Assembly (NCBI GenBank): GCA_020348305.1
Contig: CP070746.1
Span: forward strand, 4,681,933 to 4,745,932
DNA from: Desulfobacterales bacterium
Lineage (GTDB): Bacteria; Desulfobacterota; Desulfobacteria; Desulfobacterales; JAHEIW01
DNA length: 64,000 bases
Reading direction: 5' to 3'
The notes below the pieces were generated by a model. It saw only the letters and a list, made by a program, of their open reading frames with translations, ran no database searches and was not told where the DNA came from. Positions within the stretch are counted from its first letter, which is position 1. Each line of letters begins with the position of its first letter. Shown here one piece after another: positions 1 through 64,000 of the stretch. The translations under genes and the position numbers were made by a program.

Positions 1-16
1 AAATAAGGAGACCATC

Positions 17-1483
17 ATGACAAACTATGATTACGATATCGGTATCATCGGCGGCGGGGCAGGCGGTTTGACCGTCGCATCAGGAGCAGCACAGCTCGGC
101 GCCAAAACACTTCTAATTGAAAAAGAAAAAGAGCTGGGTGGAGACTGCCTTCATTTTGGCTGTGTGCCCAGCAAAACGCTGATTAAAACGGCCCATGTAT
201 ATCACCAGATGAAACATTCGCATAAATTTGGACTACCGACTATGGTCCTACCACCGGTAGATTTCCGCGAGGTATCAAAACGAATTCGCTCTGTAATTAA
301 TATCATTCAAAAGCACGATTCAGAGGAAAGATTTTGCAACCTCGGGGCCAAGGTTGAATTTGGTCATCCCGCCTTTACCGATGAACATAGCGTTCGGTTA
401 AACGGCAGTACATTTTCAGCAAAAACCTGGGTGCTTGCAACCGGCTCATCTCCGACCGCTCCACCGATTAAAGGTCTTGATAAAACACCATATATCACGA
501 ACCGCGAAATTTTTTACCTGGACCATTTGCCCAAATCCATGATTCTCTTGGGTGGCGGTCCCATAGGCAGCGAAATGTCCCAGGCCTTTTGCCGTTTGGG
601 GACAAAGGTCTCCGTTGTCGATATGGCTCCCCAAATTCTGATTAGAGAAGATGACGACATGTCAAGTATACTAAGAGAGGAGCTGAGTTCCGAGGGTGTA
701 GAATTTCATCTAAACTCGACCATTGAGGAGGTCAACGATCTCGGAAGTGCAAAAGAAGTAAAAATAAAAAGTAAAGACGGAAAGGTCACCAGCCTCAAAG
801 CAGAGACCATCCTGGTGGCACTGGGCAGAGGCGCCAATGTACAAGATCTGGGATTAGAAGATATCGGTGTACAATTTGATCGTCGGGGAATAAAAGTTGA
901 TAATCGGCTAAGAACAAATCACAAGCACATCTATGCCGCCGGTGATGTCAATGGGGGGTATCAGTTTACCCATGCCGCCGGCTATGAAGGCGGAATTGTG
1001 GTCAGCAACGCCATATTTCATCTTCCCCGCAGAGTCGACTACACATTTTTGCCCTGGTGTACGTATACCGATCCGCCGCTTGGCAGCATCGGCATGAACG
1101 AAAAAAGGGCCAAACAAGCCGGCATCAATTATCAGGTCTGGACCGAAGACTTCAAAGACAATGACCGCAGCCTGGCCGAAGGAGAACACGTCGGCAAAAT
1201 TAAAATGATACTTGATAAAAAAGAAAAGCCAATCGGCGTTCAAATTTTAGGACCCCATGCCGGTGACCTGCTCAGTGAATGGGTGGCCATATTAAACGGA
1301 AAAGTCAAACTGTCTACTCTGGCTGCAGCCGTGCATCCCTATCCAACCATCGGTGAAATCAACAAAAAAGTCGCCGGAACCTATTTTTCGCCCAAAATTT
1401 TTTCTGAAAAAATCCAGAAAGGCCTAAAGTTTTTCTTCCATTTGAAAGGTCGGGCGTGTGGAGAAGAAACCTGCATCAGCTAA
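17..1483 (+). CDS. Mercuric-reductase-like FAD/NAD(P) disulfide oxidoreductase
   Basis: A 488-residue class I pyridine nucleotide-disulfide oxidoreductase. The FAD-binding glycine motif is at residues 8-17, the redox pair is C44/C49 in GGDCLHFGCVPSK, a second Rossmann motif (LGGGPIGSE) is near residue 180, and the dimerisation domain ends with the conserved HPYPTIGE. Full family length. An AGGAG at 6-10 sets the ATG. Family members include mercuric reductase and lipoamide dehydrogenase. There is no N-terminal HMA domain and no mer operon, so the substrate is unknown. The C-terminus carries an extra pair, C481 and C486 (CGEETCIS), which recalls but does not match MerA's terminal CC. A VTT membrane protein lies two genes downstream; such pairs are common in genomes. 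The family call is secure, the substrate is not. Confidence 0.85.
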   Translation: MTNYDYDIGIIGGGAGGLTVASGAAQLGAKTLLIEKEKELGGDCLHFGCVPSKTLIKTAHVYHQMKHSHKFGLPTMVLPPVDFREVSKRIRSVINIIQKHDSEERFCNLGAKVEFGHPAFTDEHSVRLNGSTFSAKTWVLATGSSPTAPPIKGLDKTPYITNREIFYLDHLPKSMILLGGGPIGSEMSQAFCRLGTKVSVVDMAPQILIREDDDMSSILREELSSEGVEFHLNSTIEEVNDLGSAKEVKIKSKDGKVTSLKAETILVALGRGANVQDLGLEDIGVQFDRRGIKVDNRLRTNHKHIYAAGDVNGGYQFTHAAGYEGGIVVSNAIFHLPRRVDYTFLPWCTYTDPPLGSIGMNEKRAKQAGINYQVWTEDFKDNDRSLAEGEHVGKIKMILDKKEKPIGVQILGPHAGDLLSEWVAILNGKVKLSTLAAAVHPYPTIGEINKKVAGTYFSPKIFSEKIQKGLKFFFHLKGRACGEETCIS

Positions 1484-1657
1484 GAATTTGATACTTGAAA
1501 CGGACATCGAAACTGGATACTGGATGCGTGGTGATGGATTTCAAAAGACTAAAGACGCAAGGCAAACATATGCAAGAAAACTAAGGATAACGGAACTATT
1601 TGTTGGAGTTTTGACTAGAAATCATATAAATTGCCTCATTAAAACTAGGAGCATACT

Positions 1658-3238
1658 ATGGATGGGGAAGGTATCAATCAAAACACCATATCGGATGTTA
1701 TCGCAAATGTCAGCGCACCGGATCTGGACATTGATCCCAAAGAATGTGTTGCTCCGCAGCGCAGCGACCCCTGCACGATTGTAATTATGGGGGCCACCGG
1801 TGACTTAACTTCAAGAAAGTTGATCCCAGCGCTATTTAATTTGTATCTGAACAATGGGCTTCCGGATCCTTTTCTGATTGTTGGCTGCAGCCGCACAAAG
1901 CTGGATGACCTGACCTTCCGGGACAAAATGGAGGATGCCTTAAGCAAGGCCGGCACGCTTGATCGATCAAAATGGCCGGATTTTGCGGCAACCCTTCATT
2001 ATCGGGTCATCGACTATGAAAATCGGCAATCCTATCAGAATCTGGCCGACTCCCTGCGCAATCTTGATAAAAAAGTTAATACCCAGGGCAACCGTGTTTT
2101 TTATATTGCACTTCCGCCGAAACTGTATATATCCGCAGCCCAATTGGTGGGACAAGCAGGACTGAGTGCTGAAGAGACAAACGGCAACGGATGGTCCCGA
2201 ATGGTTATTGAAAAACCATTTGGCACCAATCTAAAAACAGCCCGGGAGCTGGACCGAAGCCTTCACGAGTATTTCAACGAACATCAGATTTTCAGAATAG
2301 ATCATTACTTAGCAAAAGAAACCGTCCAAAATGTGTTGATGTTTCGTTTTGCGAATTCATTATTTGAACCGATATGGAATCGACGATATGTCGATTATGT
2401 GAGCATCAGGGCCAACGAAACCCTTGGTGTCGAACATCGTGCCGGCTATTACGAACACGCCGGAGTTTTAAGGGATATGTTTCAAAACCATATGATGCAA
2501 CTTTTGGCCCTCACAGCCATGGAACCGCCTTCGCGCTTTGAGGCCGATCTGGTCAGAGACGAAAAGACCAAGGTATTTCAGGCTCTCAGACCTTTTCCGG
2601 TTGAAAACTTGCAGGATTGTCTGGTACTCGGGCAATATGGGGCCGGAACGATCAATAACGATCCGGTTCCGGCCTATCGCCAAGAACCGGAAGTAAATCC
2701 GCATTCGCTAACGCCGACCTTTGCGATGATGAAAATCTATTTAGACAACTGGCGCTGGCAGGGGGTACCCTTTTATTTGACTTCCGGCAAACGATTGGCT
2801 GAAAAAATTACCGAAATCGCCATCCAATTTAAAACAGTGCCTCACTCAATGTTCCGCCGGACGCTCGGCGAAACAATCATAGCCAATCGATTAACTCTGG
2901 GTATCTATCCGGATGAAACAATTACGCTCACGTTTCAAACAAAGAATCCCGGCGCCGTCGTATGCCTTCGGACCGTAACCATGGATTTTCATTACCAGCA
3001 AAATTATACGGGGCCGGTCCTCGATGCATATGAAAAGGTCCTGATTGACTGTATGCTGGGCGATCAAATGCTATTCTGGCGGCAGGATGGTGTCGAACGT
3101 AGCTGGGCCTTTCTAACCCCCATATTAAATGAATGTGAAACCTGCGATGATCAGGCCAATTTGCTACATTTCTATGAATCCGGAAGCTGCGGACCCCAGG
3201 AGGCTATTGAAAAACTGCTAAAAGAAGAAAATACATAA
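1658..3238 (+). CDS. zwf: Glucose-6-phosphate 1-dehydrogenase
   Basis: Oxidises glucose 6-phosphate to 6-phosphogluconolactone with NAD(P)+, the entry step of the oxidative pentose phosphate pathway, in the cytoplasm. The NADP-binding GATGDL motif is at residues 45-50, EKPFG near 185, and the catalytic RIDHYLAKE around 212. At 526 residues it is slightly longer than usual because of a roughly 35-residue N-terminal lead before the Rossmann fold. The start is supported by AGGAG at 1647-1651, seven bases before the ATG. It precedes transketolase, transaldolase and rpiA. No 6-phosphogluconolactonase or 6-phosphogluconate dehydrogenase gene is in the window. Confidence 0.95.
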   Translation: MDGEGINQNTISDVIANVSAPDLDIDPKECVAPQRSDPCTIVIMGATGDLTSRKLIPALFNLYLNNGLPDPFLIVGCSRTKLDDLTFRDKMEDALSKAGTLDRSKWPDFAATLHYRVIDYENRQSYQNLADSLRNLDKKVNTQGNRVFYIALPPKLYISAAQLVGQAGLSAEETNGNGWSRMVIEKPFGTNLKTARELDRSLHEYFNEHQIFRIDHYLAKETVQNVLMFRFANSLFEPIWNRRYVDYVSIRANETLGVEHRAGYYEHAGVLRDMFQNHMMQLLALTAMEPPSRFEADLVRDEKTKVFQALRPFPVENLQDCLVLGQYGAGTINNDPVPAYRQEPEVNPHSLTPTFAMMKIYLDNWRWQGVPFYLTSGKRLAEKITEIAIQFKTVPHSMFRRTLGETIIANRLTLGIYPDETITLTFQTKNPGAVVCLRTVTMDFHYQQNYTGPVLDAYEKVLIDCMLGDQMLFWRQDGVERSWAFLTPILNECETCDDQANLLHFYESGSCGPQEAIEKLLKEENT

Positions 3239-3309
3239 TAGATACCGAAACTAAAAAAGTATCTTGCTAAAGCAAGTTCAGATAGTTTATTTGAGTAAAG
3301 GAATAGAAT

Positions 3310-4017
3310 ATGGAAGTGGTCACTAATGAAATTAAACCGAATCGTAGTAGAGCGATGGTAAAAGCCGTTATCTTTTTGGCTTTTATCTTAACTGTAATAA
3401 TTCTCTACATATTTACGCCCATAAAAGATCATATAACCGAAGAAACGCTAGGGCAGTTTATTAATTCTATTGGCATTTGGGCTCCCGCCGTCTTCTTTGC
3501 TATTTATGCAGTCGGGGTGTGCTTTCTCATACCAGGAACTGTCTTATCTGCCGCGGGGGCGCTTGCCTTCGGACCCTATTGGGGTACTGCGTATAATTGG
3601 ATAGGAGCCATGATCGGGGCTTGTGCTGCATTTTGGATTGGGAGAACATTAGGGAGAGAATATGCGGCTTCGTTGATCGGCGACAAACTGAAAAAATACG
3701 ATGACGCCATTGGACGCAATGGATTCGCCACCGTCCTGTACCTGCGCCTGGTTTGGTTTCCATTTACTCCGATGAATTTCGGCATGGGCCTGACAAAGGT
3801 TCATTTCTGGGATTACTTTTTTGGAACCGGCCTCGGCATTATGGTCGGAACGTTTATATACACCTTTTTCATCGGAACCCTGAAAGAAGTATTGGCATCC
3901 GGCAACTGGGGAGAACTTATTTCGTTTAAAGTGTTCTTCTCGATAGCCCTTTTTATCTTTTCATTCTTTATTCCCAAGATTATTAAAAAGATCAGAGGAG
4001 AAGAGGAGTCAGAATGA
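3310..4017 (+). CDS. VTT-domain (TVP38/TMEM64 family) membrane protein
   Basis: A 235-residue polytopic inner-membrane protein. Hydrophobic segments lie near residues 17-37, 55-85, 90-115, 155-185 and 205-225. The central VTT (SNARE-associated) domain carries the typical [10 protein letters not shown] and FTPMNFGMG stretches. The family is widespread and thought to act in lipid or membrane homeostasis; no substrate can be read from the sequence. The last four bases overlap the transketolase start (ATGA), so the two are probably translationally coupled. That coupling to a soluble sugar enzyme is unusual. The polybasic tail ([10 protein letters not shown]) is consistent with a cytoplasmic C-terminus. 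Confidence 0.85.
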
Positions 4018-6038
4018 ATATGAAACTTGACGAACAATGTATTAACACGATTAGAATGCTTTCTGTCGATGGTGTCGAAAAAGCCAAATCCGGCCATCCC
4101 GGGATGCCCATGGGCGCGGCTGCCATGGCGTACGTGCTTTGGACACGATTTTTGCGGCACAATCCGCTTAATCCCAACTGGCCGGACAGGGACCGTTTTG
4201 TGCTCTCAGCCGGACACGGTTCCATGCTGCTTTACAGTCTGCTGCACCTAACCGGATATGAATTGCCGCTCGAGGAAATTAAACATTTTCGCCAATGGAA
4301 CAGCAAGACCCCCGGTCATCCTGAATATGGCCTTACCCCCGGGGTGGAAACCACCACCGGTCCTCTGGGTCAGGGCTTTGCCAACGGTGTCGGCATGGCG
4401 ATTGCCGAACGCTATCTGGCCGCCCACTTTAACCGTCCCGAGCATGAAATTGTGAATCACTATACCTATGGTATCGTTAGCGACGGCGATCTCATGGAGG
4501 GCGTGTCTCACGAGGCAGCGTCGTTGGCCGGGCATTTAGGACTCGGCAAACTCATTTATTTTTATGACGACAATCATATTTCCATTGAAGGTAGCACGGA
4601 TCTGACCTTTACTGAAAATCGAACCGGGCGTTTTGTCGCTTATGGCTGGCACGTCCAGCGGGTAACAAATGGAAACAATTTGAAAGCATTGGATCAAGCG
4701 CTGAGTGAGGCTCAAAAAGAAACTCAGCGGCCATCGCTGATTGCGGTCCGGACAAATATCGGCTATGGAAGCCCCAACAAGCAGGATAAAGCCAATGCCC
4801 ACGGCGAACCGCTGGGCGATGAAGAAATAAAGTTAACCAAGGAAAATCTCGGATGGCCCCTCGAACCGAATTTTCTTATTCCGCAAGAAGCATTGAAGCA
4901 TTTCCGCACCGCCATTGATAAAGGTAAAGAACTTGAGAATCAATGGTTGGCAAAATTGCAAACATACAAACAGATCTATCCCGAATTGACTGAGGAATGG
5001 CAACGATGGATAAGCGGTGAGCTGCCGGAAAACTGGCAAGAGGAGATTCCAATTTTTCCCGCAGACCCCAAAGGTTTGGCGACCAGAGTTTCATCAGGTA
5101 ACGTACTGAATGCCGCTGCATCAAAATTTACCAATTTAGTGGGCGGATCGGCTGATCTGGCCCCATCAAACAAAACTTTAATCGATGGCCAAGCGGATTA
5201 TCAGGCAAACCAATATGAGGGACGTAATCTTCGATTCGGTGTTCGCGAACACGCCATGGGTTCTATCTTAAACGGGGTGGCTTTGCATGGCGGGTTAATT
5301 CCATATGGGGGGACGTTTCTCGTTTTCTCTGATTATATGCGACCGGCCATCCGACTAGCGGCCCTATCGAAATTAAAAGTAATCTATGTATTTACCCATG
5401 ACAGTATCGGGCTAGGAGAAGATGGTCCCACTCATCAGCCGATTGAACAGCTGGCGGCGCTTCGCGCAATTCCGAATTTAACCGTTATCCGTCCGTGCGA
5501 TGCCAATGAAACCGCCCAAGCCTGGCGGGCAGCCTTGCAACATCAAAACGGTCCGGTGGCATTAGCGTTAACTCGCCAAAGTGTTCCCACCTTGAACCGT
5601 GAAAATTTTGCACCTGCTGAGAGACTGCATCAAGGTGCATATATTCTCAGTGAGGCAGGGGACCCAAAGCCGGATATCATCTTGATTGCCAGCGGTTCTG
5701 AAATTGAAGTTGTCCTCGAAGCAGCTGATAAGCTCAAAGAAAAGAACTTGGCGGTTCGGGTCGTAAGCATGCCATCCTGGGAACTATTTGAGTCCCAGCC
5801 TGAAGAATATCGCCGTCAGGTGCTGCCCACCGATATTCGTACCAAAATTGCTATAGAAGCGGGAAGCCCCCAAGGCTGGGATCGCTATGTGGGCGAAATG
5901 GGCCAGGTCATCGCGCTAAATCATTTCGGCGCGTCAGCCCCCTACAAGGTGTTGTATGAACAATTCGGGATCACCGCCGATCGAATCGTAGAAAAAGCGC
6001 TGGCGCTGATTGAAAAAATAAAAAAGGATGAGGAGTGA
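4014..6038 (+). CDS. tkt: Transketolase
   Basis: Thiamine-diphosphate enzyme that moves two-carbon units between pentose, heptose and triose/hexose phosphates. The 674-residue length is normal. The ThDP motif ([15 protein letters not shown] through DDN) is near residues 154-185, the pyrimidine-domain motif [17 protein letters not shown] near 460, and a C-terminal transketolase domain follows. It starts with ATGA overlapping the VTT gene, after a purine-rich GAGGAGAAGAGGAG tract. An in-frame ATG two codons later is an alternative start. Transaldolase begins four bases after the stop, so tkt-tal-rpiA form one non-oxidative pentose phosphate operon. Confidence 0.97.
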
Positions 6039-6041
6039 AAT

Positions 6042-7154
6042 ATGACGAAGTTAAATAAACTTTATGAAATGGGCCAATCAGTGTGGTTTGACTATATTCG
6101 CCGTTCATTGATTACCAGCGGCGAATTAAAAGATTTGGTGGACCAGGGGGTGAAGGGTGTCACCTCTAATCCTGCCATTTTTGAAAAGGCCATTGCCGGC
6201 AGCTCCGATTATGATGAGGATTTAAAACAATTAATCAAGACCGACAAATCGGTTGACCAAATATATGAAGCATTGGCTTTCGAAGATATCACGCTGGCCA
6301 CTGATGTGCTCAAACCGGTATATGAATCAACTAACGGAAAAGATGGTTATGTCAGTTTGGAGGTCAACCCTCATTTGGCCTATGATACCGAAAAGACCAT
6401 ATCCGAGGCAAAACGCCTGTTTGAAACCATAAACCGCCCCAACCTAATGATCAAAGTGCCGGCAACGCCAGCCGGCATACCGGCAATTACCGAATTGATA
6501 GGGTCCGGGGTAAATGTAAATGTCACACTCATTTTTGGTTTGCAAAACTATAGAGCTTTGGCCGAAGCTTATATCGCCGGTTTGGAAAAATTGGCCCAAA
6601 CCGGCCTGTCTACAAAAGGCGGGCACCCGCTAGATAAAGTGGCATCGGTGGCCTCTTTTTTCGTCAGTCGGGTGGATACCGCAGTGGATAAAGCACTGGA
6701 TAAAATCGGCAATACGGATCTGCAAGGAAAAATTGCGATTGCCAATGCAAAGGTGGCCTATACCGAATTTAAAACCATCTTCAGCGGTTCTCGCTGGCAG
6801 CAGTTAGTTGATAAAGGGGCACGGGTGCAACGGGTGCTTTGGGCCAGCACCGGCACGAAAAACCCCAATTATTCCGACACCCTTTATGTGGATGAATTGA
6901 TCGGACCCGACTCCGTAAATACTTTGCCCCCGGCCACATTGGACAGCTTTATCGATCACGGTAAAATAACCGAAACCCTCACGAAAGGACTCGACGAAGC
7001 CCGTCAACAATTAGCCCAATTAGCCGAGTTGGGAATCGATTTGAATAGCGTCACTCAAAAATTGCAGGAAGACGGCGTGGTGGCCTTTGCCGAGCCGTTT
7101 GATGCCCTGATGAAAAGCATTGCCGAAAAGCGAGAAAAACTTTTAGGAGCCTAA
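6042..7154 (+). CDS. tal: Transaldolase (long form)
   Basis: Transfers the dihydroxyacetone unit from sedoheptulose 7-phosphate to glyceraldehyde 3-phosphate. The N-terminal GVTSNPAIFEKAI is the transaldolase signature and the Schiff-base lysine is K138 in NLMIKVPAT. At 370 residues it belongs to the longer actinobacterial/cyanobacterial-type subfamily rather than the 215-residue FSA-like or 317-residue TalB forms. A GGAG lies eight bases before the ATG. It sits between tkt and rpiA on the same strand with minimal spacing. Confidence 0.95.
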   Translation: MTKLNKLYEMGQSVWFDYIRRSLITSGELKDLVDQGVKGVTSNPAIFEKAIAGSSDYDEDLKQLIKTDKSVDQIYEALAFEDITLATDVLKPVYESTNGKDGYVSLEVNPHLAYDTEKTISEAKRLFETINRPNLMIKVPATPAGIPAITELIGSGVNVNVTLIFGLQNYRALAEAYIAGLEKLAQTGLSTKGGHPLDKVASVASFFVSRVDTAVDKALDKIGNTDLQGKIAIANAKVAYTEFKTIFSGSRWQQLVDKGARVQRVLWASTGTKNPNYSDTLYVDELIGPDSVNTLPPATLDSFIDHGKITETLTKGLDEARQQLAQLAELGIDLNSVTQKLQEDGVVAFAEPFDALMKSIAEKREKLLGA

Positions 7155-7186
7155 CTACTTAGTTCCCAAAAAATAAAAGAATTCAT

Positions 7187-7906
7187 ATGACGACACAGGA
7201 TGAATTAAAGCAGAAAGCTGCATTTAAGGCAGTTGAGTTTGTTGAGTCCGGTATGGTGGTGGGCCTGGGTAGCGGAAGCACAACCGAGTTTGCCGTAAAA
7301 CGAATTGCAGAGAGGTTAAAAGGGGGTGAGCTGAATAATATCGTAGGCATACCTTCCTCTATCCGAACCGAAAAATTAGCACAAGAGTTGGGCGTTCCCT
7401 TAGTGGGTTTTGAGACCCATCAGGAGATTGACGTCACCATAGATGGGGCGGATGAAGTCGATCCTGAGCTGAACCTGATCAAGGGCGGAGGAGGAGCCCT
7501 TTTGCGGGAAAAAGTCTTGGCTCAAGCCAGCCGACGGAACATTATTGTTGTAGACGAAAGTAAACTTGTTCCTAAATTGGGCACAAATTGGGCGCTGCCG
7601 ATTGAAGTAATACCATTTGCCCGCTACACTGAAGAAAAATTTCTCTGCGCCTTAGGAGGTGCTGTAAACTTGCGGACAAACGTCGATGATACGCCTTATC
7701 AAACAGACCAGAAGAATTTGATTTTAGATACAAACTTCGGCCGGATGGATGATCCATATAACTTAGCAGATCAATTGAATGAGCGGGCGGGCATTGTGGA
7801 ACACGGGCTATTTTTAGGATTGACCACGGATGTTATAGTTGCCGGTGAAGGAGAAATCAAACATCTAAAACAAAACGAATTATCGCCCCCAAAGACACAA
7901 AAATGA
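7187..7906 (+). CDS. rpiA: Ribose-5-phosphate isomerase A
   Basis: Interconverts ribose 5-phosphate and ribulose 5-phosphate. The 239 residues show the RpiA motifs GLGSGSTTEFAVKRI (phosphate loop), DGADEVDPELNLIKGGGGA (catalytic Asp and loop) and REK just after. The length is normal (219-240). The region before the ATG has only a weak ribosome binding site. Translation may instead depend on coupling to the upstream tal gene, 32 bases away. Its TGA stop overlaps the ATG of a degenerate ORF (7903-8172) by four bases, so a functional downstream gene once followed in the same operon. Confidence 0.95.
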   Translation: MTTQDELKQKAAFKAVEFVESGMVVGLGSGSTTEFAVKRIAERLKGGELNNIVGIPSSIRTEKLAQELGVPLVGFETHQEIDVTIDGADEVDPELNLIKGGGGALLREKVLAQASRRNIIVVDESKLVPKLGTNWALPIEVIPFARYTEEKFLCALGGAVNLRTNVDDTPYQTDQKNLILDTNFGRMDDPYNLADQLNERAGIVEHGLFLGLTTDVIVAGEGEIKHLKQNELSPPKTQK

Positions 7907-8172
7907 CCAGCCTGATCGAAGAAAACCCCGCTCATCTTGACACTCGGAACCTTGAAGTTATTCCGTTAGAGGAATTCGCCATCATGGGATCAACGGACCA
8001 TAGAGTGAATCCGGCTGAATGGCGACTTGAGTTGACGGGAAAAGTCAAAAAACCACTAAGGACAATCCACGATGATACATTTCGAACCTTTAAGATTAGT
8101 AATTGTTTGAGGAGCCAACATGGAAAAAACCGATTTCATCAGCACGGTCACCATTCAGGGCAAAAAATATAA
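7903..8172 (+). pseudogene. N-terminal stump of a sulfite-oxidase/YedY-like molybdopterin oxidoreductase
   Basis: An 89-residue ORF overlapping the rpiA stop by ATGA. Residues 1-60 (including LEVIPLEEFAIMGSTDHR, then EWRLELTGKV and KPLRTIHDD) resemble the entry to the sulfite-oxidase-type molybdopterin fold (YedY/MsrP group). There, an 'NLE..P' segment is followed by 'W.L.L.G.V..PL.....DL'. After about residue 62 the homology stops and the frame runs into the ribosome binding site and first 50 bases of aconitase. The catalytic cysteine and the rest of the roughly 200-residue domain are missing. I infer a deletion that joined the 5' end of this gene to the acn leader. Family assignment is moderate because only the N-terminus remains. 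Confidence 0.5.
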
Positions 8173-10855
8173 CATCTTCGATATTAACAAGCTTGAAGAA
8201 AAAGGTATCGCCGCTGTCGCGAAGTTGCCTTTCTCAATCAAAATTCTTGTTGAAAATCTATTACGAAAAATGGACGGCCGGGTTGTTCGACAAGAAGATC
8301 TTCTCAACATAGCTCGCTGGAAAAAACGCTATGATGCACCGCAGGAAATACCGTATCATCCGGCAAGAGTGCTCATGCAGGATTTTACCGGGGTCCCGGC
8401 AGTGGTCGATCTTGCGGCCATGCGCGATGCAATCAAAGATCTTGGCGGTGATCCGACAAAAATTAATCCTTTGGTACCCGTGGATCTGATCGTTGATCAC
8501 TCAGTACAAGTTGACTTTTTCGGTACTCCAGATGCGTTAACCAAAAATGTCGCCAAAGAATATGAACGAAACTCCGAACGTTACGCGCTGCTGAAATGGG
8601 CTCAAAAAAGTTTTGACAATTTCAGGGTCGTGCCGCCCAACTCCGGAATTTGCCACCAGGTAAACCTGGAATATTTGGGACAGGTGATTATCACCGCAAA
8701 AAATGGAAATAAATCTTTTGCTTATCCGGATACCCTCGTCGGCACGGATTCGCATACCCCCATGATCAATGGAATCGGTGTCATGGGATGGGGTGTCGGC
8801 GGCATCGAAGCAGAAGCCGTTATGCTCGGCCAGCCGTATTATATGTCGATTCCTGAAGTTATCGGAGTCAAGATGGTCGGCGAATTGCAGGAGGGCGTAA
8901 CGGCTACTGACTTAGTCCTTGCGGTTACCGAAATGCTCAGAAAATATGGTGTAGTGGAAAAATTTGTCGAATACTTTGGACCGGGCATGAAAAACCTGAC
9001 GGTGACCGACCGGGCGACCATTGCCAACATGACGCCGGAATATGGCGCCACCCTCGGTTTCTTTCCCGTGGATGATAAAACCATTGATTATCTGCGAATG
9101 ACAAACAGAGAGCAACAGGCCAATATTGTTGAAACCTGCGCTAATGCCCTGGGTTTGTATTATACCGGCAAAGAAGATCCGGAATACACCGAAGTACTCG
9201 AATTAAACCTGGCTGAAGTGGTGCCTTCTGTGGCCGGACCGGCCAGGCCCCAGGATAGGATCAGCCTTTCTAATTTAAAAAGTGCTTTTGCCACTATCCT
9301 TGGGTGTGAATATGAAAGAGATACAGATGTGGGCCATATTTCCAAGTTTCATGACGAATCGGGAAGCAGTACCACGCGACCCGATGTTTCCCCCAAAAAA
9401 AAGAAAGCGTGTGAAATCATTCTAAACGGCGATCCGGTGGTGCTCTGTGACGGTCATATCGTTATTGCCGCCATTACGTCATGTACCAACACGTCAAATC
9501 CATTCGTGATGCTGGGAGCTGGACTGGTCGCCAAAAAAGCATTAGAAAAAGGTCTCCAGGTGCCGCCTTTTGTAAAAACCTCCCTTGCCCCGGGCTCAAA
9601 AGTTGTGATTGATTATCTGAATGATGCCAAACTTTTAGCGTATCTTGAAAAGCTTGGATTTCATCTGGCCGGTTTTGGCTGCACCACCTGTATCGGCAAC
9701 AGTGGACCGTTGCCGACTGAAATTGATAAAGCCATAGTCAAAAACGATCTGACGGTGGCCGCCGTTCTTTCAGGAAATCGTAATTTCGAAGCCCGTATTC
9801 ATCAGCGGGTCAAATTCAATTTCCTGGCCTCCCCCATGCTGGTGGTTGCCTTTGCCCTTGCCGGAACCATTGACGTCGATCTGATTACCGAACCGGTTGC
9901 TTTAGATCCCGACAGCCAACCGGTCTATCTTAAAGATATTTGGCCGACCTCAGATGAAATCAAAAAATTAGTTCACAGTCATGTCCGACAAAAATTTTTT
10001 AAATCCGAGTATGACAAAATTTTTAATGGGGATGAATTCTGGCAAAAACTGGCGGTGATGGAAAGCACGACCTTTGACTGGGATAAGAAATCCACTTATA
10101 TTAAAAAGCCGCCGTATTTTGATGGATTCACCCTGGATCCGGCCAAGCCGACCGATTTCGCAAAAGCCAACGCACTGCTTTTGCTCGGCGATACCGTTAC
10201 CACCGATCATATTTCTCCGGCTGGTGCTATTCCGGAGAATTATCCTGCAGGAAAATACTTAATCGACCATGACGTCGCCCCGCAAGATTTTAACTCTTAC
10301 GGCTCCAGAAGAGGTAACCATGAAGTCATGCTGCGGGGCACCTTCGGTAATATTCGCATAAAAAATAAGCTTGTCGCCCCCAAGGAGGGCAGTTACACGG
10401 TGAAGTTTCCGGGGCGGGATCAAAAGTTCGTTTATGATGCGGCCATGGAATACAAAGCTGAGCAAAAACCGCTGGTCGTATTAAGCGGCAAAGAATACGG
10501 TACGGGCTCCTCAAGGGACTGGGCCGCCAAAGGAACCGGTCTGCTCGGTATGAAAGCGATTATCGCCGAATCTTATGAGCGAATTCACCGCAGCAACCTG
10601 GTCGGAATGGGTGTGCTTCCGCTGATATTTAAGCAGGACGATAGTTGGGAAAGTTTGGAGTTGGATGGATCGGAAACGTATTCGATTACCGGCATTAAAG
10701 ATATGAAACCGCGTAAGATTCTGCAGGTAAAAGCCGTCAGAGAAGACGGGAGTGAAGTTAATTTTGAAGTTATTGCACGGCTGGACACCGAAGTTGATGT
10801 GGAATACTTTGAAAACGGAGGCATCCTACCGAGCGTTCTGCGAAAAATTTTATAA
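8120..10855 (+). CDS. acnA: Aconitate hydratase A
   Basis: Isomerises citrate to isocitrate in the TCA cycle using a [4Fe-4S] cluster. The cluster ligands are C455 (SCTNTSNP), C521 and C524 ([10 protein letters not shown]), with the same 66- and 3-residue spacings as E. coli AcnA. The C-terminal swivel domain carries [11 protein letters not shown] and [16 protein letters not shown]. The 911-residue length is normal for AcnA/IRP1-type enzymes. A GAGGAG at 8109-8114 fixes the ATG. It is followed by icd, so two consecutive TCA steps are co-located downstream of the pentose phosphate genes. Confidence 0.97.
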
Positions 10856-10886
10856 GAAGGTTAAAGTTAAATCTCCTAAAACGTTA

Positions 10887-12143
10887 ATGTCGAGAATTGT
10901 TATGACAACTGCAAACCGCATTACAAAAAATAAGGACGGATCGTTAAATGTACCGCATACCCCAATAATTCCATTTATTGAAGGGGATGGTATCGGCACA
11001 GACATATGGCCGGCTGCACGCCTCGTGTTGGACAGCGCCGTTCACAAAGCATATGGTGGCCAAAAAAAGATTTCCTGGTTCGAAGTGTTGGCAGGAGAAA
11101 AGGGGTTTCAAAAAACAGGCAGCTGGCTTCCCGACAAAACCCTGGACCAAATTCAAAACCACGTGGTGGCCATTAAGGGGCCGATGACAACCCCGGTGGG
11201 CAAAGGAATTAGAAGCCTCAACGTTGCCATTCGCCAGAAACTGGATCTTTATGCCTGCGTACGTCCGGTAAGATATATCGACTCGGTGCCGAGCCCGGTG
11301 AAACATCCTGAGAAGATTGACATGGTGGTCTTTCGAGAAAATACCGAAGATTTATATGCCGGTATCGAATATCAATGCGGTAGTCCGGAAGCCGATAAAG
11401 TTCGATCGTTTTTCAATGAACAAATGGGAACTTCTCTACCCCCAGATTCAGGCATCGGCATCAAACCCATTAGCGAAAAAAACACCAAACGCCTGGTGGC
11501 AAGTGCCATAACCTATGCGCTTGAAAACAATCTTTCAAGTGTCACATTGATGCACAAAGGCAATATTATGAAGTTTACGGAAGGGGCCTTTGCCAAGTGG
11601 GGTTACGAGGTGGCGATGGAGCGATTTAGTGATCAAACCGTAACTGAAAAGGATCTATATGAGAAATATGAAGGAAAGCCACCGAAAGGTAAGGTCGTCA
11701 TAAAAGATCGTATCGCCGATATGCTGTTTCAGCAGGTGCTGCTGCGACCGGATGAATTTGATGTGATCGCCACACCGAATTTAAACGGAGATTACCTCTC
11801 AGACGCCTTAGCCGCTCAGGTGGGCGGGTTGGGCATGGCACCCGGCGCAAACATCGGTGACCAATGTGCGGTGTTTGAAGCCACCCATGGTACGGCTCCC
11901 AAATACGCCGGTCTGGACAAAGTCAACCCGAGTTCCTTAATCTTATCAGGCGTTATGATGCTCAACTACATGGGATGGAAAGAAGCGTCGGACTTAATTT
12001 GGCAAGCACTGGCAGCCACCATAAAAACAGGAATCGTCACCTATGACCTTGCTCGCCAGATAGAAGGTGCCAAAGAGGTCAAATGCTCGGAATTTGCTCA
12101 GGCGATTGTAGATAATATATGCAAGAATCGACAAAATCTCTAA
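10887..12143 (+). CDS. icd: Isocitrate dehydrogenase (NADP-type, Icd)
   Basis: Oxidatively decarboxylates isocitrate to 2-oxoglutarate. The sequence closely follows E. coli Icd throughout: [23 protein letters not shown] (containing the serine that AceK phosphorylates in enterics), [43 protein letters not shown] and HGTAPKYAG. The frame is open back to 10752, but that would overlap acnA by about 100 bases. The ATG at 10887 gives 418 residues against 416 for E. coli; an ATG at 10902 is the other candidate. Neither has a strong ribosome binding site. No aceK is seen nearby. Confidence 0.95.
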
Positions 12144-12193
12144 GTTTCAGTGAATTTTGAGGTTGACAGCAAAAGTTAAAGGAGAAATCTTTT

Positions 12194-12526
12194 ATGGAGA
12201 CCTATTACAATCCCGAAGATCTTCCAAAGTTTGAAGAAATAGGAAAAGAAGCACCCGCATTAGCTCAGAAATTTTTTGATTATTACAATGCCGTTTTTGC
12301 TGAGGGAGAATTAACAGAAAGAGAAAAAGCACTAATCGCTTTAGCAGTAGCGCACACCATCCAATGCCCATATTGTATCGATGCCTATACTCAAGCCTGT
12401 CTGGAGAAAGGATCCCACCTGGCGGAGATGACAGAAGCAGTTCATGTTGTCACAGCTATCAGGGGTGGCGCTTCTCTGGTGCACGGTATTCAAATGCGCA
12501 ATATTGCTCAAAAGTTATCCATGTAA
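12194..12526 (+). CDS. AhpD/carboxymuconolactone-decarboxylase-like protein, ArsS partner
   Basis: A 110-residue single-domain protein of the AhpD-like fold with redox motif C58-P-Y-C61, followed by IDAYTQACLEKG and the helix TAIRGGASLVHGIQM. This sequence type is typically found next to ArsS-like radical SAM proteins, and here it is 23 bases upstream of one. AhpD-like proteins use the CxxC pair for thiol-dependent peroxide reduction; the role in this pair is not known to me. AAAGGAG at 12179-12185 precedes the ATG. Both genes probably share a transcript. Confidence 0.8.
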   Translation: METYYNPEDLPKFEEIGKEAPALAQKFFDYYNAVFAEGELTEREKALIALAVAHTIQCPYCIDAYTQACLEKGSHLAEMTEAVHVVTAIRGGASLVHGIQMRNIAQKLSM

Positions 12527-12549
12527 AAAGATTGAAATTTAGGGCTAAA

Positions 12550-13578
12550 ATGTCATCAACAAAATCACTACCTGTTACTGTAAAAGACACGAATGAAGGG
12601 ATAACGAATGTCTTGCCATTCAAAGATATTGTGCCGTTCCATTTGACCCTCACTAAACATAATCTCAAGTTAGTCCGAAATAAAACGCAAACGTTGCAGA
12701 TTAACCTGGGATTTCTCTGTAATCAGACATGTCATCACTGCCATCTGAATGCCGGACCAGGTCGCAAAGAAAACATGGATCTGGGCACTGTCAACGCAGT
12801 GGTTAGCTACGCTGAACGAGGCGGTTTTGAAACAATTGACATTACCGGCGGGGCTCCTGAATTAAATCCTCATCTTCCCAATCTGGTCGAAAAGATTTCC
12901 CCTTATGCAAAAAGAATTATGCTGCGTTCCAATCTCTCCGCCTTAAACGAGCGGCTAAAAAATTTGGCGGATTTGTTGAAATCTCAAGGCGTGGTCATTG
13001 TCGCGTCATTTCCTTCTTTAAATTTAGCTCAAACCGATTCACAGCGCGGAGAGGGCATTTTTCAAGAAAGTATAGAAGTTCTAAAAAAATTGAATGACAT
13101 AGGCTATGGACCCAATGGTTCGGGTTTGGAACTTAATTTGGTCTCTAATCCTACGGGGGCATTTCTTCCTCCCTCCCAGGAACAAATTGAAAAGAGATTC
13201 CATCAGATTCTGGAGAACAAATGGGGCATTCGATTTAATAATCTTTATAATTTCGCAAACGTACCGCTGGGAAGATTTCGACAATGGCTGTTGAAGTCAA
13301 GAAATTTTGAGAAATATATGAAAAAACTCTTTTCCAATTTCAACCCCTGTGCTGTTGAGGGGCTTATGTGTCGAACGCTTGTCTCTGTTTCATGGGATGG
13401 ATATCTCTATGATTGCGACTTCAACCTCGCAGGAGGACTTTTCATGGGCGGGCGAAAAATTCATGTTTGTGATATGAATGGTCCCCCGGAGCCGGGAGCT
13501 TATATTGTGACCGCTAACCATTGCTATACCTGCACAGCTGGTTCTGGGTTTACCTGAGGCGGAGCTATAGAAATCTGA
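12550..13578 (+). CDS. ArsS-like radical SAM protein, predicted selenoprotein (UGA at 13555)
   Basis: Radical SAM enzyme with the cluster motif C57-x3-C61-x2-C64 (GFLCNQTCHHCH) and a cysteine-rich C-terminal domain of the DUF3641 type. Read conventionally it stops at 13557 after 335 residues, ending HCYTCTAGSGFT. Family members as I remember them end in CTAGxGSSCGG. Here the in-frame TGA at 13555-13557 falls exactly at the last cysteine and is followed by GGAIEI and a TGA at 13576-13578. So Sec at residue 336 and a 342-residue product are proposed. A hairpin immediately downstream fits a bacterial SECIS. The frame is open upstream to 12364, but ATG 12550 avoids overlapping the AhpD-like gene. 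ArsS homologues act in arsenosugar synthesis; no arsM is nearby, so the substrate is open. Confidence 0.75.
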
Positions 13579-13588
13579 GTTCAGGTTT
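13571..13588 (+). promoter_or_regulatory. Candidate bacterial SECIS hairpin
   Basis: Bases 13571-13577 (AAATCTG) pair with 13582-13588 (CAGGTTT): seven pairs including one G-U, closing an AGTT loop at 13578-13581. The loop begins 20 bases after the UGA at 13555-13557 and has a G in its second position. Both features agree with the known bacterial SECIS rules (small apical loop with an early G, roughly 16-37 bases from the UGA). The final UGA stop lies inside the hairpin. Confidence 0.6.
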
Positions 13589-13630
13589 GATCCGTTTTTT
13601 CAAAGCAAATATCATTCGAGGATGAACAGA

Positions 13631-14125
13631 TCATCCGGTATCCTGCTGCATATCGATTATGGGTTGAACAAATTGAGATTCCGTGTCCCACGGAAACAAT
13701 ATCCAGGTGTCCTGGCTGACTTCGGTAATGAACGTATCAACCAATGGTCGACCTTCCGGTTTGGCATAGACGGTGGCAAAGTGAGCTTTGGGCAGCATGT
13801 TTCTGACGATGCGGGCCGTCTGACCGGTATCAACAAGATCGTCGATAAGCAGCCAGCCGTCACCATCCATATCTACTGATTTCAGTATCTTGATGTCGCC
13901 CTGGTCCTTATATTCATAACTGGAAATACATACGGTATCCACCAGCCGGATTTCCAACTCACGAGCAATAATTGACGCAGGGACCAGACCGCCTCTGGTA
14001 ATTGCGACAATTCCCTCCCAGTTTCTCATATCCACCAGGCGCCAGGCCAGGGCCTTTGAATCCCGGTGGAGTTGTTCCCAGGAAATGGGAAAGGTCTTCT
14101 TATATCGTTGTTCATCTCCAGGCAT
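13631..14125 (-). CDS. gpt: Xanthine (xanthine-guanine) phosphoribosyltransferase
   Basis: Converts xanthine or guanine plus PRPP to the nucleotide. The sequence tracks E. coli Gpt: [31 protein letters not shown], the PRPP loop [32 protein letters not shown] and [10 protein letters not shown]. An ATG at 14125 preceded by GGAGAGGTGG is the better start; the frame can be extended to a TTG at 14140. It is the last gene after a nucleoside-type ABC transporter on the same strand, which suggests salvage of imported purines. Length is 164 residues against 152 in E. coli. Confidence 0.92.
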
Positions 14126-14187
14126 AGACCACCTCTCCAAACAGAGAGCTAAAGTTCAGGTAAAGTATCATTTTGTATACGTTCACA

Positions 14188-14339
14188 GGTTCAGAGTTCA
14201 CCGTTCAGGGTTACCTTGTCTCAATATCCTCAAATCGTTCTTTTCTTATGCCTTTTTCTAGATAGCTTACGAATCAACGGTCCTAAACCTTTTAATCCTG
14301 AACCCCAGAACCGTGAACCTCTGAACCGTGAACGGTTAC
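14188..14339. repeat. Inverted-repeat intergenic element
   Basis: The gap between gpt and the permease gene holds GGTTCAGAG (14188-14196) and its reverse complement CTCTGAACC (14319-14327), with further 'GTTCACCGTTCAGGG / CCGTGAAC' type repeats around them. No ORF is supported here. It looks like one of the REP-like elements scattered through this window and could cap the transporter mRNA. Confidence 0.5.
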
Positions 14340-14340
14340 A

Positions 14341-15294
14341 TCACTTCTCCTCTCGCATATAAGATTTTGCCAGCGCGCTTGGTGCCCCGATACGCTTGCT
14401 TAAGGCTTCCCACCATGTCAAAACAACTAAAACAAAAACTGTGGCCAGATAAGGCAGCATATTTAGATAAGAGGCCGGAATTGTTGTTCCGGATGCCTGC
14501 AGCCTGAACTGCACGGCATTGATGCCGCCGAAAAGAATAGCGCCCCAAATAGCCCTTGCCGGATTCCACATAGAGAAGATCACGAGCGCTATGACGATCC
14601 AGCCTCTTCCTCCGGTGATATTCTCGGTCCAGCCGGGAGCATAGGAAAGAGAGAGATGGGCGCCGCCGATGCCCACCAGCATACCACCGAAAATCGTATA
14701 CATGTAACGGACTTTACCAACATCAATTCCCATGGCATCGGCGGTTTGCGGGTTTTCCCCCACGGACCGAAGATTCAAACCGTCGCGTGTTTTGTAGAGA
14801 TAAAACCAGGATACCGGCAACAGTACATAGACAATATAGGTGAGGATATCCTGGTTGAATACGGCCCCAAATATAGGCATCAGGCTGAATACCGGTATCG
14901 CTATCGGCTCAAATTTGGACCCTACAAGTCCGACCAGATAGCCCGAGTTTGATTCCGGTCCGAGCCTTTGCCCAAGAAAACTCGCCATACCGGACCCAAA
15001 CAGTGTTATGCTCAGGCCGCTGACCACCTGATTGGCGCGCATCGTAACCGAAAGAAATGCATGTAAACTGGCCAGCGTTCCGCCCACCAGCATCGCCACC
15101 AGGATGCTCAAAAACAGGTTGCCGGTATAGTAAACGGTGGCAAACGATGTCACCGCACTCATCAGCATCATGCCCTCAATGCCCAGGTTGAGAATCCCTG
15201 AACGTTCGGTATAGATCTCACCGATCGTGGCATACATCAGAGAGGTTCCCGCTCGAAGTGTTATTGCCAGAAGTGATGCGACCAATTGAATCAT
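14341..15294 (-). CDS. Nucleoside-type ABC transporter permease (BPD_transp_2 family)
   Basis: A 317-residue inner-membrane permease with 8-9 hydrophobic segments. It has the family's conserved opening, YATIGEIYTERSGILNLGIEGMMLM, around residues 22-45 (shown here as family motif GILNLGIEG) and SVGENPQTADAMGID in the middle. This is the second permease of the BMP-type transporters (NupQ/YufQ-like), which import purine nucleosides or related compounds. It follows the first permease by about 160 bases and precedes gpt. ATG is the first base triplet of the frame. Confidence 0.88.
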   Translation of the reverse strand: MIQLVASLLAITLRAGTSLMYATIGEIYTERSGILNLGIEGMMLMSAVTSFATVYYTGNLFLSILVAMLVGGTLASLHAFLSVTMRANQVVSGLSITLFGSGMASFLGQRLGPESNSGYLVGLVGSKFEPIAIPVFSLMPIFGAVFNQDILTYIVYVLLPVSWFYLYKTRDGLNLRSVGENPQTADAMGIDVGKVRYMYTIFGGMLVGIGGAHLSLSYAPGWTENITGGRGWIVIALVIFSMWNPARAIWGAILFGGINAVQFRLQASGTTIPASYLNMLPYLATVFVLVVLTWWEALSKRIGAPSALAKSYMREEK

Positions 15295-15335
15295 GCTGCT
15301 ACCTGTTCATAGAGATCTCGAAAAGCTTCCGGCCG

Positions 15336-15403
15336 GGCGCGGAGGCCCGCCCTACTGAATCTCGCCTTCAGTGAGTCCTCATAGAAGGGTCGGCCTCCGC
15401 GCC
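15336..15403. repeat. Long perfect inverted repeat between the two permease genes
   Basis: GGCGCGGAGGCC (15336-15347) and GGCCTCCGCGCC (15392-15403) are perfect 12-base reverse complements with a 44-base spacer. The element is GC-rich compared with its surroundings and has no T-tract on either side, so a REP-like or mRNA-stabilising role is likelier than termination. Confidence 0.6.
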
Positions 15404-15451
15404 GACCAAAAGTAAACGGAAACATCACCGTCAAAGTAAACTATTCCTAAC

Positions 15452-16531
15452 TTAAACCAAAGAACCAGAAGTTCTAGGACGAATCAACCGGATTTTGTAT
15501 TCGGTAAAAAGAGCGCCCGCCAGCATGGGAAACAGAAGCATACCTTGCATAACAAGTCCCATAGCGGCAGGAAGACCCATCATCATCTGAACCTGATCAC
15601 CGCCTACGAGAAGTGCCGCTATCAATACGGCCACAAAAATTGCGGCAATGGGATTGAGTTGCGCCAGCCACGCAACAATGATTGCCGTGTAACCATATCC
15701 GATGGAAAGCCCCTGCTGCAGCCGTCTTGAGATCCCGGTAACCTCACAAACCCCTGCCAACCCGCTTAAGGCTCCCGCAACCAAAAGGGCGATCATTATA
15801 TTTTTGGCAATCTTGATACCCTGCGTTTGTGCGGCGGACGGATTATTCCCGATAACCTCGAGCTCAAAACCCAAACGTGTTCGGTTGAGGATGAACCAGA
15901 TCACAAGAGCCAGAACAATTGCGAAAACTAGACCCAGGTGCGCACGCCCGGCAATTCTGGGAAGCCATGCGAATTCAGGGAAAGGCGGGGTTCCTGGAAA
16001 ACCGAACCCCTTTGGATCGCGCCATGGCCCATAGTAGAGATGTTCCGCAAAAAGGATGGCAACATAATTTAACATCAGCGTTGTCAATACTTCATCAACC
16101 TTTAACCGGACCTTTAATAGGGCCGGGATTCCCGCCCATAAAGCTCCCGCCAGCATTCCGACTAAGATTGCGGTCGGCAGAACCATCCAGGACGCTAAAA
16201 AGGACGACCAGAATAATGCAACCCAGGTCGCAGCGATCCCGCCGAACGCCAGCTGACCCTCCGCTCCGATATTCCAGAATTTCAGGCGAAAGGCGATTAA
16301 AACTCCCAGGCCGGCAAGCATCAGCGGAATGGCCTTAACCAGCGTTTCCGTAAAATTTGGCCATGAGCCAAACGCACCCTGAAACATGGCTGCATAGGTT
16401 ATGAAAGGATTCGTTTTAAATATCGCCAGTAAAATGGCTGTTAAAAGAAGCGAAATGAAAAAGGAGAACAGGGGAACCAGAAAAATGGCTTTACGTGATA
16501 GCGTTTTTCTTTTTTCAAAAACAATTCGCAT
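15452..16531 (-). CDS. Nucleoside-type ABC transporter permease (first permease)
   Basis: A 359-residue membrane protein with about ten hydrophobic segments. Diagnostic stretches are RLKFWNIGAEGQLAFGG (conserved 'N.G.EGQ' of the family), LKVDEVLTTLMLNYVA, and VIGNNPSAAQTQGI ahead of the second half. It corresponds to NupP/YufP-type permeases of BMP transporters. It lies between the ATPase and the second permease, transcribed on the same strand. The N-terminus is positively charged (MRIVFEKRKTLSRK), consistent with the inside-in topology. Confidence 0.88.
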   Translation of the reverse strand: MRIVFEKRKTLSRKAIFLVPLFSFFISLLLTAILLAIFKTNPFITYAAMFQGAFGSWPNFTETLVKAIPLMLAGLGVLIAFRLKFWNIGAEGQLAFGGIAATWVALFWSSFLASWMVLPTAILVGMLAGALWAGIPALLKVRLKVDEVLTTLMLNYVAILFAEHLYYGPWRDPKGFGFPGTPPFPEFAWLPRIAGRAHLGLVFAIVLALVIWFILNRTRLGFELEVIGNNPSAAQTQGIKIAKNIMIALLVAGALSGLAGVCEVTGISRRLQQGLSIGYGYTAIIVAWLAQLNPIAAIFVAVLIAALLVGGDQVQMMMGLPAAMGLVMQGMLLFPMLAGALFTEYKIRLIRPRTSGSLV

Positions 16532-16673
16532 CTGTAGTGTTAATCTCTGAATTTTGACATGCTATTTTTAGTGACGGAACATAGATAAAATCAGATCTGC
16601 ATGATTTCGAAGTTCCGAATGCGGAATGCGGATTTATAAAAAGGAAATATTTCGATTGTAATTTCTAAATCCC

Positions 16674-18209
16674 TCAATCCCTCAATTCTCCAATCCCCTC
16701 TTTCATGCCGGTCATCATCATTCCCAGTCTTTCGGTATCCGCCTCGTTGGATCGAAAGATCCCCATGATGTGGCCCTCGAATAGTACGGCAATTTTATCT
16801 GCTACCGTCAAAAGCTCTTCCAGATCTTCAGAAATGAGCAGGATGGCTGTACCTGACTCGCTCTGCGCAATCATCTGGTTGCGCACAAATTCCGTAGCGC
16901 CCACGTCCAGGCCCCTAGAAGGATAAGCAGCGATGAGCAGCCCTCTGCACGCATCGATCTCTCTTGCCAAAATGGTTTTTTGGATATTACCGCCGGAGAG
17001 GAATTTTGCATGCGTATGGGGGGTGGGGGTATGAATATGAAACAACTCAATCATGCGATTTGCCAAATCTAAAATTCTCTTAGGATGCAAAATACCTTTT
17101 TTTGCTAAGGGCGGTTTTCGATAGCACTTCATGGCAAGGTTATTGGCAACACTCATATCGCCTGCGATTCCTCGGGCGATTCGGTCAGCCGGAATATGGC
17201 TAACTCCGGTATTAATAATCTCCAGAGGTGATTTGTTTGATTTTTCCTCACCAAAGATTCGTATTTTGCCTCCTGTTGTTTTGCGAAGTCCCGTAAGAAC
17301 CTCGACCAGCTGTTTCTGACCATTACCGGCCACCCCGGCAATACCTAATATCTCTCCTGAGCGAATGATAAGAGAAATCCCATTGAGTGCCGGAAGTCCC
17401 TTATCATCGACCGCTTGAACATCTTTCAGCTCAAGGGCAACACCTCCTAAATTGCGGTCCTTTTTTTCCAGACGGAAAAGTACATCTCTGCCCACCATCA
17501 GCCGTGCAAGTTCCTGGGGATTTGTCTGACTGGTCTTTTTTACCGTTACCAGACGGCCTTTATGGAGTACGCGCACCCAGTCGGAAAAGGCGATAACCTC
17601 TTCCATCTTGTGGGTAATGAAAATGGCTGACTTGCCCTCGCGGGTCATCTGGTGAATAATCCGATTGAGTTGTTTTGATTCCTGAGGGGTTAAAACCGCC
17701 GTGGGTTCGTCCAGAATGAGAATCTCAGCACCGCGATAGATAAGTTTGAGAATCTCAACCCGTTGCTGCTCACCGACACTTAACTGCCAGATGTGGCTTT
17801 CCGGGTCGACCTGAAGATTGTACCTTTCAGAAAGTTCACGTATCCGTTTGCTTACGGTTCCCATATCCGGCACAAACGGCAGGTCCGACAATCCCAGAAT
17901 GATGTTCTCTGCTACGGTCATTGTATCCACCAGCATGAAGTTCTGATGGACCATACCGATGCCGAGCAGCATGGCATCACGGGGAGAATTGATTTCTACC
18001 CGCTTGCCCTGGATGAAAATTTCACCCTCGTCCGCCCGATACAAACCGGCCAATACATTCATCAGACAGCTCTTGCCGGCCCCGTTTTCGCCTAACAGAG
18101 CTAAAACCTCACCGGGATAGAGTTCCAAATCCACTTGTTCATTGGCCACAACATTGGGAAATCGTTTGGTAATCCCTTTCATCTCGAGAATGGGCGTTTT
18201 CTTTTCCAT
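16674..18209 (-). CDS. Nucleoside-type ABC transporter ATP-binding protein (double NBD)
   Basis: A 511-residue protein with two ABC ATPase domains. Domain 1 is canonical: Walker A GENGAGKS, signature LSVGEQQRVEILK, Walker B ILILDEPTAVL. Domain 2 is degenerate in the way usual for this family: GVAGNGQKQL in place of Walker A, signature LSGGNIQKTILARE, and LLIAAYPSRGLDVGA where the Walker B acidic residue is lost. The ATG at 18209 (MEKKTPILEMKGITKRF) is chosen over a TTG at 18239. It energises the two permeases downstream and is 54 bases from the binding-protein gene. Confidence 0.9.
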   Translation of the reverse strand: MEKKTPILEMKGITKRFPNVVANEQVDLELYPGEVLALLGENGAGKSCLMNVLAGLYRADEGEIFIQGKRVEINSPRDAMLLGIGMVHQNFMLVDTMTVAENIILGLSDLPFVPDMGTVSKRIRELSERYNLQVDPESHIWQLSVGEQQRVEILKLIYRGAEILILDEPTAVLTPQESKQLNRIIHQMTREGKSAIFITHKMEEVIAFSDWVRVLHKGRLVTVKKTSQTNPQELARLMVGRDVLFRLEKKDRNLGGVALELKDVQAVDDKGLPALNGISLIIRSGEILGIAGVAGNGQKQLVEVLTGLRKTTGGKIRIFGEEKSNKSPLEIINTGVSHIPADRIARGIAGDMSVANNLAMKCYRKPPLAKKGILHPKRILDLANRMIELFHIHTPTPHTHAKFLSGGNIQKTILAREIDACRGLLIAAYPSRGLDVGATEFVRNQMIAQSESGTAILLISEDLEELLTVADKIAVLFEGHIMGIFRSNEADTERLGMMMTGMKEGIGELRD

Positions 18210-18263
18210 CTCTACCCCAAACCGACAAGCCGAAGCCAAAAAAGGCTATTATCAATACAGCGC

Positions 18264-19367
18264 TTACTTTCCGGCTTTGCCGATAACGCCTTCCACAAAC
18301 CAGCTCATATTGAGCATCTCAGAGTCGCTCATCTTAGCGCCGGCAGCCACCACCTCCTTACCACTCTGGTCTTTGACGGGACCATAGAATACATCCCAGG
18401 ATCCATTAAGAATTAATTGCTGTTTCGCAGCAACCATGTCTTTTGTCGCCTGCGGCACCATGGGACTGAAATCGGACAGCTCAACGATACCTTCTTTCAA
18501 TCCTCCCCAATACTGGTGGGTTTTCCAGGTCCCGTTTAAAATGGCTTTTACAGTATCCACATAATAGGCACCCCAGTTCCATACCGGGCTGACCAGAACG
18601 CTGTCGCCGACAAAGCCGCGCATATCAGAGTCATACCCAATGCTCAAAAGCCCCCGCTCCTTTGCTGCTTTTTGCGGTTCGGTCGTATCCTGATGCTGGG
18701 CAATTAGGTCCGCTCCAGCGTCCAACAGTGCAACCGCGGCTTCGCGCTCTTTTACCGGATCGAACCATGTGTTGGTCCACACGACTCTTACCTGAGCTTT
18801 GGGATTAACGGAACGGGCACCCAGGGTAAAAGCATTAATACCCCGGATAACCTCCGGAATAGGAAATGCCGCCACGTAGCCGATAACATTTGCCTTCGTC
18901 ATCTTCCCGGCCACGATTCCGGAAAGATACCGAGGCTGATACATACGGCCGAAATAAGTGCTCATATTGGGGGCTGTTTTGTACCCTGAACAGTGTTCAA
19001 AGTAGACATTGGGAAAATCCCGAGCAACTTCCAGCATCGGGTCCATATACCCGAATGAGGTCGCGAATATAACCTTATATCCCTGTTGGGCATACTGGCG
19101 AATAACCCTGGCTGCATCAGGCCCTTCGGGTACGCTTTCGATATACGTGCTTTTTACTTTATCCCCGAGCTTTTCTTCCAGCATCTTCCGCCCACGCTCA
19201 TGCTCCCAGGACCAGCCGAGATCACCAATTGGACCGACATAGATAAATGCTGCTTTTTGGGTCTCACCGGCCTCAGCTTTTGACGGCCCGAGCCCCCATC
19301 CAGTAAAGAAAACCCATGTGAAAAGAACAAAAACCACCAGTGCCAATATTATTCCACTTTTTTTCAT
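18264..19367 (-). CDS. BMP-family periplasmic substrate-binding protein
   Basis: Binding protein of the basic-membrane-protein (BmpA/PnrA-like) family, whose members bind purine nucleosides or related ligands. The ATG at 19367 follows AAAGGAGG and gives a 367-residue protein. It has a signal peptide of about 36 residues (MKKSGIILALVVFVLFTW, then ...PSKAEAGE). There is no lipobox cysteine, so the protein is probably soluble in the periplasm, as in many Gram-negative members. Conserved stretches include AAFIYVGPIGDLGWSWEHERG and QHQDTTEPQKAAKERG. It is the first gene of the transporter-gpt operon and diverges from the purine-catabolism genes. Confidence 0.9.
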   Translation of the reverse strand: MKKSGIILALVVFVLFTWVFFTGWGLGPSKAEAGETQKAAFIYVGPIGDLGWSWEHERGRKMLEEKLGDKVKSTYIESVPEGPDAARVIRQYAQQGYKVIFATSFGYMDPMLEVARDFPNVYFEHCSGYKTAPNMSTYFGRMYQPRYLSGIVAGKMTKANVIGYVAAFPIPEVIRGINAFTLGARSVNPKAQVRVVWTNTWFDPVKEREAAVALLDAGADLIAQHQDTTEPQKAAKERGLLSIGYDSDMRGFVGDSVLVSPVWNWGAYYVDTVKAILNGTWKTHQYWGGLKEGIVELSDFSPMVPQATKDMVAAKQQLILNGSWDVFYGPVKDQSGKEVVAAGAKMSDSEMLNMSWFVEGVIGKAGK

Positions 19368-19802
19368 TTTATCCTCCTTTCCAAATACTAGTTTATGGCT
19401 ATCGTAAAATTTAATTATTTTACAATTCTTCAATTGTCAATCCGAAGGGTTAATTGTCAATTGAAAATAGTTAATTCGTAGGGCTGTCATGCACCTCCCC
19501 GGGAAGGTGTGCCGAGCAAGATATGCCGAGCGTGGGAGGAACATAATGAGTGGATTTTGGAAATCTATCACATACTATTTATGAGTGCAAGTATCACAAT
19601 TTCATCTTTACGAGTAAATCAAATGCAATCTTGCTGTAAATATCATTATTTTGTATTGTTCGAGAAAGCAAGATACAATCTATAAAATTATGTTTATCCT
19701 TACTACAGCGCTTTTTCTGAACTAATGTTGACATACCATCATTTATTTTCTATCCAATTTAGGTGATGCATCCTTATAAATATAAAGGATGAACGGATAT
19801 GA
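19368..19802. promoter_or_regulatory. Divergent intergenic region with paired operator-like repeats
   Basis: 435 bases between the transporter operon (-) and the PLP-enzyme genes (+). The 10-mer AATTGTCAAT occurs directly repeated at 19432-19441 and 19452-19461, 20 bases apart (two helical turns). The first copy contains, on the - strand, TTGACA (19440-19435), with TAATTA 17 bases on. On the + strand a TTGACA at 19728-19733 is followed 17 bases later by a poor -10 (TATCCA, 19751). The spacing suggests a regulator binding over the transporter promoter; no regulator gene is in the window. Confidence 0.35.
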
Positions 19803-21086
19803 ATGGTCTGGAGATATAATAAATTGGAAAACATACTCGGCTTAAAATGTCTTATTTGCGGTAAGCAATATCGTCCTGACCAGGTCGATTACGTTTGCCC
19901 GGAGCATGGCGACGAAGGAATTCTCGATGTCCAATACGACTATGATTTCATCGGGCGGCAGATCAGCAGAGAATATCTATCGCGCTCCAACGACCTCACC
20001 ATTTGGCGCTATAAACCCCTGCTGCCGGTCCACCCCGACGCACAGGTTCCACCCCTTTCCGTAGGCTGGACGCCTTTGTATTTTGCCCCTCGCCTGGCGG
20101 CGGACTTGGGCCTGAAGAATGTATGGGTCAAGGATGAAGGCCGGCAGCCGACGGCGTCCTTAAAAGACCGCGCCAGCGCGGTTGCCGTGGTAAAAGCCCA
20201 AAATAAAGGTGCGGAAGTCATCACCACCGCCAGCACCGGTAACGCTGCAGCGGCATTAGGCGGCTTGTGCGCGTCTATACAGCAACCCAACGTGATTTTT
20301 GTACCGGAAAGGGCCCCTCTGGCCAAGATCGCCCAGTTGCTGGTTTTCGGATCCCGCGTCATTTTGGTAAAAGGAACCTATGTTGACGCCTTTGATCTAT
20401 GTCTCAAAGCCTCCAAGATCTACGGCTGGTACAACCGCAACACCGCCTATAACCCCTACATGACAGAAGGAAAGAAGACCGCTGCTTATGAAATCTGCGA
20501 ACAGCTTGACTGGAACGCACCGGACCGTATTTTTGTCAGCGTGGGCGATGGCTGTATCATCGGTGGACTGCATAAAGGGCTAAAGGATTTGCGTGCACTG
20601 GGGTGGATCGACAGAATGCCGAAGCTGATGGGCATACAGGCCAGCGGCAGCAGTTATTTGTACGAGGCATGGAAAAACGGTGAAGATATCCTCACCAAGC
20701 AGCCGATTAAAGCGCAAACGGTGGCCGACAGCATCAGCGCCGAGTTGCCCCGGGACCGCATCAAAGCGCTGGCTGCCGTCAAAGAAACCGGTGGTGCCTT
20801 TGTTTCAGTTGAGGATAAAGATATATTAAGGGCAATTCCCGAATTAGCCCGGGGCGCCGGTGTTTTTGCAGAACCCGCCGGAGCGGCTGCCTATGCCGGC
20901 CTGGTGAAAGCCGTCGACCAACGTTTGGTTTCTATCGATGAGACCACTGTCGTACTCAATACGGGCAATGGTCTGAAGGATGTGGACGGCGCCATGCAAG
21001 CGGTAGATCTGGTGGGGAAAACGCCGTACCGGGTTGCGCCGGATTTAGAGGAACTCAAGCAGGTGGTCTCTGGCTGGAAAGAATGA
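19803..21086 (+). CDS. Threonine-synthase-like PLP enzyme with N-terminal zinc ribbon
   Basis: A 427-residue fold-type-II PLP enzyme. An N-terminal zinc-ribbon-like segment has C16/C19 (CLIC), C32 and H35. The PLP lysine is K121 in PTASLKDRAS, the phosphate-binding loop is STGNAAAALG, and GNGLKD lies near the C-terminus. It resembles threonine synthase, but the context is purine breakdown: the next genes are another PLP enzyme and YgeY. A TTG at 19824 (LENILGLKC) with GGAG at 19809-19812 may be the true start; the ATG at 19803 has no clear ribosome binding site. True threonine synthesis is possible but no thrA/thrB is near. Its substrate may be an amino acid made from the purine skeleton. Confidence 0.75.
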   Translation: MVWRYNKLENILGLKCLICGKQYRPDQVDYVCPEHGDEGILDVQYDYDFIGRQISREYLSRSNDLTIWRYKPLLPVHPDAQVPPLSVGWTPLYFAPRLAADLGLKNVWVKDEGRQPTASLKDRASAVAVVKAQNKGAEVITTASTGNAAAALGGLCASIQQPNVIFVPERAPLAKIAQLLVFGSRVILVKGTYVDAFDLCLKASKIYGWYNRNTAYNPYMTEGKKTAAYEICEQLDWNAPDRIFVSVGDGCIIGGLHKGLKDLRALGWIDRMPKLMGIQASGSSYLYEAWKNGEDILTKQPIKAQTVADSISAELPRDRIKALAAVKETGGAFVSVEDKDILRAIPELARGAGVFAEPAGAAAYAGLVKAVDQRLVSIDETTVVLNTGNGLKDVDGAMQAVDLVGKTPYRVAPDLEELKQVVSGWKE

Positions 21087-21352
21087 ACTTAAGGATTTAG
21101 GAATTCAGGGATTTAGGGATTTAGGAATAAAAATCGGAAGATTTCCCTTTTTAAATCCGCATTTACCTGAATTTGGCCGAATTTTTAAAACAATGAGGGA
21201 GTTTCAAAATTTTCAATTTTGTTCAAGGTCAAGGAAGGCGAAAATCTTAACCACAGATATACATTGAGTATTTCGAGGATTAAAATTTGAGCCTGACGCA
21301 GAGACTGGGCAAAAGGGGGACAATTTGAAATTGCCTCAAAGGAGAAACAATT
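21087..21352. other. Intergenic stretch with short direct repeats
   Basis: No gene is supported. Bases about 21091-21126 contain the unit GATTTAGG repeated three times with small variations. The rest is AT-rich without a clear hairpin. A ribosome binding site (AAAGGAG, 21338-21344) precedes the next gene. Confidence 0.4.
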
Positions 21353-22822
21353 GTGATTGATTTAACCGTTCATCCCGAGGCGCTCGAAAGCGCCGTAAAA
21401 AGAGCAAGGGAAAAAAACATCCTTATTCCTACATTTATTCAACAACGAGACCCCGGCCTTATTCCGGAAGCTGTCGTCTCCAAATTAAAAAATATCGGGC
21501 TGTGGGACATCGACCCCCTGAACCTGTTCCGAATCACCTGGCATAACGAGCCGGTGCCTTCAGGCGGCGGCTTTGGCGGTGTGAATTTTCTTGAATTCCC
21601 GAATGAGCTAACCGGCGTAGAGGCCCGTATAGTTGCGACTGTCGGCAAATGGTTTCCCACCGGTGCGCACAAAGTAGGCGCCGCATTCGGCTGCCTGGTT
21701 CCACGACTGGTAACCGGCCAATTCGATCCCACCGTGCAGAAGGCCGTGTGGCCGTCCACCGGCAACTATTGTCGTGGCGGAGCCTATGATTCCGTGCTCT
21801 TGGGCTGTGAGTCCATTGCTATTTTACCGGAAGGTATGAGCCGCGAACGCTTTGAATGGCTCTCCTCGGTGGCCGGGGAAATTATTAAAACTCCCGGCAG
21901 CGAAAGCAATGTAAAGGAGATTTTCGACAAATGCTGGGAATTGCGTAAATCCGGAGAGAAGCTGGTGATTTTCAACCAGTTTGACGAATTCGGCAACTAC
22001 CTGTGGCACCGTGAAATCACCGGCCCGGCCATGCTGGAAGTGCTTGAACGCATTATGAGGCCTAACGATAAATTCCGGGGAGTGATTTCTGCCACCGGCT
22101 CCGCCGGCACCCTCGCCTGCGGCGATTTTCTCAAAAAGCAGTTCCCGCTGTGTAAAATTGTTGCTAGCGAAGCGCTGCAGTGCCCAACTTTGCTACAAAA
22201 CGGATTCGGCGAACACCGCATTGAGGGTATCGGCGACAAGCATGTGCCCTGGATTCACAACATCAAAAATACGGACATGATTGTGGCTGTTGACGACGAG
22301 ACTCCCATGAGCCTGATCCGCCTTTTTAACGAACCGGCCGGCAAAACATATCTGGCATCCCGGGGAGTTCCCGAAGCGCTGTTGGAAGAGCTGGATTTGC
22401 TGGGAATTTCCAGCGTCAGCAATCTTGTCACCGCAATCAAATTTGCCAAGTACTATGAATTGGGTGAACAAGATGTCGTGATGACCGTCTTAACCGATTC
22501 CATGGAAATGTATAATAGCCGTTTGCGCGAACTAACCCAAGAACGCGGCGAATTCTCCGGAAAAGATGCCGCAGCCGTATACGCTCAGCATCTTCAGGGG
22601 CTGACCATCGACAATATGGAAGAACTCACCTATTACGGCCGCAAGCGAATACACAATCTCAAATACTATACATGGGTTGAGCAACAGGGCAAGACCTATG
22701 AAGAAATCCAGGAACAGTGGTATAACGACGGCTACTGGGAAAACATTCCGAAATGTGTGGATGAACTCGATGCACTGATTGAAGAGTTTAATGCTATGAC
22801 CGGTCTGTTGAAGAATTTGTAA
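21353..22822 (+). CDS. TrpB-like fold-type-II PLP enzyme of unknown reaction
   Basis: A 489-residue protein with a PLP lysine at K107 in PTGAHKVGAAFG, close to the GSHK motif of tryptophan synthase beta chains, and WPSTGNYCRGGAYDS as likely phosphate/substrate loop. The C-terminal 90 residues (YYGRKRIHNLKYYTWVEQQG onward) extend beyond the usual fold. It starts at GTG 21353 (TTG 21351 is out of frame), nine bases after AGGAG. It lies between the threonine-synthase-like gene and ygeY, in the position where E. coli has YgeX. It does not resemble YgeX (diaminopropionate ammonia-lyase) in motif or length (398). I infer a beta-elimination or replacement on a diamino acid derived from purine, but the substrate cannot be read. 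Confidence 0.7.
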   Translation: MIDLTVHPEALESAVKRAREKNILIPTFIQQRDPGLIPEAVVSKLKNIGLWDIDPLNLFRITWHNEPVPSGGGFGGVNFLEFPNELTGVEARIVATVGKWFPTGAHKVGAAFGCLVPRLVTGQFDPTVQKAVWPSTGNYCRGGAYDSVLLGCESIAILPEGMSRERFEWLSSVAGEIIKTPGSESNVKEIFDKCWELRKSGEKLVIFNQFDEFGNYLWHREITGPAMLEVLERIMRPNDKFRGVISATGSAGTLACGDFLKKQFPLCKIVASEALQCPTLLQNGFGEHRIEGIGDKHVPWIHNIKNTDMIVAVDDETPMSLIRLFNEPAGKTYLASRGVPEALLEELDLLGISSVSNLVTAIKFAKYYELGEQDVVMTVLTDSMEMYNSRLRELTQERGEFSGKDAAAVYAQHLQGLTIDNMEELTYYGRKRIHNLKYYTWVEQQGKTYEEIQEQWYNDGYWENIPKCVDELDALIEEFNAMTGLLKNL

Positions 22823-22877
22823 TGAGAAAGGATTAAAGGGCGCAAATTATGATGAATCCGTAAAAAGTCGAATTATT

Positions 22878-22970
22878 GTCATTCCAGCGAACCCCGGATC
22901 GGGGTCCGGTGCAGGCCCCGGAATCCAGTCATTTCAATAGCTTCTGGACTCCGGCGTTCGCCGGAGTGAC
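22878..22970. repeat. REP-like palindromic element
   Basis: A 93-base element running from GTCATTCCAGCGAACCCCGG to CCGGCGTTCGCCGGAGTGAC. Its outer arms GTCATTCC / GGAGTGAC are near reverse complements and there are inner hairpins (CCCCGGATCGGGG; CCGGCGTTCGCCGG). This style of dispersed repeat is common in deltaproteobacterial genomes. It separates the PLP gene from ygeY. Confidence 0.75.
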
Positions 22971-23032
22971 GGGATTGGGACTTATTACGAAAGCTTAAAT
23001 TATTGGGAAATATAAATACAAGGGTATCTTAA

Positions 23033-24250
23033 ATGAAGCTCAATTTTGAAAAGGTTTTCGAAAAAGCAGAGGAATATAAACCAGCCATATCCAAATTTTT
23101 ACGCGACATGATTGCAATTCCCAGCGCAAGCCGCCAGGAAGCCAACGTTATTGAGCGCATTCAGCAGGAGATGGAGGCAGTCGGATTCGACCGCGTAAAT
23201 GTCGATCCCATGGGAAATATTCTGGGTTATATTGGAAACGGCCGCCACCTGATTGCCATGGACGCCCATGTGGACACCGTGGGCGTCGGGGACCCGGATC
23301 AGTGGGAGCATGACCCTTACGTAGGCTATGAAGATGATGAGATTATCATCGGCCGCGGTGCCAGCGACCAGGAAGGCGGAATGGCGGCCATGGTGTATGC
23401 GGCAAAAATCATCAAAGACTTGCATCTTGACGAAGATTATACCCTGCTGATTACCGGAACGGTTCAAGAAGAGGATTGTGACGGCCTCTGCTGGCAATAT
23501 ATTATTAATGAGAGCAACATCCGGCCCGAATTCGTTGTTTCCACCGAGCCCACTTCCTGCCGGATTCACAGGGGCCAACGGGGCAGAATGGAAATCAAGG
23601 TGTCCACCAGTGGTGTTAGCTGTCATGGTTCGGCGCCTGAACGGGGGGACAATGCTATTTTCAAAATGGCCCCAGTTCTTAATGAGTTAAAAACCCTGCA
23701 TGGCGACCTCAAAGACGATGATTTTCTTGGTAAGGGGTCCCTGACCGTTTCGGAAATTTTTTTCAGCTCGCCATCGCGCTGTGCCGTGGCCGACGGATGC
23801 TCCATTTCCATCGACCGGCGGCTGACCGCCGGAGAAACCAGTGAGTTTGCGTTGCAGCAAATCCGGAATCTATCGGCTGTGAAAGAAACCAAGGCGCAGG
23901 TGTCGATGTACGATTATGCTGAGCCGTCCTATACCGGTCTGGTATACCCAACGGAATCGTATTTTCCATCCTGGACAATTGCAGAAAATCATCCGGCCTG
24001 TCAAACACTGGTGTCAGGTTACAAAGGCCTTTATGGGAAAGATCCGATCGTGGATAAGTGGACCTTTTCCACCAACGGGGTTGCCATCACCGGGATGTTC
24101 GGAATTCCGTGCATCGGTTTCGGTCCGGGCCACGAGGACCAATCCCATGCACCGAATGAGAGAACCTGGAAAAGCGAGCTTGTCAAGGCGGCTGCCATGT
24201 ATGCCGTCATTCCCAAAACGTACGTAAGTAAATACAGCAAACCACAATAA
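23033..24250 (+). CDS. ygeY: YgeY-family M20 hydrolase (selenium-metabolism linked)
   Basis: A 405-residue metallo-amidohydrolase of the M20 peptidase/deacetylase family. Zinc-site motifs are visible: [23 protein letters not shown] and [11 protein letters not shown], with a C-terminal [13 protein letters not shown]. Members of this subfamily are strongly associated with the selenium-dependent xanthine dehydrogenase genes, and that gene follows 16 bases later. In purine catabolism it is expected to hydrolyse a C-N bond in a ring-opened intermediate; the exact substrate is not shown by the sequence. A weak ribosome binding site precedes the ATG. Confidence 0.88.
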
Positions 24251-24266
24251 TCCAGGTTTCTGGCTA

Positions 24267-26819
24267 ATGATACGATTTACATTAAACGGCATAGACAAGA
24301 CGTTCGACGGTGATCAGAAATTGTCCCTCTTAGCGTATTTGCGGGAAATAGGGGGTATTGTATCCGTCAAAGACGGCTGCAGCGGGCAGGCGGCTTGCGG
24401 GGCTTGTTTGCTGGAGGTGAACGCAAAACCCGCATTGTCCTGTGTCACCTCGATGAAAAAAATAAACGGCGCGCGCATTGTCACCATCGAAGGCTTTCCC
24501 GAGAGCCTCCGCCAAACCCTTGGCCGGGCGTTTGTAGACAAAGGTGCGGTGCAGTGCGGTTTTTGTAGCCCCGGTTTTTTATCGCGTGCCAAAATACTGT
24601 TGGAAACCAATTCCGATCCGACTCGGTACGAGATCATTCATGCACTCAGGTTCAACCTTTGCCGCTGCACAGGCTATGTCAAAATTATCGAGGCCATTGA
24701 ATTGGCTGCCGAACAAATCAGGCTGAAGCGGGAAATAAAGCTCGCAAATCCCGGCCGGGTGGGCTCACGCCAGCCGAGATACGATGCATACGCCAAAGCC
24801 ATCGGAACCAGCGCGTTTATCGATGACATGCGGTTCCCAAATATGCTTTATGGTGCCTTGAAATTCAGCGATCACCCTCGGGCCAAGGTGCTCAAGATTG
24901 ACTCCTTTGAGGCAAAAAAAATGAATGGCGTCGTTCGGGTTTTTACGGCCAACGACATTCCCGGGGAACGTTACATCGGTGTCATCCACCAGGACTGGCC
25001 CGTGATGATTGCCGAAGGTGAAACCACCCGCTATATCGGGGATGTTCTGGCCGGGGTGGTGGCCGCATCCGAAGCCGTCGCCCGAAAGGCCGTAGAGCTT
25101 ATCACGGTGGATTACGAGATTTTGGAGCCGCTGACAGATGTGCTGGCTGCCGAAAACAGCCCGATAAAAGTCCACCCTCAAAGCGAAAACCTGCTCAGCA
25201 GTTCAAGCATTCAGCGGGGCAAGGATATTGATACAGTGTTAAAATCTTCGGCGCATGTGGCACAGGGCAGCTATAAAACCCAGCGGGTCGAACACGGGTT
25301 TTTGGAAACCGAGGCCGCCATTGCCCTGCCGTGGCAATCCGACGGCGTCGAGCTCTACGTCCAAACCCAAGGGGTTTATGAAGACCAGCGCCAGATTGCA
25401 CGTATTCTCAGCATTTCCAGCGACAAGATTAACGCCATCCTGGCACCCACCGGCGGGGGATTCGGCGGCAAAGAAGATCTGACCGTTCAGGGACATGCGG
25501 CAGTATTCAGCTATCATCTGAAAGCACCGGTTAAGGTTCGTTTGAGTCGCGAAGAGTCAATCCGCATGCACCCCAAACGCCACCCCTTTCACATGGAATA
25601 TAAATTGGGATGTGATGAAAGCGGCAGACTCACCGGGCTTTTTGCCCGTATCATCGGGGATACCGGTGCCTACGCATCCTTAGGAGCCGAAGTGCTCGAA
25701 CGCGCCGCTGGCCATGCCACCGGGGCCTATTATGTTCCGAATGTGGATATTAAGGCCAAAGCCCTTTACACCAACAATATCCCGTGCGGCGCCATGCGCG
25801 GCTTCGGTGTCAACCAGGTCACTTTCGCCATGGAAAGCTGCGTTGAGGAGCTGTGCGCCCAAGGCGATTTTGATCAATGGCAGTTCCGCTATGACAATGT
25901 TCTGGATACCGGCACACAGACGGCCACCGGACAAATCCTTGGTGAAGGTGTGGGGCTGAAGGCAACCCTGCTGGCGGTCAAAGATGAGTTTTACCGGGCC
26001 AAATACGCCGGTCTGGCCTGCGGGATAAAAAATTGCGGCATCGGCAACGGCGTGCTCGAAGAATGCGACGTCAAAATTGGAATCAAGTCCGAAGATCACA
26101 TCGTTCTGCAACACGGCTGGACCGAGATGGGCCAGGGGGTGGATACCGTTGCACAGCAAATCCTGTGTGAGGAAACCGGTATTGAAAACCCGGATATCAT
26201 CGAGGTGGAGGTTAGCACGGAATCGAAAGCCCGGGCCGGAATGACCACGGCCAGCCGCGCCACCTTCCAGTTAGGCAACGCCATCATCAAAGCCGCGAGG
26301 GCTATCAAGGAAGATCTAAAAGAAAGGCGGTTACAGGAACTGAGCGGCAAGGTTTATACGGCCAAATGGATGTGTGACTGGACCACCAAACTCGGAGAAC
26401 CGGGCGATGTTCTCACCCACTATGCTTACGGGTATGCCACCCACCTGGTGGTGCTGGACGAAGACGGGCAGGTGGACACCGTGGTGGCTGCCCACGATGG
26501 CGGTCGAATCATCAACCCCACCTTGTTTGAAGGCCAGATCGAAGGGGCAGTGGTCATGGGACTCGGTTATGCACTCAGCGAGGAGCTTCCCATGGAAAAC
26601 GGTCACCTGAAAACCAGCCACTACGCCAAGCTGGGAATTCCACGGATCAAAAATCTGCCGCAGATTGTCGTCAAAGGAGTGGAGATCAAGGACCCTTTAG
26701 GACCCTACGGTGCCAAGGGCGTGGGAGAAATCGGTAACATCCCCACTGCCGGTGCCGTCGCCAACGCTCTTTATCAATACGATAAAGTGCGCCGGTTTCA
26801 GCTACCGATGAAGAAATGA
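24267..26819 (+). CDS. xdhD: Fused [2Fe-2S]/molybdenum xanthine dehydrogenase (XdhD-like)
   Basis: An 850-residue molybdenum hydroxylase with a two-cluster ferredoxin-like N-terminus (CSGQAACGACLLEV and QCGFCSPGF...NLCRCTGY) fused to the large Mo-cofactor domain (GGGFGGKEDLTVQ, CGAMRGFGVNQ, EMGQGVDT). The catalytic Glu is probably in GAKGVGEIGN. There is no FAD domain, as in E. coli XdhD and the 'selenium-dependent xanthine dehydrogenase' group. Selenium in these enzymes is a labile ligand, not selenocysteine. The frame has no in-frame TGA. No yqeB/yqeC maturation genes are in the window. Adjacent ygeY, ssnA, ygeW and ygfK support a role in purine hydroxylation. Confidence 0.9.
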   Translation: MIRFTLNGIDKTFDGDQKLSLLAYLREIGGIVSVKDGCSGQAACGACLLEVNAKPALSCVTSMKKINGARIVTIEGFPESLRQTLGRAFVDKGAVQCGFCSPGFLSRAKILLETNSDPTRYEIIHALRFNLCRCTGYVKIIEAIELAAEQIRLKREIKLANPGRVGSRQPRYDAYAKAIGTSAFIDDMRFPNMLYGALKFSDHPRAKVLKIDSFEAKKMNGVVRVFTANDIPGERYIGVIHQDWPVMIAEGETTRYIGDVLAGVVAASEAVARKAVELITVDYEILEPLTDVLAAENSPIKVHPQSENLLSSSSIQRGKDIDTVLKSSAHVAQGSYKTQRVEHGFLETEAAIALPWQSDGVELYVQTQGVYEDQRQIARILSISSDKINAILAPTGGGFGGKEDLTVQGHAAVFSYHLKAPVKVRLSREESIRMHPKRHPFHMEYKLGCDESGRLTGLFARIIGDTGAYASLGAEVLERAAGHATGAYYVPNVDIKAKALYTNNIPCGAMRGFGVNQVTFAMESCVEELCAQGDFDQWQFRYDNVLDTGTQTATGQILGEGVGLKATLLAVKDEFYRAKYAGLACGIKNCGIGNGVLEECDVKIGIKSEDHIVLQHGWTEMGQGVDTVAQQILCEETGIENPDIIEVEVSTESKARAGMTTASRATFQLGNAIIKAARAIKEDLKERRLQELSGKVYTAKWMCDWTTKLGEPGDVLTHYAYGYATHLVVLDEDGQVDTVVAAHDGGRIINPTLFEGQIEGAVVMGLGYALSEELPMENGHLKTSHYAKLGIPRIKNLPQIVVKGVEIKDPLGPYGAKGVGEIGNIPTAGAVANALYQYDKVRRFQLPMKK

Positions 26820-26854
26820 AATAAAAACCGTAAAAATATCTCCTTATGCTTCTC

Positions 26855-26955
26855 CTCGTCCTCGAGCTCGTACTCGTCGTCGCGAAAGGCAAGTTTGTGA
26901 AGCACTATTTGATACTATGTCGAGGACGAGCACGACCACGAGGACGAAGACGACT
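26855..26955. repeat. CTCGTC-rich low-complexity inverted repeat
   Basis: CTCGTCCTCG at 26855-26864 is matched by its reverse complement CGAGGACGAG at 26921-26930. Both arms extend as imperfect trinucleotide-like runs (to about 26884 and 26955), so the region can fold into a long hairpin just before ssnA. The open frame through it (from 26917) encodes low-complexity SRTSTTTRTKT and is unlikely to be translated. Confidence 0.55.
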
Positions 26956-26982
26956 CAAAAAATTGAGTACGAGGACGCACAA

Positions 26983-28266
26983 ATGACCCTATATTTAAAA
27001 AATGCCACATACATCGACTGGAAAACGCTGAAGTTTTATTCTACCCACTTGGCGGTTTCCCCCTGGGTTGACGGAGACATTCGACTGCTGGATGCACTGC
27101 CGCCGGAAAGCGAACTGAGTGCCGATGACAGTGTATTCGATTGCAGCCGGCGTCTGGTGACCAAATCCTTTGCCTGCGGCCACCACCATATTTATTCGGC
27201 CCTGGCCAGGGGAATGCCGGCACCGGCCAAAAATCCGAAAAATTTTTCCGAAATACTCGAATACATCTGGTGGCGCGTGGACAAGGCACTTGATACGGAA
27301 ATGATCGAGGCCAGTGCCCTTGTTTCGGCCCTTTATTGCGTGAAAAACGGGGTCACCTTTGTAATCGATCATCATGCCTCACCGTTTGCCGTTGAAGGCT
27401 CCCTGGAAACCATCGCTGAGGCATTTGATCGCGTCGGCATTTCTCATCTGCTCTGCTACGAAATATCCGACCGGGATGGCGATGGAGCCAGAGAAAAAGG
27501 TCTGCAAGAAACCGATAATTACTTAAAATCCGGCCGCCAGGGCCATGTGGGGCTGCACGCTTCGTTTACCGTTGGCCATGATTTGCTAAAAAAAGCAGTG
27601 GCGCTGGCACAAAAACACACCACCGGTATTCATGTCCATGTGGCCGAAGATCAGGCGGATCAGGAGGCCTGCCTGAAGGATTACAACCAAAGGGTGCTGG
27701 AGCGCTATTGCGACGCCGGCCTATTGGATCTAGCAAAATCTATCCTGGCGCACTGCATTCATTTGAGTGAAAAAGAAAAAGGCCTTCTCCGGAGTTCCGA
27801 CGTCTGGGTCGTTCAGAATGTGGAAAGCAATCAAAACAATAATGTAGGCTTTGCTAACTACAAGGAATTGGGCGACCATGTCATGCTGGGTACCGACGGC
27901 ATGCACAGCGACATGCTCCGCAGCGCCAAAGCGGCCTTTTTAGCCGGCCAGGCTATTGAAGGCCTCGATTTAGCCGGTATTTACCGCCGCTTTCGAAATG
28001 TCCACGAGTATATCCGGACAAACGGCTTTTGCGGTGACGGAGACAACAATCTGGTGATTCTGGATTACAATTCCCCCACGGAGATCAATGTAGACAATTT
28101 TCTGGGACACTTTATCTATGGCCTGGAATCCAGCCATGTGGACAGCGTGATTTCCTGTGGGCAATTGGTCGTGAAAAACAAAAAGCTTCTGACAATGGGG
28201 GAAGACGAGATTCTGGCGTTTTCCAGGGAAATGGGGAATAGGTTGTGGGAAAAATTGACAATTTAA
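26983..28266 (+). CDS. ssnA: SsnA-type putative aminohydrolase
   Basis: A metal-dependent amidohydrolase (427 residues from the ATG at 26983). Metal-site features are CGHHHIYSALARG (HxH), IDHHASPF, HVAEDQADQE, HCIHL and the Asp in LGTDGMHSDM. The frame is open back to 26917, but those 22 codons fall in a low-complexity inverted repeat, so the later ATG is preferred. SsnA belongs with the YgeW/YgfK/selenium-dependent XDH gene set. It is thought to hydrolyse a purine-ring intermediate. It is followed by ygeW 51 bases on. Confidence 0.88.
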   Translation: MTLYLKNATYIDWKTLKFYSTHLAVSPWVDGDIRLLDALPPESELSADDSVFDCSRRLVTKSFACGHHHIYSALARGMPAPAKNPKNFSEILEYIWWRVDKALDTEMIEASALVSALYCVKNGVTFVIDHHASPFAVEGSLETIAEAFDRVGISHLLCYEISDRDGDGAREKGLQETDNYLKSGRQGHVGLHASFTVGHDLLKKAVALAQKHTTGIHVHVAEDQADQEACLKDYNQRVLERYCDAGLLDLAKSILAHCIHLSEKEKGLLRSSDVWVVQNVESNQNNNVGFANYKELGDHVMLGTDGMHSDMLRSAKAAFLAGQAIEGLDLAGIYRRFRNVHEYIRTNGFCGDGDNNLVILDYNSPTEINVDNFLGHFIYGLESSHVDSVISCGQLVVKNKKLLTMGEDEILAFSREMGNRLWEKLTI

Positions 28267-28317
28267 TTTCTCATTTTTTATCAGCCTTATTGAAGATAGG
28301 AGGTCACAAAACAGAAA

Positions 28318-29511
28318 ATGGATACGAATGGAATCTTGGAAAGCATCCAATCGCTGTCAGCCAAGAAGATCGACAGCATGTACCTTAACGACTTCTTGTT
28401 AACCTGGCATAAGTCCGAAGATGAGATCGTTGCAACCTTTCAGACGGCTGAAATTCTACGGTCTATGCGGAAAAACAACGTCTCTTGTCGGGTTTTTGAC
28501 TCCGGTCTGGCAGTGTCCATTTTCAGAGATAAGTCCACCCGCACGCGTTTCAGCTTTGCCAGTGCCTGCAATCTGCTCGGACTGGCGACTCAGGACCTGG
28601 ATGAAGAAAAATCCCAGATAACTCATGGAGAAACGGTACGGGAGACGGCCAACATGATATCGTTTCTGGCCGAGATCATCGGTATCCGCGATGATATGTA
28701 TCTGGGGACGGGCCACACATACATGAAAGAAGTTGCCCAATCCGTTGAACAGGGATATCAAGAGGGTGTTCTGCCTCAGCGCCCCACACTTGTCAATCTC
28801 CAATGCGATATCGACCATCCCACCCAGACGATGTCCGACGTTCTTCATCTGATCAACCATTTTGGCGGCATTGAAAATCTCAAAGGCAAGAAAATCGCCA
28901 TGACATGGGCCTATTCACCCTCTTACGGTAAACCGCTGTCGGTTCCCCAGGGCGTCATCGGCTTGATGACCCGATTCGGAATGGAGGTTGTCCTGGCCCA
29001 TCCCCAGGGGTATAACCTATTGCCGGAAGTCGAGGAAGTGGCTAAGTCGAACAGCCGCAAATCCGGCGGTGCTTATACACGTATAGCCGGTATGTCAGAA
29101 GCGTTCAAAGACGCAGATATTGTGTATCCTAAAAGTTGGGCGCCTTTCACCGTCATGGAAGAAAGAACTCAGTTGCTGCATGCCGGCGATCATTACGGGC
29201 TGAAGGATCTTGAAAAACGCTGTCTGGAAAACAACAAACAATTCATCGACTGGGAATGCACCGAAAAACTGATGCGAACCACAAAGGACGGCAGCGCCCT
29301 TTATATGCATTGCCTGCCGGCTGACATCTCGGGTGTCAGCTGTGAAAGCGGGGAGGTAGAGGCAAGCGTCTTTGAACGCTACCGGGTGCCTCAGTACATC
29401 CAGGCCGGATATAAGCCGTACATTATTGCGGCCATGATTTTTTTAAGTAAATTCAAAAACCCGGCTGAGAAGCTAACCGAGCTAGTAAATCAAAACCATC
29501 AAAATGAGTGA
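28318..29511 (+). CDS. ygeW: YgeW-type knotted carbamoyltransferase
   Basis: A 397-residue member of the aspartate/ornithine carbamoyltransferase family, of the length of E. coli YgeW (about 396) rather than of ATCase or OTCase (310-340). The carbamoyl-phosphate loop is FRDKSTRTRFSFASA and the C-terminal motif is MHCLPADIS. In the purine pathway this enzyme is expected to run in the phosphorolytic direction, releasing carbamoyl phosphate from a carbamoylated diamino acid. No carbamate kinase gene follows in this window. AGGAGGT at 28299-28305 precedes the ATG. Its stop overlaps the ygfK start. Confidence 0.9.
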   Translation: MDTNGILESIQSLSAKKIDSMYLNDFLLTWHKSEDEIVATFQTAEILRSMRKNNVSCRVFDSGLAVSIFRDKSTRTRFSFASACNLLGLATQDLDEEKSQITHGETVRETANMISFLAEIIGIRDDMYLGTGHTYMKEVAQSVEQGYQEGVLPQRPTLVNLQCDIDHPTQTMSDVLHLINHFGGIENLKGKKIAMTWAYSPSYGKPLSVPQGVIGLMTRFGMEVVLAHPQGYNLLPEVEEVAKSNSRKSGGAYTRIAGMSEAFKDADIVYPKSWAPFTVMEERTQLLHAGDHYGLKDLEKRCLENNKQFIDWECTEKLMRTTKDGSALYMHCLPADISGVSCESGEVEASVFERYRVPQYIQAGYKPYIIAAMIFLSKFKNPAEKLTELVNQNHQNE

Positions 29512-32500
29512 TAAATTCACCTGTTGCCAGATTGATAAGCTGTTGCAATGGATCCTGGCCGAGGAAAAACAGGGCCAGATATTCGGGATCCGCAAGGAAC
29601 TGTTCTTTGTTCCGCAACGCAGCGACGTCTTCAAGATGACACGCTACGGTCAGGTTTTGGAGACTCCCATCGGTGTGGCCGCCGGTCCCCATACCCAACT
29701 TTCGCAGAACATAATAAGTGCCTGGTTGACCGGTGCCCGCTATATCGAGCTGAAAACCGTGCAGACGCTGGACGAACTGGAAGTGACCAAGCCCTGTATC
29801 GACATGACCGACGAGGGTTATAACTGCGAATGGTCTCAGGAACTCAAACTGGACCAATCCTTTAACGAATATCTCAAGGCCTGGATCGTCCTGCACATTT
29901 TAAAGGACAAGTTCGGATGGGGCGATCCCGATTCGCGAGGCTTTATCTTCAATATGAGTGCAGGTTATAATCTGGAAGGCATCCTCAATCCCAACATGCA
30001 GAGCTTCCTGGATAAAATGGCCGGCTGCGCGGCGGAAAAAGCAGCCAAAATCGACGCTCTGGCCAAAATTTATCCGCGGGTCAAGGAATTGGAAATTTCC
30101 GATCGGATGTCGGATAATATCACAATTTCCACCATGCACGGGTGTCCACCGGATGAGGTGGAAAAGATCGGCCGCTATTTTATCGAGCAGCGCAAATTGA
30201 ACACCACCATCAAACTGAATCCTACTCTGCTGGGCCCCCAACAACTGCGGCATATCCTGAACGACCAGCTGGGCTTCGAGGTGGAGGTGCCCGACGAGGC
30301 CTTTGACCATGACTTAAAATACGAGGCCGGCGTCGCATTGATTAAATCCCTCCTGGAAAGTGCCGCAAAAGCAGGTGTTGCATTCAACCTAAAGCTCACC
30401 AATACACTGGAAACGACCAATCGGGATCAGAACCTGCCCAAAAACGAAAAAATGGTATACATGAGCGGACGGGCTCTGCATCCCATCAGTATCCATCTGG
30501 CCCGAAGGTTGCAAAACGAATTTAACGGCAAACTGGATATCAGTTTTTCCGCCGGTACCGATTGCTTTAATGTCGCGCAGGTTCTGGCCTGCAATCTTCG
30601 GCCCGTGACCGTATGTTCGGATATCCTAAAGCCCGGTGGCTACGGACGTCTGAGACAGTACATAGACGAAATCGCAGGAAATATCGCTGATGCCGGCGCC
30701 GATTCGATCGAAGCATATATTTCAGCCAAAGGTCAAGCAAAAAACCTTACTCAGGCGGGATTGAAAAATATAGACGCCTATGCGGCAGTGGTGGTGACCA
30801 ATGAAATATATAATAAATCCCGGTTTCCCTATAAGAGCATTAAAACCCCGCGTGAACTCACTGCCTTTGACTGTATCAAGGCGCCGTGCGTGTCAACCTG
30901 CCCGGTCGGTCAAAACATCCCCGGTTATATGTACTATACAGCTATGGGCAATTATCAAAAGGCGCTTGATGTCATTTTGGAAACCAATCCCTTTCCCAAT
31001 ATGCAGGGTATGGTGTGCGATCATCTGTGCCAGTACAAATGCACCCGCCTAAATTACGACAACCCGCTTCTGATTCGGGAAATCAAACGGTTTATTGCTA
31101 AAAAAAAGGATTGGGCCATCTCGCGTAAACCGGCACCACCCAAAGGTTTGAAAGTCGCGATTATTGGCGCCGGCCCGTCCGGATTGGCCTGTGCCTATTT
31201 TCTGGCACTTGGCGGCTTTGCGGTGGATATTTACGAAACCAAGGACATCGCCGGCGGCATAGCCGCCGACGGCATCCCCGCCTTTCGTTTGGACGACAAT
31301 AGCCTGAAAAAGGACATCGAGGGTATCTTGGCACTGGGCGTTCGGATTCGTTACGGCTCGAAAATTGATCTCGAGCATTTTGATGCGCTGCGGAATACCT
31401 ATGACTATGTATATGTTGCTGTCGGCGCCCAAAAGAGTTTGAACCTCGGTATCCCCGGGGACGATGCCCCGGGCGTGTATGACCAGCTCGGTTTTTTAAG
31501 CGCTGTGCGTCGCGGCCAGCCCCCGGATTTGGGTAAAAACGTTGTGGTGATCGGCGGCGGTAACTCGGCCATGGACGCCGCCCGTACCGCAAAGCGCCTG
31601 CTGGGCGCCGATGGTAACGTCAGCATCGTATACCGCAGGACCCGGGAAGAAATGCCGGCTGATTTCAAAGAAATTCAAGCAGCCCTGGATGAAGACATCA
31701 ACCTCATCGAGCTCACCGCGCCGGAATGTCTTTTAGTGGAAGACGGCCAGGTGAAATTCAACGTTTGCTTTAAAATGAAACTGGGTGAAAAAGACGCCAG
31801 CGGTCGCCCACGACCCATCAAAATCGAGGGCTCCGAATTCGAAATCCAGGTGGACAACGTGATATCGGCTATCGGCCAGCGAGCGGAACTGGATTTCTTC
31901 CCGGAAAAGGAACTTCAATCCAATCCCGATACCCTTGAAACCCAATTGCTTAATGTATATGCCGGCGGTGACGCCATACGTGGCGCCTCCACTTTGATTA
32001 AAGCGATCGCAGACGGCAAATGCGTAGCTGAAAATATAAAGCGACACGCGGCCAGGCAATTTGACGTGCCGACAGCAAAAACAGACCGTGACCCGGACAC
32101 TACATCCCTCCAAATTGTGCAGGCCCGACGCGTGTTCGGCCCCAAGGTGCCCGAAATTTCACTGGACCGGCGTTTCGATTTTCACCTAGTGACGCAAACG
32201 CTGGACGACGATTCAGCCCAACAAGAGGCTCGACGCTGCCTGCAATGCGACGTGATGTGCAATATTTGCACCACAGTATGCCCCAACCGGGCCAACATCG
32301 CATATACCATGGATCCGATAGAGTTTACCGTTCAGCGGGCGATGCGCTCAGGCGGCGACATCCAGATCGAAGACGTTGAAATCGTTCGTATTTCTCAGAA
32401 ATTTCAAATTATTAACCTGGGTGATTTTTGCAATGAGTGCGGCAACTGCACCACATTCTGCCCCACCAGCGGTGAGCCCTATCGTATCAAACCGAAGTTT

Positions 32501-32779
32501 TACCTGAATTCGCAAAGCTTTGCCAACGAACCCAACGGCTACATGCTTGTTGACGGCGCATTGAACGCCAAAGTGGAAGGAGACCTGGAAATCCTCTCCC
32601 GCCAGGGAGACAGTCTGCTGTATGAAACTAAAGACGTCCGGGCGCGATTGAAGCCCAAGACTTACGCCGTTGAGGAGATTACCTTCACCTCCGGTACAAC
32701 AGGCCCGGTTGACTTGCGCCACGCAGCCCAAATGGGGGTTTTGTTAACAGCTCTGAACGATTTTTATATCTTCAAATGA
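29504..32779 (+). CDS. ygfK: YgfK-type Fe-S flavoprotein ('putative selenate reductase')
   Basis: A 1091-residue multidomain oxidoreductase. Residues 1 to about 430 look like a dihydroorotate-dehydrogenase-type barrel. Next come a cysteine cluster near 455-470 (CIKAPCVSTCPVGQ), an FAD Rossmann motif near 554 (IGAGPSGLACAY) and an NAD(P) motif near 683 (IGGGNSAMDAAR). The C-terminus has ferredoxin-like cysteines near 912 (CLQCDVMCNICTTVCP) and 976 (CNECGNCTTFCP). The plan resembles glutamate synthase small chain plus pyrimidine dehydrogenase. Recent work assigns YgfK homologues to reductive opening of urate-type rings in anaerobes (from memory). Overlaps ygeW by eight bases, so coupled. Confidence 0.9.
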   Translation: MSDKFTCCQIDKLLQWILAEEKQGQIFGIRKELFFVPQRSDVFKMTRYGQVLETPIGVAAGPHTQLSQNIISAWLTGARYIELKTVQTLDELEVTKPCIDMTDEGYNCEWSQELKLDQSFNEYLKAWIVLHILKDKFGWGDPDSRGFIFNMSAGYNLEGILNPNMQSFLDKMAGCAAEKAAKIDALAKIYPRVKELEISDRMSDNITISTMHGCPPDEVEKIGRYFIEQRKLNTTIKLNPTLLGPQQLRHILNDQLGFEVEVPDEAFDHDLKYEAGVALIKSLLESAAKAGVAFNLKLTNTLETTNRDQNLPKNEKMVYMSGRALHPISIHLARRLQNEFNGKLDISFSAGTDCFNVAQVLACNLRPVTVCSDILKPGGYGRLRQYIDEIAGNIADAGADSIEAYISAKGQAKNLTQAGLKNIDAYAAVVVTNEIYNKSRFPYKSIKTPRELTAFDCIKAPCVSTCPVGQNIPGYMYYTAMGNYQKALDVILETNPFPNMQGMVCDHLCQYKCTRLNYDNPLLIREIKRFIAKKKDWAISRKPAPPKGLKVAIIGAGPSGLACAYFLALGGFAVDIYETKDIAGGIAADGIPAFRLDDNSLKKDIEGILALGVRIRYGSKIDLEHFDALRNTYDYVYVAVGAQKSLNLGIPGDDAPGVYDQLGFLSAVRRGQPPDLGKNVVVIGGGNSAMDAARTAKRLLGADGNVSIVYRRTREEMPADFKEIQAALDEDINLIELTAPECLLVEDGQVKFNVCFKMKLGEKDASGRPRPIKIEGSEFEIQVDNVISAIGQRAELDFFPEKELQSNPDTLETQLLNVYAGGDAIRGASTLIKAIADGKCVAENIKRHAARQFDVPTAKTDRDPDTTSLQIVQARRVFGPKVPEISLDRRFDFHLVTQTLDDDSAQQEARRCLQCDVMCNICTTVCPNRANIAYTMDPIEFTVQRAMRSGGDIQIEDVEIVRISQKFQIINLGDFCNECGNCTTFCPTSGEPYRIKPKFYLNSQSFANEPNGYMLVDGALNAKVEGDLEILSRQGDSLLYETKDVRARLKPKTYAVEEITFTSGTTGPVDLRHAAQMGVLLTALNDFYIFK

Positions 32780-32946
32780 AATGCGGTGCCATTTGAGCTG
32801 ATTTAGACAGGATCAACAGGATTTGCATGATTTTTTTTTGGTTTCACGGTTTCCAGATGAAACCGTAAAACGCAATCCGACCTCCGGTCGGAAACTTCTT
32901 AACCGAAAAATTTCTATGAGGAACCTATAATAAACGATAAATTACG
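32780..32946. repeat. Hairpin-rich gap after ygfK
   Basis: ACGGTTTC (32846-32853) pairs with GAAACCGT (32859-32866), and CCGACC (32877-32882) with GGTCGG (32886-32891). A run of T precedes the first hairpin (32830-32839), so a terminator is possible for the - strand only. No ORF is supported. The following gene lacks a close ribosome binding site. Confidence 0.5.
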
Positions 32947-34311
32947 ATGAGCTCAATATTACTGAAAAACTGCTTTTATATATTCTTATCTGCAGATGAC
33001 GAATCGCGGTGGGGAGACGATATTTTGATCCGGGACAACCGGATTGCGAAAATCGGCGCCGACTTTAACGACCCGGCCGACCGGGTCATCGACTGCTCCG
33101 CCTGTGTGGTGGTACCCGGATTTGTCAACACCCACCACCATTTCTACCAGACCCTGACGCGTAATCTCCCTGCGGTTCAAAATGCGGAGCTCTTTGACTG
33201 GCTGGCCTACCTCTATAAGATCTGGAAAAATCTGGATCAAGAGGCGGTCTACTACGCTTCGCTACTTGCTATGGGTGAACTGCTCAAGACCGGCTGCACC
33301 ACATCAACAGACCATCACTATATATACCCCCAAAAAGGCGGCGGTGACCTGGTCGGGTCCCAATTTAATGCCGCAGCGAAACTGGGGATGCGGCTCTCTC
33401 CCACCCGCGGGTCAATGTCGCTCAGTAAAAAGAACGGGGGGCTCCCGCCTGATAGCGTGGTCCAGACCGAGGAAGAAATTCTTACAGACTGTGAACGGGT
33501 GATCCATCAGTATCACGACGACAGTGAACTGTCCATGCGCAGAATCATCCTGGCGCCGTGCAGTCCGTTTTCCGTGACCGAAGCGCTGATGCGGGAGACG
33601 GTCAAGATGGCACGCAAATACGCCGTTCGGCTGCATACGCATGTCGCGGAGACCAGGGATGAAAATGATTTCTGCCTGCAGACCTACGGGCGACGACCCC
33701 TTAAGCTGATGGAAGACTGCGGGTTTATCGGTTCCGACGTCTCGTATGCTCACGGCATCCATTTTGATGACCAGGAACTGGAATTTCTGGCGAGCACCGG
33801 CACCCATATCGCACACTGCCCGACCTCCAATATGCGCTTGGGATCCGGGATCTGCCGGGTGACAGAGATGCTGCCCATAGGGATCAACGTGGCCCTGGCC
33901 GTGGACGGCAGCGCCTCCAACGATTCCTCCGACATGCTGGGTGAGATCCGAAACGCCCTGCTTTTGCAGCGGGTTCACTACGGCGCGGCGGCCCTTACCA
34001 CATTGGATGTGATCAAGATGGCCACCGAAAACGGTGCCGGGCTGCTGGGCTTTGAAAAAGTTGGTAAAATCCGAGAGGGCTGGGCGGCGGATCTGGCCGT
34101 ATTTAACGTAGGTAAAATGGAATACAGCGGCGCCCTTTCGGACCCCCTGGCTGCTATAATTTTTTCAGGCTACAACCATGGAACCGAATACACCATCGTC
34201 AACGGTAAAATAGCGGTGGATCATGGAAGACTGACCGGATTTGATGAAACCGAGTTGATGAACAAATGCAACAGTATCTCGAAAAGAATGATAAACCATT
34301 CGGCGCTTTAA
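32947..34311 (+). CDS. 8-oxoguanine-deaminase-like amidohydrolase
   Basis: A 454-residue zinc amidohydrolase of the ATZ/TRZ group that includes 8-oxoguanine deaminase, hydroxydechloroatrazine ethylaminohydrolase and guanine deaminase. Metal and substrate motifs: NTHHHFYQTLTRNLP, TSTDHHYIYP, LHTHVAETRDE, YAHGIHFDD, HCPTSNMRLGSG and VDGSASNDSSDM. It is probably an aminopurine deaminase feeding xanthine or urate into the neighbouring dehydrogenases. Guanine deaminase proper is the alternative. It lies between ygfK and xdhABC on the same strand. Confidence 0.85.
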   Translation: MSSILLKNCFYIFLSADDESRWGDDILIRDNRIAKIGADFNDPADRVIDCSACVVVPGFVNTHHHFYQTLTRNLPAVQNAELFDWLAYLYKIWKNLDQEAVYYASLLAMGELLKTGCTTSTDHHYIYPQKGGGDLVGSQFNAAAKLGMRLSPTRGSMSLSKKNGGLPPDSVVQTEEEILTDCERVIHQYHDDSELSMRRIILAPCSPFSVTEALMRETVKMARKYAVRLHTHVAETRDENDFCLQTYGRRPLKLMEDCGFIGSDVSYAHGIHFDDQELEFLASTGTHIAHCPTSNMRLGSGICRVTEMLPIGINVALAVDGSASNDSSDMLGEIRNALLLQRVHYGAAALTTLDVIKMATENGAGLLGFEKVGKIREGWAADLAVFNVGKMEYSGALSDPLAAIIFSGYNHGTEYTIVNGKIAVDHGRLTGFDETELMNKCNSISKRMINHSAL

Positions 34312-34332
34312 TTATTCTTATGCTTTTTGTGT

Positions 34333-34417
34333 TATAATATTTTTTTAACAAAAATGTCACAGTAAAGAGGCTTTAGATCATTTCACATTTTAGACTTTTA
34401 TTTTAGGAGAATCTCCT
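34333..34417 (+). promoter_or_regulatory. Possible promoter and a hairpin covering the xdhA ribosome binding site
   Basis: A perfect TATAAT at 34333-34338 lies in an AT-rich gap, with no convincing -35. Just before the xdhA ATG, AGGAG (34405-34409) is the Shine-Dalgarno sequence. It is the exact complement of CTCCT (34413-34417) across an AAT loop. The ribosome binding site can therefore be fully paired, which may damp translation initiation. Confidence 0.35.
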
Positions 34418-36706
34418 ATGGCCATAGGCAAATCCGTCAAACGGATTGACGCGGTAGCCAAGGTAACCGGCCGTGCGCGGTATACCGACGATTTTTTTAT
34501 GCCGGGTATATTGTTGGCCAAATATCTGCGCAGCACCATTGCCCACGGTCGGGTGACGAAAATCGACACCCGCAGGGCGCAACGTTTACCCGGTGTTGAA
34601 AGGGTGTTTACCTATAAGGACATACCGCAAAATAAATTTGCCACGGCCGGCCACCCGTATTCACTGGAGCCTGAACACAAGGACGTTGAAGATCGATTGC
34701 TGCTTACCCGGCATGTCCGCTACTGGGGCGATGAAATCGCTGTGGTAGTGGCAGAAAATAACATCGTATTGCAAGAGGCACTGCAGCTGATCGATGTATC
34801 GTACGAGGAGTATGAGCCCCTGGTAACGCCGGAAGCCTCACTGACCGAGGGCGCCCGCGAGATTCATGCTGGATCGAATAATATCATTGGCGAATCTCAG
34901 TATGCAGTGGGTGAAAATATAGAAAAGGCCCTGGCCAGTGCCGACGTTGTGCTCGAGGGCCGGTATCGGACGCAGATGTGCCAGCATTGTCATATCGAAA
35001 ACCATATCGCCTATGCCTATATGGATGATTTGGAACATATCGTGGTGGTTTCGTCGACCCAGATACCCCATATTGCAAGACGCATCATCGGAGAGGCATT
35101 AGGCCTGCCCTGGGGTCGGATTCGGGTGATTAAACCCTATATCGGCGGCGGGTTCGGTGCCAAACAGGACGTTATACTCGAACCCATGGTGGCCTTTCTA
35201 ACGCTCAAATTGGGTGGCAGGCCGGTAAAGATGGATCTGTCCCGGGAAGAGTGCATGATCGGAACCCGGGTCCGCCACCCGTTTGATGTGAAGATGCGAA
35301 CCGGCGTAAATAAAGACGGAACCCTGGTAGCCCTGGATATCGATGCCCTGTCAAATACCGGTGCCTATGCCTCCCACGGACATTCGGTGGCGGGAGCAGC
35401 CGGCGCCAAGTCCCGTGCCCTTTATCCCAGAGCAGCCATAAAATACCACGCCAGGACCGTTTACACGAATATCCCGGCAGCCGGTGCCATGCGGGCCTAT
35501 GGAGCCCCCCAGATAATGTATGCCGTGGATTGTATAATCGAAGAGGCTGCGCAACGCATCGGTATGGACCCGGTTGAATTCCGGCTGAAAAATGTTGCCC
35601 GGCTGGGAGATTTCGATCCGCTAACGGGTAAACGGTTTGAAAGTTGCGGACTGATCGAATGCCTTCAAAGGGGCAAGGCTCTGATTGGCTGGGACGAAAA
35701 GCGTGCCGCCCGACCAAAGAAACAAACCGGTCCGGTGCGCCGTGGGCTCGGCGTTGCCTGTTTCAGCTATGCTTCGGGAACCTATCCGGTGTGTATGGAG
35801 ATTTCCGGAGCCCGTATCATTCTCAATCAGGATGGATCGATTCACGTTCAGGTGGGTGCCACCGAGATCGGCCAGGGTCTGGATACCATCGTGGCCCAAA
35901 TGGCGGCGGAAACCCTCGGGGTTCCCTTTGATCGTGTGCATGTGGTGTCTACCCAGGATACGGATGTGGCGCCATTTGATACGGGGGCCTATGCTTCACG
36001 ACAGGCCTATGTGGCCAGCAATGCCGTATTTCGTGCGGCGAGGGAACTTAAAGCAAAAATCCTCGAACATGCCGGCCGTGTAACCGGTATCCTGGGCGGT
36101 GAGCTTGACATTTCAAACGGCAACATTGTCCATGGCAATAATCCGGCCAACAACGTTGTTTCACTGAGGGAGGTGGCGCTAGATGCCTATTATGATAAAG
36201 ATCGCGGCGGGCAATTAACCGCTGAGATTTCCTACAAGACACGCACCAACGCGCCCACCTTCGGCTGCACTTTTGTGGATCTGGAGGTCGATGTGCCGCT
36301 GTGCAAGGTGAACATTAAAGAAATTTTCAATATTCACGACTCCGGCGTTATCCTGCATCCTGTCATGGCCAAGGGACAGGTACACGGCGGGGTTGCCATG
36401 GGGATTGCCGCCGGGCTCTATGAAGAGATGCTAATCGATACTCAGACCGGCTATATATATAATAATAATTTTTTGGATTATAAAATCCCGACCACAGTAG
36501 ATGTGCCGGACATTGGCTGCGAGTTTGTAGAGACTTTTGAGCCTACCTCCGGTTATGGCAACAAAGCGTTGGGGGAACCGCCCATCGTCTCCCCTCCGCC
36601 GGCCATCCGCAATGCCATATGGGATGCCACGGGCGTTCAAATTAACGAGCTGCCCATGACACCGCATACGCTTTACAAACATTTTAAAAAGGCCGGTTTG
36701 CTGTAG
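34418..36706 (+). CDS. xdhA: Xanthine dehydrogenase, molybdenum-binding subunit
   Basis: A 762-residue molybdopterin hydroxylase subunit close in length and plan to E. coli XdhA (752). Motifs: GKSVKRIDAVAKVTGRARYTDD at the start (within residues 3-24), GGGFGAKQD, AGAMRAYGAPQ, EIGQGLDTIVAQ and the catalytic Glu in ALGEPPIVSPPPAI. It has no Fe-S or FAD domain of its own; those are supplied by the next two genes. Together they form a three-subunit hydroxylase that oxidises hypoxanthine/xanthine. This is the second molybdenum hydroxylase in the locus besides the fused XdhD-like enzyme. Confidence 0.92.
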   Translation: MAIGKSVKRIDAVAKVTGRARYTDDFFMPGILLAKYLRSTIAHGRVTKIDTRRAQRLPGVERVFTYKDIPQNKFATAGHPYSLEPEHKDVEDRLLLTRHVRYWGDEIAVVVAENNIVLQEALQLIDVSYEEYEPLVTPEASLTEGAREIHAGSNNIIGESQYAVGENIEKALASADVVLEGRYRTQMCQHCHIENHIAYAYMDDLEHIVVVSSTQIPHIARRIIGEALGLPWGRIRVIKPYIGGGFGAKQDVILEPMVAFLTLKLGGRPVKMDLSREECMIGTRVRHPFDVKMRTGVNKDGTLVALDIDALSNTGAYASHGHSVAGAAGAKSRALYPRAAIKYHARTVYTNIPAAGAMRAYGAPQIMYAVDCIIEEAAQRIGMDPVEFRLKNVARLGDFDPLTGKRFESCGLIECLQRGKALIGWDEKRAARPKKQTGPVRRGLGVACFSYASGTYPVCMEISGARIILNQDGSIHVQVGATEIGQGLDTIVAQMAAETLGVPFDRVHVVSTQDTDVAPFDTGAYASRQAYVASNAVFRAARELKAKILEHAGRVTGILGGELDISNGNIVHGNNPANNVVSLREVALDAYYDKDRGGQLTAEISYKTRTNAPTFGCTFVDLEVDVPLCKVNIKEIFNIHDSGVILHPVMAKGQVHGGVAMGIAAGLYEEMLIDTQTGYIYNNNFLDYKIPTTVDVPDIGCEFVETFEPTSGYGNKALGEPPIVSPPPAIRNAIWDATGVQINELPMTPHTLYKHFKKAGLL

Positions 36707-36772
36707 AAAAATAATTAGCGAATTCAGGTATTAAGGACAGGTTCGAAATCTGAAATCAAATTGAGGCATCGA

Positions 36773-37651
36773 ATGTTTAACATTAAAACCTACAAGGAAG
36801 CCGGAAGCGTTAAGGAAGCGATTAAACTGTTACAGGAGAACCCCCAAGCCCGCCTGATTGCCGGCGGTACGGATGTGCTTGTCAAACTCCATAAAGGCAA
36901 AGGCCAGTTCCATCATCTGATTGATATTCATAACATCGCCGAGCTGGATTTCATCAACCTGAACGACGGCGAGGATCTGGTCATCGGGCCCGGAACCTGC
37001 TTTTCCAGGGTTGAGGAATCGCCGTTGATTCGCAAGCACATTCCGGTATTGTCGGAAGCCATCTGCACCATTGGAGGACCCCAAGTGCGTAACATGGCAA
37101 CCATCGGCGGCAATCTGTGCAACGGGGTTCCCAGCGCCGACAGCGCTACCCCCCTTATTGCCCTGAATGCGGTGTTAACCATTGAAGGTGCGGACGGTCT
37201 GCGGCAAATGCCCCTTGAAGATTTTTTTCTCGGCCCCAGCCGTGTAGCCCTTAAGCAGCACGAGATTCTGACCGCTATCACCGTAACACGCGATAACTAT
37301 ACCGGATTTCATGGGCATTTCTATAAATATGCTATGCGGAATGCCATGGACATTGCCACCATCGGCTGCTCGGCGGTGTGCAAAGTAGAAGACAGTGTGT
37401 TGAAAGACTTGCGGCTTGCTTTTGGCACGGCCGCTCCGGTGCCAATCCGCTGCAAGGATACCGAAAATAAAGTCCGCGGCCGACGGCTATCGCAAAACTT
37501 ACTGGATGTTATCACCGAATCCGTTGTCGATGACGTTAACCCGCGGACATCATGGCGGGCGGCTAAGGATTTCCGCTTACAGATTATCACAACCCTTGCA
37601 CAAAGGGTTGTGAAAAAAGCGATTTTAAATGCAGGAGGGACCATACATTGA
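36773..37651 (+). CDS. xdhB: Xanthine dehydrogenase, FAD-binding subunit
   Basis: A 292-residue FAD subunit matching E. coli XdhB. It shows MFNIKTYKEAGSVKEAIKLL, the FAD pyrophosphate loop LIAGGTDVLVKLHKGK, IGGPQVRNMATIGGNLCNG, KYAMRNAMDIATIGCSA and LAFGTAAPVPIRCK. The ATG at 36773 aligns with the E. coli start; the frame extends to a TTG at 36761. Its TGA stop overlaps the TTG start of xdhC. It transfers electrons from the Fe-S subunit to NAD+ or another acceptor. Confidence 0.93.
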   Translation: MFNIKTYKEAGSVKEAIKLLQENPQARLIAGGTDVLVKLHKGKGQFHHLIDIHNIAELDFINLNDGEDLVIGPGTCFSRVEESPLIRKHIPVLSEAICTIGGPQVRNMATIGGNLCNGVPSADSATPLIALNAVLTIEGADGLRQMPLEDFFLGPSRVALKQHEILTAITVTRDNYTGFHGHFYKYAMRNAMDIATIGCSAVCKVEDSVLKDLRLAFGTAAPVPIRCKDTENKVRGRRLSQNLLDVITESVVDDVNPRTSWRAAKDFRLQIITTLAQRVVKKAILNAGGTIH

Positions 37652-38166
37652 ATCGTACCATCCGCTGTACCGTAAACGGAAAGAAAAAAGAGCTAAGCGT
37701 GGACATACGCCAGTCGCTATTGGAAGTCCTGAGGGAGGAGCTGGGACTAATCAGCGTCAAACAGGGGTGTGCCGCGGGAGAGTGCGGTGCTTGTACCGTG
37801 CTGATCGATAATGTGCCCATCGATGCTTGTCTCTATCTGGCGGTATGGGCAGATGGCCGATCCATTCGGACGGTAGAGGGAGAAAGCAAAAACGACAAGT
37901 TGTCCAGAGTGCAGCAGGCCTTTGTGGATGAGGGCGCCGTGCAATGCGGTATCTGCACCCCCGGTTTTGTCATGGCGGCGACCGCCTTTGTCGAAAAGCA
38001 CCAAGGTCAAAAGGTGACCCGCAATGAGATTCGTAGAGGACTGGCCGGTAATCTTTGCCGCTGTACGGGCTATGACACGATTATTACCGCTGTGAAAAAG
38101 AGCCTGGATGAAGATTTCTTTTGTTATGACGAAAATTCGGGAGGAAGAAGATTCCGACCTGCTTAA
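37648..38166 (+). CDS. xdhC: Xanthine dehydrogenase, [2Fe-2S] subunit
   Basis: A 172-residue iron-sulfur subunit with both clusters visible: plant-ferredoxin type CAAGECGACTVLID and the alpha-helical cluster QCGICTPGFVMAA...NLCRCTGYD. It begins with a TTG that overlaps the xdhB stop and has a strong AGGAGG at 37633-37638, so a TTG start with translational coupling is likely. Length is similar to E. coli XdhC (159). It is the last gene of the purine cluster. Confidence 0.92.
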   Translation: MNRTIRCTVNGKKKELSVDIRQSLLEVLREELGLISVKQGCAAGECGACTVLIDNVPIDACLYLAVWADGRSIRTVEGESKNDKLSRVQQAFVDEGAVQCGICTPGFVMAATAFVEKHQGQKVTRNEIRRGLAGNLCRCTGYDTIITAVKKSLDEDFFCYDENSGGRRFRPA

Positions 38167-38323
38167 ATCCTTGCGCCGCGGACAATACCCTGATACAAAA
38201 GGGGAATCAAAATTTCTGGTATTTTTCAAAGTAGATCAGGAATTACCGCTTGTTAGCAGTGGTGCGTAAATGCAGCGCGTTGCAAAGCGTTTCTGAAAGA
38301 TCTTCAGCGTAGTGTAATTTGTT

Positions 38324-38779
38324 TTGATAGATAAAAATCAAGCCATACAACAACAACTCAGGGAACTGTTTGAATCTCAGAATCTTGCAGTCCTTGCAAC
38401 CCATCGTTCGAGACAGCCCTATGCCAGCCTGGTCGCATTTTATGCCACCGAAGATTTGAAGCATCTTTTCTTCGTAACGCCCAAAACGACCCGCAAGTTT
38501 GAAAATCTAAAAGCCGACGCCAAGGTAGCGATGCTTGTCAACAGCACTACCAATCAGGCCGTTGATTTCCATCAGGCTGTTTCCGTTACGGTAGTCGGCA
38601 CTGCAGCAGAAATCGTCGGGCCGGAACGGCAGCCGATCCTGAAGCGATATCTGGAAAAACACCCATACCTCGAAGATTTTGTGCGTTCACCGTCTTGCGC
38701 TTTAGTCAGGGTGTCGGCGAAATCCTATTTTATGGTTCAAAATTTTCAAAACGTCATGGAACTGCACCTCAACCAATGA
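38324..38779 (+). CDS. Pyridoxamine-5'-phosphate-oxidase-like flavoprotein
   Basis: A 151-residue split-barrel flavin-binding fold (PNPOx-like), with NLAVLATHRSRQPYASLVAF at the start and TKKFEN-like KTTRKFENLKADAKVAML. These small proteins bind FMN or F420 and have varied or unknown roles. The only usable start is a TTG at 38324, since an in-frame TAA lies nine bases upstream. Its stop overlaps the ATG of the following phosphotransferase by four bases (ATGA), so the pair is probably made together. A paralogue lies convergent at 41072-41497. Confidence 0.8.
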   Translation: MIDKNQAIQQQLRELFESQNLAVLATHRSRQPYASLVAFYATEDLKHLFFVTPKTTRKFENLKADAKVAMLVNSTTNQAVDFHQAVSVTVVGTAAEIVGPERQPILKRYLEKHPYLEDFVRSPSCALVRVSAKSYFMVQNFQNVMELHLNQ

Positions 38780-40974
38780 AGTGGGTTATCTCCGCAGAAG
38801 ATATTCAAGATGAAGATCGGCAGCGTGTCGGCGGAAAAGGATATGCCCTGGTATTGATGGCCAAAAACGGTTTTCAAATTCCGGAGACCGTTTGCATATC
38901 CAGTGATGCATATCAGGAATACGTCGATCACACAGGACTGCGGGAGCGGATTCAACTTGAGCTGCATCGCAAAAATTTTAAGGAAATGCGATGGGAAGAG
39001 ATCTGGGATTGTGCGACCCGCATCCGCAACATGTTTCTGCAGAAGCAGATTCCGGATCATATCGCAAACCGCTTAAAGGCCGCGATTCAGGTCCGCTTTC
39101 AAGATGAACCGGTGGCAGTGCGTTCATCAGCACCGGAGGAAGACACCGCCAAGGCATCTTTTGCCGGGTTACACGAGTCCTATATTAATATCAGCGGAAT
39201 TAATGCGATCCTGGAACATATCCGTAAAGTGTGGGCCTCGCTGTGGTCTGACGCGGCGCTATTGTATCGCCAGGAAATCGGTTTAAGTGTTGAAAAAAGT
39301 ACGATGGCTGTGGTGATCCAGGCAATTGTACCCGGCGATCGATCCGGAGTGGTATTTACTCAAAACCCGAATGATGCCTCCCAGGGCGTGATTGAATCCG
39401 TTTACGGTTTAAATCAGGGGCTGGTCGACGGTACGGTCGATCCGGACCGCTGGATACTGGATAGACAAACCCATCGGATAATTTCCCATACACCGGCGAC
39501 CCGCCGCTACTGGATGGTTCCGATTGAACAAGGGGTTCAGTTGAATCCGTTGCCCGAAAGCATGTCCCGGATGCCGCCGCTGAACACACAAAAAACCCGG
39601 GAAGTATTCGGCCAAGCCTGCCGGGCAGAAGATTTCTTCGGCACACCCCAGGACGTTGAATGGACATACAAGGATCGGTCTTTGGTTATCCTGCAGTCAC
39701 GTCCCATTACAACCCTTTCCACCGGCAAAACCGAAGACAACCGCGGCTGGTATTTGAGTTTGCACCGCAGTTTTGAGAATCTGAAATCGCTGCGAAAAAA
39801 AATCGAAGAAGAGCTGATTCCGGGCATGAGCGCTGCCGCGGAGGAAATGGCGGCCACCGATTTAACCCGGTTATCCGATCGATCGCTGGCGCAAGAAATC
39901 AGTCGTCGCTGGGAAATCAACCACAAATGGGTCAACATATACTGGGATGAGTTTATTCCCTTTGCCCATGGTGTGCGATTATTTGGTCAGGTATACAATG
40001 ATGCCATCAAGCCCGAAGATCCTTATGAGTTTGTCGACCTGCTTACCCAAACGGAAATGGCCAGTCTGGAGCGCAACCGCATGCTGGAGGATCTGGCTGC
40101 GCAGATTCGCAACGATCGCCGGCTGGCCGAGCAATTACAAAAAGGCCTTTATGCCGAAGCCGATCCTGATTTTATTACCCAAATTGATTCATTTATTCTA
40201 AAATTTGGCGACCTTTCCTGTGCCGTGACCGGTGGGAGCCAGTGTGCTCAGGATTCGGAACCGTTAATAAAGATTTTGCTTGAAATGGCAAATCATCCAC
40301 CCGCTCCACTCGGCCGCCGGAAATCCCAAAAAGCGCAATTGCTCAAAGAAAAATTTTTAGCATGCTTTGCGGGCGATCGACGAACCCAGGCCCTTGAGCT
40401 GCTCGATTTGGCCCGCACCAGCTATCAATTAAGAGATGACGACAATATTTACCTGGGAAGAATCGAGGCCCAGGTACTGGCAGCAATCCGAGAAGCCCGA
40501 CAACGAATTGAAAACACGCAATCCGGGAATTCTGACGATTCGGCGACCAACGAACTGGAAGCGGTGTTGGCCGATCTGGATCATCGGACAGAAATCCCCA
40601 ACCCCTACCGCCAGAAGGCCGGGGCGATCTTTGATATCAAACCCAGGCAGTTGATCGGCCAGCCGGGGGGTCCCGGTATTGCACGAGGCAGTGCACGGGT
40701 GATTCGGCAACACGCCGATCTAGCGGATTTTAAGAACGGAGAAGTTTTGGTGTGTGATGCGGTGGACCCCAACATGACCTTTGTGGTGCCCCTGGCTTCA
40801 GCCGTGGTGGAGCGCAGAGGCGGCATGTTGATCCACGGGGCTATCATCGCTCGAGAATACGGACTGCCCTGTGTCACCGGTATTCCGGACGCCACAGCCG
40901 TAATTGAGACCGGAGACATAATCACCGTGGACGGCTATTTGGGGATAGTTACCTTAGGAACGGGTGATATTTAG
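38776..40974 (+). CDS. PEP-synthase/rifampin-phosphotransferase-like dikinase
   Basis: A 732-residue protein. The N-terminal PPDK-type ATP-grasp domain spans about residues 1-320 (VGGKGYALVLMAKNGFQIPE, AVRSSAPEEDTAKASFAGLHES, DPDRWILD, QDVEWTYKD). A helical middle region of about 300 residues follows, then a C-terminal swivelling domain whose phospho-His is H687 (MLIHGAIIAREYGLPCVTG). The PEP/pyruvate-binding barrel of PEP synthase is absent. The order ATP-grasp, middle, His is that of rifampin phosphotransferases. The middle domain's ligand is unknown, so antibiotic phosphorylation is only one possibility. It is translationally coupled to the PNPOx-like gene upstream. Confidence 0.8.
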   Translation: MKWVISAEDIQDEDRQRVGGKGYALVLMAKNGFQIPETVCISSDAYQEYVDHTGLRERIQLELHRKNFKEMRWEEIWDCATRIRNMFLQKQIPDHIANRLKAAIQVRFQDEPVAVRSSAPEEDTAKASFAGLHESYINISGINAILEHIRKVWASLWSDAALLYRQEIGLSVEKSTMAVVIQAIVPGDRSGVVFTQNPNDASQGVIESVYGLNQGLVDGTVDPDRWILDRQTHRIISHTPATRRYWMVPIEQGVQLNPLPESMSRMPPLNTQKTREVFGQACRAEDFFGTPQDVEWTYKDRSLVILQSRPITTLSTGKTEDNRGWYLSLHRSFENLKSLRKKIEEELIPGMSAAAEEMAATDLTRLSDRSLAQEISRRWEINHKWVNIYWDEFIPFAHGVRLFGQVYNDAIKPEDPYEFVDLLTQTEMASLERNRMLEDLAAQIRNDRRLAEQLQKGLYAEADPDFITQIDSFILKFGDLSCAVTGGSQCAQDSEPLIKILLEMANHPPAPLGRRKSQKAQLLKEKFLACFAGDRRTQALELLDLARTSYQLRDDDNIYLGRIEAQVLAAIREARQRIENTQSGNSDDSATNELEAVLADLDHRTEIPNPYRQKAGAIFDIKPRQLIGQPGGPGIARGSARVIRQHADLADFKNGEVLVCDAVDPNMTFVVPLASAVVERRGGMLIHGAIIAREYGLPCVTGIPDATAVIETGDIITVDGYLGIVTLGTGDI

Positions 40975-41071
40975 AGCTGTTATCCAAATAATCATCTCTG
41001 GTCTAATGGCCCGCCGGCAAATGCAAATCGGCTTCGAATTGCGCACGTACTGAGGGAATTGAAATACAGAT

Positions 41072-41497
41072 CTACAACTCCTGAAAATGAGTCTCGCTGA
41101 GACCATTGAGCAGAAGGAAAGAGCCGACTTTGATACAAAAAATTTCCGCATCCGCATGATCGATAAAATCGGCTAATTGGGGGTGTGTTTTGAGCAACAT
41201 TTTTCTGACCCTGGATCGTTTGGCGTCGTCTGCGATCTCATGGAAAGAACCCTCCACTGTGAGTGCCTGAACGCGGTCGCGGGGTGTTATTTCGCGCGAG
41301 TCAATCAGCAGACTGACCACAGGATTTTCCATCAGATTTTTGTATTTTTGCGTATTTCTGTGAGTCACCATGTAAATTTCTTCGCAGGATTCGTCGGTCA
41401 CATAGGCCATTAGGGAACAATAAGGTTTTCCGCCGGTATCTGTCGCCAGCACACAGATGTTTTTTTCTCTGGCCAGGGCTTTCATCTGGTCTAACAT
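41072..41497 (-). CDS. Pyridoxamine-5'-phosphate-oxidase-like flavoprotein (second copy)
   Basis: A 141-residue split-barrel flavin-binding protein: NICVLATDTGGKPYCSLMAY, then HRNTQKYKNLMENPVVSLLID. It shares the same plan and several positions with the product of 38324-38779, so the two are probably paralogues flanking the dikinase. It is convergent to the dikinase, ending about 100 bases from it. The function is unknown; members bind FMN or heme. Confidence 0.8.
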   Translation of the reverse strand: MLDQMKALAREKNICVLATDTGGKPYCSLMAYVTDESCEEIYMVTHRNTQKYKNLMENPVVSLLIDSREITPRDRVQALTVEGSFHEIADDAKRSRVRKMLLKTHPQLADFIDHADAEIFCIKVGSFLLLNGLSETHFQEL

Positions 41498-41652
41498 GGT
41501 TATTTAGCTCCCCTTGTTCGACTTTTATAATATTTTGATAAATACCATAATTGTTGCTATAGAAAAATGACATTTATCGAAAAATACGCTTAAATGTTGC
41601 AGTTTTGCCTTCATATCGTTGAACGACCATTCAGTTCGGGAAGGGGTTTGGC

Positions 41653-42603
41653 ATGGAAGAAAAAGTAAGAATCGGAATCAGCAGCTGTCTGCTCGGTAAT
41701 CCGGTGCGCTGGAATTCCGGTCATAAGCTCGATCGATACCTGACGGATACGCTGGGCCAGTTTGTTGAATATGTTCCGGTTTGCCCTGAAGTAGAAGCCG
41801 GTTTTGGCGTACCCAGGGAATCTTTTCGGCTGGTCGGCGATCCTGAAAACCCCCGTCTGATCACTTTCAAGAGTAAAACGGATCATACCGGTCAAATGCT
41901 TCGCTGGGCCAAAAAGCGCGTAAAAGAACTCGAAAAAGAAGATCTGTGCGGCTTTATTTTCAAAAGCGATTCCCCCAGCAGCGGCATGATCCGGGTGAAA
42001 GTGTACAACCAAAAGGGAATGCCGGAAAAAAAAGGGGTGGGCATATTCGCGCGGGCCTTCATGGATCATTTTCCGCTCATACCGGTTGAAGATGACGGTC
42101 GTCTCCACGATCCGAAGATCCGTGAAAATTTTATCGAGCTTATCTTTGCGCTCAAACGTTGGCGGGATGGCCTTGCCAAATCGCCAAGCATGGGAAACCT
42201 GGTGGATTATCATACACGCAACAAGCTTTTGATTCTTTCACACAGTCAGAAGCATTCCAGGCTAATGGGCAAGCTGGTGGCAGACGGCAAGAAAATGCCT
42301 CCAAAAGAACTTTACGAGCAGTATGAGCGCTTTCTGATGGAGGCATTGGCATTGAAAACCACCATTAAGAAAAACAGCAATGTTCTGCAGCATTTGATGG
42401 GGTATTTCAAGAAACAATTGACCGCCGACGAAAAGCAGGAGCTGCTGGAGGTTTTCGAGCAGTACCGCCAGGAACTTGCACCCCTGATTGTGCCGCTTAC
42501 CCTGATTAATCATTATGTGCGCAAATATGATCAACCGTATCTGAAAATGCAAACATATCTGAATCCGCATCCGGTGGAGCTCAAGTTGCGCACCCATGTA
42601 TGA
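41653..42603 (+). CDS. DUF523 and DUF1722 domain protein
   Basis: A 316-residue two-domain protein. The N-terminal DUF523 domain (residues 1-150) has GISSCLLGNPVRWNSGHK, VCPEVEAGFGVPRESFRL and FKSDSPSSGMIRVKVY. The C-terminal DUF1722 domain (YbgA-like) has NLVDYHTRNKLLILSHSQ, GKLVADGKKMPPKELYEQY and LINHYVRKYDQPYLKMQTYL. In many genomes this protein is encoded near photolyases, and two photolyase genes lie about 3-5 kb downstream. The biochemical role is unknown. ATG at 41653 is preceded by GGGAAGGGG. Confidence 0.85.
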   Translation: MEEKVRIGISSCLLGNPVRWNSGHKLDRYLTDTLGQFVEYVPVCPEVEAGFGVPRESFRLVGDPENPRLITFKSKTDHTGQMLRWAKKRVKELEKEDLCGFIFKSDSPSSGMIRVKVYNQKGMPEKKGVGIFARAFMDHFPLIPVEDDGRLHDPKIRENFIELIFALKRWRDGLAKSPSMGNLVDYHTRNKLLILSHSQKHSRLMGKLVADGKKMPPKELYEQYERFLMEALALKTTIKKNSNVLQHLMGYFKKQLTADEKQELLEVFEQYRQELAPLIVPLTLINHYVRKYDQPYLKMQTYLNPHPVELKLRTHV

Positions 42604-42622
42604 TTCTGTCTATGCGCCAGCC

Positions 42623-43261
42623 TTAAAATTTTTCGACAGGTATCAGCACCTCATTGCGGCGCAAAAACCAGGGCATAAACGGCGGATCATAACGTGCCCA
42701 AACTGCGGTGCCTGCTTTGGTTAAACCGCGCCTTCGGATGTATTCTTCCAGCGACGTCTTGTTTTTCTCGTACCCCGCTTCACTCCAGGTCCCTGAATAC
42801 CTCACGGCGGCCATCAGGCGACCGGGTTCTTGTACCAATTTTACCCGCGCGTCTATCGGATCCGGTAGGCTCTCTAAGGTGTACTCCGCCGGCATAAGAA
42901 AAGTTATGCGCCATTGATTATCTTTTTTCTCTTGGTTGACAGGTGCGGTCATGGCAATTTTTTCAGAACCGGCTTCCTGCTCCACGGGAGCGGTCATGGC
43001 GATAGACTGCTTTTTTTTGTTGCCCCCGGATATATAGGCATAGAGTCGGCGAAAACCCTCATTTCCGGCTGCTTTGAGATCACCTTCGACCAACGTCTCA
43101 GCCACGATTTGTGGCGCGTAGCGCCTGATCTCGAATTCATCCTCTTTATCCAAAACAGTGTACTTTGCTTTTTCAACCGCCATCCCCGATTTTGCTACAA
43201 AAAGCGAAGAAACGGTTAAAAGAGCAAACCCAACTATTCCTATATACTTACAAGATTTCAT
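42623..43261 (-). CDS. SOUL-family heme-binding protein
   Basis: A 212-residue protein of the SOUL/HBP family (EFEIRRYAPQIVAETLVEG, FRRLYAYISGGNKKKQSIAMTAPV, FLMPAEYTLESLP, a repeated IAMTAPV, and C-terminal RYDPPFMPWFLRRNEVLI). An N-terminal hydrophobic segment (IGIVGFALLTVSSLFVA) looks like a signal peptide, so it is probably periplasmic. GGAGG eight bases before the ATG at 43261 sets this start; the frame is open to 43357 but without a better site. SOUL proteins occur often beside photolyase genes. It is convergent with the DUF523 gene. Confidence 0.85.
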   Translation of the reverse strand: MKSCKYIGIVGFALLTVSSLFVAKSGMAVEKAKYTVLDKEDEFEIRRYAPQIVAETLVEGDLKAAGNEGFRRLYAYISGGNKKKQSIAMTAPVEQEAGSEKIAMTAPVNQEKKDNQWRITFLMPAEYTLESLPDPIDARVKLVQEPGRLMAAVRYSGTWSEAGYEKNKTSLEEYIRRRGLTKAGTAVWARYDPPFMPWFLRRNEVLIPVEKF

Positions 43262-43871
43262 AAATTTCCTCCATCGTTCACCAATGGGTAAAGGATCCGG
43301 GCCCGGAGGACCCCACTTTGATTTCACCGCAGAGGGGTGAAGTTTACCCTTAGACACCGAATGGAATGATGGAATGGTGGAACAATGGAATATTGGGTAT
43401 AAAAACGCAAATTATCTTGATTTAAATCTTTGATTTACCACATGTATCCAAAAAAGATCTCATCCTTCTGAACCCATTATTCCAACATTCCAATATTCCA
43501 GCATCCCAGGGCATTTGTCTACGGCACAGCCGGTTATCTCTGACCTGACCCAGAGGACCAGGTTTTATATTGTTGAATAAAATAACAACTCAAAGACTGC
43601 TTGCAAGGCAAATGATGTGCGCTCAGGGCTCGATTTGAATCTGTAATGCTCTTTTGTTGACGAAAGCAGTTCAACGAGATATCAATGGAGCTTAAAAAAC
43701 GATCAGTCTTTACACGGCCTACCCGGATTATTACATTAACCCAAGTTCAAAGAAAAAAGGGTCACGTTGACTCACGTGAAATTAATGTGGAGAATTACCC
43801 AGCAATGCAGGACTCACCAATTTTTGCCCTGTTTTCTCCTACTATTATTCCGCTTCTAAAAGGAGTTTGTC
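43262..43871. repeat. Long intergenic region with a 'GGAATATTGG' inverted repeat
   Basis: About 610 bases between divergent genes. TGGAATATTGG (43386-43396) and CCAATATTCCA (43490-43500) are perfect reverse complements. Each is embedded in runs of GGAAT or ATTCC units (43361-43395 and 43478-43505). No coding sequence is supported; the open frame from 43685 overlaps the next gene in another phase. AAAGGAG at 43858-43864 serves the downstream gene. Confidence 0.6.
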
Positions 43872-45416
43872 ATGAAATCAGCTCCCATCCTCGTCACCGG
43901 CGCCACCGGCTATGTCGGCGGGCGACTTATTCCGGCCCTACTCGATGCGGGCTACCGGGTGCGTGCCATGGCTCGCAATCTAGGAAAAATAAGCTGTCGT
44001 CCTTGGTCCGGGCACAGCCGGGTTGAGTTGGTTCGAGGCGATGTTCTGGACCTTGAATCTCTTAAACAGGCAGCTTCCGGGTGCCGGGCTGCCTATTACC
44101 TGGTTCATTCCATGATTGCCCAAGCGGAAAAATTTGTCGAGGCCGATCGCCGGGCGGCCCAAAACATGGCCGCAGCGGCAACCGCTGCAGGATTGGAAAA
44201 AATCATTTACCTCGGCGGACTGGCGGAAACTCGGGATGGAACCTTGAGTAAGCACCTTAAATCACGCATCGAGGTCGCCGATATTCTGCAGGCCGGACCG
44301 GTTCCCACAACCGATTTAAGAACACCGATGATCCTGGGATCAGGTAGTGCTTCCTTCGAGATCCTGCGCTATCTGGTTGAACGCCTGCCCGCCATGATGA
44401 CCCCCCGCTGGGTGCGCTCATTGAATCAGCCGATTGCCATTCGCAATGTCATCACCTATCTTATCGGTTGCCTCGAGCATGAGGAAACCATCGGTCAAAC
44501 TTACGACATTGGTGGTCCGGATATTTTAACCTATCGTAATTTGCTGGATATTTATGCCGAAGAAGCCCATCTTCGCAAACGTCTAATTATTCCAGTGCCG
44601 GTTCTCACGCCTACGCTGAGTGCCCTGTGGATTCATCTGATCAGTCCGGTTCCCACATCCATCGCACTGCCGTTGACCGAAGGTTTGACCAGCGATGCGG
44701 TCTGCACCGAAAATCGGATTCAGTCGATTATTCCGCAAAAATTGCTGACCTGCCGGGAGGCGATCCGGCTGGCGCTGGATCGCATCAAACAGGAACAGGT
44801 GGAAACCTGCTGGATGGATGCGGGCAACTTGCTTGAACCTGAGTGGGCACATTGCGGCGATGCGGAGTGGGCCGGCGGAACCATTATGAATTGCGGCTAT
44901 CGTGCCCGCCTGAAGGCAACGTTTGATGAAGTCTGGCAGCCCGTAAGCCGGATCGGGGGAAAGACCGGATGGTACTTCGGTAATTTTCTATGGCGTCTGC
45001 GAGGAATTATGGATCGACTGGTGGGAGGGGTGGGCCTCAGACGGGGTCGCCGGCATCCCACTGAAATCGGTACCGGCGATGCCCTGGATTTCTGGCGGGT
45101 TTTAGAAGTAAAGGCGCCGCGGCGGCTATTATTGGTGGCGGAGATGAAAACACCCGGTGAGGCAATGCTCGAGTTTCAAATCAATCCTGACGGAAACGGT
45201 CATGTGGAACTTCAAATGCTCTCACGATTTTTACCCAAAGGACTGTTTGGAATTTTCTACTGGTATGCACTTTATCCTTTCCACCAGTTGATTTTCTATG
45301 GCATGCTTAAATCCATTGCGCGATCCATCGGTAAACCGCTTGTTTCCCAACCCCGTCGGTTTACGCCCAAACTGCATAGCGCATGTCGTTTGCCGGAGGC
45401 AAAGACTCCGCCTTGA
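43872..45416 (+). CDS. SDR-family NAD(P)-binding protein with C-terminal DUF2867
   Basis: A 514-residue protein. The N-terminal half is an atypical SDR/NAD(P)-binding Rossmann domain (VTGATGYVGGRLIPALLDAG, LVRGDVLDLESL, YYLVHSM, YLGGLAE, TDLRTPMILGSGSASFEI). The C-terminal half (about 320-500) fits DUF2867, with GWYFGNFLWRLRGIMDRLVG and the FLPKGLFGIFYWYALYPFHQ helix. Such fusions are frequent near photolyase and DUF1722 genes, as here. The reaction is unknown. AAAGGAG lies seven bases before the ATG. Confidence 0.85.
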   Translation: MKSAPILVTGATGYVGGRLIPALLDAGYRVRAMARNLGKISCRPWSGHSRVELVRGDVLDLESLKQAASGCRAAYYLVHSMIAQAEKFVEADRRAAQNMAAAATAAGLEKIIYLGGLAETRDGTLSKHLKSRIEVADILQAGPVPTTDLRTPMILGSGSASFEILRYLVERLPAMMTPRWVRSLNQPIAIRNVITYLIGCLEHEETIGQTYDIGGPDILTYRNLLDIYAEEAHLRKRLIIPVPVLTPTLSALWIHLISPVPTSIALPLTEGLTSDAVCTENRIQSIIPQKLLTCREAIRLALDRIKQEQVETCWMDAGNLLEPEWAHCGDAEWAGGTIMNCGYRARLKATFDEVWQPVSRIGGKTGWYFGNFLWRLRGIMDRLVGGVGLRRGRRHPTEIGTGDALDFWRVLEVKAPRRLLLVAEMKTPGEAMLEFQINPDGNGHVELQMLSRFLPKGLFGIFYWYALYPFHQLIFYGMLKSIARSIGKPLVSQPRRFTPKLHSACRLPEAKTPP

Positions 45417-45608
45417 GGAGGATAAGCTTGTTTCGATTGGTGTATTGAGGCGATCTACTTATACGTCTCTTCTGTAAGTTATTAGTTATTTGTCATTGGC
45501 TAATAATTGCCAGTTGAATCATGTTTGATTTCTTAATTGGATATTAAGGATCGTTCATCGTCTAATAACGAATAACCAATAACCATTAACTTAAGTACTT
45601 GGGGTGAT
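45417..45608. repeat. TTATTAGTTATT-type inverted repeat
   Basis: An AT-rich gap with imperfect inverted repeats: a TAAGTTATTAGTTATTTGTC block near 45474 and an AATAACGAATAACCAATAAC block near 45563. The second, reverse-complemented, reads as a similar GTTATTGGTTATT run. No gene is seen. It resembles other dispersed AT-rich repeats and may be a terminator-like or mobile remnant. Confidence 0.45.
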
Positions 45609-47007
45609 ATGGACTTTCAGACCATTCAAAAATCCCGCATTCAGCTCCTCAATGATGCCGATGCTGCCAAAGGCAATTATTTACTTTACTGGATGCAGCA
45701 ATCCCAGCGAGCTGATTATAATCATGCCCTGGAGTATGCGATCCAGCAGGCCAACCGGCTGGGACAAGGGATTCTGGTCGCATTTGGCCTGATGGATGAT
45801 TATCCCGAGGCCAACCTGCGGCATTACACATTTATGCTGGAGGGGCTGAAGGAAACCCAAAGCAGCCTTGCCAGGCGCGGCATTAAAATGGTCATTCAAA
45901 AGGGGGCACCGGCTAAAGTCGCATTAAAACTTGGCCGCAATGCATCTGTAATTGTATGTGATCGCGGTTACCTGCGGCATCAGAAAGCCTGGCGCGATCA
46001 GGTGGCGCTGCAGGCTGCTTGTCGTGTCGTTCAGGTGGAAAGCGATGCGATCGTTCCGTTGAAAGTGGCTTCCAATGAAGGTGGCTTCCAATAAAGCCGA
46101 GTATGCCGCTCGCACGATTAGGCCCAAGATTCATAAACAGCTCGCTGATTACCTGACTGATTTTAAATCCACCACCGTCAAAAAGTCTTCCTTAAACCTA
46201 AACATCAAAGGGATTGACATTAAAAACATCGACTCTGTTTTGCAAAAGATGAAAATAGACCGTGATGTGCCGCCTGTTACCAATTTTTTTAAAGGCGGAT
46301 CCTCGCGTGCCAAGCAGATATTTAAAAGCTTTCTGCACCAGCACCTGGCCCGCTATGTCGACAATCGCAACCAGCCTCAGACAGATGATATTTCACACAT
46401 GAGCCCCTATTTGCATTTCGGCCAAATTTCACCCCTTTATCTGGCTTTGCAAATTAGTCGAGTCGGCAGTCGTCTGCAACCCGCTAAAGAGGCTTTTCTG
46501 GAAGAGATGATCATACGACGCGAGCTGGCCATGAATTATGTCAACTACACCCCGTACTACGATTCTTATCGGTGTTTGCCGAACTGGGCCCGCCAAACCC
46601 TAACCGAGCACCAAAAAGACTCCCGCGAATATGTCTACACCCGCCGACAACTTGAGAACGCTCAAACGCATGATGAATACTGGAACGCTGCCATGCGGGA
46701 GATGAGATTTACCGGCTTTATGCACAACTACATGCGCATTTACTGGGGCAAGAAAATCTTAGAATGGTCCAAATCTCCGCAACGCACATTTCAAACGACG
46801 CTGGCCATTAACAATAAATATTTTCTTGACGGCCGGGATCCTAACTCCTATACCGGCGTAGCCTGGATTTTCGGCGTGCATGACCGGGCCTGGTTCGAGC
46901 GACCGATATTCGGCAAAATCCGCTACATGGCCGCTTCCGGTTTGGAAAGAAAATGCGATATCCGGGCTTGTGTAAGAAAGGTTGACCAATTGGTAAAAAG
47001 GGTGTGA
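45609..47007 (+). pseudogene. Class II deoxyribodipyrimidine photolyase split by a frameshift
   Basis: CPD photolyase of class II (FAD and light repair pyrimidine dimers). The N-terminal antenna part is 45609-46094 (161 residues, LLYWMQQSQRADYNHALEYA). The catalytic part is 46075-47007 (310 residues, SHMSPYLHFGQISP, FLEEMIIRRELAMNY, TGFMHNYMRIYWGKKILEW, YFLDGRDPNSYTGVAWIFG). They are separated by a +1 shift caused by a 16-base tandem duplication. Removing one copy restores one open frame of about 460 residues reading PLKVASNKAEYAARTIRP. The second part could start at ATG 46075, inside the first ORF, but lacks a clear ribosome binding site. All catalytic-domain landmarks are intact, so the lesion is recent, or an assembly error. 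Confidence 0.85.
46065..46096 (+). repeat. 16-bp tandem duplication inside the photolyase gene
   Basis: GTGGCTTCCAATGAAG (46065-46080) is followed directly by GTGGCTTCCAATAAAG (46081-46096). The copies differ at one base (46077 G, 46093 A). As 16 is not a multiple of three, the duplication shifts frame and introduces the TAA at 46092-46094. Confidence 0.95.
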
Positions 47008-47012
47008 CCATC

Positions 47013-48554
47013 ATGCCACGACAAACAACGCTTCGTCTGATCCTTGGAGACCAGCTAAACGAAAATCACTCCTGGTTCAAAAAACCGGATAAAAGCGTGA
47101 CCTACGTTATGATGGAGATCCGCCAGGAGACGGATTATGTCGCGCATCACATCCAAAAGGTTGCAGCCTTTTTTGCGGCCATGCGAGCCTTTGCCGAACG
47201 TCTGCGCAAGCTGGGACACCGGGTCATTTATCTAAAGTTGGACGATCCGCAAAATCGTCAGACGATTGCCGGCAACATCACGGAGCTGCTGCACCAAAAA
47301 AAAATCACCCATGTTGAATACTTGCTGCCCGACGAGTACCGCTTGGATCTCCAGCTGCGGGATTTGGCCGAAACCCTTCCGGTGCCCATTCAGGCCACGG
47401 ACACGCAACACTTTCTGACCGAGCGTCAGGAGTTAAAGGATTTCTTTGCCGGCAAAAAACGCTATCTGATGGAGTCCTTCTACCGCTGGATGCGTAAACG
47501 CTATGATATCTTGATGGATAAAGACAAGCCTTTCGGCGGTCAATGGAACTATGATCAGAAAAACCGTCAGGCTTACGATCATCAGGTAGCGATACCCCAG
47601 CCGCTTCTTTTTGAAAACGATGTCTCCGATATTGTTCGAACCATTCGCAGCAAGAAGGTTGCAACCATCGGCGAGATCCAGCCTGCCAAATTGATCTGGC
47701 CGACCAACCGCGACCAGTCACTTGCCCTGCTGAAAAGCTTTGTCGACGATTTCCTGCCCGCATTCGGCACATACGAGGATGCCATGATCAGCGCTAATTG
47801 GCATCTATTTCACTCACGGCTGTCGTTTGCCATGAATACCAAAATGTTGCATCCGCTCGAGGTGATCAAAGCGGCTATCCGGGCCTGGGAGAAAAAACCA
47901 TCCAAAATAGAAATCCAACAGATTGAAGGCTTTGTGCGCCAGATATTGGGCTGGCGGGAGTATATGCACGGAATCTATTGGACCCTGATGCCCGATCTGG
48001 AAGCAATGAATTATTTTGACCACCAGGGCGCGCTTCCTGATTTTTATTGGACCGGCGACACCCGCATGAATTGCCTGCGGGCGGCCACCGGCCAATCCCT
48101 GAAGCACGCCTACGCCCATCACATCCAGCGCTTGATGGTCACCGGCAATTTCGCGCTGCTGGCCGGTGTTCATCCCGATGCGGTGGATCAATGGTATCTG
48201 GGAATCTACATCGATGCAATACAATGGGTGGAGCTGCCGAACACCCGGGCCATGAGTCAATTTGCAGACGGCGGACAGGTCGCCACCAAACCCTATATTT
48301 CCTCCGCCAAATACATCCATTCGATGAGTGACTACTGCGATACCTGTAAATATAACTGGAAATTGCGTCACGGTGAGATGGCATGCCCGTTTAACAGTCT
48401 GTATTGGGAATTCGTCAATCGGCATCGTAAGCGCCTGCAGAAAAATCCGCGGGTGGGGATGATGTATCGCACCTGGGATCGGATGGACAACAGAGAAAAA
48501 AAGCAGGTTTTAAATCAGGCTGCCAACTATCTGAAGGATCTGGACCGCCTCTGA
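47013..48554 (+). CDS. Fe-S bacterial cryptochrome/photolyase (FeS-BCP, (6-4) type)
   Basis: A 513-residue photolyase-family protein of the 'photolyase-related' FeS-BCP group, whose Agrobacterium member PhrB repairs (6-4) photoproducts. It begins LRLILGDQLNENHSWF (antenna domain). The C-terminal domain has four candidate cluster cysteines: one in RMNCLRAATGQ, two in YCDTCKYNW and one in ACPFNSLYW. YMHGIYWTLMP and AYAHHIQRLMVTGNFALL are further family marks. ATG 47013 after AAAGGGTG is preferred; a GTG at 47004 overlapping the previous stop is the alternative. Placed directly after the class II photolyase, it may now be the locus's main functional photolyase. Confidence 0.88.
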   Translation: MPRQTTLRLILGDQLNENHSWFKKPDKSVTYVMMEIRQETDYVAHHIQKVAAFFAAMRAFAERLRKLGHRVIYLKLDDPQNRQTIAGNITELLHQKKITHVEYLLPDEYRLDLQLRDLAETLPVPIQATDTQHFLTERQELKDFFAGKKRYLMESFYRWMRKRYDILMDKDKPFGGQWNYDQKNRQAYDHQVAIPQPLLFENDVSDIVRTIRSKKVATIGEIQPAKLIWPTNRDQSLALLKSFVDDFLPAFGTYEDAMISANWHLFHSRLSFAMNTKMLHPLEVIKAAIRAWEKKPSKIEIQQIEGFVRQILGWREYMHGIYWTLMPDLEAMNYFDHQGALPDFYWTGDTRMNCLRAATGQSLKHAYAHHIQRLMVTGNFALLAGVHPDAVDQWYLGIYIDAIQWVELPNTRAMSQFADGGQVATKPYISSAKYIHSMSDYCDTCKYNWKLRHGEMACPFNSLYWEFVNRHRKRLQKNPRVGMMYRTWDRMDNREKKQVLNQAANYLKDLDRL

Positions 48555-48650
48555 GGACCACACCAAAACTACACGTTGAAAACTTAATTCAACATTCTTT
48601 AAATTATATCATTGCCTTTGGATTCTCCGCGGATCAGAGTGAGGATACCC

Positions 48651-49518
48651 TCAGATAGCTTTACGTGCAAATTCAATGAATTTTCTAACGGCTTCTAAGT
48701 ACTCATCGCCTCCCACCGCTGCAGAGTTGTTATGCCCCCCGCCAAGAATCAACTTCAACTGTTTGGAAGAAGCCGTGCGATTGTAAAGTTCGCGGCTCAT
48801 CTCATGCGGCACAAGTTTATCGTCCGTGCCGTGGATGTAAAGAATCGGAACCTGCAAACGGCTCACCTTCTTTATCGAGTCAAAGCGTTGATGGACGATG
48901 AGTTTAATCGGAAAGAATCGGTATTTGGTTATCCCTCGGGCCATGTCCGCAATGGATGTAAATGCAGCCTCGACGATTAAACCACCGGCGCCAGAATTCT
49001 CTACTGCCAGCTGAATCGCCACGGCACCCCCGAGAGAGTGCCCGTAGATAAATATGGCTCCGGGATCGATGCCCTTTTGCTTGACGAGAAATCTCCAGGC
49101 GGCCCGGGCATCCGCATAAACCTGCGCTTCGGTTGGAAACGTTCCATCACTTTTCCCATACCCACGATAGGAGACAAGCAATACAGAAAAGCCCATACGT
49201 TGGAACCGTCGGGCATGGTTGATATTGGCTCCGATGTTTAAGGCACTTCCATGCAAGTAAAGCAGGTATCGATCACCGGGATTATCAGCAGGTATCCACC
49301 AGGCGTGGATTCGTTCGTTTTGGCCATTTCCATCATTTACGGTTACATAGACGCCCTTGAAGAGGAGCTGATATTCAGCCAGCGTGCTGGCAATGATACG
49401 TTCAGGTCTGAAAATAAAATACGCCTGTCGTGCCCAAAGGTAAGTCGATGTGAAGGCATAGACAAGTAGTTGCCGCGATCAGGATTTTCCAATATGTAAC
49501 TCTTTTTCCCATAGCCAT
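48651..49518 (-). pseudogene. Membrane-anchored alpha/beta hydrolase, frameshifted near 49470
   Basis: The hydrolase core (GYGKSDGTFPTEAQVYADAR, nucleophile elbow GHSLGG, acid in HGTDDKLVPHE, His in GGGHNN) is open from 48651 upstream to about 49480 with no start codon. Upstream, in the other phase, MAMGKRVTYWKILIAA begins at ATG 49518 with GGAG seven bases before. Deleting one T of the pair at 49470-49471 (one A on the coding strand) joins them into about 289 residues with a natural N-terminal membrane anchor (ILIAALLVYAFTSTYLW). A single-base insertion therefore breaks the gene. A downstream TTG at 49256 could make only the catalytic part. Bem46/YqkD-like hydrolases are the nearest group. 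Confidence 0.75.
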
Positions 49519-49774
49519 CTCAAACTCCATGTGATCTAGTTTTATGAAGCAACTTTCAACTCTACATACCCTAAACATCAAAACCAAATGTTCAACCTGC
49601 TAAACGCAATGCTTTCGCGATGGGCCAAAATAATAGGATTATCCTATTATTAGGCCCACCTTTTTCTCATATTGATTTTCAGAATCTAATGTAAACTATA
49701 GTTTCGTATGCATCAGGTTTTAATGAGATAAGTCTATCTAGCGAAGTGAGTTCTAAATTGAATAACTATCAAGA
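49519..49774. other. AT-rich gap, no gene seen
   Basis: Contains a small hairpin, AATAGGATTATCCTATTATT near 49631-49650, on the + strand, which could terminate or separate the divergent transcripts. Nothing else is supported apart from decayed sequence leading into the chalcone-isomerase-like stump. Confidence 0.35.
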
Positions 49775-49981
49775 ATGCCCTTGAGGCTAGATGTAGAGAT
49801 CAGAAGTGCTAACCAATATTATTCGCTTACATACATCCCTGGCAAGGGAACAGCACTAGCCCTAAACGGTGAACCGAAAGGGCTCATTGAGGGGGCGGAC
49901 TTTGCTGCAGCTGTGTTTTCAATTTGGTTGGGACCTAAGCCGATTAACAAATCATTCAAAAAACAAATATTGGGACTTTGA
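49775..49981 (+). pseudogene. C-terminal stump of a chalcone-isomerase-like protein
   Basis: A 68-residue ORF whose text matches the end of bacterial chalcone-isomerase-fold proteins: SLTYIPGKGTALALNGEPKG, EGADFAAAVFSIWLGPKPIN, and a final KKQILGL. The upstream two-thirds (including the region before the conserved core and any signal peptide) are missing, and no ribosome binding site precedes the ATG. The homologous proteins are about 180-200 residues and secreted. This is a deletion remnant. Confidence 0.7.
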
Positions 49982-50058
49982 AAAATTCCCAGGTACACAA
50001 ACGGTCTTGAAGTTTGACGGGGGAAGGAAAGACGATTTACCGCAAAAGAGATATCATC

Positions 50059-50607
50059 ATGCGAATATCAAAGTATCTATCAATTACATTAATGTGGTTC
50101 ATTATTACGGGATGTCAGACAATGAAACCGATTCACACAGTTGAGGCAGTAGACCTGAAGCGTTTTATGGGAGATTGGTATGTTATCGCAAGCATCCCGA
50201 CATTTATTGAGAAATATGCTTACAATGCGATTGAATCTTACCGACTCGAGGAAGACGGAACCGTAGCCACTACTTTCAGATTCAACAAGGGCAGCATGGA
50301 TGGCCCACTCAAGGAATATAATCCCCGAGGGTTCATTAAGGACAAAACTTCCAACGCTGTCTGGGGCATGCAGTTCATTTGGCCGTTCAAAGCAGAATAC
50401 CGAATTATTTTTCTGACAGACGATTACTCCCAAACGGTCATCGGCCGCTCCAAAAGAGATTATGTCTGGATCATGGCACGCGAGCCATCGATCCCGGATG
50501 AAGACTATGAAAGAATTTTAAAATTTTTGAAGGATCAAGGCTACAAACTCAATGATCTGCGAAAAGTTCCCCATGTTCGGGAAGGCAGTGGTAGCTCATC
50601 TACTTAA
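50059..50607 (+). CDS. blc: Outer-membrane lipocalin (Blc-type lipoprotein)
   Basis: A 182-residue lipocalin with a lipoprotein signal peptide (MRISKYLSITLMWFIITGC, lipobox cysteine C19; residue +2 is Gln, so outer-membrane sorting is expected). Lipocalin motifs: LKRFMGDWYVIASIPTFIEK (GxW block), AVWGMQFIWPFKAEYRIIFL and GRSKRDYVWIMAREP. The beta-barrel binds lipids or other hydrophobic molecules. ATG 50059 puts the signal peptide at the N-terminus; a TTG at 50014 would add 15 residues. Complete and apparently intact among decayed neighbours. Confidence 0.9.
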   Translation: MRISKYLSITLMWFIITGCQTMKPIHTVEAVDLKRFMGDWYVIASIPTFIEKYAYNAIESYRLEEDGTVATTFRFNKGSMDGPLKEYNPRGFIKDKTSNAVWGMQFIWPFKAEYRIIFLTDDYSQTVIGRSKRDYVWIMAREPSIPDEDYERILKFLKDQGYKLNDLRKVPHVREGSGSSST

Positions 50608-50836
50608 AGTGTTAGAGATTTTTTGATTTATATGCTGTATGAACATTGTGGTGCGAAACCAAGGTAATTATAGATTGCATATTTGATACAATCAAAAGAA
50701 TGCAACTGAATGTATTATGAATCATAAATAGTGAAGATAGTCACCCGCTTCTTGACAGCGGTCAAATTGGTCATAATTTAGACGTATTTGATCAAAATGA
50801 TACTTAATTCAAAGTCTTGATCTGGAGGTAAACAAC
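50608..50836. other. Intergenic, no clear feature
   Basis: AT-rich. I see no gene or strong hairpin. A weak TTGACA at 50751-50756 (CTTGACAGCGGTC) might serve the TPR gene but has no good -10. GGAGG at 50824-50828 serves the ATG at 50837. Confidence 0.3.
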
Positions 50837-51349
50837 ATGAACGCTACCAATAATGTTAATGCAATATACAATGATGGAATGTATGAATTTTTGAATAACA
50901 ATTTTTAGAGAAGCATTGAGATTCTCTCCGAAGCCGCCGATCTGAAACCCAACCGCAAGCTGACTTTTCTCAGCCGCGGCACAGCGTATCTAAAGCTGAA
51001 CCGGTTGGATGAAGCTCTGGCTGATTTTAGCCATGCCATCGATCTCGATCCCGGCTATGCTCGGGCATTTCATCTTAGAGGTTTGGTTAAGGACAAACAG
51101 GGAAATCCCAAGAGCGCTCTAAAAGATTTTAACCAGGCGATTGAGCTCGACCCGGAATACGGCGCCGCCTACTACAGTCGCGCAACACTTCACTCTAAAA
51201 TGAAACATGAGGATCTCGCGCTGGAAGACATTGAAATGGTGCAGCATCTGACCAACAAAAACATTGAAACCTTTGCCAATGAAAACAATGTCTGGCGTTT
51301 GCAGCATCTAAAGTTGGAGTCAATCATGGAAAGCGAACTTACGCGCTGA
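50837..51349 (+). pseudogene. TPR-repeat protein interrupted by an in-frame amber codon
   Basis: ATG 50837 follows GGAGG by eight bases and opens MNATNNVNAIYNDGMYEFLNNNF, then TAG at 50906-50908. The same frame continues without a break: RSIEILSEAADLKPNRKLTF and two or three tetratricopeptide repeats (LNRLDEALADFSHAIDLDPG; GNPKSALKDFNQAIELDPEY) to a stop at 51347. Without the TAG it would be a 170-residue TPR protein. No ribosome binding site precedes the later ATG-less part, so it probably is not made in full. Recoding as pyrrolysine is unlikely, since several intact genes here end in TAG. Confidence 0.7.
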
Positions 51350-51501
51350 ATTTTATTTTTTCGCCAAACTTTGTCTTTCAACTGCCGAATCCGCCTGTGT
51401 TGCGGTGACGTTAATGTTATCACACACACGGCGGGGCGCCGAACAGTTGTCGCATATATTGAATCCGGGTGCTACGACCTAAGTTCTTAAAAGGCTAGGG
51501 A

Positions 51502-51864
51502 ATGAATCGAAGAGATTTGAACATAATTAAGAAACGATTAAACCAATGGCGTAAGGATCTGTTTCGCGATGCTGACTGCAATCTGGATGGATTGAATGAA
51601 ACCGACGAGCCATTGCCGGATATTGTTGATCGAGCTACTACGGTTATTGATCGGACTCTGTCCCACCGCATGTGTGATCGGGCAAGCCTTTTGGTAAAAA
51701 AAATCCAACAGTCACTGCAAGATATTGAAGATGGATTTTACGGCATTTGCGAGCGCTGCGGCGAAGACGTTGCTATCAAGCGCTTGAAGGCAAATCCGGT
51801 AGCCCGCCATTGTATCAGCTGTAAAACGGAAATTGAAACCAGAGAGCGGTTGACAGGAATTTAG
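51502..51864 (+). CDS. DksA/TraR-family zinc-finger protein
   Basis: A 120-residue DksA/TraR-type protein. An N-terminal coiled-coil-forming region (residues 3-75) is followed by a C4 zinc finger: CERC at about 85-88 and CISC at about 108-111. DksA binds in the RNA polymerase secondary channel and works with ppGpp. The DxxDxA tip of DksA is not obvious here (PLPDIVDRATTVIDR), so the paralogue may have another role. ATG 51502 has a weak AGGG upstream. Confidence 0.85.
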   Translation: MNRRDLNIIKKRLNQWRKDLFRDADCNLDGLNETDEPLPDIVDRATTVIDRTLSHRMCDRASLLVKKIQQSLQDIEDGFYGICERCGEDVAIKRLKANPVARHCISCKTEIETRERLTGI

Positions 51865-51905
51865 CAGGGGTTCATACATCAACGGCCTCGACCAATTGCC
51901 TATAA

Positions 51906-52313
51906 CTAGATGAGCCATTCTGACATCATGAAGCTCAAGTAAGCAACCAGCGTACAAAGACAAACACCCCACAGGATATCGACTACGACGATAACCAGTG
52001 GCCAATTTTTGATGGTAGCCAGGTTCGTCAAATCATAGGTCGCATAGGTGAAAAAACCAAACAGTGCACCCAAAACAGCAGCTTGAATTGGAGAATTATC
52101 GATCACTGCCGGTCGAACCGCAAAGAAAATGATTCCAGTAATATATACCAGGTAGAAAATGATCGCCGCTGCCCAGTTGACTTCGTCACTTAAAATAAAA
52201 TCCAATTTTCTGCGGTAAAACCCTTTAGCGACAACACCCAGCCACAAAATATCGATGACAAAAAACACAGGTACTGTCAGCGCATAAAGCTTTAGATAAA
52301 AAGCGATATTCAT
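51906..52313 (-). CDS. DUF2177 family membrane protein
   Basis: A 135-residue four-helix membrane protein matching DUF2177: IAFYLKLYALTVPVFFVIDILWLG at the start (residues 3-26), FYRRKLDFIL, a second helix pair, and the signature GFFTYATYDLTNLATIKNWP followed by VVDILWGVCLC. The function is unknown. It is convergent with the DksA-like gene and ends about 40 bases away. Confidence 0.85.
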   Translation of the reverse strand: MNIAFYLKLYALTVPVFFVIDILWLGVVAKGFYRRKLDFILSDEVNWAAAIIFYLVYITGIIFFAVRPAVIDNSPIQAAVLGALFGFFTYATYDLTNLATIKNWPLVIVVVDILWGVCLCTLVAYLSFMMSEWLI

Positions 52314-52624
52314 AACGGTCTCTACATATCACTGAATATTTGTTAAAACAATAATAGTACTTGACTTGGCTGCCGGCCTCCTTATTTTTACAATTGCTGC
52401 AAAGCTACGGAAGCAAGTTAGTATTTGAGCACAATAAACATGGACTAATGCATCCAGCTTTGCAGCCTTTCATTTTATTCCGATCAAGTAGCGACGATAT
52501 AATTTCATAATACATTTCCGCAAATCCTCAAAAATGAAAACCATCTATAATTGCATTGGATTCCCAATCTGACGATTACACGCTCCGGACATCTGTCATG
52601 GCACTAGTGTTGTGTCCTACAAAT
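52314..52624. other. 311-base gap, nothing identified
   Basis: AT-rich sequence between two - strand genes. I see no ORF, strong hairpin or promoter consensus. It presumably holds the promoter of the DUF2177 gene. Confidence 0.3.
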
Positions 52625-53437
52625 CTAATAGTAAAGTCCCTTGTTTTTCAATGCATGCACGGCTAAAAACGTGTTCCATTCGGACCCTGTATCAGCCCAG
52701 CTGCCATCCTCATTTTGGGTTTTAACCAATCTGGCAAATGCCTTCTCAAGTTGATTGTCTGCTAATGGAAAATTTAAATGCGCAAGAGCATTCATGATCT
52801 GATAAAATGGTAGGTAATCTCCCCAATCACCCGATTCCGTTTGAATATCTGCAAGGTATTCGACAAAAAGTGAAGTGGCCGGGTCTTTTGAATAAATTGG
52901 ATGCACCACCAATGCTCGAAAAACATTATGTGAAGATGCCGGATCGATCCAGATGCCCTTGTTTCTGATGCCCACCGAACTCAACCAACTGTAGCGGTCC
53001 AAAACAAAAGGATCGTCATGTCGGTTGAATATGCTGGCCAGAAACAAGATGGCGCCCATCAGAAACATGCCCCGGCGACTGCAGATAAACGGCAGTCCTT
53101 CAGGCGTTTCCTTGATAATGTTCTCTTTAGCGTCGAATTGATTTTTAGCCGATTGGAGGTCAATCTTTCCGAAAAGCCACTTCAAGGCCGCCTCGATTTG
53201 CGCAGAAGCCTCACGCACGGTGAGATGAAGACCAAAAAGACGGGCAATTGTTTCCACCTCCGACTGCTGCCAGGAACCATCGCTGGCTTGATCTGCCATC
53301 AATTTAGTTACGGTCTCCTGAAAGTCATTTTTCCACTGCCGGGTGGCGGATTCTCCGAGCCATTTTTGGCGGGCATAAAGACCCGCCGGGGTTTTGCTGG
53401 ACTTAAAGACTTGAAGGGGGCTGAAACGCAATTTCAT
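52625..53437 (-). CDS. Hypothetical protein with terpenoid-cyclase-like toroid repeats
   Basis: A 270-residue protein of unknown function. Two short segments, ASDGSWQQSEVET (residues about 51-63) and NEDGSWADTGSEWNTFLAVHAL near the C-terminus, look like QW-type motifs of the alpha-alpha toroid fold found in prenyltransferases and squalene cyclases. No catalytic DXDD is visible. No membrane segment except a possible MFLMGAILFLASIF near 125. It may be a toroid-fold binding protein. A second reading in the opposite strand (53018-53512) is a shadow. Confidence 0.55.
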   Translation of the reverse strand: MKLRFSPLQVFKSSKTPAGLYARQKWLGESATRQWKNDFQETVTKLMADQASDGSWQQSEVETIARLFGLHLTVREASAQIEAALKWLFGKIDLQSAKNQFDAKENIIKETPEGLPFICSRRGMFLMGAILFLASIFNRHDDPFVLDRYSWLSSVGIRNKGIWIDPASSHNVFRALVVHPIYSKDPATSLFVEYLADIQTESGDWGDYLPFYQIMNALAHLNFPLADNQLEKAFARLVKTQNEDGSWADTGSEWNTFLAVHALKNKGLYY

Positions 53438-53613
53438 CAGCTTATTCTTTCTCCTGTATTTGAGCGATATCCGAGATTGGAGGTAATCGACATGAAGATA
53501 AAATGCGTGTGATGATTGTAAGACCGCTCAGTAAGGAAAATCATTTCATGCCTCTTCAATGACGTCTCCGCCAAGCAGTTGACCAAAGGGGTTTTCCTAA
53601 TAGGAGCAAGGAT

Positions 53614-54816
53614 ATGGCAGTAGAAAATTTGTTAATGGTTAATATCTCCGGACCTGACCGGCCCGGAATTTTAGCTGCATTTGCGAAGGTTTTGCAGAAT
53701 CACAAAATTGAAATCGTGGACATTCAGCAGGCTTCGTTGCAACAAACCATCGGTCTACACTTGTTGCTAAAATTTGAAGCAGCAGGTCAATCCCAAGACA
53801 GTGCGATCAAAGATCTTCTTTTTGAGGGCAATCAACTCAATCTCACACTAAACTTCCAGCTGCTTGTGCCGGATCAAATTCAAAGAATAGATCATCGCAA
53901 ACGACTGGTGATCATCTATTTCGGTGATACGCGCACTATTGCTAAACTTTCGATAGTGCTGGCGGAGGAAAATGCAAACATTGAGACGATATCCAGCCAA
54001 TCGCATCACGGTGCCCGTTCCTTTGAAATGATTGTGAACATCATTGGGGTCAACCGTGTTGACCGTTTGAAAAGCCGGATGATGGCAAAAGGCCGCGAAT
54101 TGAATGTTGACCTGGCAATTCAAACCATGGTCGCGCACCGCAAAAACAAGCGCATGATATGCTTTGATATGGACAGCACCCTGGTGGAAATGGAGGGTAT
54201 TGACGAAATGGCCCGTAAAGCGGGCGTCCATCGCGAAGTTACCAGGATCACGGATAGGGCCATGCGCGGCGACTTTGATTTTGAAACATCTCTCAGACAA
54301 CGGGTAGCCATGCTCAGGGGTCTCTCACTGGATGACGTGATGGAGATCAGAAATCAAATGACTCTTTCAGAGGGGGCGGATGAGCTTTTGACAACCCTTA
54401 AGTGGTTGGGGTTCAAACTGGGTATTATTTCCGGAGGATTCGATATTTTCGCCGACTATTTGAAGGATAAGTATAACCTGGATTTCGCCTTCGCCAACCG
54501 TTTGGAGACCCATAATGGCACTCTCACCGGAAAGGTTGAAGGGGATATCGTCGACGCTGCTCAAAAAGCTCGCATCCTCAACCAGGCAGCCTGTGATATG
54601 AGCATTCCGTTGGATCAGGTGGTCGCCATTGGCGACGGCGCAAATGATGCATTGATGTTGACCCAGGCAGGTTTGGGCATCGCCTACAATGCCAAAAAGG
54701 CATTGGACCGGCTTGCCAATGTGACCTTGTCCAAGGCCCATTTCAACCACGTCTTTCACTTTCTTGGCATCACGCAAGAGGACATCGAGGAGGCGATGTC
54801 CTGCAAGAGCCCCTAG
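53614..54816 (+). CDS. serB: Phosphoserine phosphatase with N-terminal ACT domains
   Basis: Last step of serine synthesis. Residues 1-175 carry ACT-like regulatory domains (VNISGPDRPGILAAFAKVLQ; a second repeat at about 100-170). The HAD phosphatase domain follows: nucleophile motif CFDMDSTLVEMEGIDE, core ISGGFDIFADYLKDKY and metal-binding VAIGDGANDALML. At 400 residues it is like the actinobacterial/Pseudomonas SerB with two ACT domains. The ATG has AGGAGC ten bases before it. No other serine genes are nearby. Confidence 0.93.
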   Translation: MAVENLLMVNISGPDRPGILAAFAKVLQNHKIEIVDIQQASLQQTIGLHLLLKFEAAGQSQDSAIKDLLFEGNQLNLTLNFQLLVPDQIQRIDHRKRLVIIYFGDTRTIAKLSIVLAEENANIETISSQSHHGARSFEMIVNIIGVNRVDRLKSRMMAKGRELNVDLAIQTMVAHRKNKRMICFDMDSTLVEMEGIDEMARKAGVHREVTRITDRAMRGDFDFETSLRQRVAMLRGLSLDDVMEIRNQMTLSEGADELLTTLKWLGFKLGIISGGFDIFADYLKDKYNLDFAFANRLETHNGTLTGKVEGDIVDAAQKARILNQAACDMSIPLDQVVAIGDGANDALMLTQAGLGIAYNAKKALDRLANVTLSKAHFNHVFHFLGITQEDIEEAMSCKSP

Positions 54817-54878
54817 ATGTCTTCGGACGAAGATGGCTTAAAATCACCAGACTACGGACACAATTTAGTTCCAATTAA

Positions 54879-55265
54879 ATGTGGGAGTACAGGGGACAGA
54901 AAAGACCGGATTTCGCAGCAGTGCCGGAGCCCGGACAAGAATCGGTATGGGACTATCCCAGACCGCCTAAACTGGAGCTGGATGAGCGCCTGGTCGAGGT
55001 CTATTACGGTGATCAAGTGGTTGCTTCGTCCAGAAATACCTATCGCGTGCTTGAAACCGCCAGTCCGCCCTCTTTCTACATACCGCCGCAGGATGTGAAT
55101 GCGGAGCTATTCATAACGTCACCGGGAACCTCGGTATGTGAATGGAAAGGTGTGGCGAAATACTGGACTCTGTCGTCCAATCCAAAAGTGGTGTCAAGAA
55201 ATTTCAGCAACGCAGTCGGTTTACATCTTCGAAAGCTATCTGGATGTTGCCGTCCCGGCGAATGA
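54879..55265 (+). pseudogene. DUF427 protein, C-terminus lost
   Basis: A 128-residue ORF starting MWEYRGQKRPDFAAVP, ESVWDYPRPPKLELDERLVE, VYYGDQVVASSRNTYRVLE, ASPPSFYIPPQDVNAELF and CEWKGVAKYW, all diagnostic for DUF427. The family usually has a second repeat and is about 170-190 residues. After residue 105 the match fades and the frame stops. Neighbouring phases (55138-55612) show only scattered similarity, so the 3' part is degraded or frameshifted more than once. The ATG has little ribosome binding site. Probably inactive. Confidence 0.65.
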
Positions 55266-56229
55266 AGCGTTCGTCGCTCTCAGCAGGAGAAGCATTCGAT
55301 GTCGGCAGCACTCCAGATGGCCTGACGATTTTTTCTTACCACGCTGCCTTCTTCATTTACATTTGCTGGCAGTGGCAGGAGAAATACGACTCCGGCAAGC
55401 TGACCGTCATTGGGGCCATCATCTCCGGCAGCAGTTTCATAAGGTTGGGCCTAGCCGAAAACATAATGGCTGTCTTCGTCCGGGCGTTTTTAAGCAGCTC
55501 ATACCCTCTATTCACACCTCAAAATCCAACCATAAACACCTGTAAAGGTCGTCGCATAGGATATCTTCAGGCTTCCTGCGAAGAGCGGACGGATGAATTT
55601 ATTTTTTTTTGAACCAATGTGCAATATGGTCGAATATTGGCAGGATTTTATGAAAACACGCTATACACAATAAATTAAGGCTCAAAATAGCATGTATTTG
55701 TCATAACTAGTTTGCAAAATCCTAAACCATGATTGAGGCCTGGTTTATAAGCAAAAATCCGTGTATCTTTCATACCATATCCTCAGTCCGAAAATTCCTG
55801 GGATAGTCCTTCGAAATCTGATAATTTGTGTGCGTTTAATTTGTGGTTAATCTCGTCGCTAAAATCTGATCAGGTTTTATTCTGAATTTTTTGATATCAC
55901 AACTTTAATCTGAGACAACATAACTTAATATGTCAGCATCATTATGAACGTGTATTTTATTTTCCAACAAAAGTATCACAATTTTCATGGCTATTTTTCA
56001 AAAGTGATCAGGCGGGGTTTAGAGCTGAATCGAAGGCGTTTTGAGTGATTTCGGTTCGATTTCCCTCTTTAAACAAATGCAATTCCATCGATACCGGGCA
56101 AACAGACACGCTGGACAACTTATTATGAGGGGTCACCACATATTCTGAATGTAAATTTGAAAAAAAATATTTGATAATTATGTTAGAGAAAATATTCGTC
56201 TAATCTTTTTATTAGAAGGAGACATTCGC
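55266..56229. other. Nearly 1 kb of non-coding or decayed sequence
   Basis: The first 350 bases hold overlapping out-of-phase frames continuous with the DUF427 remnant. The rest (55620-56220) is AT-rich, with no ORF I can support and no clear hairpin. AAGGAG at 56216-56221 serves the next gene. Confidence 0.4.
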
Positions 56230-56673
56230 ATGGTAAATTCAGAAATGAGCGAAAGAGAGAAAAAAGTATTTGGAACCGGACTGTTTGATAACCTGACGGT
56301 TCAGGATGTCTTCACAATTATCGCATTATATGCAGCTCAGTTAGATCTGGAGGATTGTAAAGAGGATTTAGACAGAATCAAGGTCTTTTTAAATAAGGAT
56401 GCGTTATTCGATGAAGACTATTCAGAGACACTTGGCCGGTTAAACAAATTCGCAAACTCGATGGAAGAAGTAAATCCATTGAATGCAATCGAAAGAGCCG
56501 CCAAAGAGCTAACACCAGAATTGCGACAAAAATCTTTCATGCTTGCTGCACAGATAGGCAAGGCAACACAAGAAATACGCACAGCGAAAATGCTGGAACG
56601 CCTTGCATCAAAACTTTCAATAGACATGGAAATTTTCAATAAAATAATAGATTCGACTCCTAAACAGGATTGA
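56230..56673 (+). CDS. Hypothetical helical protein
   Basis: A 147-residue acidic, all-helical protein that I do not recognise (MSEREKKVFGTGLFDNLTVQ, DVFTIIALYAAQLDLEDCKE). The central part, with an LxxAxxLD core and regular charge pattern, is reminiscent of TerB-like folds, but no metal motif is visible. A good ribosome binding site (AAGGAG, 56216-56221) and normal composition argue that it is real. It has 104 bases to the next hypothetical gene, on the same strand. Confidence 0.6.
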   Translation: MVNSEMSEREKKVFGTGLFDNLTVQDVFTIIALYAAQLDLEDCKEDLDRIKVFLNKDALFDEDYSETLGRLNKFANSMEEVNPLNAIERAAKELTPELRQKSFMLAAQIGKATQEIRTAKMLERLASKLSIDMEIFNKIIDSTPKQD

Positions 56674-56776
56674 TATACGGTAATCTTTTTTTATCTTGAT
56701 TTGGGAGTATTTATGACGCACTGCAAATTTTAATGTATATCCTAATCTTGATATGACGGTATAAGGGTATAGGTAA

Positions 56777-57574
56777 ATGAGTTTTGATCAAAAATATAAT
56801 GGTGCAGAGCCCTGTTCCACTGGGGAAAAAATTACATCAAAGATTCAAAATCTCCTTAATGAGATGAAAGACAAAGGAATTTTCGCATTAGCCCAAATGA
56901 CTGAAGAGAATAAAGTTATGATGACCAAATGGGCTCAGGAGATTTCTGATCGATACGTAAGTGTTCTCGAAAAGCATCCGGCAAAAATTAAGAACATTGC
57001 TGAGCTGCCTGCTTCAAAGGAAGAGGTGAAGACAGCAATTAAAATATTGCTAACAGCCCACGTCATAAAAAAATCAGATGAGATGGTGGATATACTGAAA
57101 AATCGATACGTCAGCATTGGAGCGTTTCAAGACATTGACCCGGATGATAAGGAAAAAATTATCGAAGAAGTTAACAATATTGATCAGCAATTAGAATCTG
57201 CTTATGAATCTGTTTTTCCGAATTATCATAAATACGCGGAAGTGATTATTTCGGAACAAAATGCGCTGCTTGAGGATGTAAATAATTTTATAAATGATTT
57301 GAAGGAATTAAAAAAGACTCTTAATTCTTTTGAAATGCTGAACAAACAGCTCATTAGAGAGATGAAACGCAAAAAAATAGACCATGGAAAAGAGCACATC
57401 TTTGCCGAGCACAACGGTATCCGTGTGCTGGGGACGCTAAGGACCTACAGTCCAACGGGTGCCGGCAAACGCTCCCGGAACTATCGATTGGACCTGGTCT
57501 CACCGGAAAAAGATGTAAATATCGATCTTGATCGAATCGCAAAACGAGCGCGCGAGCGCTATCAGATAATCTAG
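56777..57574 (+). CDS. Hypothetical coiled-coil protein with a basic C-terminal segment
   Basis: A 265-residue protein I do not recognise. Residues 1-195 are helical and charged (KIQNLLNEMKDKGIFALAQM, EKIIEEVNNIDQQLESAYES), likely coiled coil, and AT-rich in DNA. From about residue 200 (KRKKIDHGKEHIFAEHNGIR) the DNA becomes more GC-rich and the text turns to VLGTLRTYSPTGAGKRSRNY and a helix DLDRIAKRARERYQII. That change suggests the C-terminus was acquired from a different gene. ATG 56777 has a weak AGGTAA upstream. Confidence 0.55.
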   Translation: MSFDQKYNGAEPCSTGEKITSKIQNLLNEMKDKGIFALAQMTEENKVMMTKWAQEISDRYVSVLEKHPAKIKNIAELPASKEEVKTAIKILLTAHVIKKSDEMVDILKNRYVSIGAFQDIDPDDKEKIIEEVNNIDQQLESAYESVFPNYHKYAEVIISEQNALLEDVNNFINDLKELKKTLNSFEMLNKQLIREMKRKKIDHGKEHIFAEHNGIRVLGTLRTYSPTGAGKRSRNYRLDLVSPEKDVNIDLDRIAKRARERYQII

Positions 57575-57795
57575 GTTTAGAGATAGCGTGAAACAGTGGA
57601 GTCCAGCAGCCGGTGACGCTACCGGTCAGCATGTATTCAAAATTAAGCGAACTTGGCCGCCAAGCCCAACAGAAAACGAAATATACTCAGTGTGCGATGT
57701 GGAATTGATAATTGTGGCTCAAAGTGTAGCTGAAACAGAAGCTCCGGTCATCGTTAATGGAGATCTGATTAACAGCAAACAAGGAGTTATCGTAT

Positions 57796-58551
57796 ATGGA
57801 CACGTATGATGTCGTTATCGTCGGTTCCGGAACAAGCGGTCAAACGGCCGCATTTGAATTGAATGAAAAAGGTTTGCGCGTAGCGGTCGTTGAAAAGTCC
57901 GATCGTCCCGGCGGAACATGTGCTCTGGCTGGGTGCCAGCCCAAAAAATGGTTTTACGAAGCCGCTGAAACAATTGCCAAGGCACGACACTTGGAGGGTA
58001 AGGGAATTGTCTCTGCCCCTGAAGGGAACTGGGCCCAGGTGCTCGAACAAAAGCGGCAATTCACCTCCAGCATCCCGGAGGGGACGATTCAAAACTTTCA
58101 AAAGGCCGGGATTGATTTTGTGGCTGGAACGGCCACATTTTCAGATGAGAAGACGCTGTCCGTAAATGGGAGAGCCATTCAGGCCAAATTTTTCGTCCTG
58201 GCGACCGGCGCCAAACCGATGCAACTGCCCATTAAGGGGGTAGAGCATGTCATTACCAGCGATGACTTCCTTGAATTAAATGAGCTGCCGGCCTCCATTG
58301 TTTTCATCGGGGGAGGATTCATCTCTTTTGAATTTGCCCATTTTGCGGCACGGCTGGGTTCAACCCACCAACGCTCAGTAATTCTGGAAGTCAGTGACAG
58401 GCCCCTAGTGGCGTTTGACGCCGAAATGGTCGAGTTGTTAGTAGAAGCATCCAGAGATGAAGGCATCGATGTCATGAACAACATTGACATCGAGGTCATT
58501 GAGGAGCATACGAGAGGGTTTTCGGTTCGAAAAGCTTTGAGCCATAACTAA
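57796..58551 (+). pseudogene. Truncated glutathione-reductase-like flavoprotein
   Basis: A 251-residue remainder of a pyridine nucleotide-disulfide oxidoreductase. The FAD motif (VVIVGSGTSGQTAAFE), redox pair in GGTCALAGCQPKKW, ATG motif (VLATGAKPMQLP) and second Rossmann start (VFIGGGFISFEFAHF) are present. The text breaks after EEHTRGFSVRKALSHN. About 200 residues, the rest of the NAD domain and the whole dimerisation domain, are missing. Normal members are about 450 residues and obligate dimers. GGAG precedes the ATG. The truncation point is about 20 bases before the MscS gene. Confidence 0.75.
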
Positions 58552-58572
58552 ACACCCTTATAATCATAGCCG

Positions 58573-60642
58573 ATGAAAAACTTGTTAAGCATGAAACCCA
58601 TTCGAATCATTTTAATTTTATTGATCGCTGTTTTTTTGACAGCCGTCCCATGCTCCAACGCCGAGGATAAGACGGACAAAGCCGAAACAAAGAATAAACA
58701 TTCAATCACCATATCGGAGGAGATGGACGATGTAATTATCCAGGAGGCCACTAAGGTCAAGGAGGAGTTTCAGCAGAAAGTGCGCTCGCTTTTTGATCGC
58801 CTTCCTCTCGGCTGGAATTTTAATACCGTTATCTATTTATATCAGTTAGCACTTTCACTACCGAAGAAAATTCCATTATTTACCAGTTTTGTGATCGAGC
58901 AAAGTCGTGTATTAGGCGTGATCGGATCCATTCTTGTTTTGGTATTTATTGCGGCTGTCTTATACAGCCTAATAGGTCAGCGGCGGGTGATGGGCTGGGT
59001 GGAAGACAGGGTCAAGCCGCTGTCTGCTTTCATCCCAGAAGCCACTTATCCTTTTTTCATGTCCGGTATCAGAGTGGTGGTTTCCGCCTTGATTCCATTA
59101 TTGCTACTTGGGGCATTTGCTCTGATCAATGCCATGATTGACTATTCGGAAGTCTGGTTTCAGCTCATCGGGCGTCTGCTAATATTCTGGGCGGTCGGGT
59201 CCCTTTTATTGCGGTTACTGAAGGAATCATTAACCCGCGACCTGTTCAAGGTGACCGCACAATACGGCCGGACAATATATCGCTGGGCACGGCTGGCATT
59301 ATTGTATGCGATTTTCGGAATGGCGGCATACTGGACGGCGGAAGTATTCGAGATACGTGAAGACGTCCTTGCGCTTTTGCGTTTTGCGATAATGGTTTCT
59401 GTAATTGTGGTCCTATTGATACTTCATCTCAACAAAAAGGCCTTTATATCGTTTTTGCCGGAATTACCGATTCGAAGCTATATTAAGTTTAGAAAGTTTT
59501 TGGAAGGCTATTACTTTCCGTTGCTGTTTGTGTCGTTTCTGGCCGCCCTGCTATGGTGTTTCGGTTATCGAGCATTAGGGCAGCTGGTGTTGATTAAGAT
59601 CTGGTTTACTGCAGCTGCGTTTGTTTTCATTATGCTGCTCTATCACACTTTGCAGCGCTTTTTAAACACCTGGTTCCAGCGGTTGGACCAAACCGATGAG
59701 AACGCCCGGATGTTCGTCAGCACATTGCGGTCAATTCTCAAGTATGCCACTGTCGTGGCGACCCTGATCATTGTTCTTAACATGCTCGGGCTGTTAAATC
59801 CTTTGCAGCGCATCATGTCCTTTCCAATTTTTCAGCTTGGTGATACCACTGTCACCTTCTGGCTTATTGTCATGGCGATTCTAATCCTGCTGGCTACTGT
59901 TTATGCCTCCCGGCTGGCCCAATCTTACTTTGATTACAAACTGTATCCTTCTTTCGGCATCGATCCGGGTTTAGGGTATGCACTCAACACAGTAGTCAAA
60001 TTCATCGCTCTCGGGATCGGATTTTTAATTGCGCTGAATATCCTGGGGATCAACCTCCGATTTTTTTTGGTCTTTGCCGGCGCCATCGGCATCGGTGTCG
60101 GCCTCGGGCTTCAGAACATGGCCGCCAATGTGATCAGCGGCTTTACAATTATTTTCGGCGGGAAAATTCGTAAGGGTGATTGGATTGAGGTCGGCTCCAT
60201 GCTGGGAGAAGTGACGGATATTTACCTGCGCGCCACCAAAGTGCGAACCCGGGACAATATTGAGTACCTCGTTCCCAATTCCAACATTATTTCCAACACC
60301 ATGGTAAATTACTCATTGTCTTCACCGCTGATCCGCATAGAGCTGCCCGTTGGCGTTTCATACAAGGCAGATCCGCGCCAAGTTGAAAAAATCTTGTTGG
60401 CGGCTGCCGAGAATGAACCGCTTGTCGACAAAACCCATATGCCGGCGGTACGCTTTGTGGAATATGCCGACAACTCCATCAATTTTGAATTGCTTGTTTG
60501 GATTAACGTCCGCAAGACGCCGCGGCGAAAGGTTCGAAGCAACCTTTATTTTGTTATATTCGAAGAGCTCGCCAAAGCCGGCATTGAGATTCCGTTTCCC
60601 CAGAGAGATCTACATATCCGCTCTCAGGTAGATTCAGCCTGA
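58573..60642 (+). CDS. Large MscS-family mechanosensitive channel
   Basis: A 689-residue inner-membrane channel. A signal peptide (IILILLIAVFLTAVPCSNAE) and a short periplasmic segment are followed by about nine hydrophobic segments between 75 and 495. The C-terminal MscS core has a glycine/alanine-rich pore helix FAGAIGIGVGLGLQNMAANV, then GGKIRKGDWIEVGSMLGEV and RTRDNIEYLVPNSN. Extra N-terminal helices are as in MscK/YbdG/YnaI-type relatives. It opens under membrane tension to release solutes. The pore-lining glycines look intact. Confidence 0.92.
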   Translation: MKNLLSMKPIRIILILLIAVFLTAVPCSNAEDKTDKAETKNKHSITISEEMDDVIIQEATKVKEEFQQKVRSLFDRLPLGWNFNTVIYLYQLALSLPKKIPLFTSFVIEQSRVLGVIGSILVLVFIAAVLYSLIGQRRVMGWVEDRVKPLSAFIPEATYPFFMSGIRVVVSALIPLLLLGAFALINAMIDYSEVWFQLIGRLLIFWAVGSLLLRLLKESLTRDLFKVTAQYGRTIYRWARLALLYAIFGMAAYWTAEVFEIREDVLALLRFAIMVSVIVVLLILHLNKKAFISFLPELPIRSYIKFRKFLEGYYFPLLFVSFLAALLWCFGYRALGQLVLIKIWFTAAAFVFIMLLYHTLQRFLNTWFQRLDQTDENARMFVSTLRSILKYATVVATLIIVLNMLGLLNPLQRIMSFPIFQLGDTTVTFWLIVMAILILLATVYASRLAQSYFDYKLYPSFGIDPGLGYALNTVVKFIALGIGFLIALNILGINLRFFLVFAGAIGIGVGLGLQNMAANVISGFTIIFGGKIRKGDWIEVGSMLGEVTDIYLRATKVRTRDNIEYLVPNSNIISNTMVNYSLSSPLIRIELPVGVSYKADPRQVEKILLAAAENEPLVDKTHMPAVRFVEYADNSINFELLVWINVRKTPRRKVRSNLYFVIFEELAKAGIEIPFPQRDLHIRSQVDSA

Positions 60643-60659
60643 GTAATAACCAACGCTTT

Positions 60660-60960
60660 TCTGACGTTAGTTTAGAATGGTAAGCGGGTGGTTCGGATGG
60701 ACTACAGAACCTCCGACACGGGCAGCATTCCCCCGGCAGATAAAGTGGACCAAAGGTATTTGCCGTCAGGTACGCAAAAGGTGGTAATCCCTGCCTTTGC
60801 CCTTGTGGCAGGCAATCCCGCCCGGGACTGTAGGAGGTATGGGGTAAGATGATGGAAGAAGCCAAGGCCACCCTGTGATGGGGTGGATACGGGTTGAGAG
60901 CCTCAGGCACGATATTACCCGACCCGCAAGGGAGCTGACGTCCATTGGGTGCGCGGAAAA
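60660..60960 (+). ncRNA. GC-rich structured region, possibly a group II intron remnant or other RNA
   Basis: Against AT-rich surroundings, this stretch is GC-rich and full of short stems. CCTGCC (60790-60795) pairs with GGCAGG (60807-60812), and CCACCC (60868-60873) with GGGTGG (60881-60886). It includes GATGGAAGAAGCCAAGGCC and CCCGACCCGCAAGGGAGC. I recall this texture from the RNA part of bacterial group II introns upstream of their reverse transcriptase gene. No reverse transcriptase or domain V is seen, so at most a fragment. An ORF of about 50 codons from 60697 is not convincing. Confidence 0.35.
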
Positions 60961-61205
60961 AGTTAGAAAGGAAATCAAAAAAGTAATAGTTCTCTGTGCT
61001 TCCAAGAACAGCTTTGGAAAAAGATTACCCAGTTCGTTTAGATGACGTAGGTGTAACAATTGGTTTTTTGGGTACGGGAGTTAGTGTTACTATTGGTGTA
61101 AATTATGATTCCCCAACTTTTAAATAATGACAAATGAATAGAATTGGTAAAATAAAACAATTTAAAATGAAACTATGGGATGGGATAGGATAGTAAGGAG
61201 AATGG

Positions 61206-61460
61206 ATGCTGGATTTGATGCAGCCTGTTGTAGCCGTCCATAATATTACCGAAAAGGCTGGAGAAAGCATTGAACTTACTCGTCTCCGTCGTGAAGAGGC
61301 TCGCTACGAGACCGAGCTTACAAAACATTTGGCCAAACTCGGTAATGCTGTATATGAAAAAATTTCTGAATCTCGCCTCGATGAAGTGACCGAGCAATTG
61401 CAAATTACCCTTCATTATATTCAGGCTGAAATTTTTCTATTACTTTCCCCCTCTCAATGA
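61206..61460 (+). CDS. Small hypothetical helical protein
   Basis: An 84-residue charged, helix-forming ORF (ELTRLRREEARYETELTKHL, KLGNAVYEKISESRLDEVTE), with AAGGAG six bases before the ATG. I do not recognise it. It is convergent with and overlaps by 56 bases the 3' end of the ribbon-helix-helix-like gene on the other strand. That is unusual; one of the two reading frames may be shorter in fact. The coding-like composition and the ribosome binding site support it moderately. Confidence 0.45.
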   Translation: MLDLMQPVVAVHNITEKAGESIELTRLRREEARYETELTKHLAKLGNAVYEKISESRLDEVTEQLQITLHYIQAEIFLLLSPSQ

Positions 61461-62025
61461 AGTTGGCGATGTCATTAACAGCATTTCTATAGACGGACAT
61501 TGCTGTTTGCAGTTTATTGACGATCGGATCATCGGTGCCCAGCATCTCCTCTGCTTTGGATAATAACCTCTCACTTTTTGCGACATGGTTCGATATTTCA
61601 GTTAACAATTCCTTGCGTCTCTCATGTTTTTTTCGCTCCTTGGCGATAATCGGCAAAAGCCTTCGGACGGAATATTCCACCAAAGCGTCCCTTGGGGCAT
61701 TGTGCTTACTGGAAATCGTATCCAAAAAAGATAATGACCGGCGGCTGATGACAAAGGTTTTTTGGATACGCTTGCTGCGATCCAATTCAGTACCTTCGAG
61801 TTCACGGGCCACGTTCGTTAAAACCTGATCATCCTCCATTAAATGGTCAAAAACCGATTTTTGTTTGATCCCCAACTGAGCAGCAAGGATACTGATCGCG
61901 TCAATGCAGGCTTCAGAGAGTCGAAATGTGGCGCGCACCGATTGCCGTCCTCTGAGATCTAGCGCTGATGGTTTAGACACGGATATGCGCATATCAAACT
62001 GTTTTTGGTCAGTTTTTTTCATCAT
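61405..62025 (-). CDS. Hypothetical protein with two ribbon-helix-helix-like units
   Basis: A 206-residue protein I cannot assign. Two segments have the strand-helix-helix look of RHH DNA-binding units: RATFRLSEACIDAISILAAQ with LGIKQKSVFDHLMED, and QKTFVISRRSLSFLDTISSK with HNAPRDALVEYSVRRLLPII. A basic coiled-coil-like stretch (KERKKHERRKELLTEISNHV) follows. One chain with two RHH units could mimic the usual RHH dimer. The ATG at 62025 has AAGGAG just upstream; an ATG at 62022 is equally good and the frame can extend to 62049. It is divergent from the hsp20 genes, so it could regulate them or itself. Confidence 0.55.
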   Translation of the reverse strand: MMKKTDQKQFDMRISVSKPSALDLRGRQSVRATFRLSEACIDAISILAAQLGIKQKSVFDHLMEDDQVLTNVARELEGTELDRSKRIQKTFVISRRSLSFLDTISSKHNAPRDALVEYSVRRLLPIIAKERKKHERRKELLTEISNHVAKSERLLSKAEEMLGTDDPIVNKLQTAMSVYRNAVNDIANFIERGKVIEKFQPEYNEG

Positions 62026-62113
62026 CTCGCTCCTTTTTCTTGAGCCCATCGCTTAACATTACTCTAATATAACAAACCTTTTTAGTAATGCAATAATTTT
62101 TTTAAATTGAATC

Positions 62114-62141
62114 TTGACAACAAGCAATTTGTTTTTATCAT
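62114..62141 (+). promoter_or_regulatory. Candidate promoter for the hsp20 pair
   Basis: TTGACA (62114-62119) and TATCAT (62136-62141) are separated by 16 bases, in an AT-rich divergent gap. The -35 context CTTGACAA also resembles a heat-shock sigma-32 -35 (CTTGAAA), but the -10 does not match its CCCCAT consensus. No CIRCE element is seen. Confidence 0.45.
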
Positions 62142-62229
62142 ATATTCAAATTTTGATGTTTGTCATATGGCGAGCTTACATTCAAGCAACTTAAAGGTCA
62201 ATAACCCTTAAAATTGAGGAGGTGTTAAA

Positions 62230-62688
62230 ATGATTTACCGCAGATTGTTTGACTTTCCTACATGGAGATTCAGAAGTCCGTTTGGGGAGTTGGAACGAAT
62301 GAGACGGCAAATGGACCGTTTGTTTGAAGATGCCATGACTCCTCATCAACTTCCACAAGCCGGTGTATTTCCGCTGATCAATCTAACTGAGGACAAAGAC
62401 AAATATTATGTTCGTGCTGAATTACCTGGTGTGAAAGGAGATGAGCTTGACATTCAGGTTACCGGCAATAATCTTGCTATTTCCGGTGAAAGAAAGATTG
62501 CTGCGGAAAAAGAAGGCACCAGGTATCATAGAAGGGAACGCGAGGCGGGAAAATTTTCCAGAATCATAGGGCTTCCTGGTGATATTGACTCCGATAAAGT
62601 GGATGCCAAATTGGAAAGTGGTATCCTAACCGTTGTGGTTTCGAAAGCAGAGGCTGCAAAGCCCAAACAAATTACCATAAGGTCTTGA
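62230..62688 (+). CDS. Small heat-shock protein, Hsp20 family (first copy)
   Basis: A 152-residue alpha-crystallin-domain chaperone. The N-terminus has PFGELERMRRQMDRLFEDAM. The crystallin domain (about 47-145) includes FPLINLTEDKDKYYVRAELPG and GERKIAAEKEG, and the C-terminal oligomerisation motif is I-T-I in KQITIRS. ATP-independent holdase that binds unfolding proteins. GAGGAGG at 62216-62222 precedes the ATG by seven bases. The second Hsp20 follows 31 bases later, so they are co-transcribed. Confidence 0.92.
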   Translation: MIYRRLFDFPTWRFRSPFGELERMRRQMDRLFEDAMTPHQLPQAGVFPLINLTEDKDKYYVRAELPGVKGDELDIQVTGNNLAISGERKIAAEKEGTRYHRREREAGKFSRIIGLPGDIDSDKVDAKLESGILTVVVSKAEAAKPKQITIRS

Positions 62689-62719
62689 AATAAGATGTTT
62701 GCAAAGGAGGGATCTACCA

Positions 62720-63130
62720 ATGGCTGATACTCAAAGCAAAGAACTTAAGGTTCGAGAAAAGCAAGAAGTGACCAGTCCTGCCGAGCAAACCACAGCGGGA
62801 TTGGTTTTCACACCTGCTGTCGATATATTTGAAACGGAAAAAGAGATTACCCTGCTTGCCGATATACCAGGCGTAAAAGCAGATGATTTAATCATCGATC
62901 TTCGTGACAATACCTTGACCCTGTCGGCGGACATTTTTCCCGTTGAAAATCCGAACGAGGAAGATATACTGGTGGAGTATGAGACCGGCCGGTATTTCCG
63001 ACAGTTTACCCTCGGTGAATTAATCAACCAGGAAAAGATTGATGCGAAGCTAAACGATGGCGTACTTCGCTTGTCGCTTCCAAAGGTTGAAAAGGCAACC
63101 CCTAAAAAGATTACCGTTAAGACAGGTTAA
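62720..63130 (+). CDS. Small heat-shock protein, Hsp20 family (second copy)
   Basis: A 136-residue alpha-crystallin-domain protein (TPAVDIFETEKEITLLADIPG, VKADDLIIDLRDNTLTLSAD, C-terminal I-T-V in KKITVKTG). The ATG at 62720 follows AAAGGAGGG; a TTG at 62699 is an alternative but lacks this support. It differs clearly from the first copy, with a short charged N-terminus (ADTQSKELKVREKQE) in place of the FxxLERMRRQ lead. Two sHSPs of different type in one operon often form a co-operating pair. Confidence 0.9.
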   Translation: MADTQSKELKVREKQEVTSPAEQTTAGLVFTPAVDIFETEKEITLLADIPGVKADDLIIDLRDNTLTLSADIFPVENPNEEDILVEYETGRYFRQFTLGELINQEKIDAKLNDGVLRLSLPKVEKATPKKITVKTG

Positions 63131-63139
63131 GAAAAGTAT

Positions 63140-63185
63140 GGAGCCGGAAAATCTGCGCAGCAAGGATTTGCGAGATTCCGGCTCC
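63140..63185 (+). terminator. Strong hairpin after the hsp20 pair
   Basis: GGAGCCGGAA (63140-63149) and TTCCGGCTCC (63176-63185) are perfect 10-base reverse complements with a 26-base spacer, nine bases after the hsp20 stop. No T-tract follows (GTCTAATCCC), so it is either a weak intrinsic terminator or an mRNA-protecting hairpin. Confidence 0.5.
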
Positions 63186-63466
63186 GTCTAATCCCTGAAA
63201 ATAAATAAATTTCGATTTTATTCAACAGATTTTACATACATTCGCCTTTTGTTTGGTTGGTGCTAATTTGGGCTAATAAAATAGGAGGTGACATGATGTA
63301 GAAACATCCCTCAGTCCACCTCCAATTTCATTGGCCATTCGGCTCAATTTGATTAAACCAATTTAGGCGTATAAATAGAAACCAAAGATGGTCGACTTCT
63401 AACCATTAGAGGAGAAAAAAATCCGAGAGCAAAAGGAAAAATTAATATTACCTGAGGAGTTTTAGC
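63186..63466. other. Gap before the DnaJ-like gene
   Basis: A strong AGGAGGTG (63283-63290) precedes ATG ATG TAG at 63293-63301, a two-codon ORF. The frame after the TAG is open for only 16 more codons. Otherwise AT-rich, with no gene seen. TGAGGAG at 63452-63458 serves the next gene. Confidence 0.4.
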
Positions 63467-64000
63467 ATGGCAAAAAGCTATTTCGCAATTCTCGGTATTT
63501 CGTCGAATGCAACAGCGGATGAAATTAGAAGTGCGTATCGTCGACTTGCCAAGGAATTTCACCCGGATCATTATGCCGGCAGCAGTGAGAGATTCCGGGA
63601 TATTCAGGAGGCCTACTCGGTGCTCGGAAATAGCCAGAGACGACGCGAATATGAGCAGAACATCAGAAAAGTCTCGCAAAAAACACCATTGAGACGTGCT
63701 GCTTTCCCTGAACCCGAACCACTTATTCCCGAGGAAGGTCCTATCGACCTGGGGGAAATATCACCTGTGCGATCGTTTCAGTCATTCACCCCCTCGTTTG
63801 ACGAGATCTTTGACTGGCTGTGGAGTAATTTCTCCGATCTAACCCAGCCTAAATCCGCTCGCGTTCAAAACCTGACGCTTGAAGTAACGCTCACACCGGG
63901 GCAAGCGCGTCGCGGTGGAAATGCCAGGATCATGGTACCAGCCCAAGCTGTCTGCCCGACATGTCGTGGTCACGGAGGCGTGGGATTTTATGAATGCACA
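63467..64000 (+). CDS. DnaJ-like co-chaperone, partial (runs off the window)
   Basis: The N-terminal 178 residues are visible. The J domain (residues 1-65) opens AKSYFAILGISSNATADEI and has the essential HPD in AKEFHPDHY and the usual FRDIQEAYSVLGNSQRRREY. A linker of about 75 residues lacks the classic Gly/Phe-rich run (it is Pro/Glu/Phe-rich: AFPEPEPLIPEEG, FTPSFDEIFDWLWSNF). A client-binding start (LTLEVTLTPGQARRGG) and the first zinc-finger cysteines (CPTCRGHGG) follow. Probably a DnaJ/CbpA-like partner of DnaK, placed after Hsp20 genes. TGAGGAG precedes the ATG. The 3' end is outside the window. Confidence 0.88.
   Translation, partial: MAKSYFAILGISSNATADEIRSAYRRLAKEFHPDHYAGSSERFRDIQEAYSVLGNSQRRREYEQNIRKVSQKTPLRRAAFPEPEPLIPEEGPIDLGEISPVRSFQSFTPSFDEIFDWLWSNFSDLTQPKSARVQNLTLEVTLTPGQARRGGNARIMVPAQAVCPTCRGHGGVGFYECT

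Follow-up and report, generated by a model that had tools for sequence, protein, structure and literature searches.

Enzymes of the ArsS family use a radical SAM cluster to cleave SAM and attach the adenosyl moiety to an arsenical. In NCBIfam the family is modelled as TIGR04167, under the name 'arsenosugar biosynthesis radical SAM (seleno)protein ArsS' (rSAM_SeCys). A literature search on ArsS paired with selenoprotein terms returned no match, and TIGR04167 turned up in two selenoproteome reviews, where 'Radical SAM domain protein, TIGR04167' stands among the predicted selenoproteins with AAR34688.1 as the example (PMC13188914; PMC9312934). The newer of the two gives the motif GxxU for TIGR04167 and credits Zhang and Gladyshev 2005, its reference 13 (PMC13188914). 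An ArsS enzyme was studied by Cheng et al. 2021, as cited in PMC12159101. Here we describe an ArsS-type gene in a 64,000-nucleotide stretch of a Desulfobacterales genome (contig CP070746.1), referred to below as the window. Judged from its sequence and that of its relatives, the gene almost certainly encodes an ArsS-family radical SAM enzyme with selenocysteine (Sec) in place of the last conserved C-terminal Cys, decoded via SelB and a downstream hairpin and ending at the TGA at 13576-13578. Because TIGR04167 is already catalogued with the selenoproteins, the window gene adds a member to an established selenoprotein family: Sec in TIGR04167 has been described before, and the present case, though correct, is ordinary.

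Gene model and neighborhood

Translated from its ATG, the frame runs ...HCYTCTAGSGFT up to a first TGA, continues as GGAIEI and stops at a second TGA (Table 1), in coordinates and reading exactly as given by the first-pass annotation, which had worked from the letters of the window. The translation contains the radical SAM motif CxxxCxxC as CNQTCHHC (PF04055, 45 bits) and the C-terminal tail CTAGxGxx(C/U) as CTAGSGFTUGG. Scored against the NCBIfam profile of TIGR04167 (cut-off 300 bits), the protein reached 368.1 bits when cut at the first TGA versus 378.6 bits when read through, and the read-through version filled the profile to position 303 of 303. DUF3641 likewise rose from 153.5 to 163.9 bits on read-through, with completion of the Pfam profile. 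The rise in score together with the completed profile supports the gene model that includes Sec. Counting against the Sec reading, a protein ending at 13557 would retain nearly the whole domain. It had also been claimed that standard gene calling would cut the redox motif short; this held for mechanical ORF calling, which stops at 13557, and did not hold for the NCBIfam model, which extends beyond the Sec position.

Table 1. Features of the ArsS-type locus, in positions of the window
Feature	Coordinates	Strand	Basis and remarks
ArsS-family radical SAM/DUF3641 gene, predicted selenoprotein	12550..13578	+	342 aa, one of them Sec; coordinates include the stop codon; TIGR04167 over cut-off, PF04055, PF12345
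In-frame TGA, probable Sec codon (GFT-U-GG), aligned with the last conserved Cys of the family	13555..13557	+	49 TGA rows, 97 Cys rows
Predicted true stop codon, TGA here, replaced by TAG or TAA in several relatives	13576..13578	+	Frame translation, relatives
Predicted SECIS hairpin, 7 bp, AGUU apical loop, overlapping the true stop codon	13571..13588	+	Fold, rules, covariation
AhpD-like/carboxymuconolactone decarboxylase partner, TIGR04169, CPYC motif, without in-frame TGA	12194..12526	+	

The gene immediately 5' of the ArsS-type gene matches TIGR04169, a peroxidase-like protein of the AhpD group associated with arsenosugar biosynthesis and the usual partner of the ArsS family. Farther upstream lie aconitase and isocitrate/isopropylmalate dehydrogenase genes, and downstream, on the opposite strand, phosphoribosyltransferase and ABC transporter genes. 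An Rfam scan of 12100-14400 with E up to 1 gave no match, and no near matches were found among plasmids. Scanning for other large TGA read-throughs in the window returned five sites. No obvious redox motif accompanies the TGA at any of them, and the site at 6036 is the junction of two separate genes.

Cys and TGA alternate at one column

Relatives were drawn from GTDB genome contigs and by searching for the family in relatives and throughout the phylum. Tree rows numbered 146 of the 157 loci, each admitted only if a pattern matched Cys or TGA in the column that holds TGA in the window; the remainder includes truncated contigs. The column held Cys in 97 of the 146 aligned rows and TGA in 49 (window included), counts that reveal two alternatives at a single column, with rare others possible given that the pattern required Cys or TGA, and whose ratio is distinct from a frequency, TGA-bearing matches having been fetched deliberately. 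The first-pass annotation had placed the TGA on the last conserved Cys of the family and proposed an alignment with Cys-containing homologues; that alignment, run here, set Cys opposite the TGA. In the strict set, 63 Cys rows read GSS-C in this context and 41/41 Sec rows read GFT-U. Residues past the TGA are also kept: GG comes first, then A/S/T/E, then usually I. Such conservation of GG(A/S/T/E)I is unlike sequence beyond a genuine stop.

Two of the collected loci had a C-terminus unmatched by the Cys and TGA patterns. One is a weaker TIGR04167 match with an internal TAG (L185, G375:C11; 225.7 bits), the other a borderline match (L188, G220:C1; 304 bits).

The Sec clade, its partner gene and its possible reaction

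A quick tree grouped 47 Sec rows of the GFTU type with a single Cys row, and the branch parting them from the rest was long (0.70 changes per column, SH-aLRT 100). Two Sec rows (GSTU) fell outside this main Sec clade with five GSSC rows in between, so either Sec arose repeatedly or intervening lineages lost it. In the two outlying rows, L089 and L144, the TGA stands in another context (GST-U-T/A-G), possibly a separate Sec gain. A Cys form with the context GFT-C-GG (L186, G122:C8) is nested in the Sec clade, and the DNA downstream of it lacks the CCTGAGTTCAGG hairpin; it is probably a Sec-to-Cys reversion.

We infer that the Sec (GFTU) clade shares the ArsS reaction. It is conceivable, if doubtful, that the Sec reading is right and the clade has nevertheless left arsenosugar chemistry, acting with the AhpD-like partner on some other thiol-reactive or metalloid substrate. 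The long branch would fit such a departure, as would sequence identities of 54-77% between the window protein and the Sec set versus 41-50% to Cys forms, and the occurrence of two or three copies of the ArsS-type gene in some genomes. So would the distribution of the TIGR04169 partner, which adjoins 39/41 Sec versus 17/65 Cys members, the latter count being possibly low, as some contigs were short and the Cys forms more distant. Against a change of substrate, the window protein scores over the cut-off of the same NCBIfam equivalog, TIGR04167, and the genome holds one ArsM homologue over cut-off, though ~2 Mb from the ArsS-type gene. That the GFTU selenoproteins are a separate enzyme paired with TIGR04169, with a reaction unlike that of Cys ArsS, we consider unlikely.

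The downstream hairpin

A seven-pair hairpin with an AGUU loop, starting 14 bases after the TGA and with its loop 20 bases after it, had been proposed as a bacterial SECIS element. Folding of these 18 nt confirmed the geometry: AAAUCUG-AGUU-CAGGUUU begins at the 14th base after the TGA, and its loop (13578-13581) is separated from the TGA by 20 nt. The bSECIS model calls for a loop of 3-9 nt, a stem of 4-16 bp, G in loop position 1 or 2, a distance of 16-37 nt from the UGA and an MFE <= -7.5 kcal/mol (PMC13188914). The window hairpin has a 4-nt loop with G second, 7 bp, a distance of 20 nt and, for 13555-13600 with an outer helix included, -13.0 kcal/mol (7/200 shuffles as good); the 18-nt core alone folds weakly, at -4.3 kcal/mol (0/200 shuffles as good). 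About 8% of shuffled downstream sequences yield a hairpin equal to it under the SECIS rules. By itself the window hairpin is unremarkable, and its weight rests on conservation in relatives. For a longer stretch, 13545-13610, the minimum-energy fold differs and pairs the TGA region (ACCUGA/UCAGGU). As a conserved structure this alternative was dismissed by eye, the base preceding the TGA varying (C/A/G/T) with no matching downstream changes.

Among Sec relatives, the RNA past the TGA carries CCTGAGTTCAGG or a variant of it at a nearly constant distance. A hairpin score of at least 9, that is, of the window's quality or better by the loop-G, stem and spacing rules, was found in 34/41 Sec versus 9/65 Cys members. 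In 22 ungapped members, 85.7% of cells were paired and the covariation score was 0.313 versus 0.157 shuffled (0/500 reaching it); slid controls all fell below the hairpin in both measures. The outer three pairs vary, the outermost being unpaired in 14 of the 22 aligned members, and the inner four are nearly fixed. Relatives with TAG near the end have the stem rebuilt from other letters, for example CGGCCU-AGGU-AGGCCG. The proposed fit to bacterial SECIS rules was thus borne out, with compensatory changes in Sec relatives.

For most relatives with Sec, the SECIS hairpin spans the true stop codon, so that bases 3' of the stop are conserved as RNA.

Selenocysteine machinery

According to the first-pass annotation, absence of the selenocysteine machinery from the genome would speak against Sec. 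Genes for all four components were found: tRNA-Sec (selC; 75.2 bits, anticodon TCA), SelA (612 bits), SelB (387 bits) and three selD genes over cut-off (G000:C1:5302463, 6095286 and 1261750; L018, L019 and L020). Two of the three SelD carry an in-frame TGA of their own near the N-terminus (GAGUASK and TCGUASK) and are likely selenoproteins themselves.

Discussion

The Cys alignment, the SECIS rules, the covariation and the sel genes together uphold the proposal of a Sec codon in this gene. It is most improbable that translation simply ends at the TGA at 13555 and yields an ArsS without the last Cys-GG tail: ORF callers do terminate there and a hairpin on its own is not rare, but 49 rows have TGA at a single column that is otherwise Cys, GG(A/S/T)I is kept past it, the hairpin is conserved with compensatory changes, and the genome has the machinery for Sec.

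The Sec reading of 13555-13557 stands on comparative evidence; the role of Sec and the reaction we infer. Under the Sec reading, SelA and SelD would make the Sec-tRNA, SelB would bind the hairpin at 13571-13588 and bring Sec-tRNA(Sec) (SelC) to the UGA, and translation would stop at the second UGA, giving a product that ends ...CTAGSGFTUGGAIEI. Going by what is known of the family, the CNQTCHHC cluster would cleave SAM and the adenosyl group would pass to an arsenical. The CxxCTAG...U segment may serve to bind or to reduce either the substrate or an auxiliary cluster, and the AhpD-like TIGR04169 protein is a presumed redox helper.

The case indicates that a true Sec codon can be found by reading raw sequence alone, and the gene is a clean added example for annotation. 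It raises the question of why one ArsS clade uses Sec and retains an AhpD-like partner.

Compared with known systems, the TrsS radical SAM (seleno)protein (NF045646) resembles the window protein in coming from a radical SAM family that includes Sec members and differs in being a distant match (21.4 bits versus a cut-off of 490). Cys-containing ArsS, presumably the form of the enzyme studied in 2021, shares the radical SAM CxxxCxxC, DUF3641 and the CxxCTAG tail; it has GSSC where the window protein has GFTU, and lies outside the long-branched Sec clade. With the TIGR04167 ArsS (seleno)protein, the window protein shares the family score over nearly its whole length, the GxxU Sec near the C-terminus and the AhpD-like partner gene, and there is no notable difference between the two.
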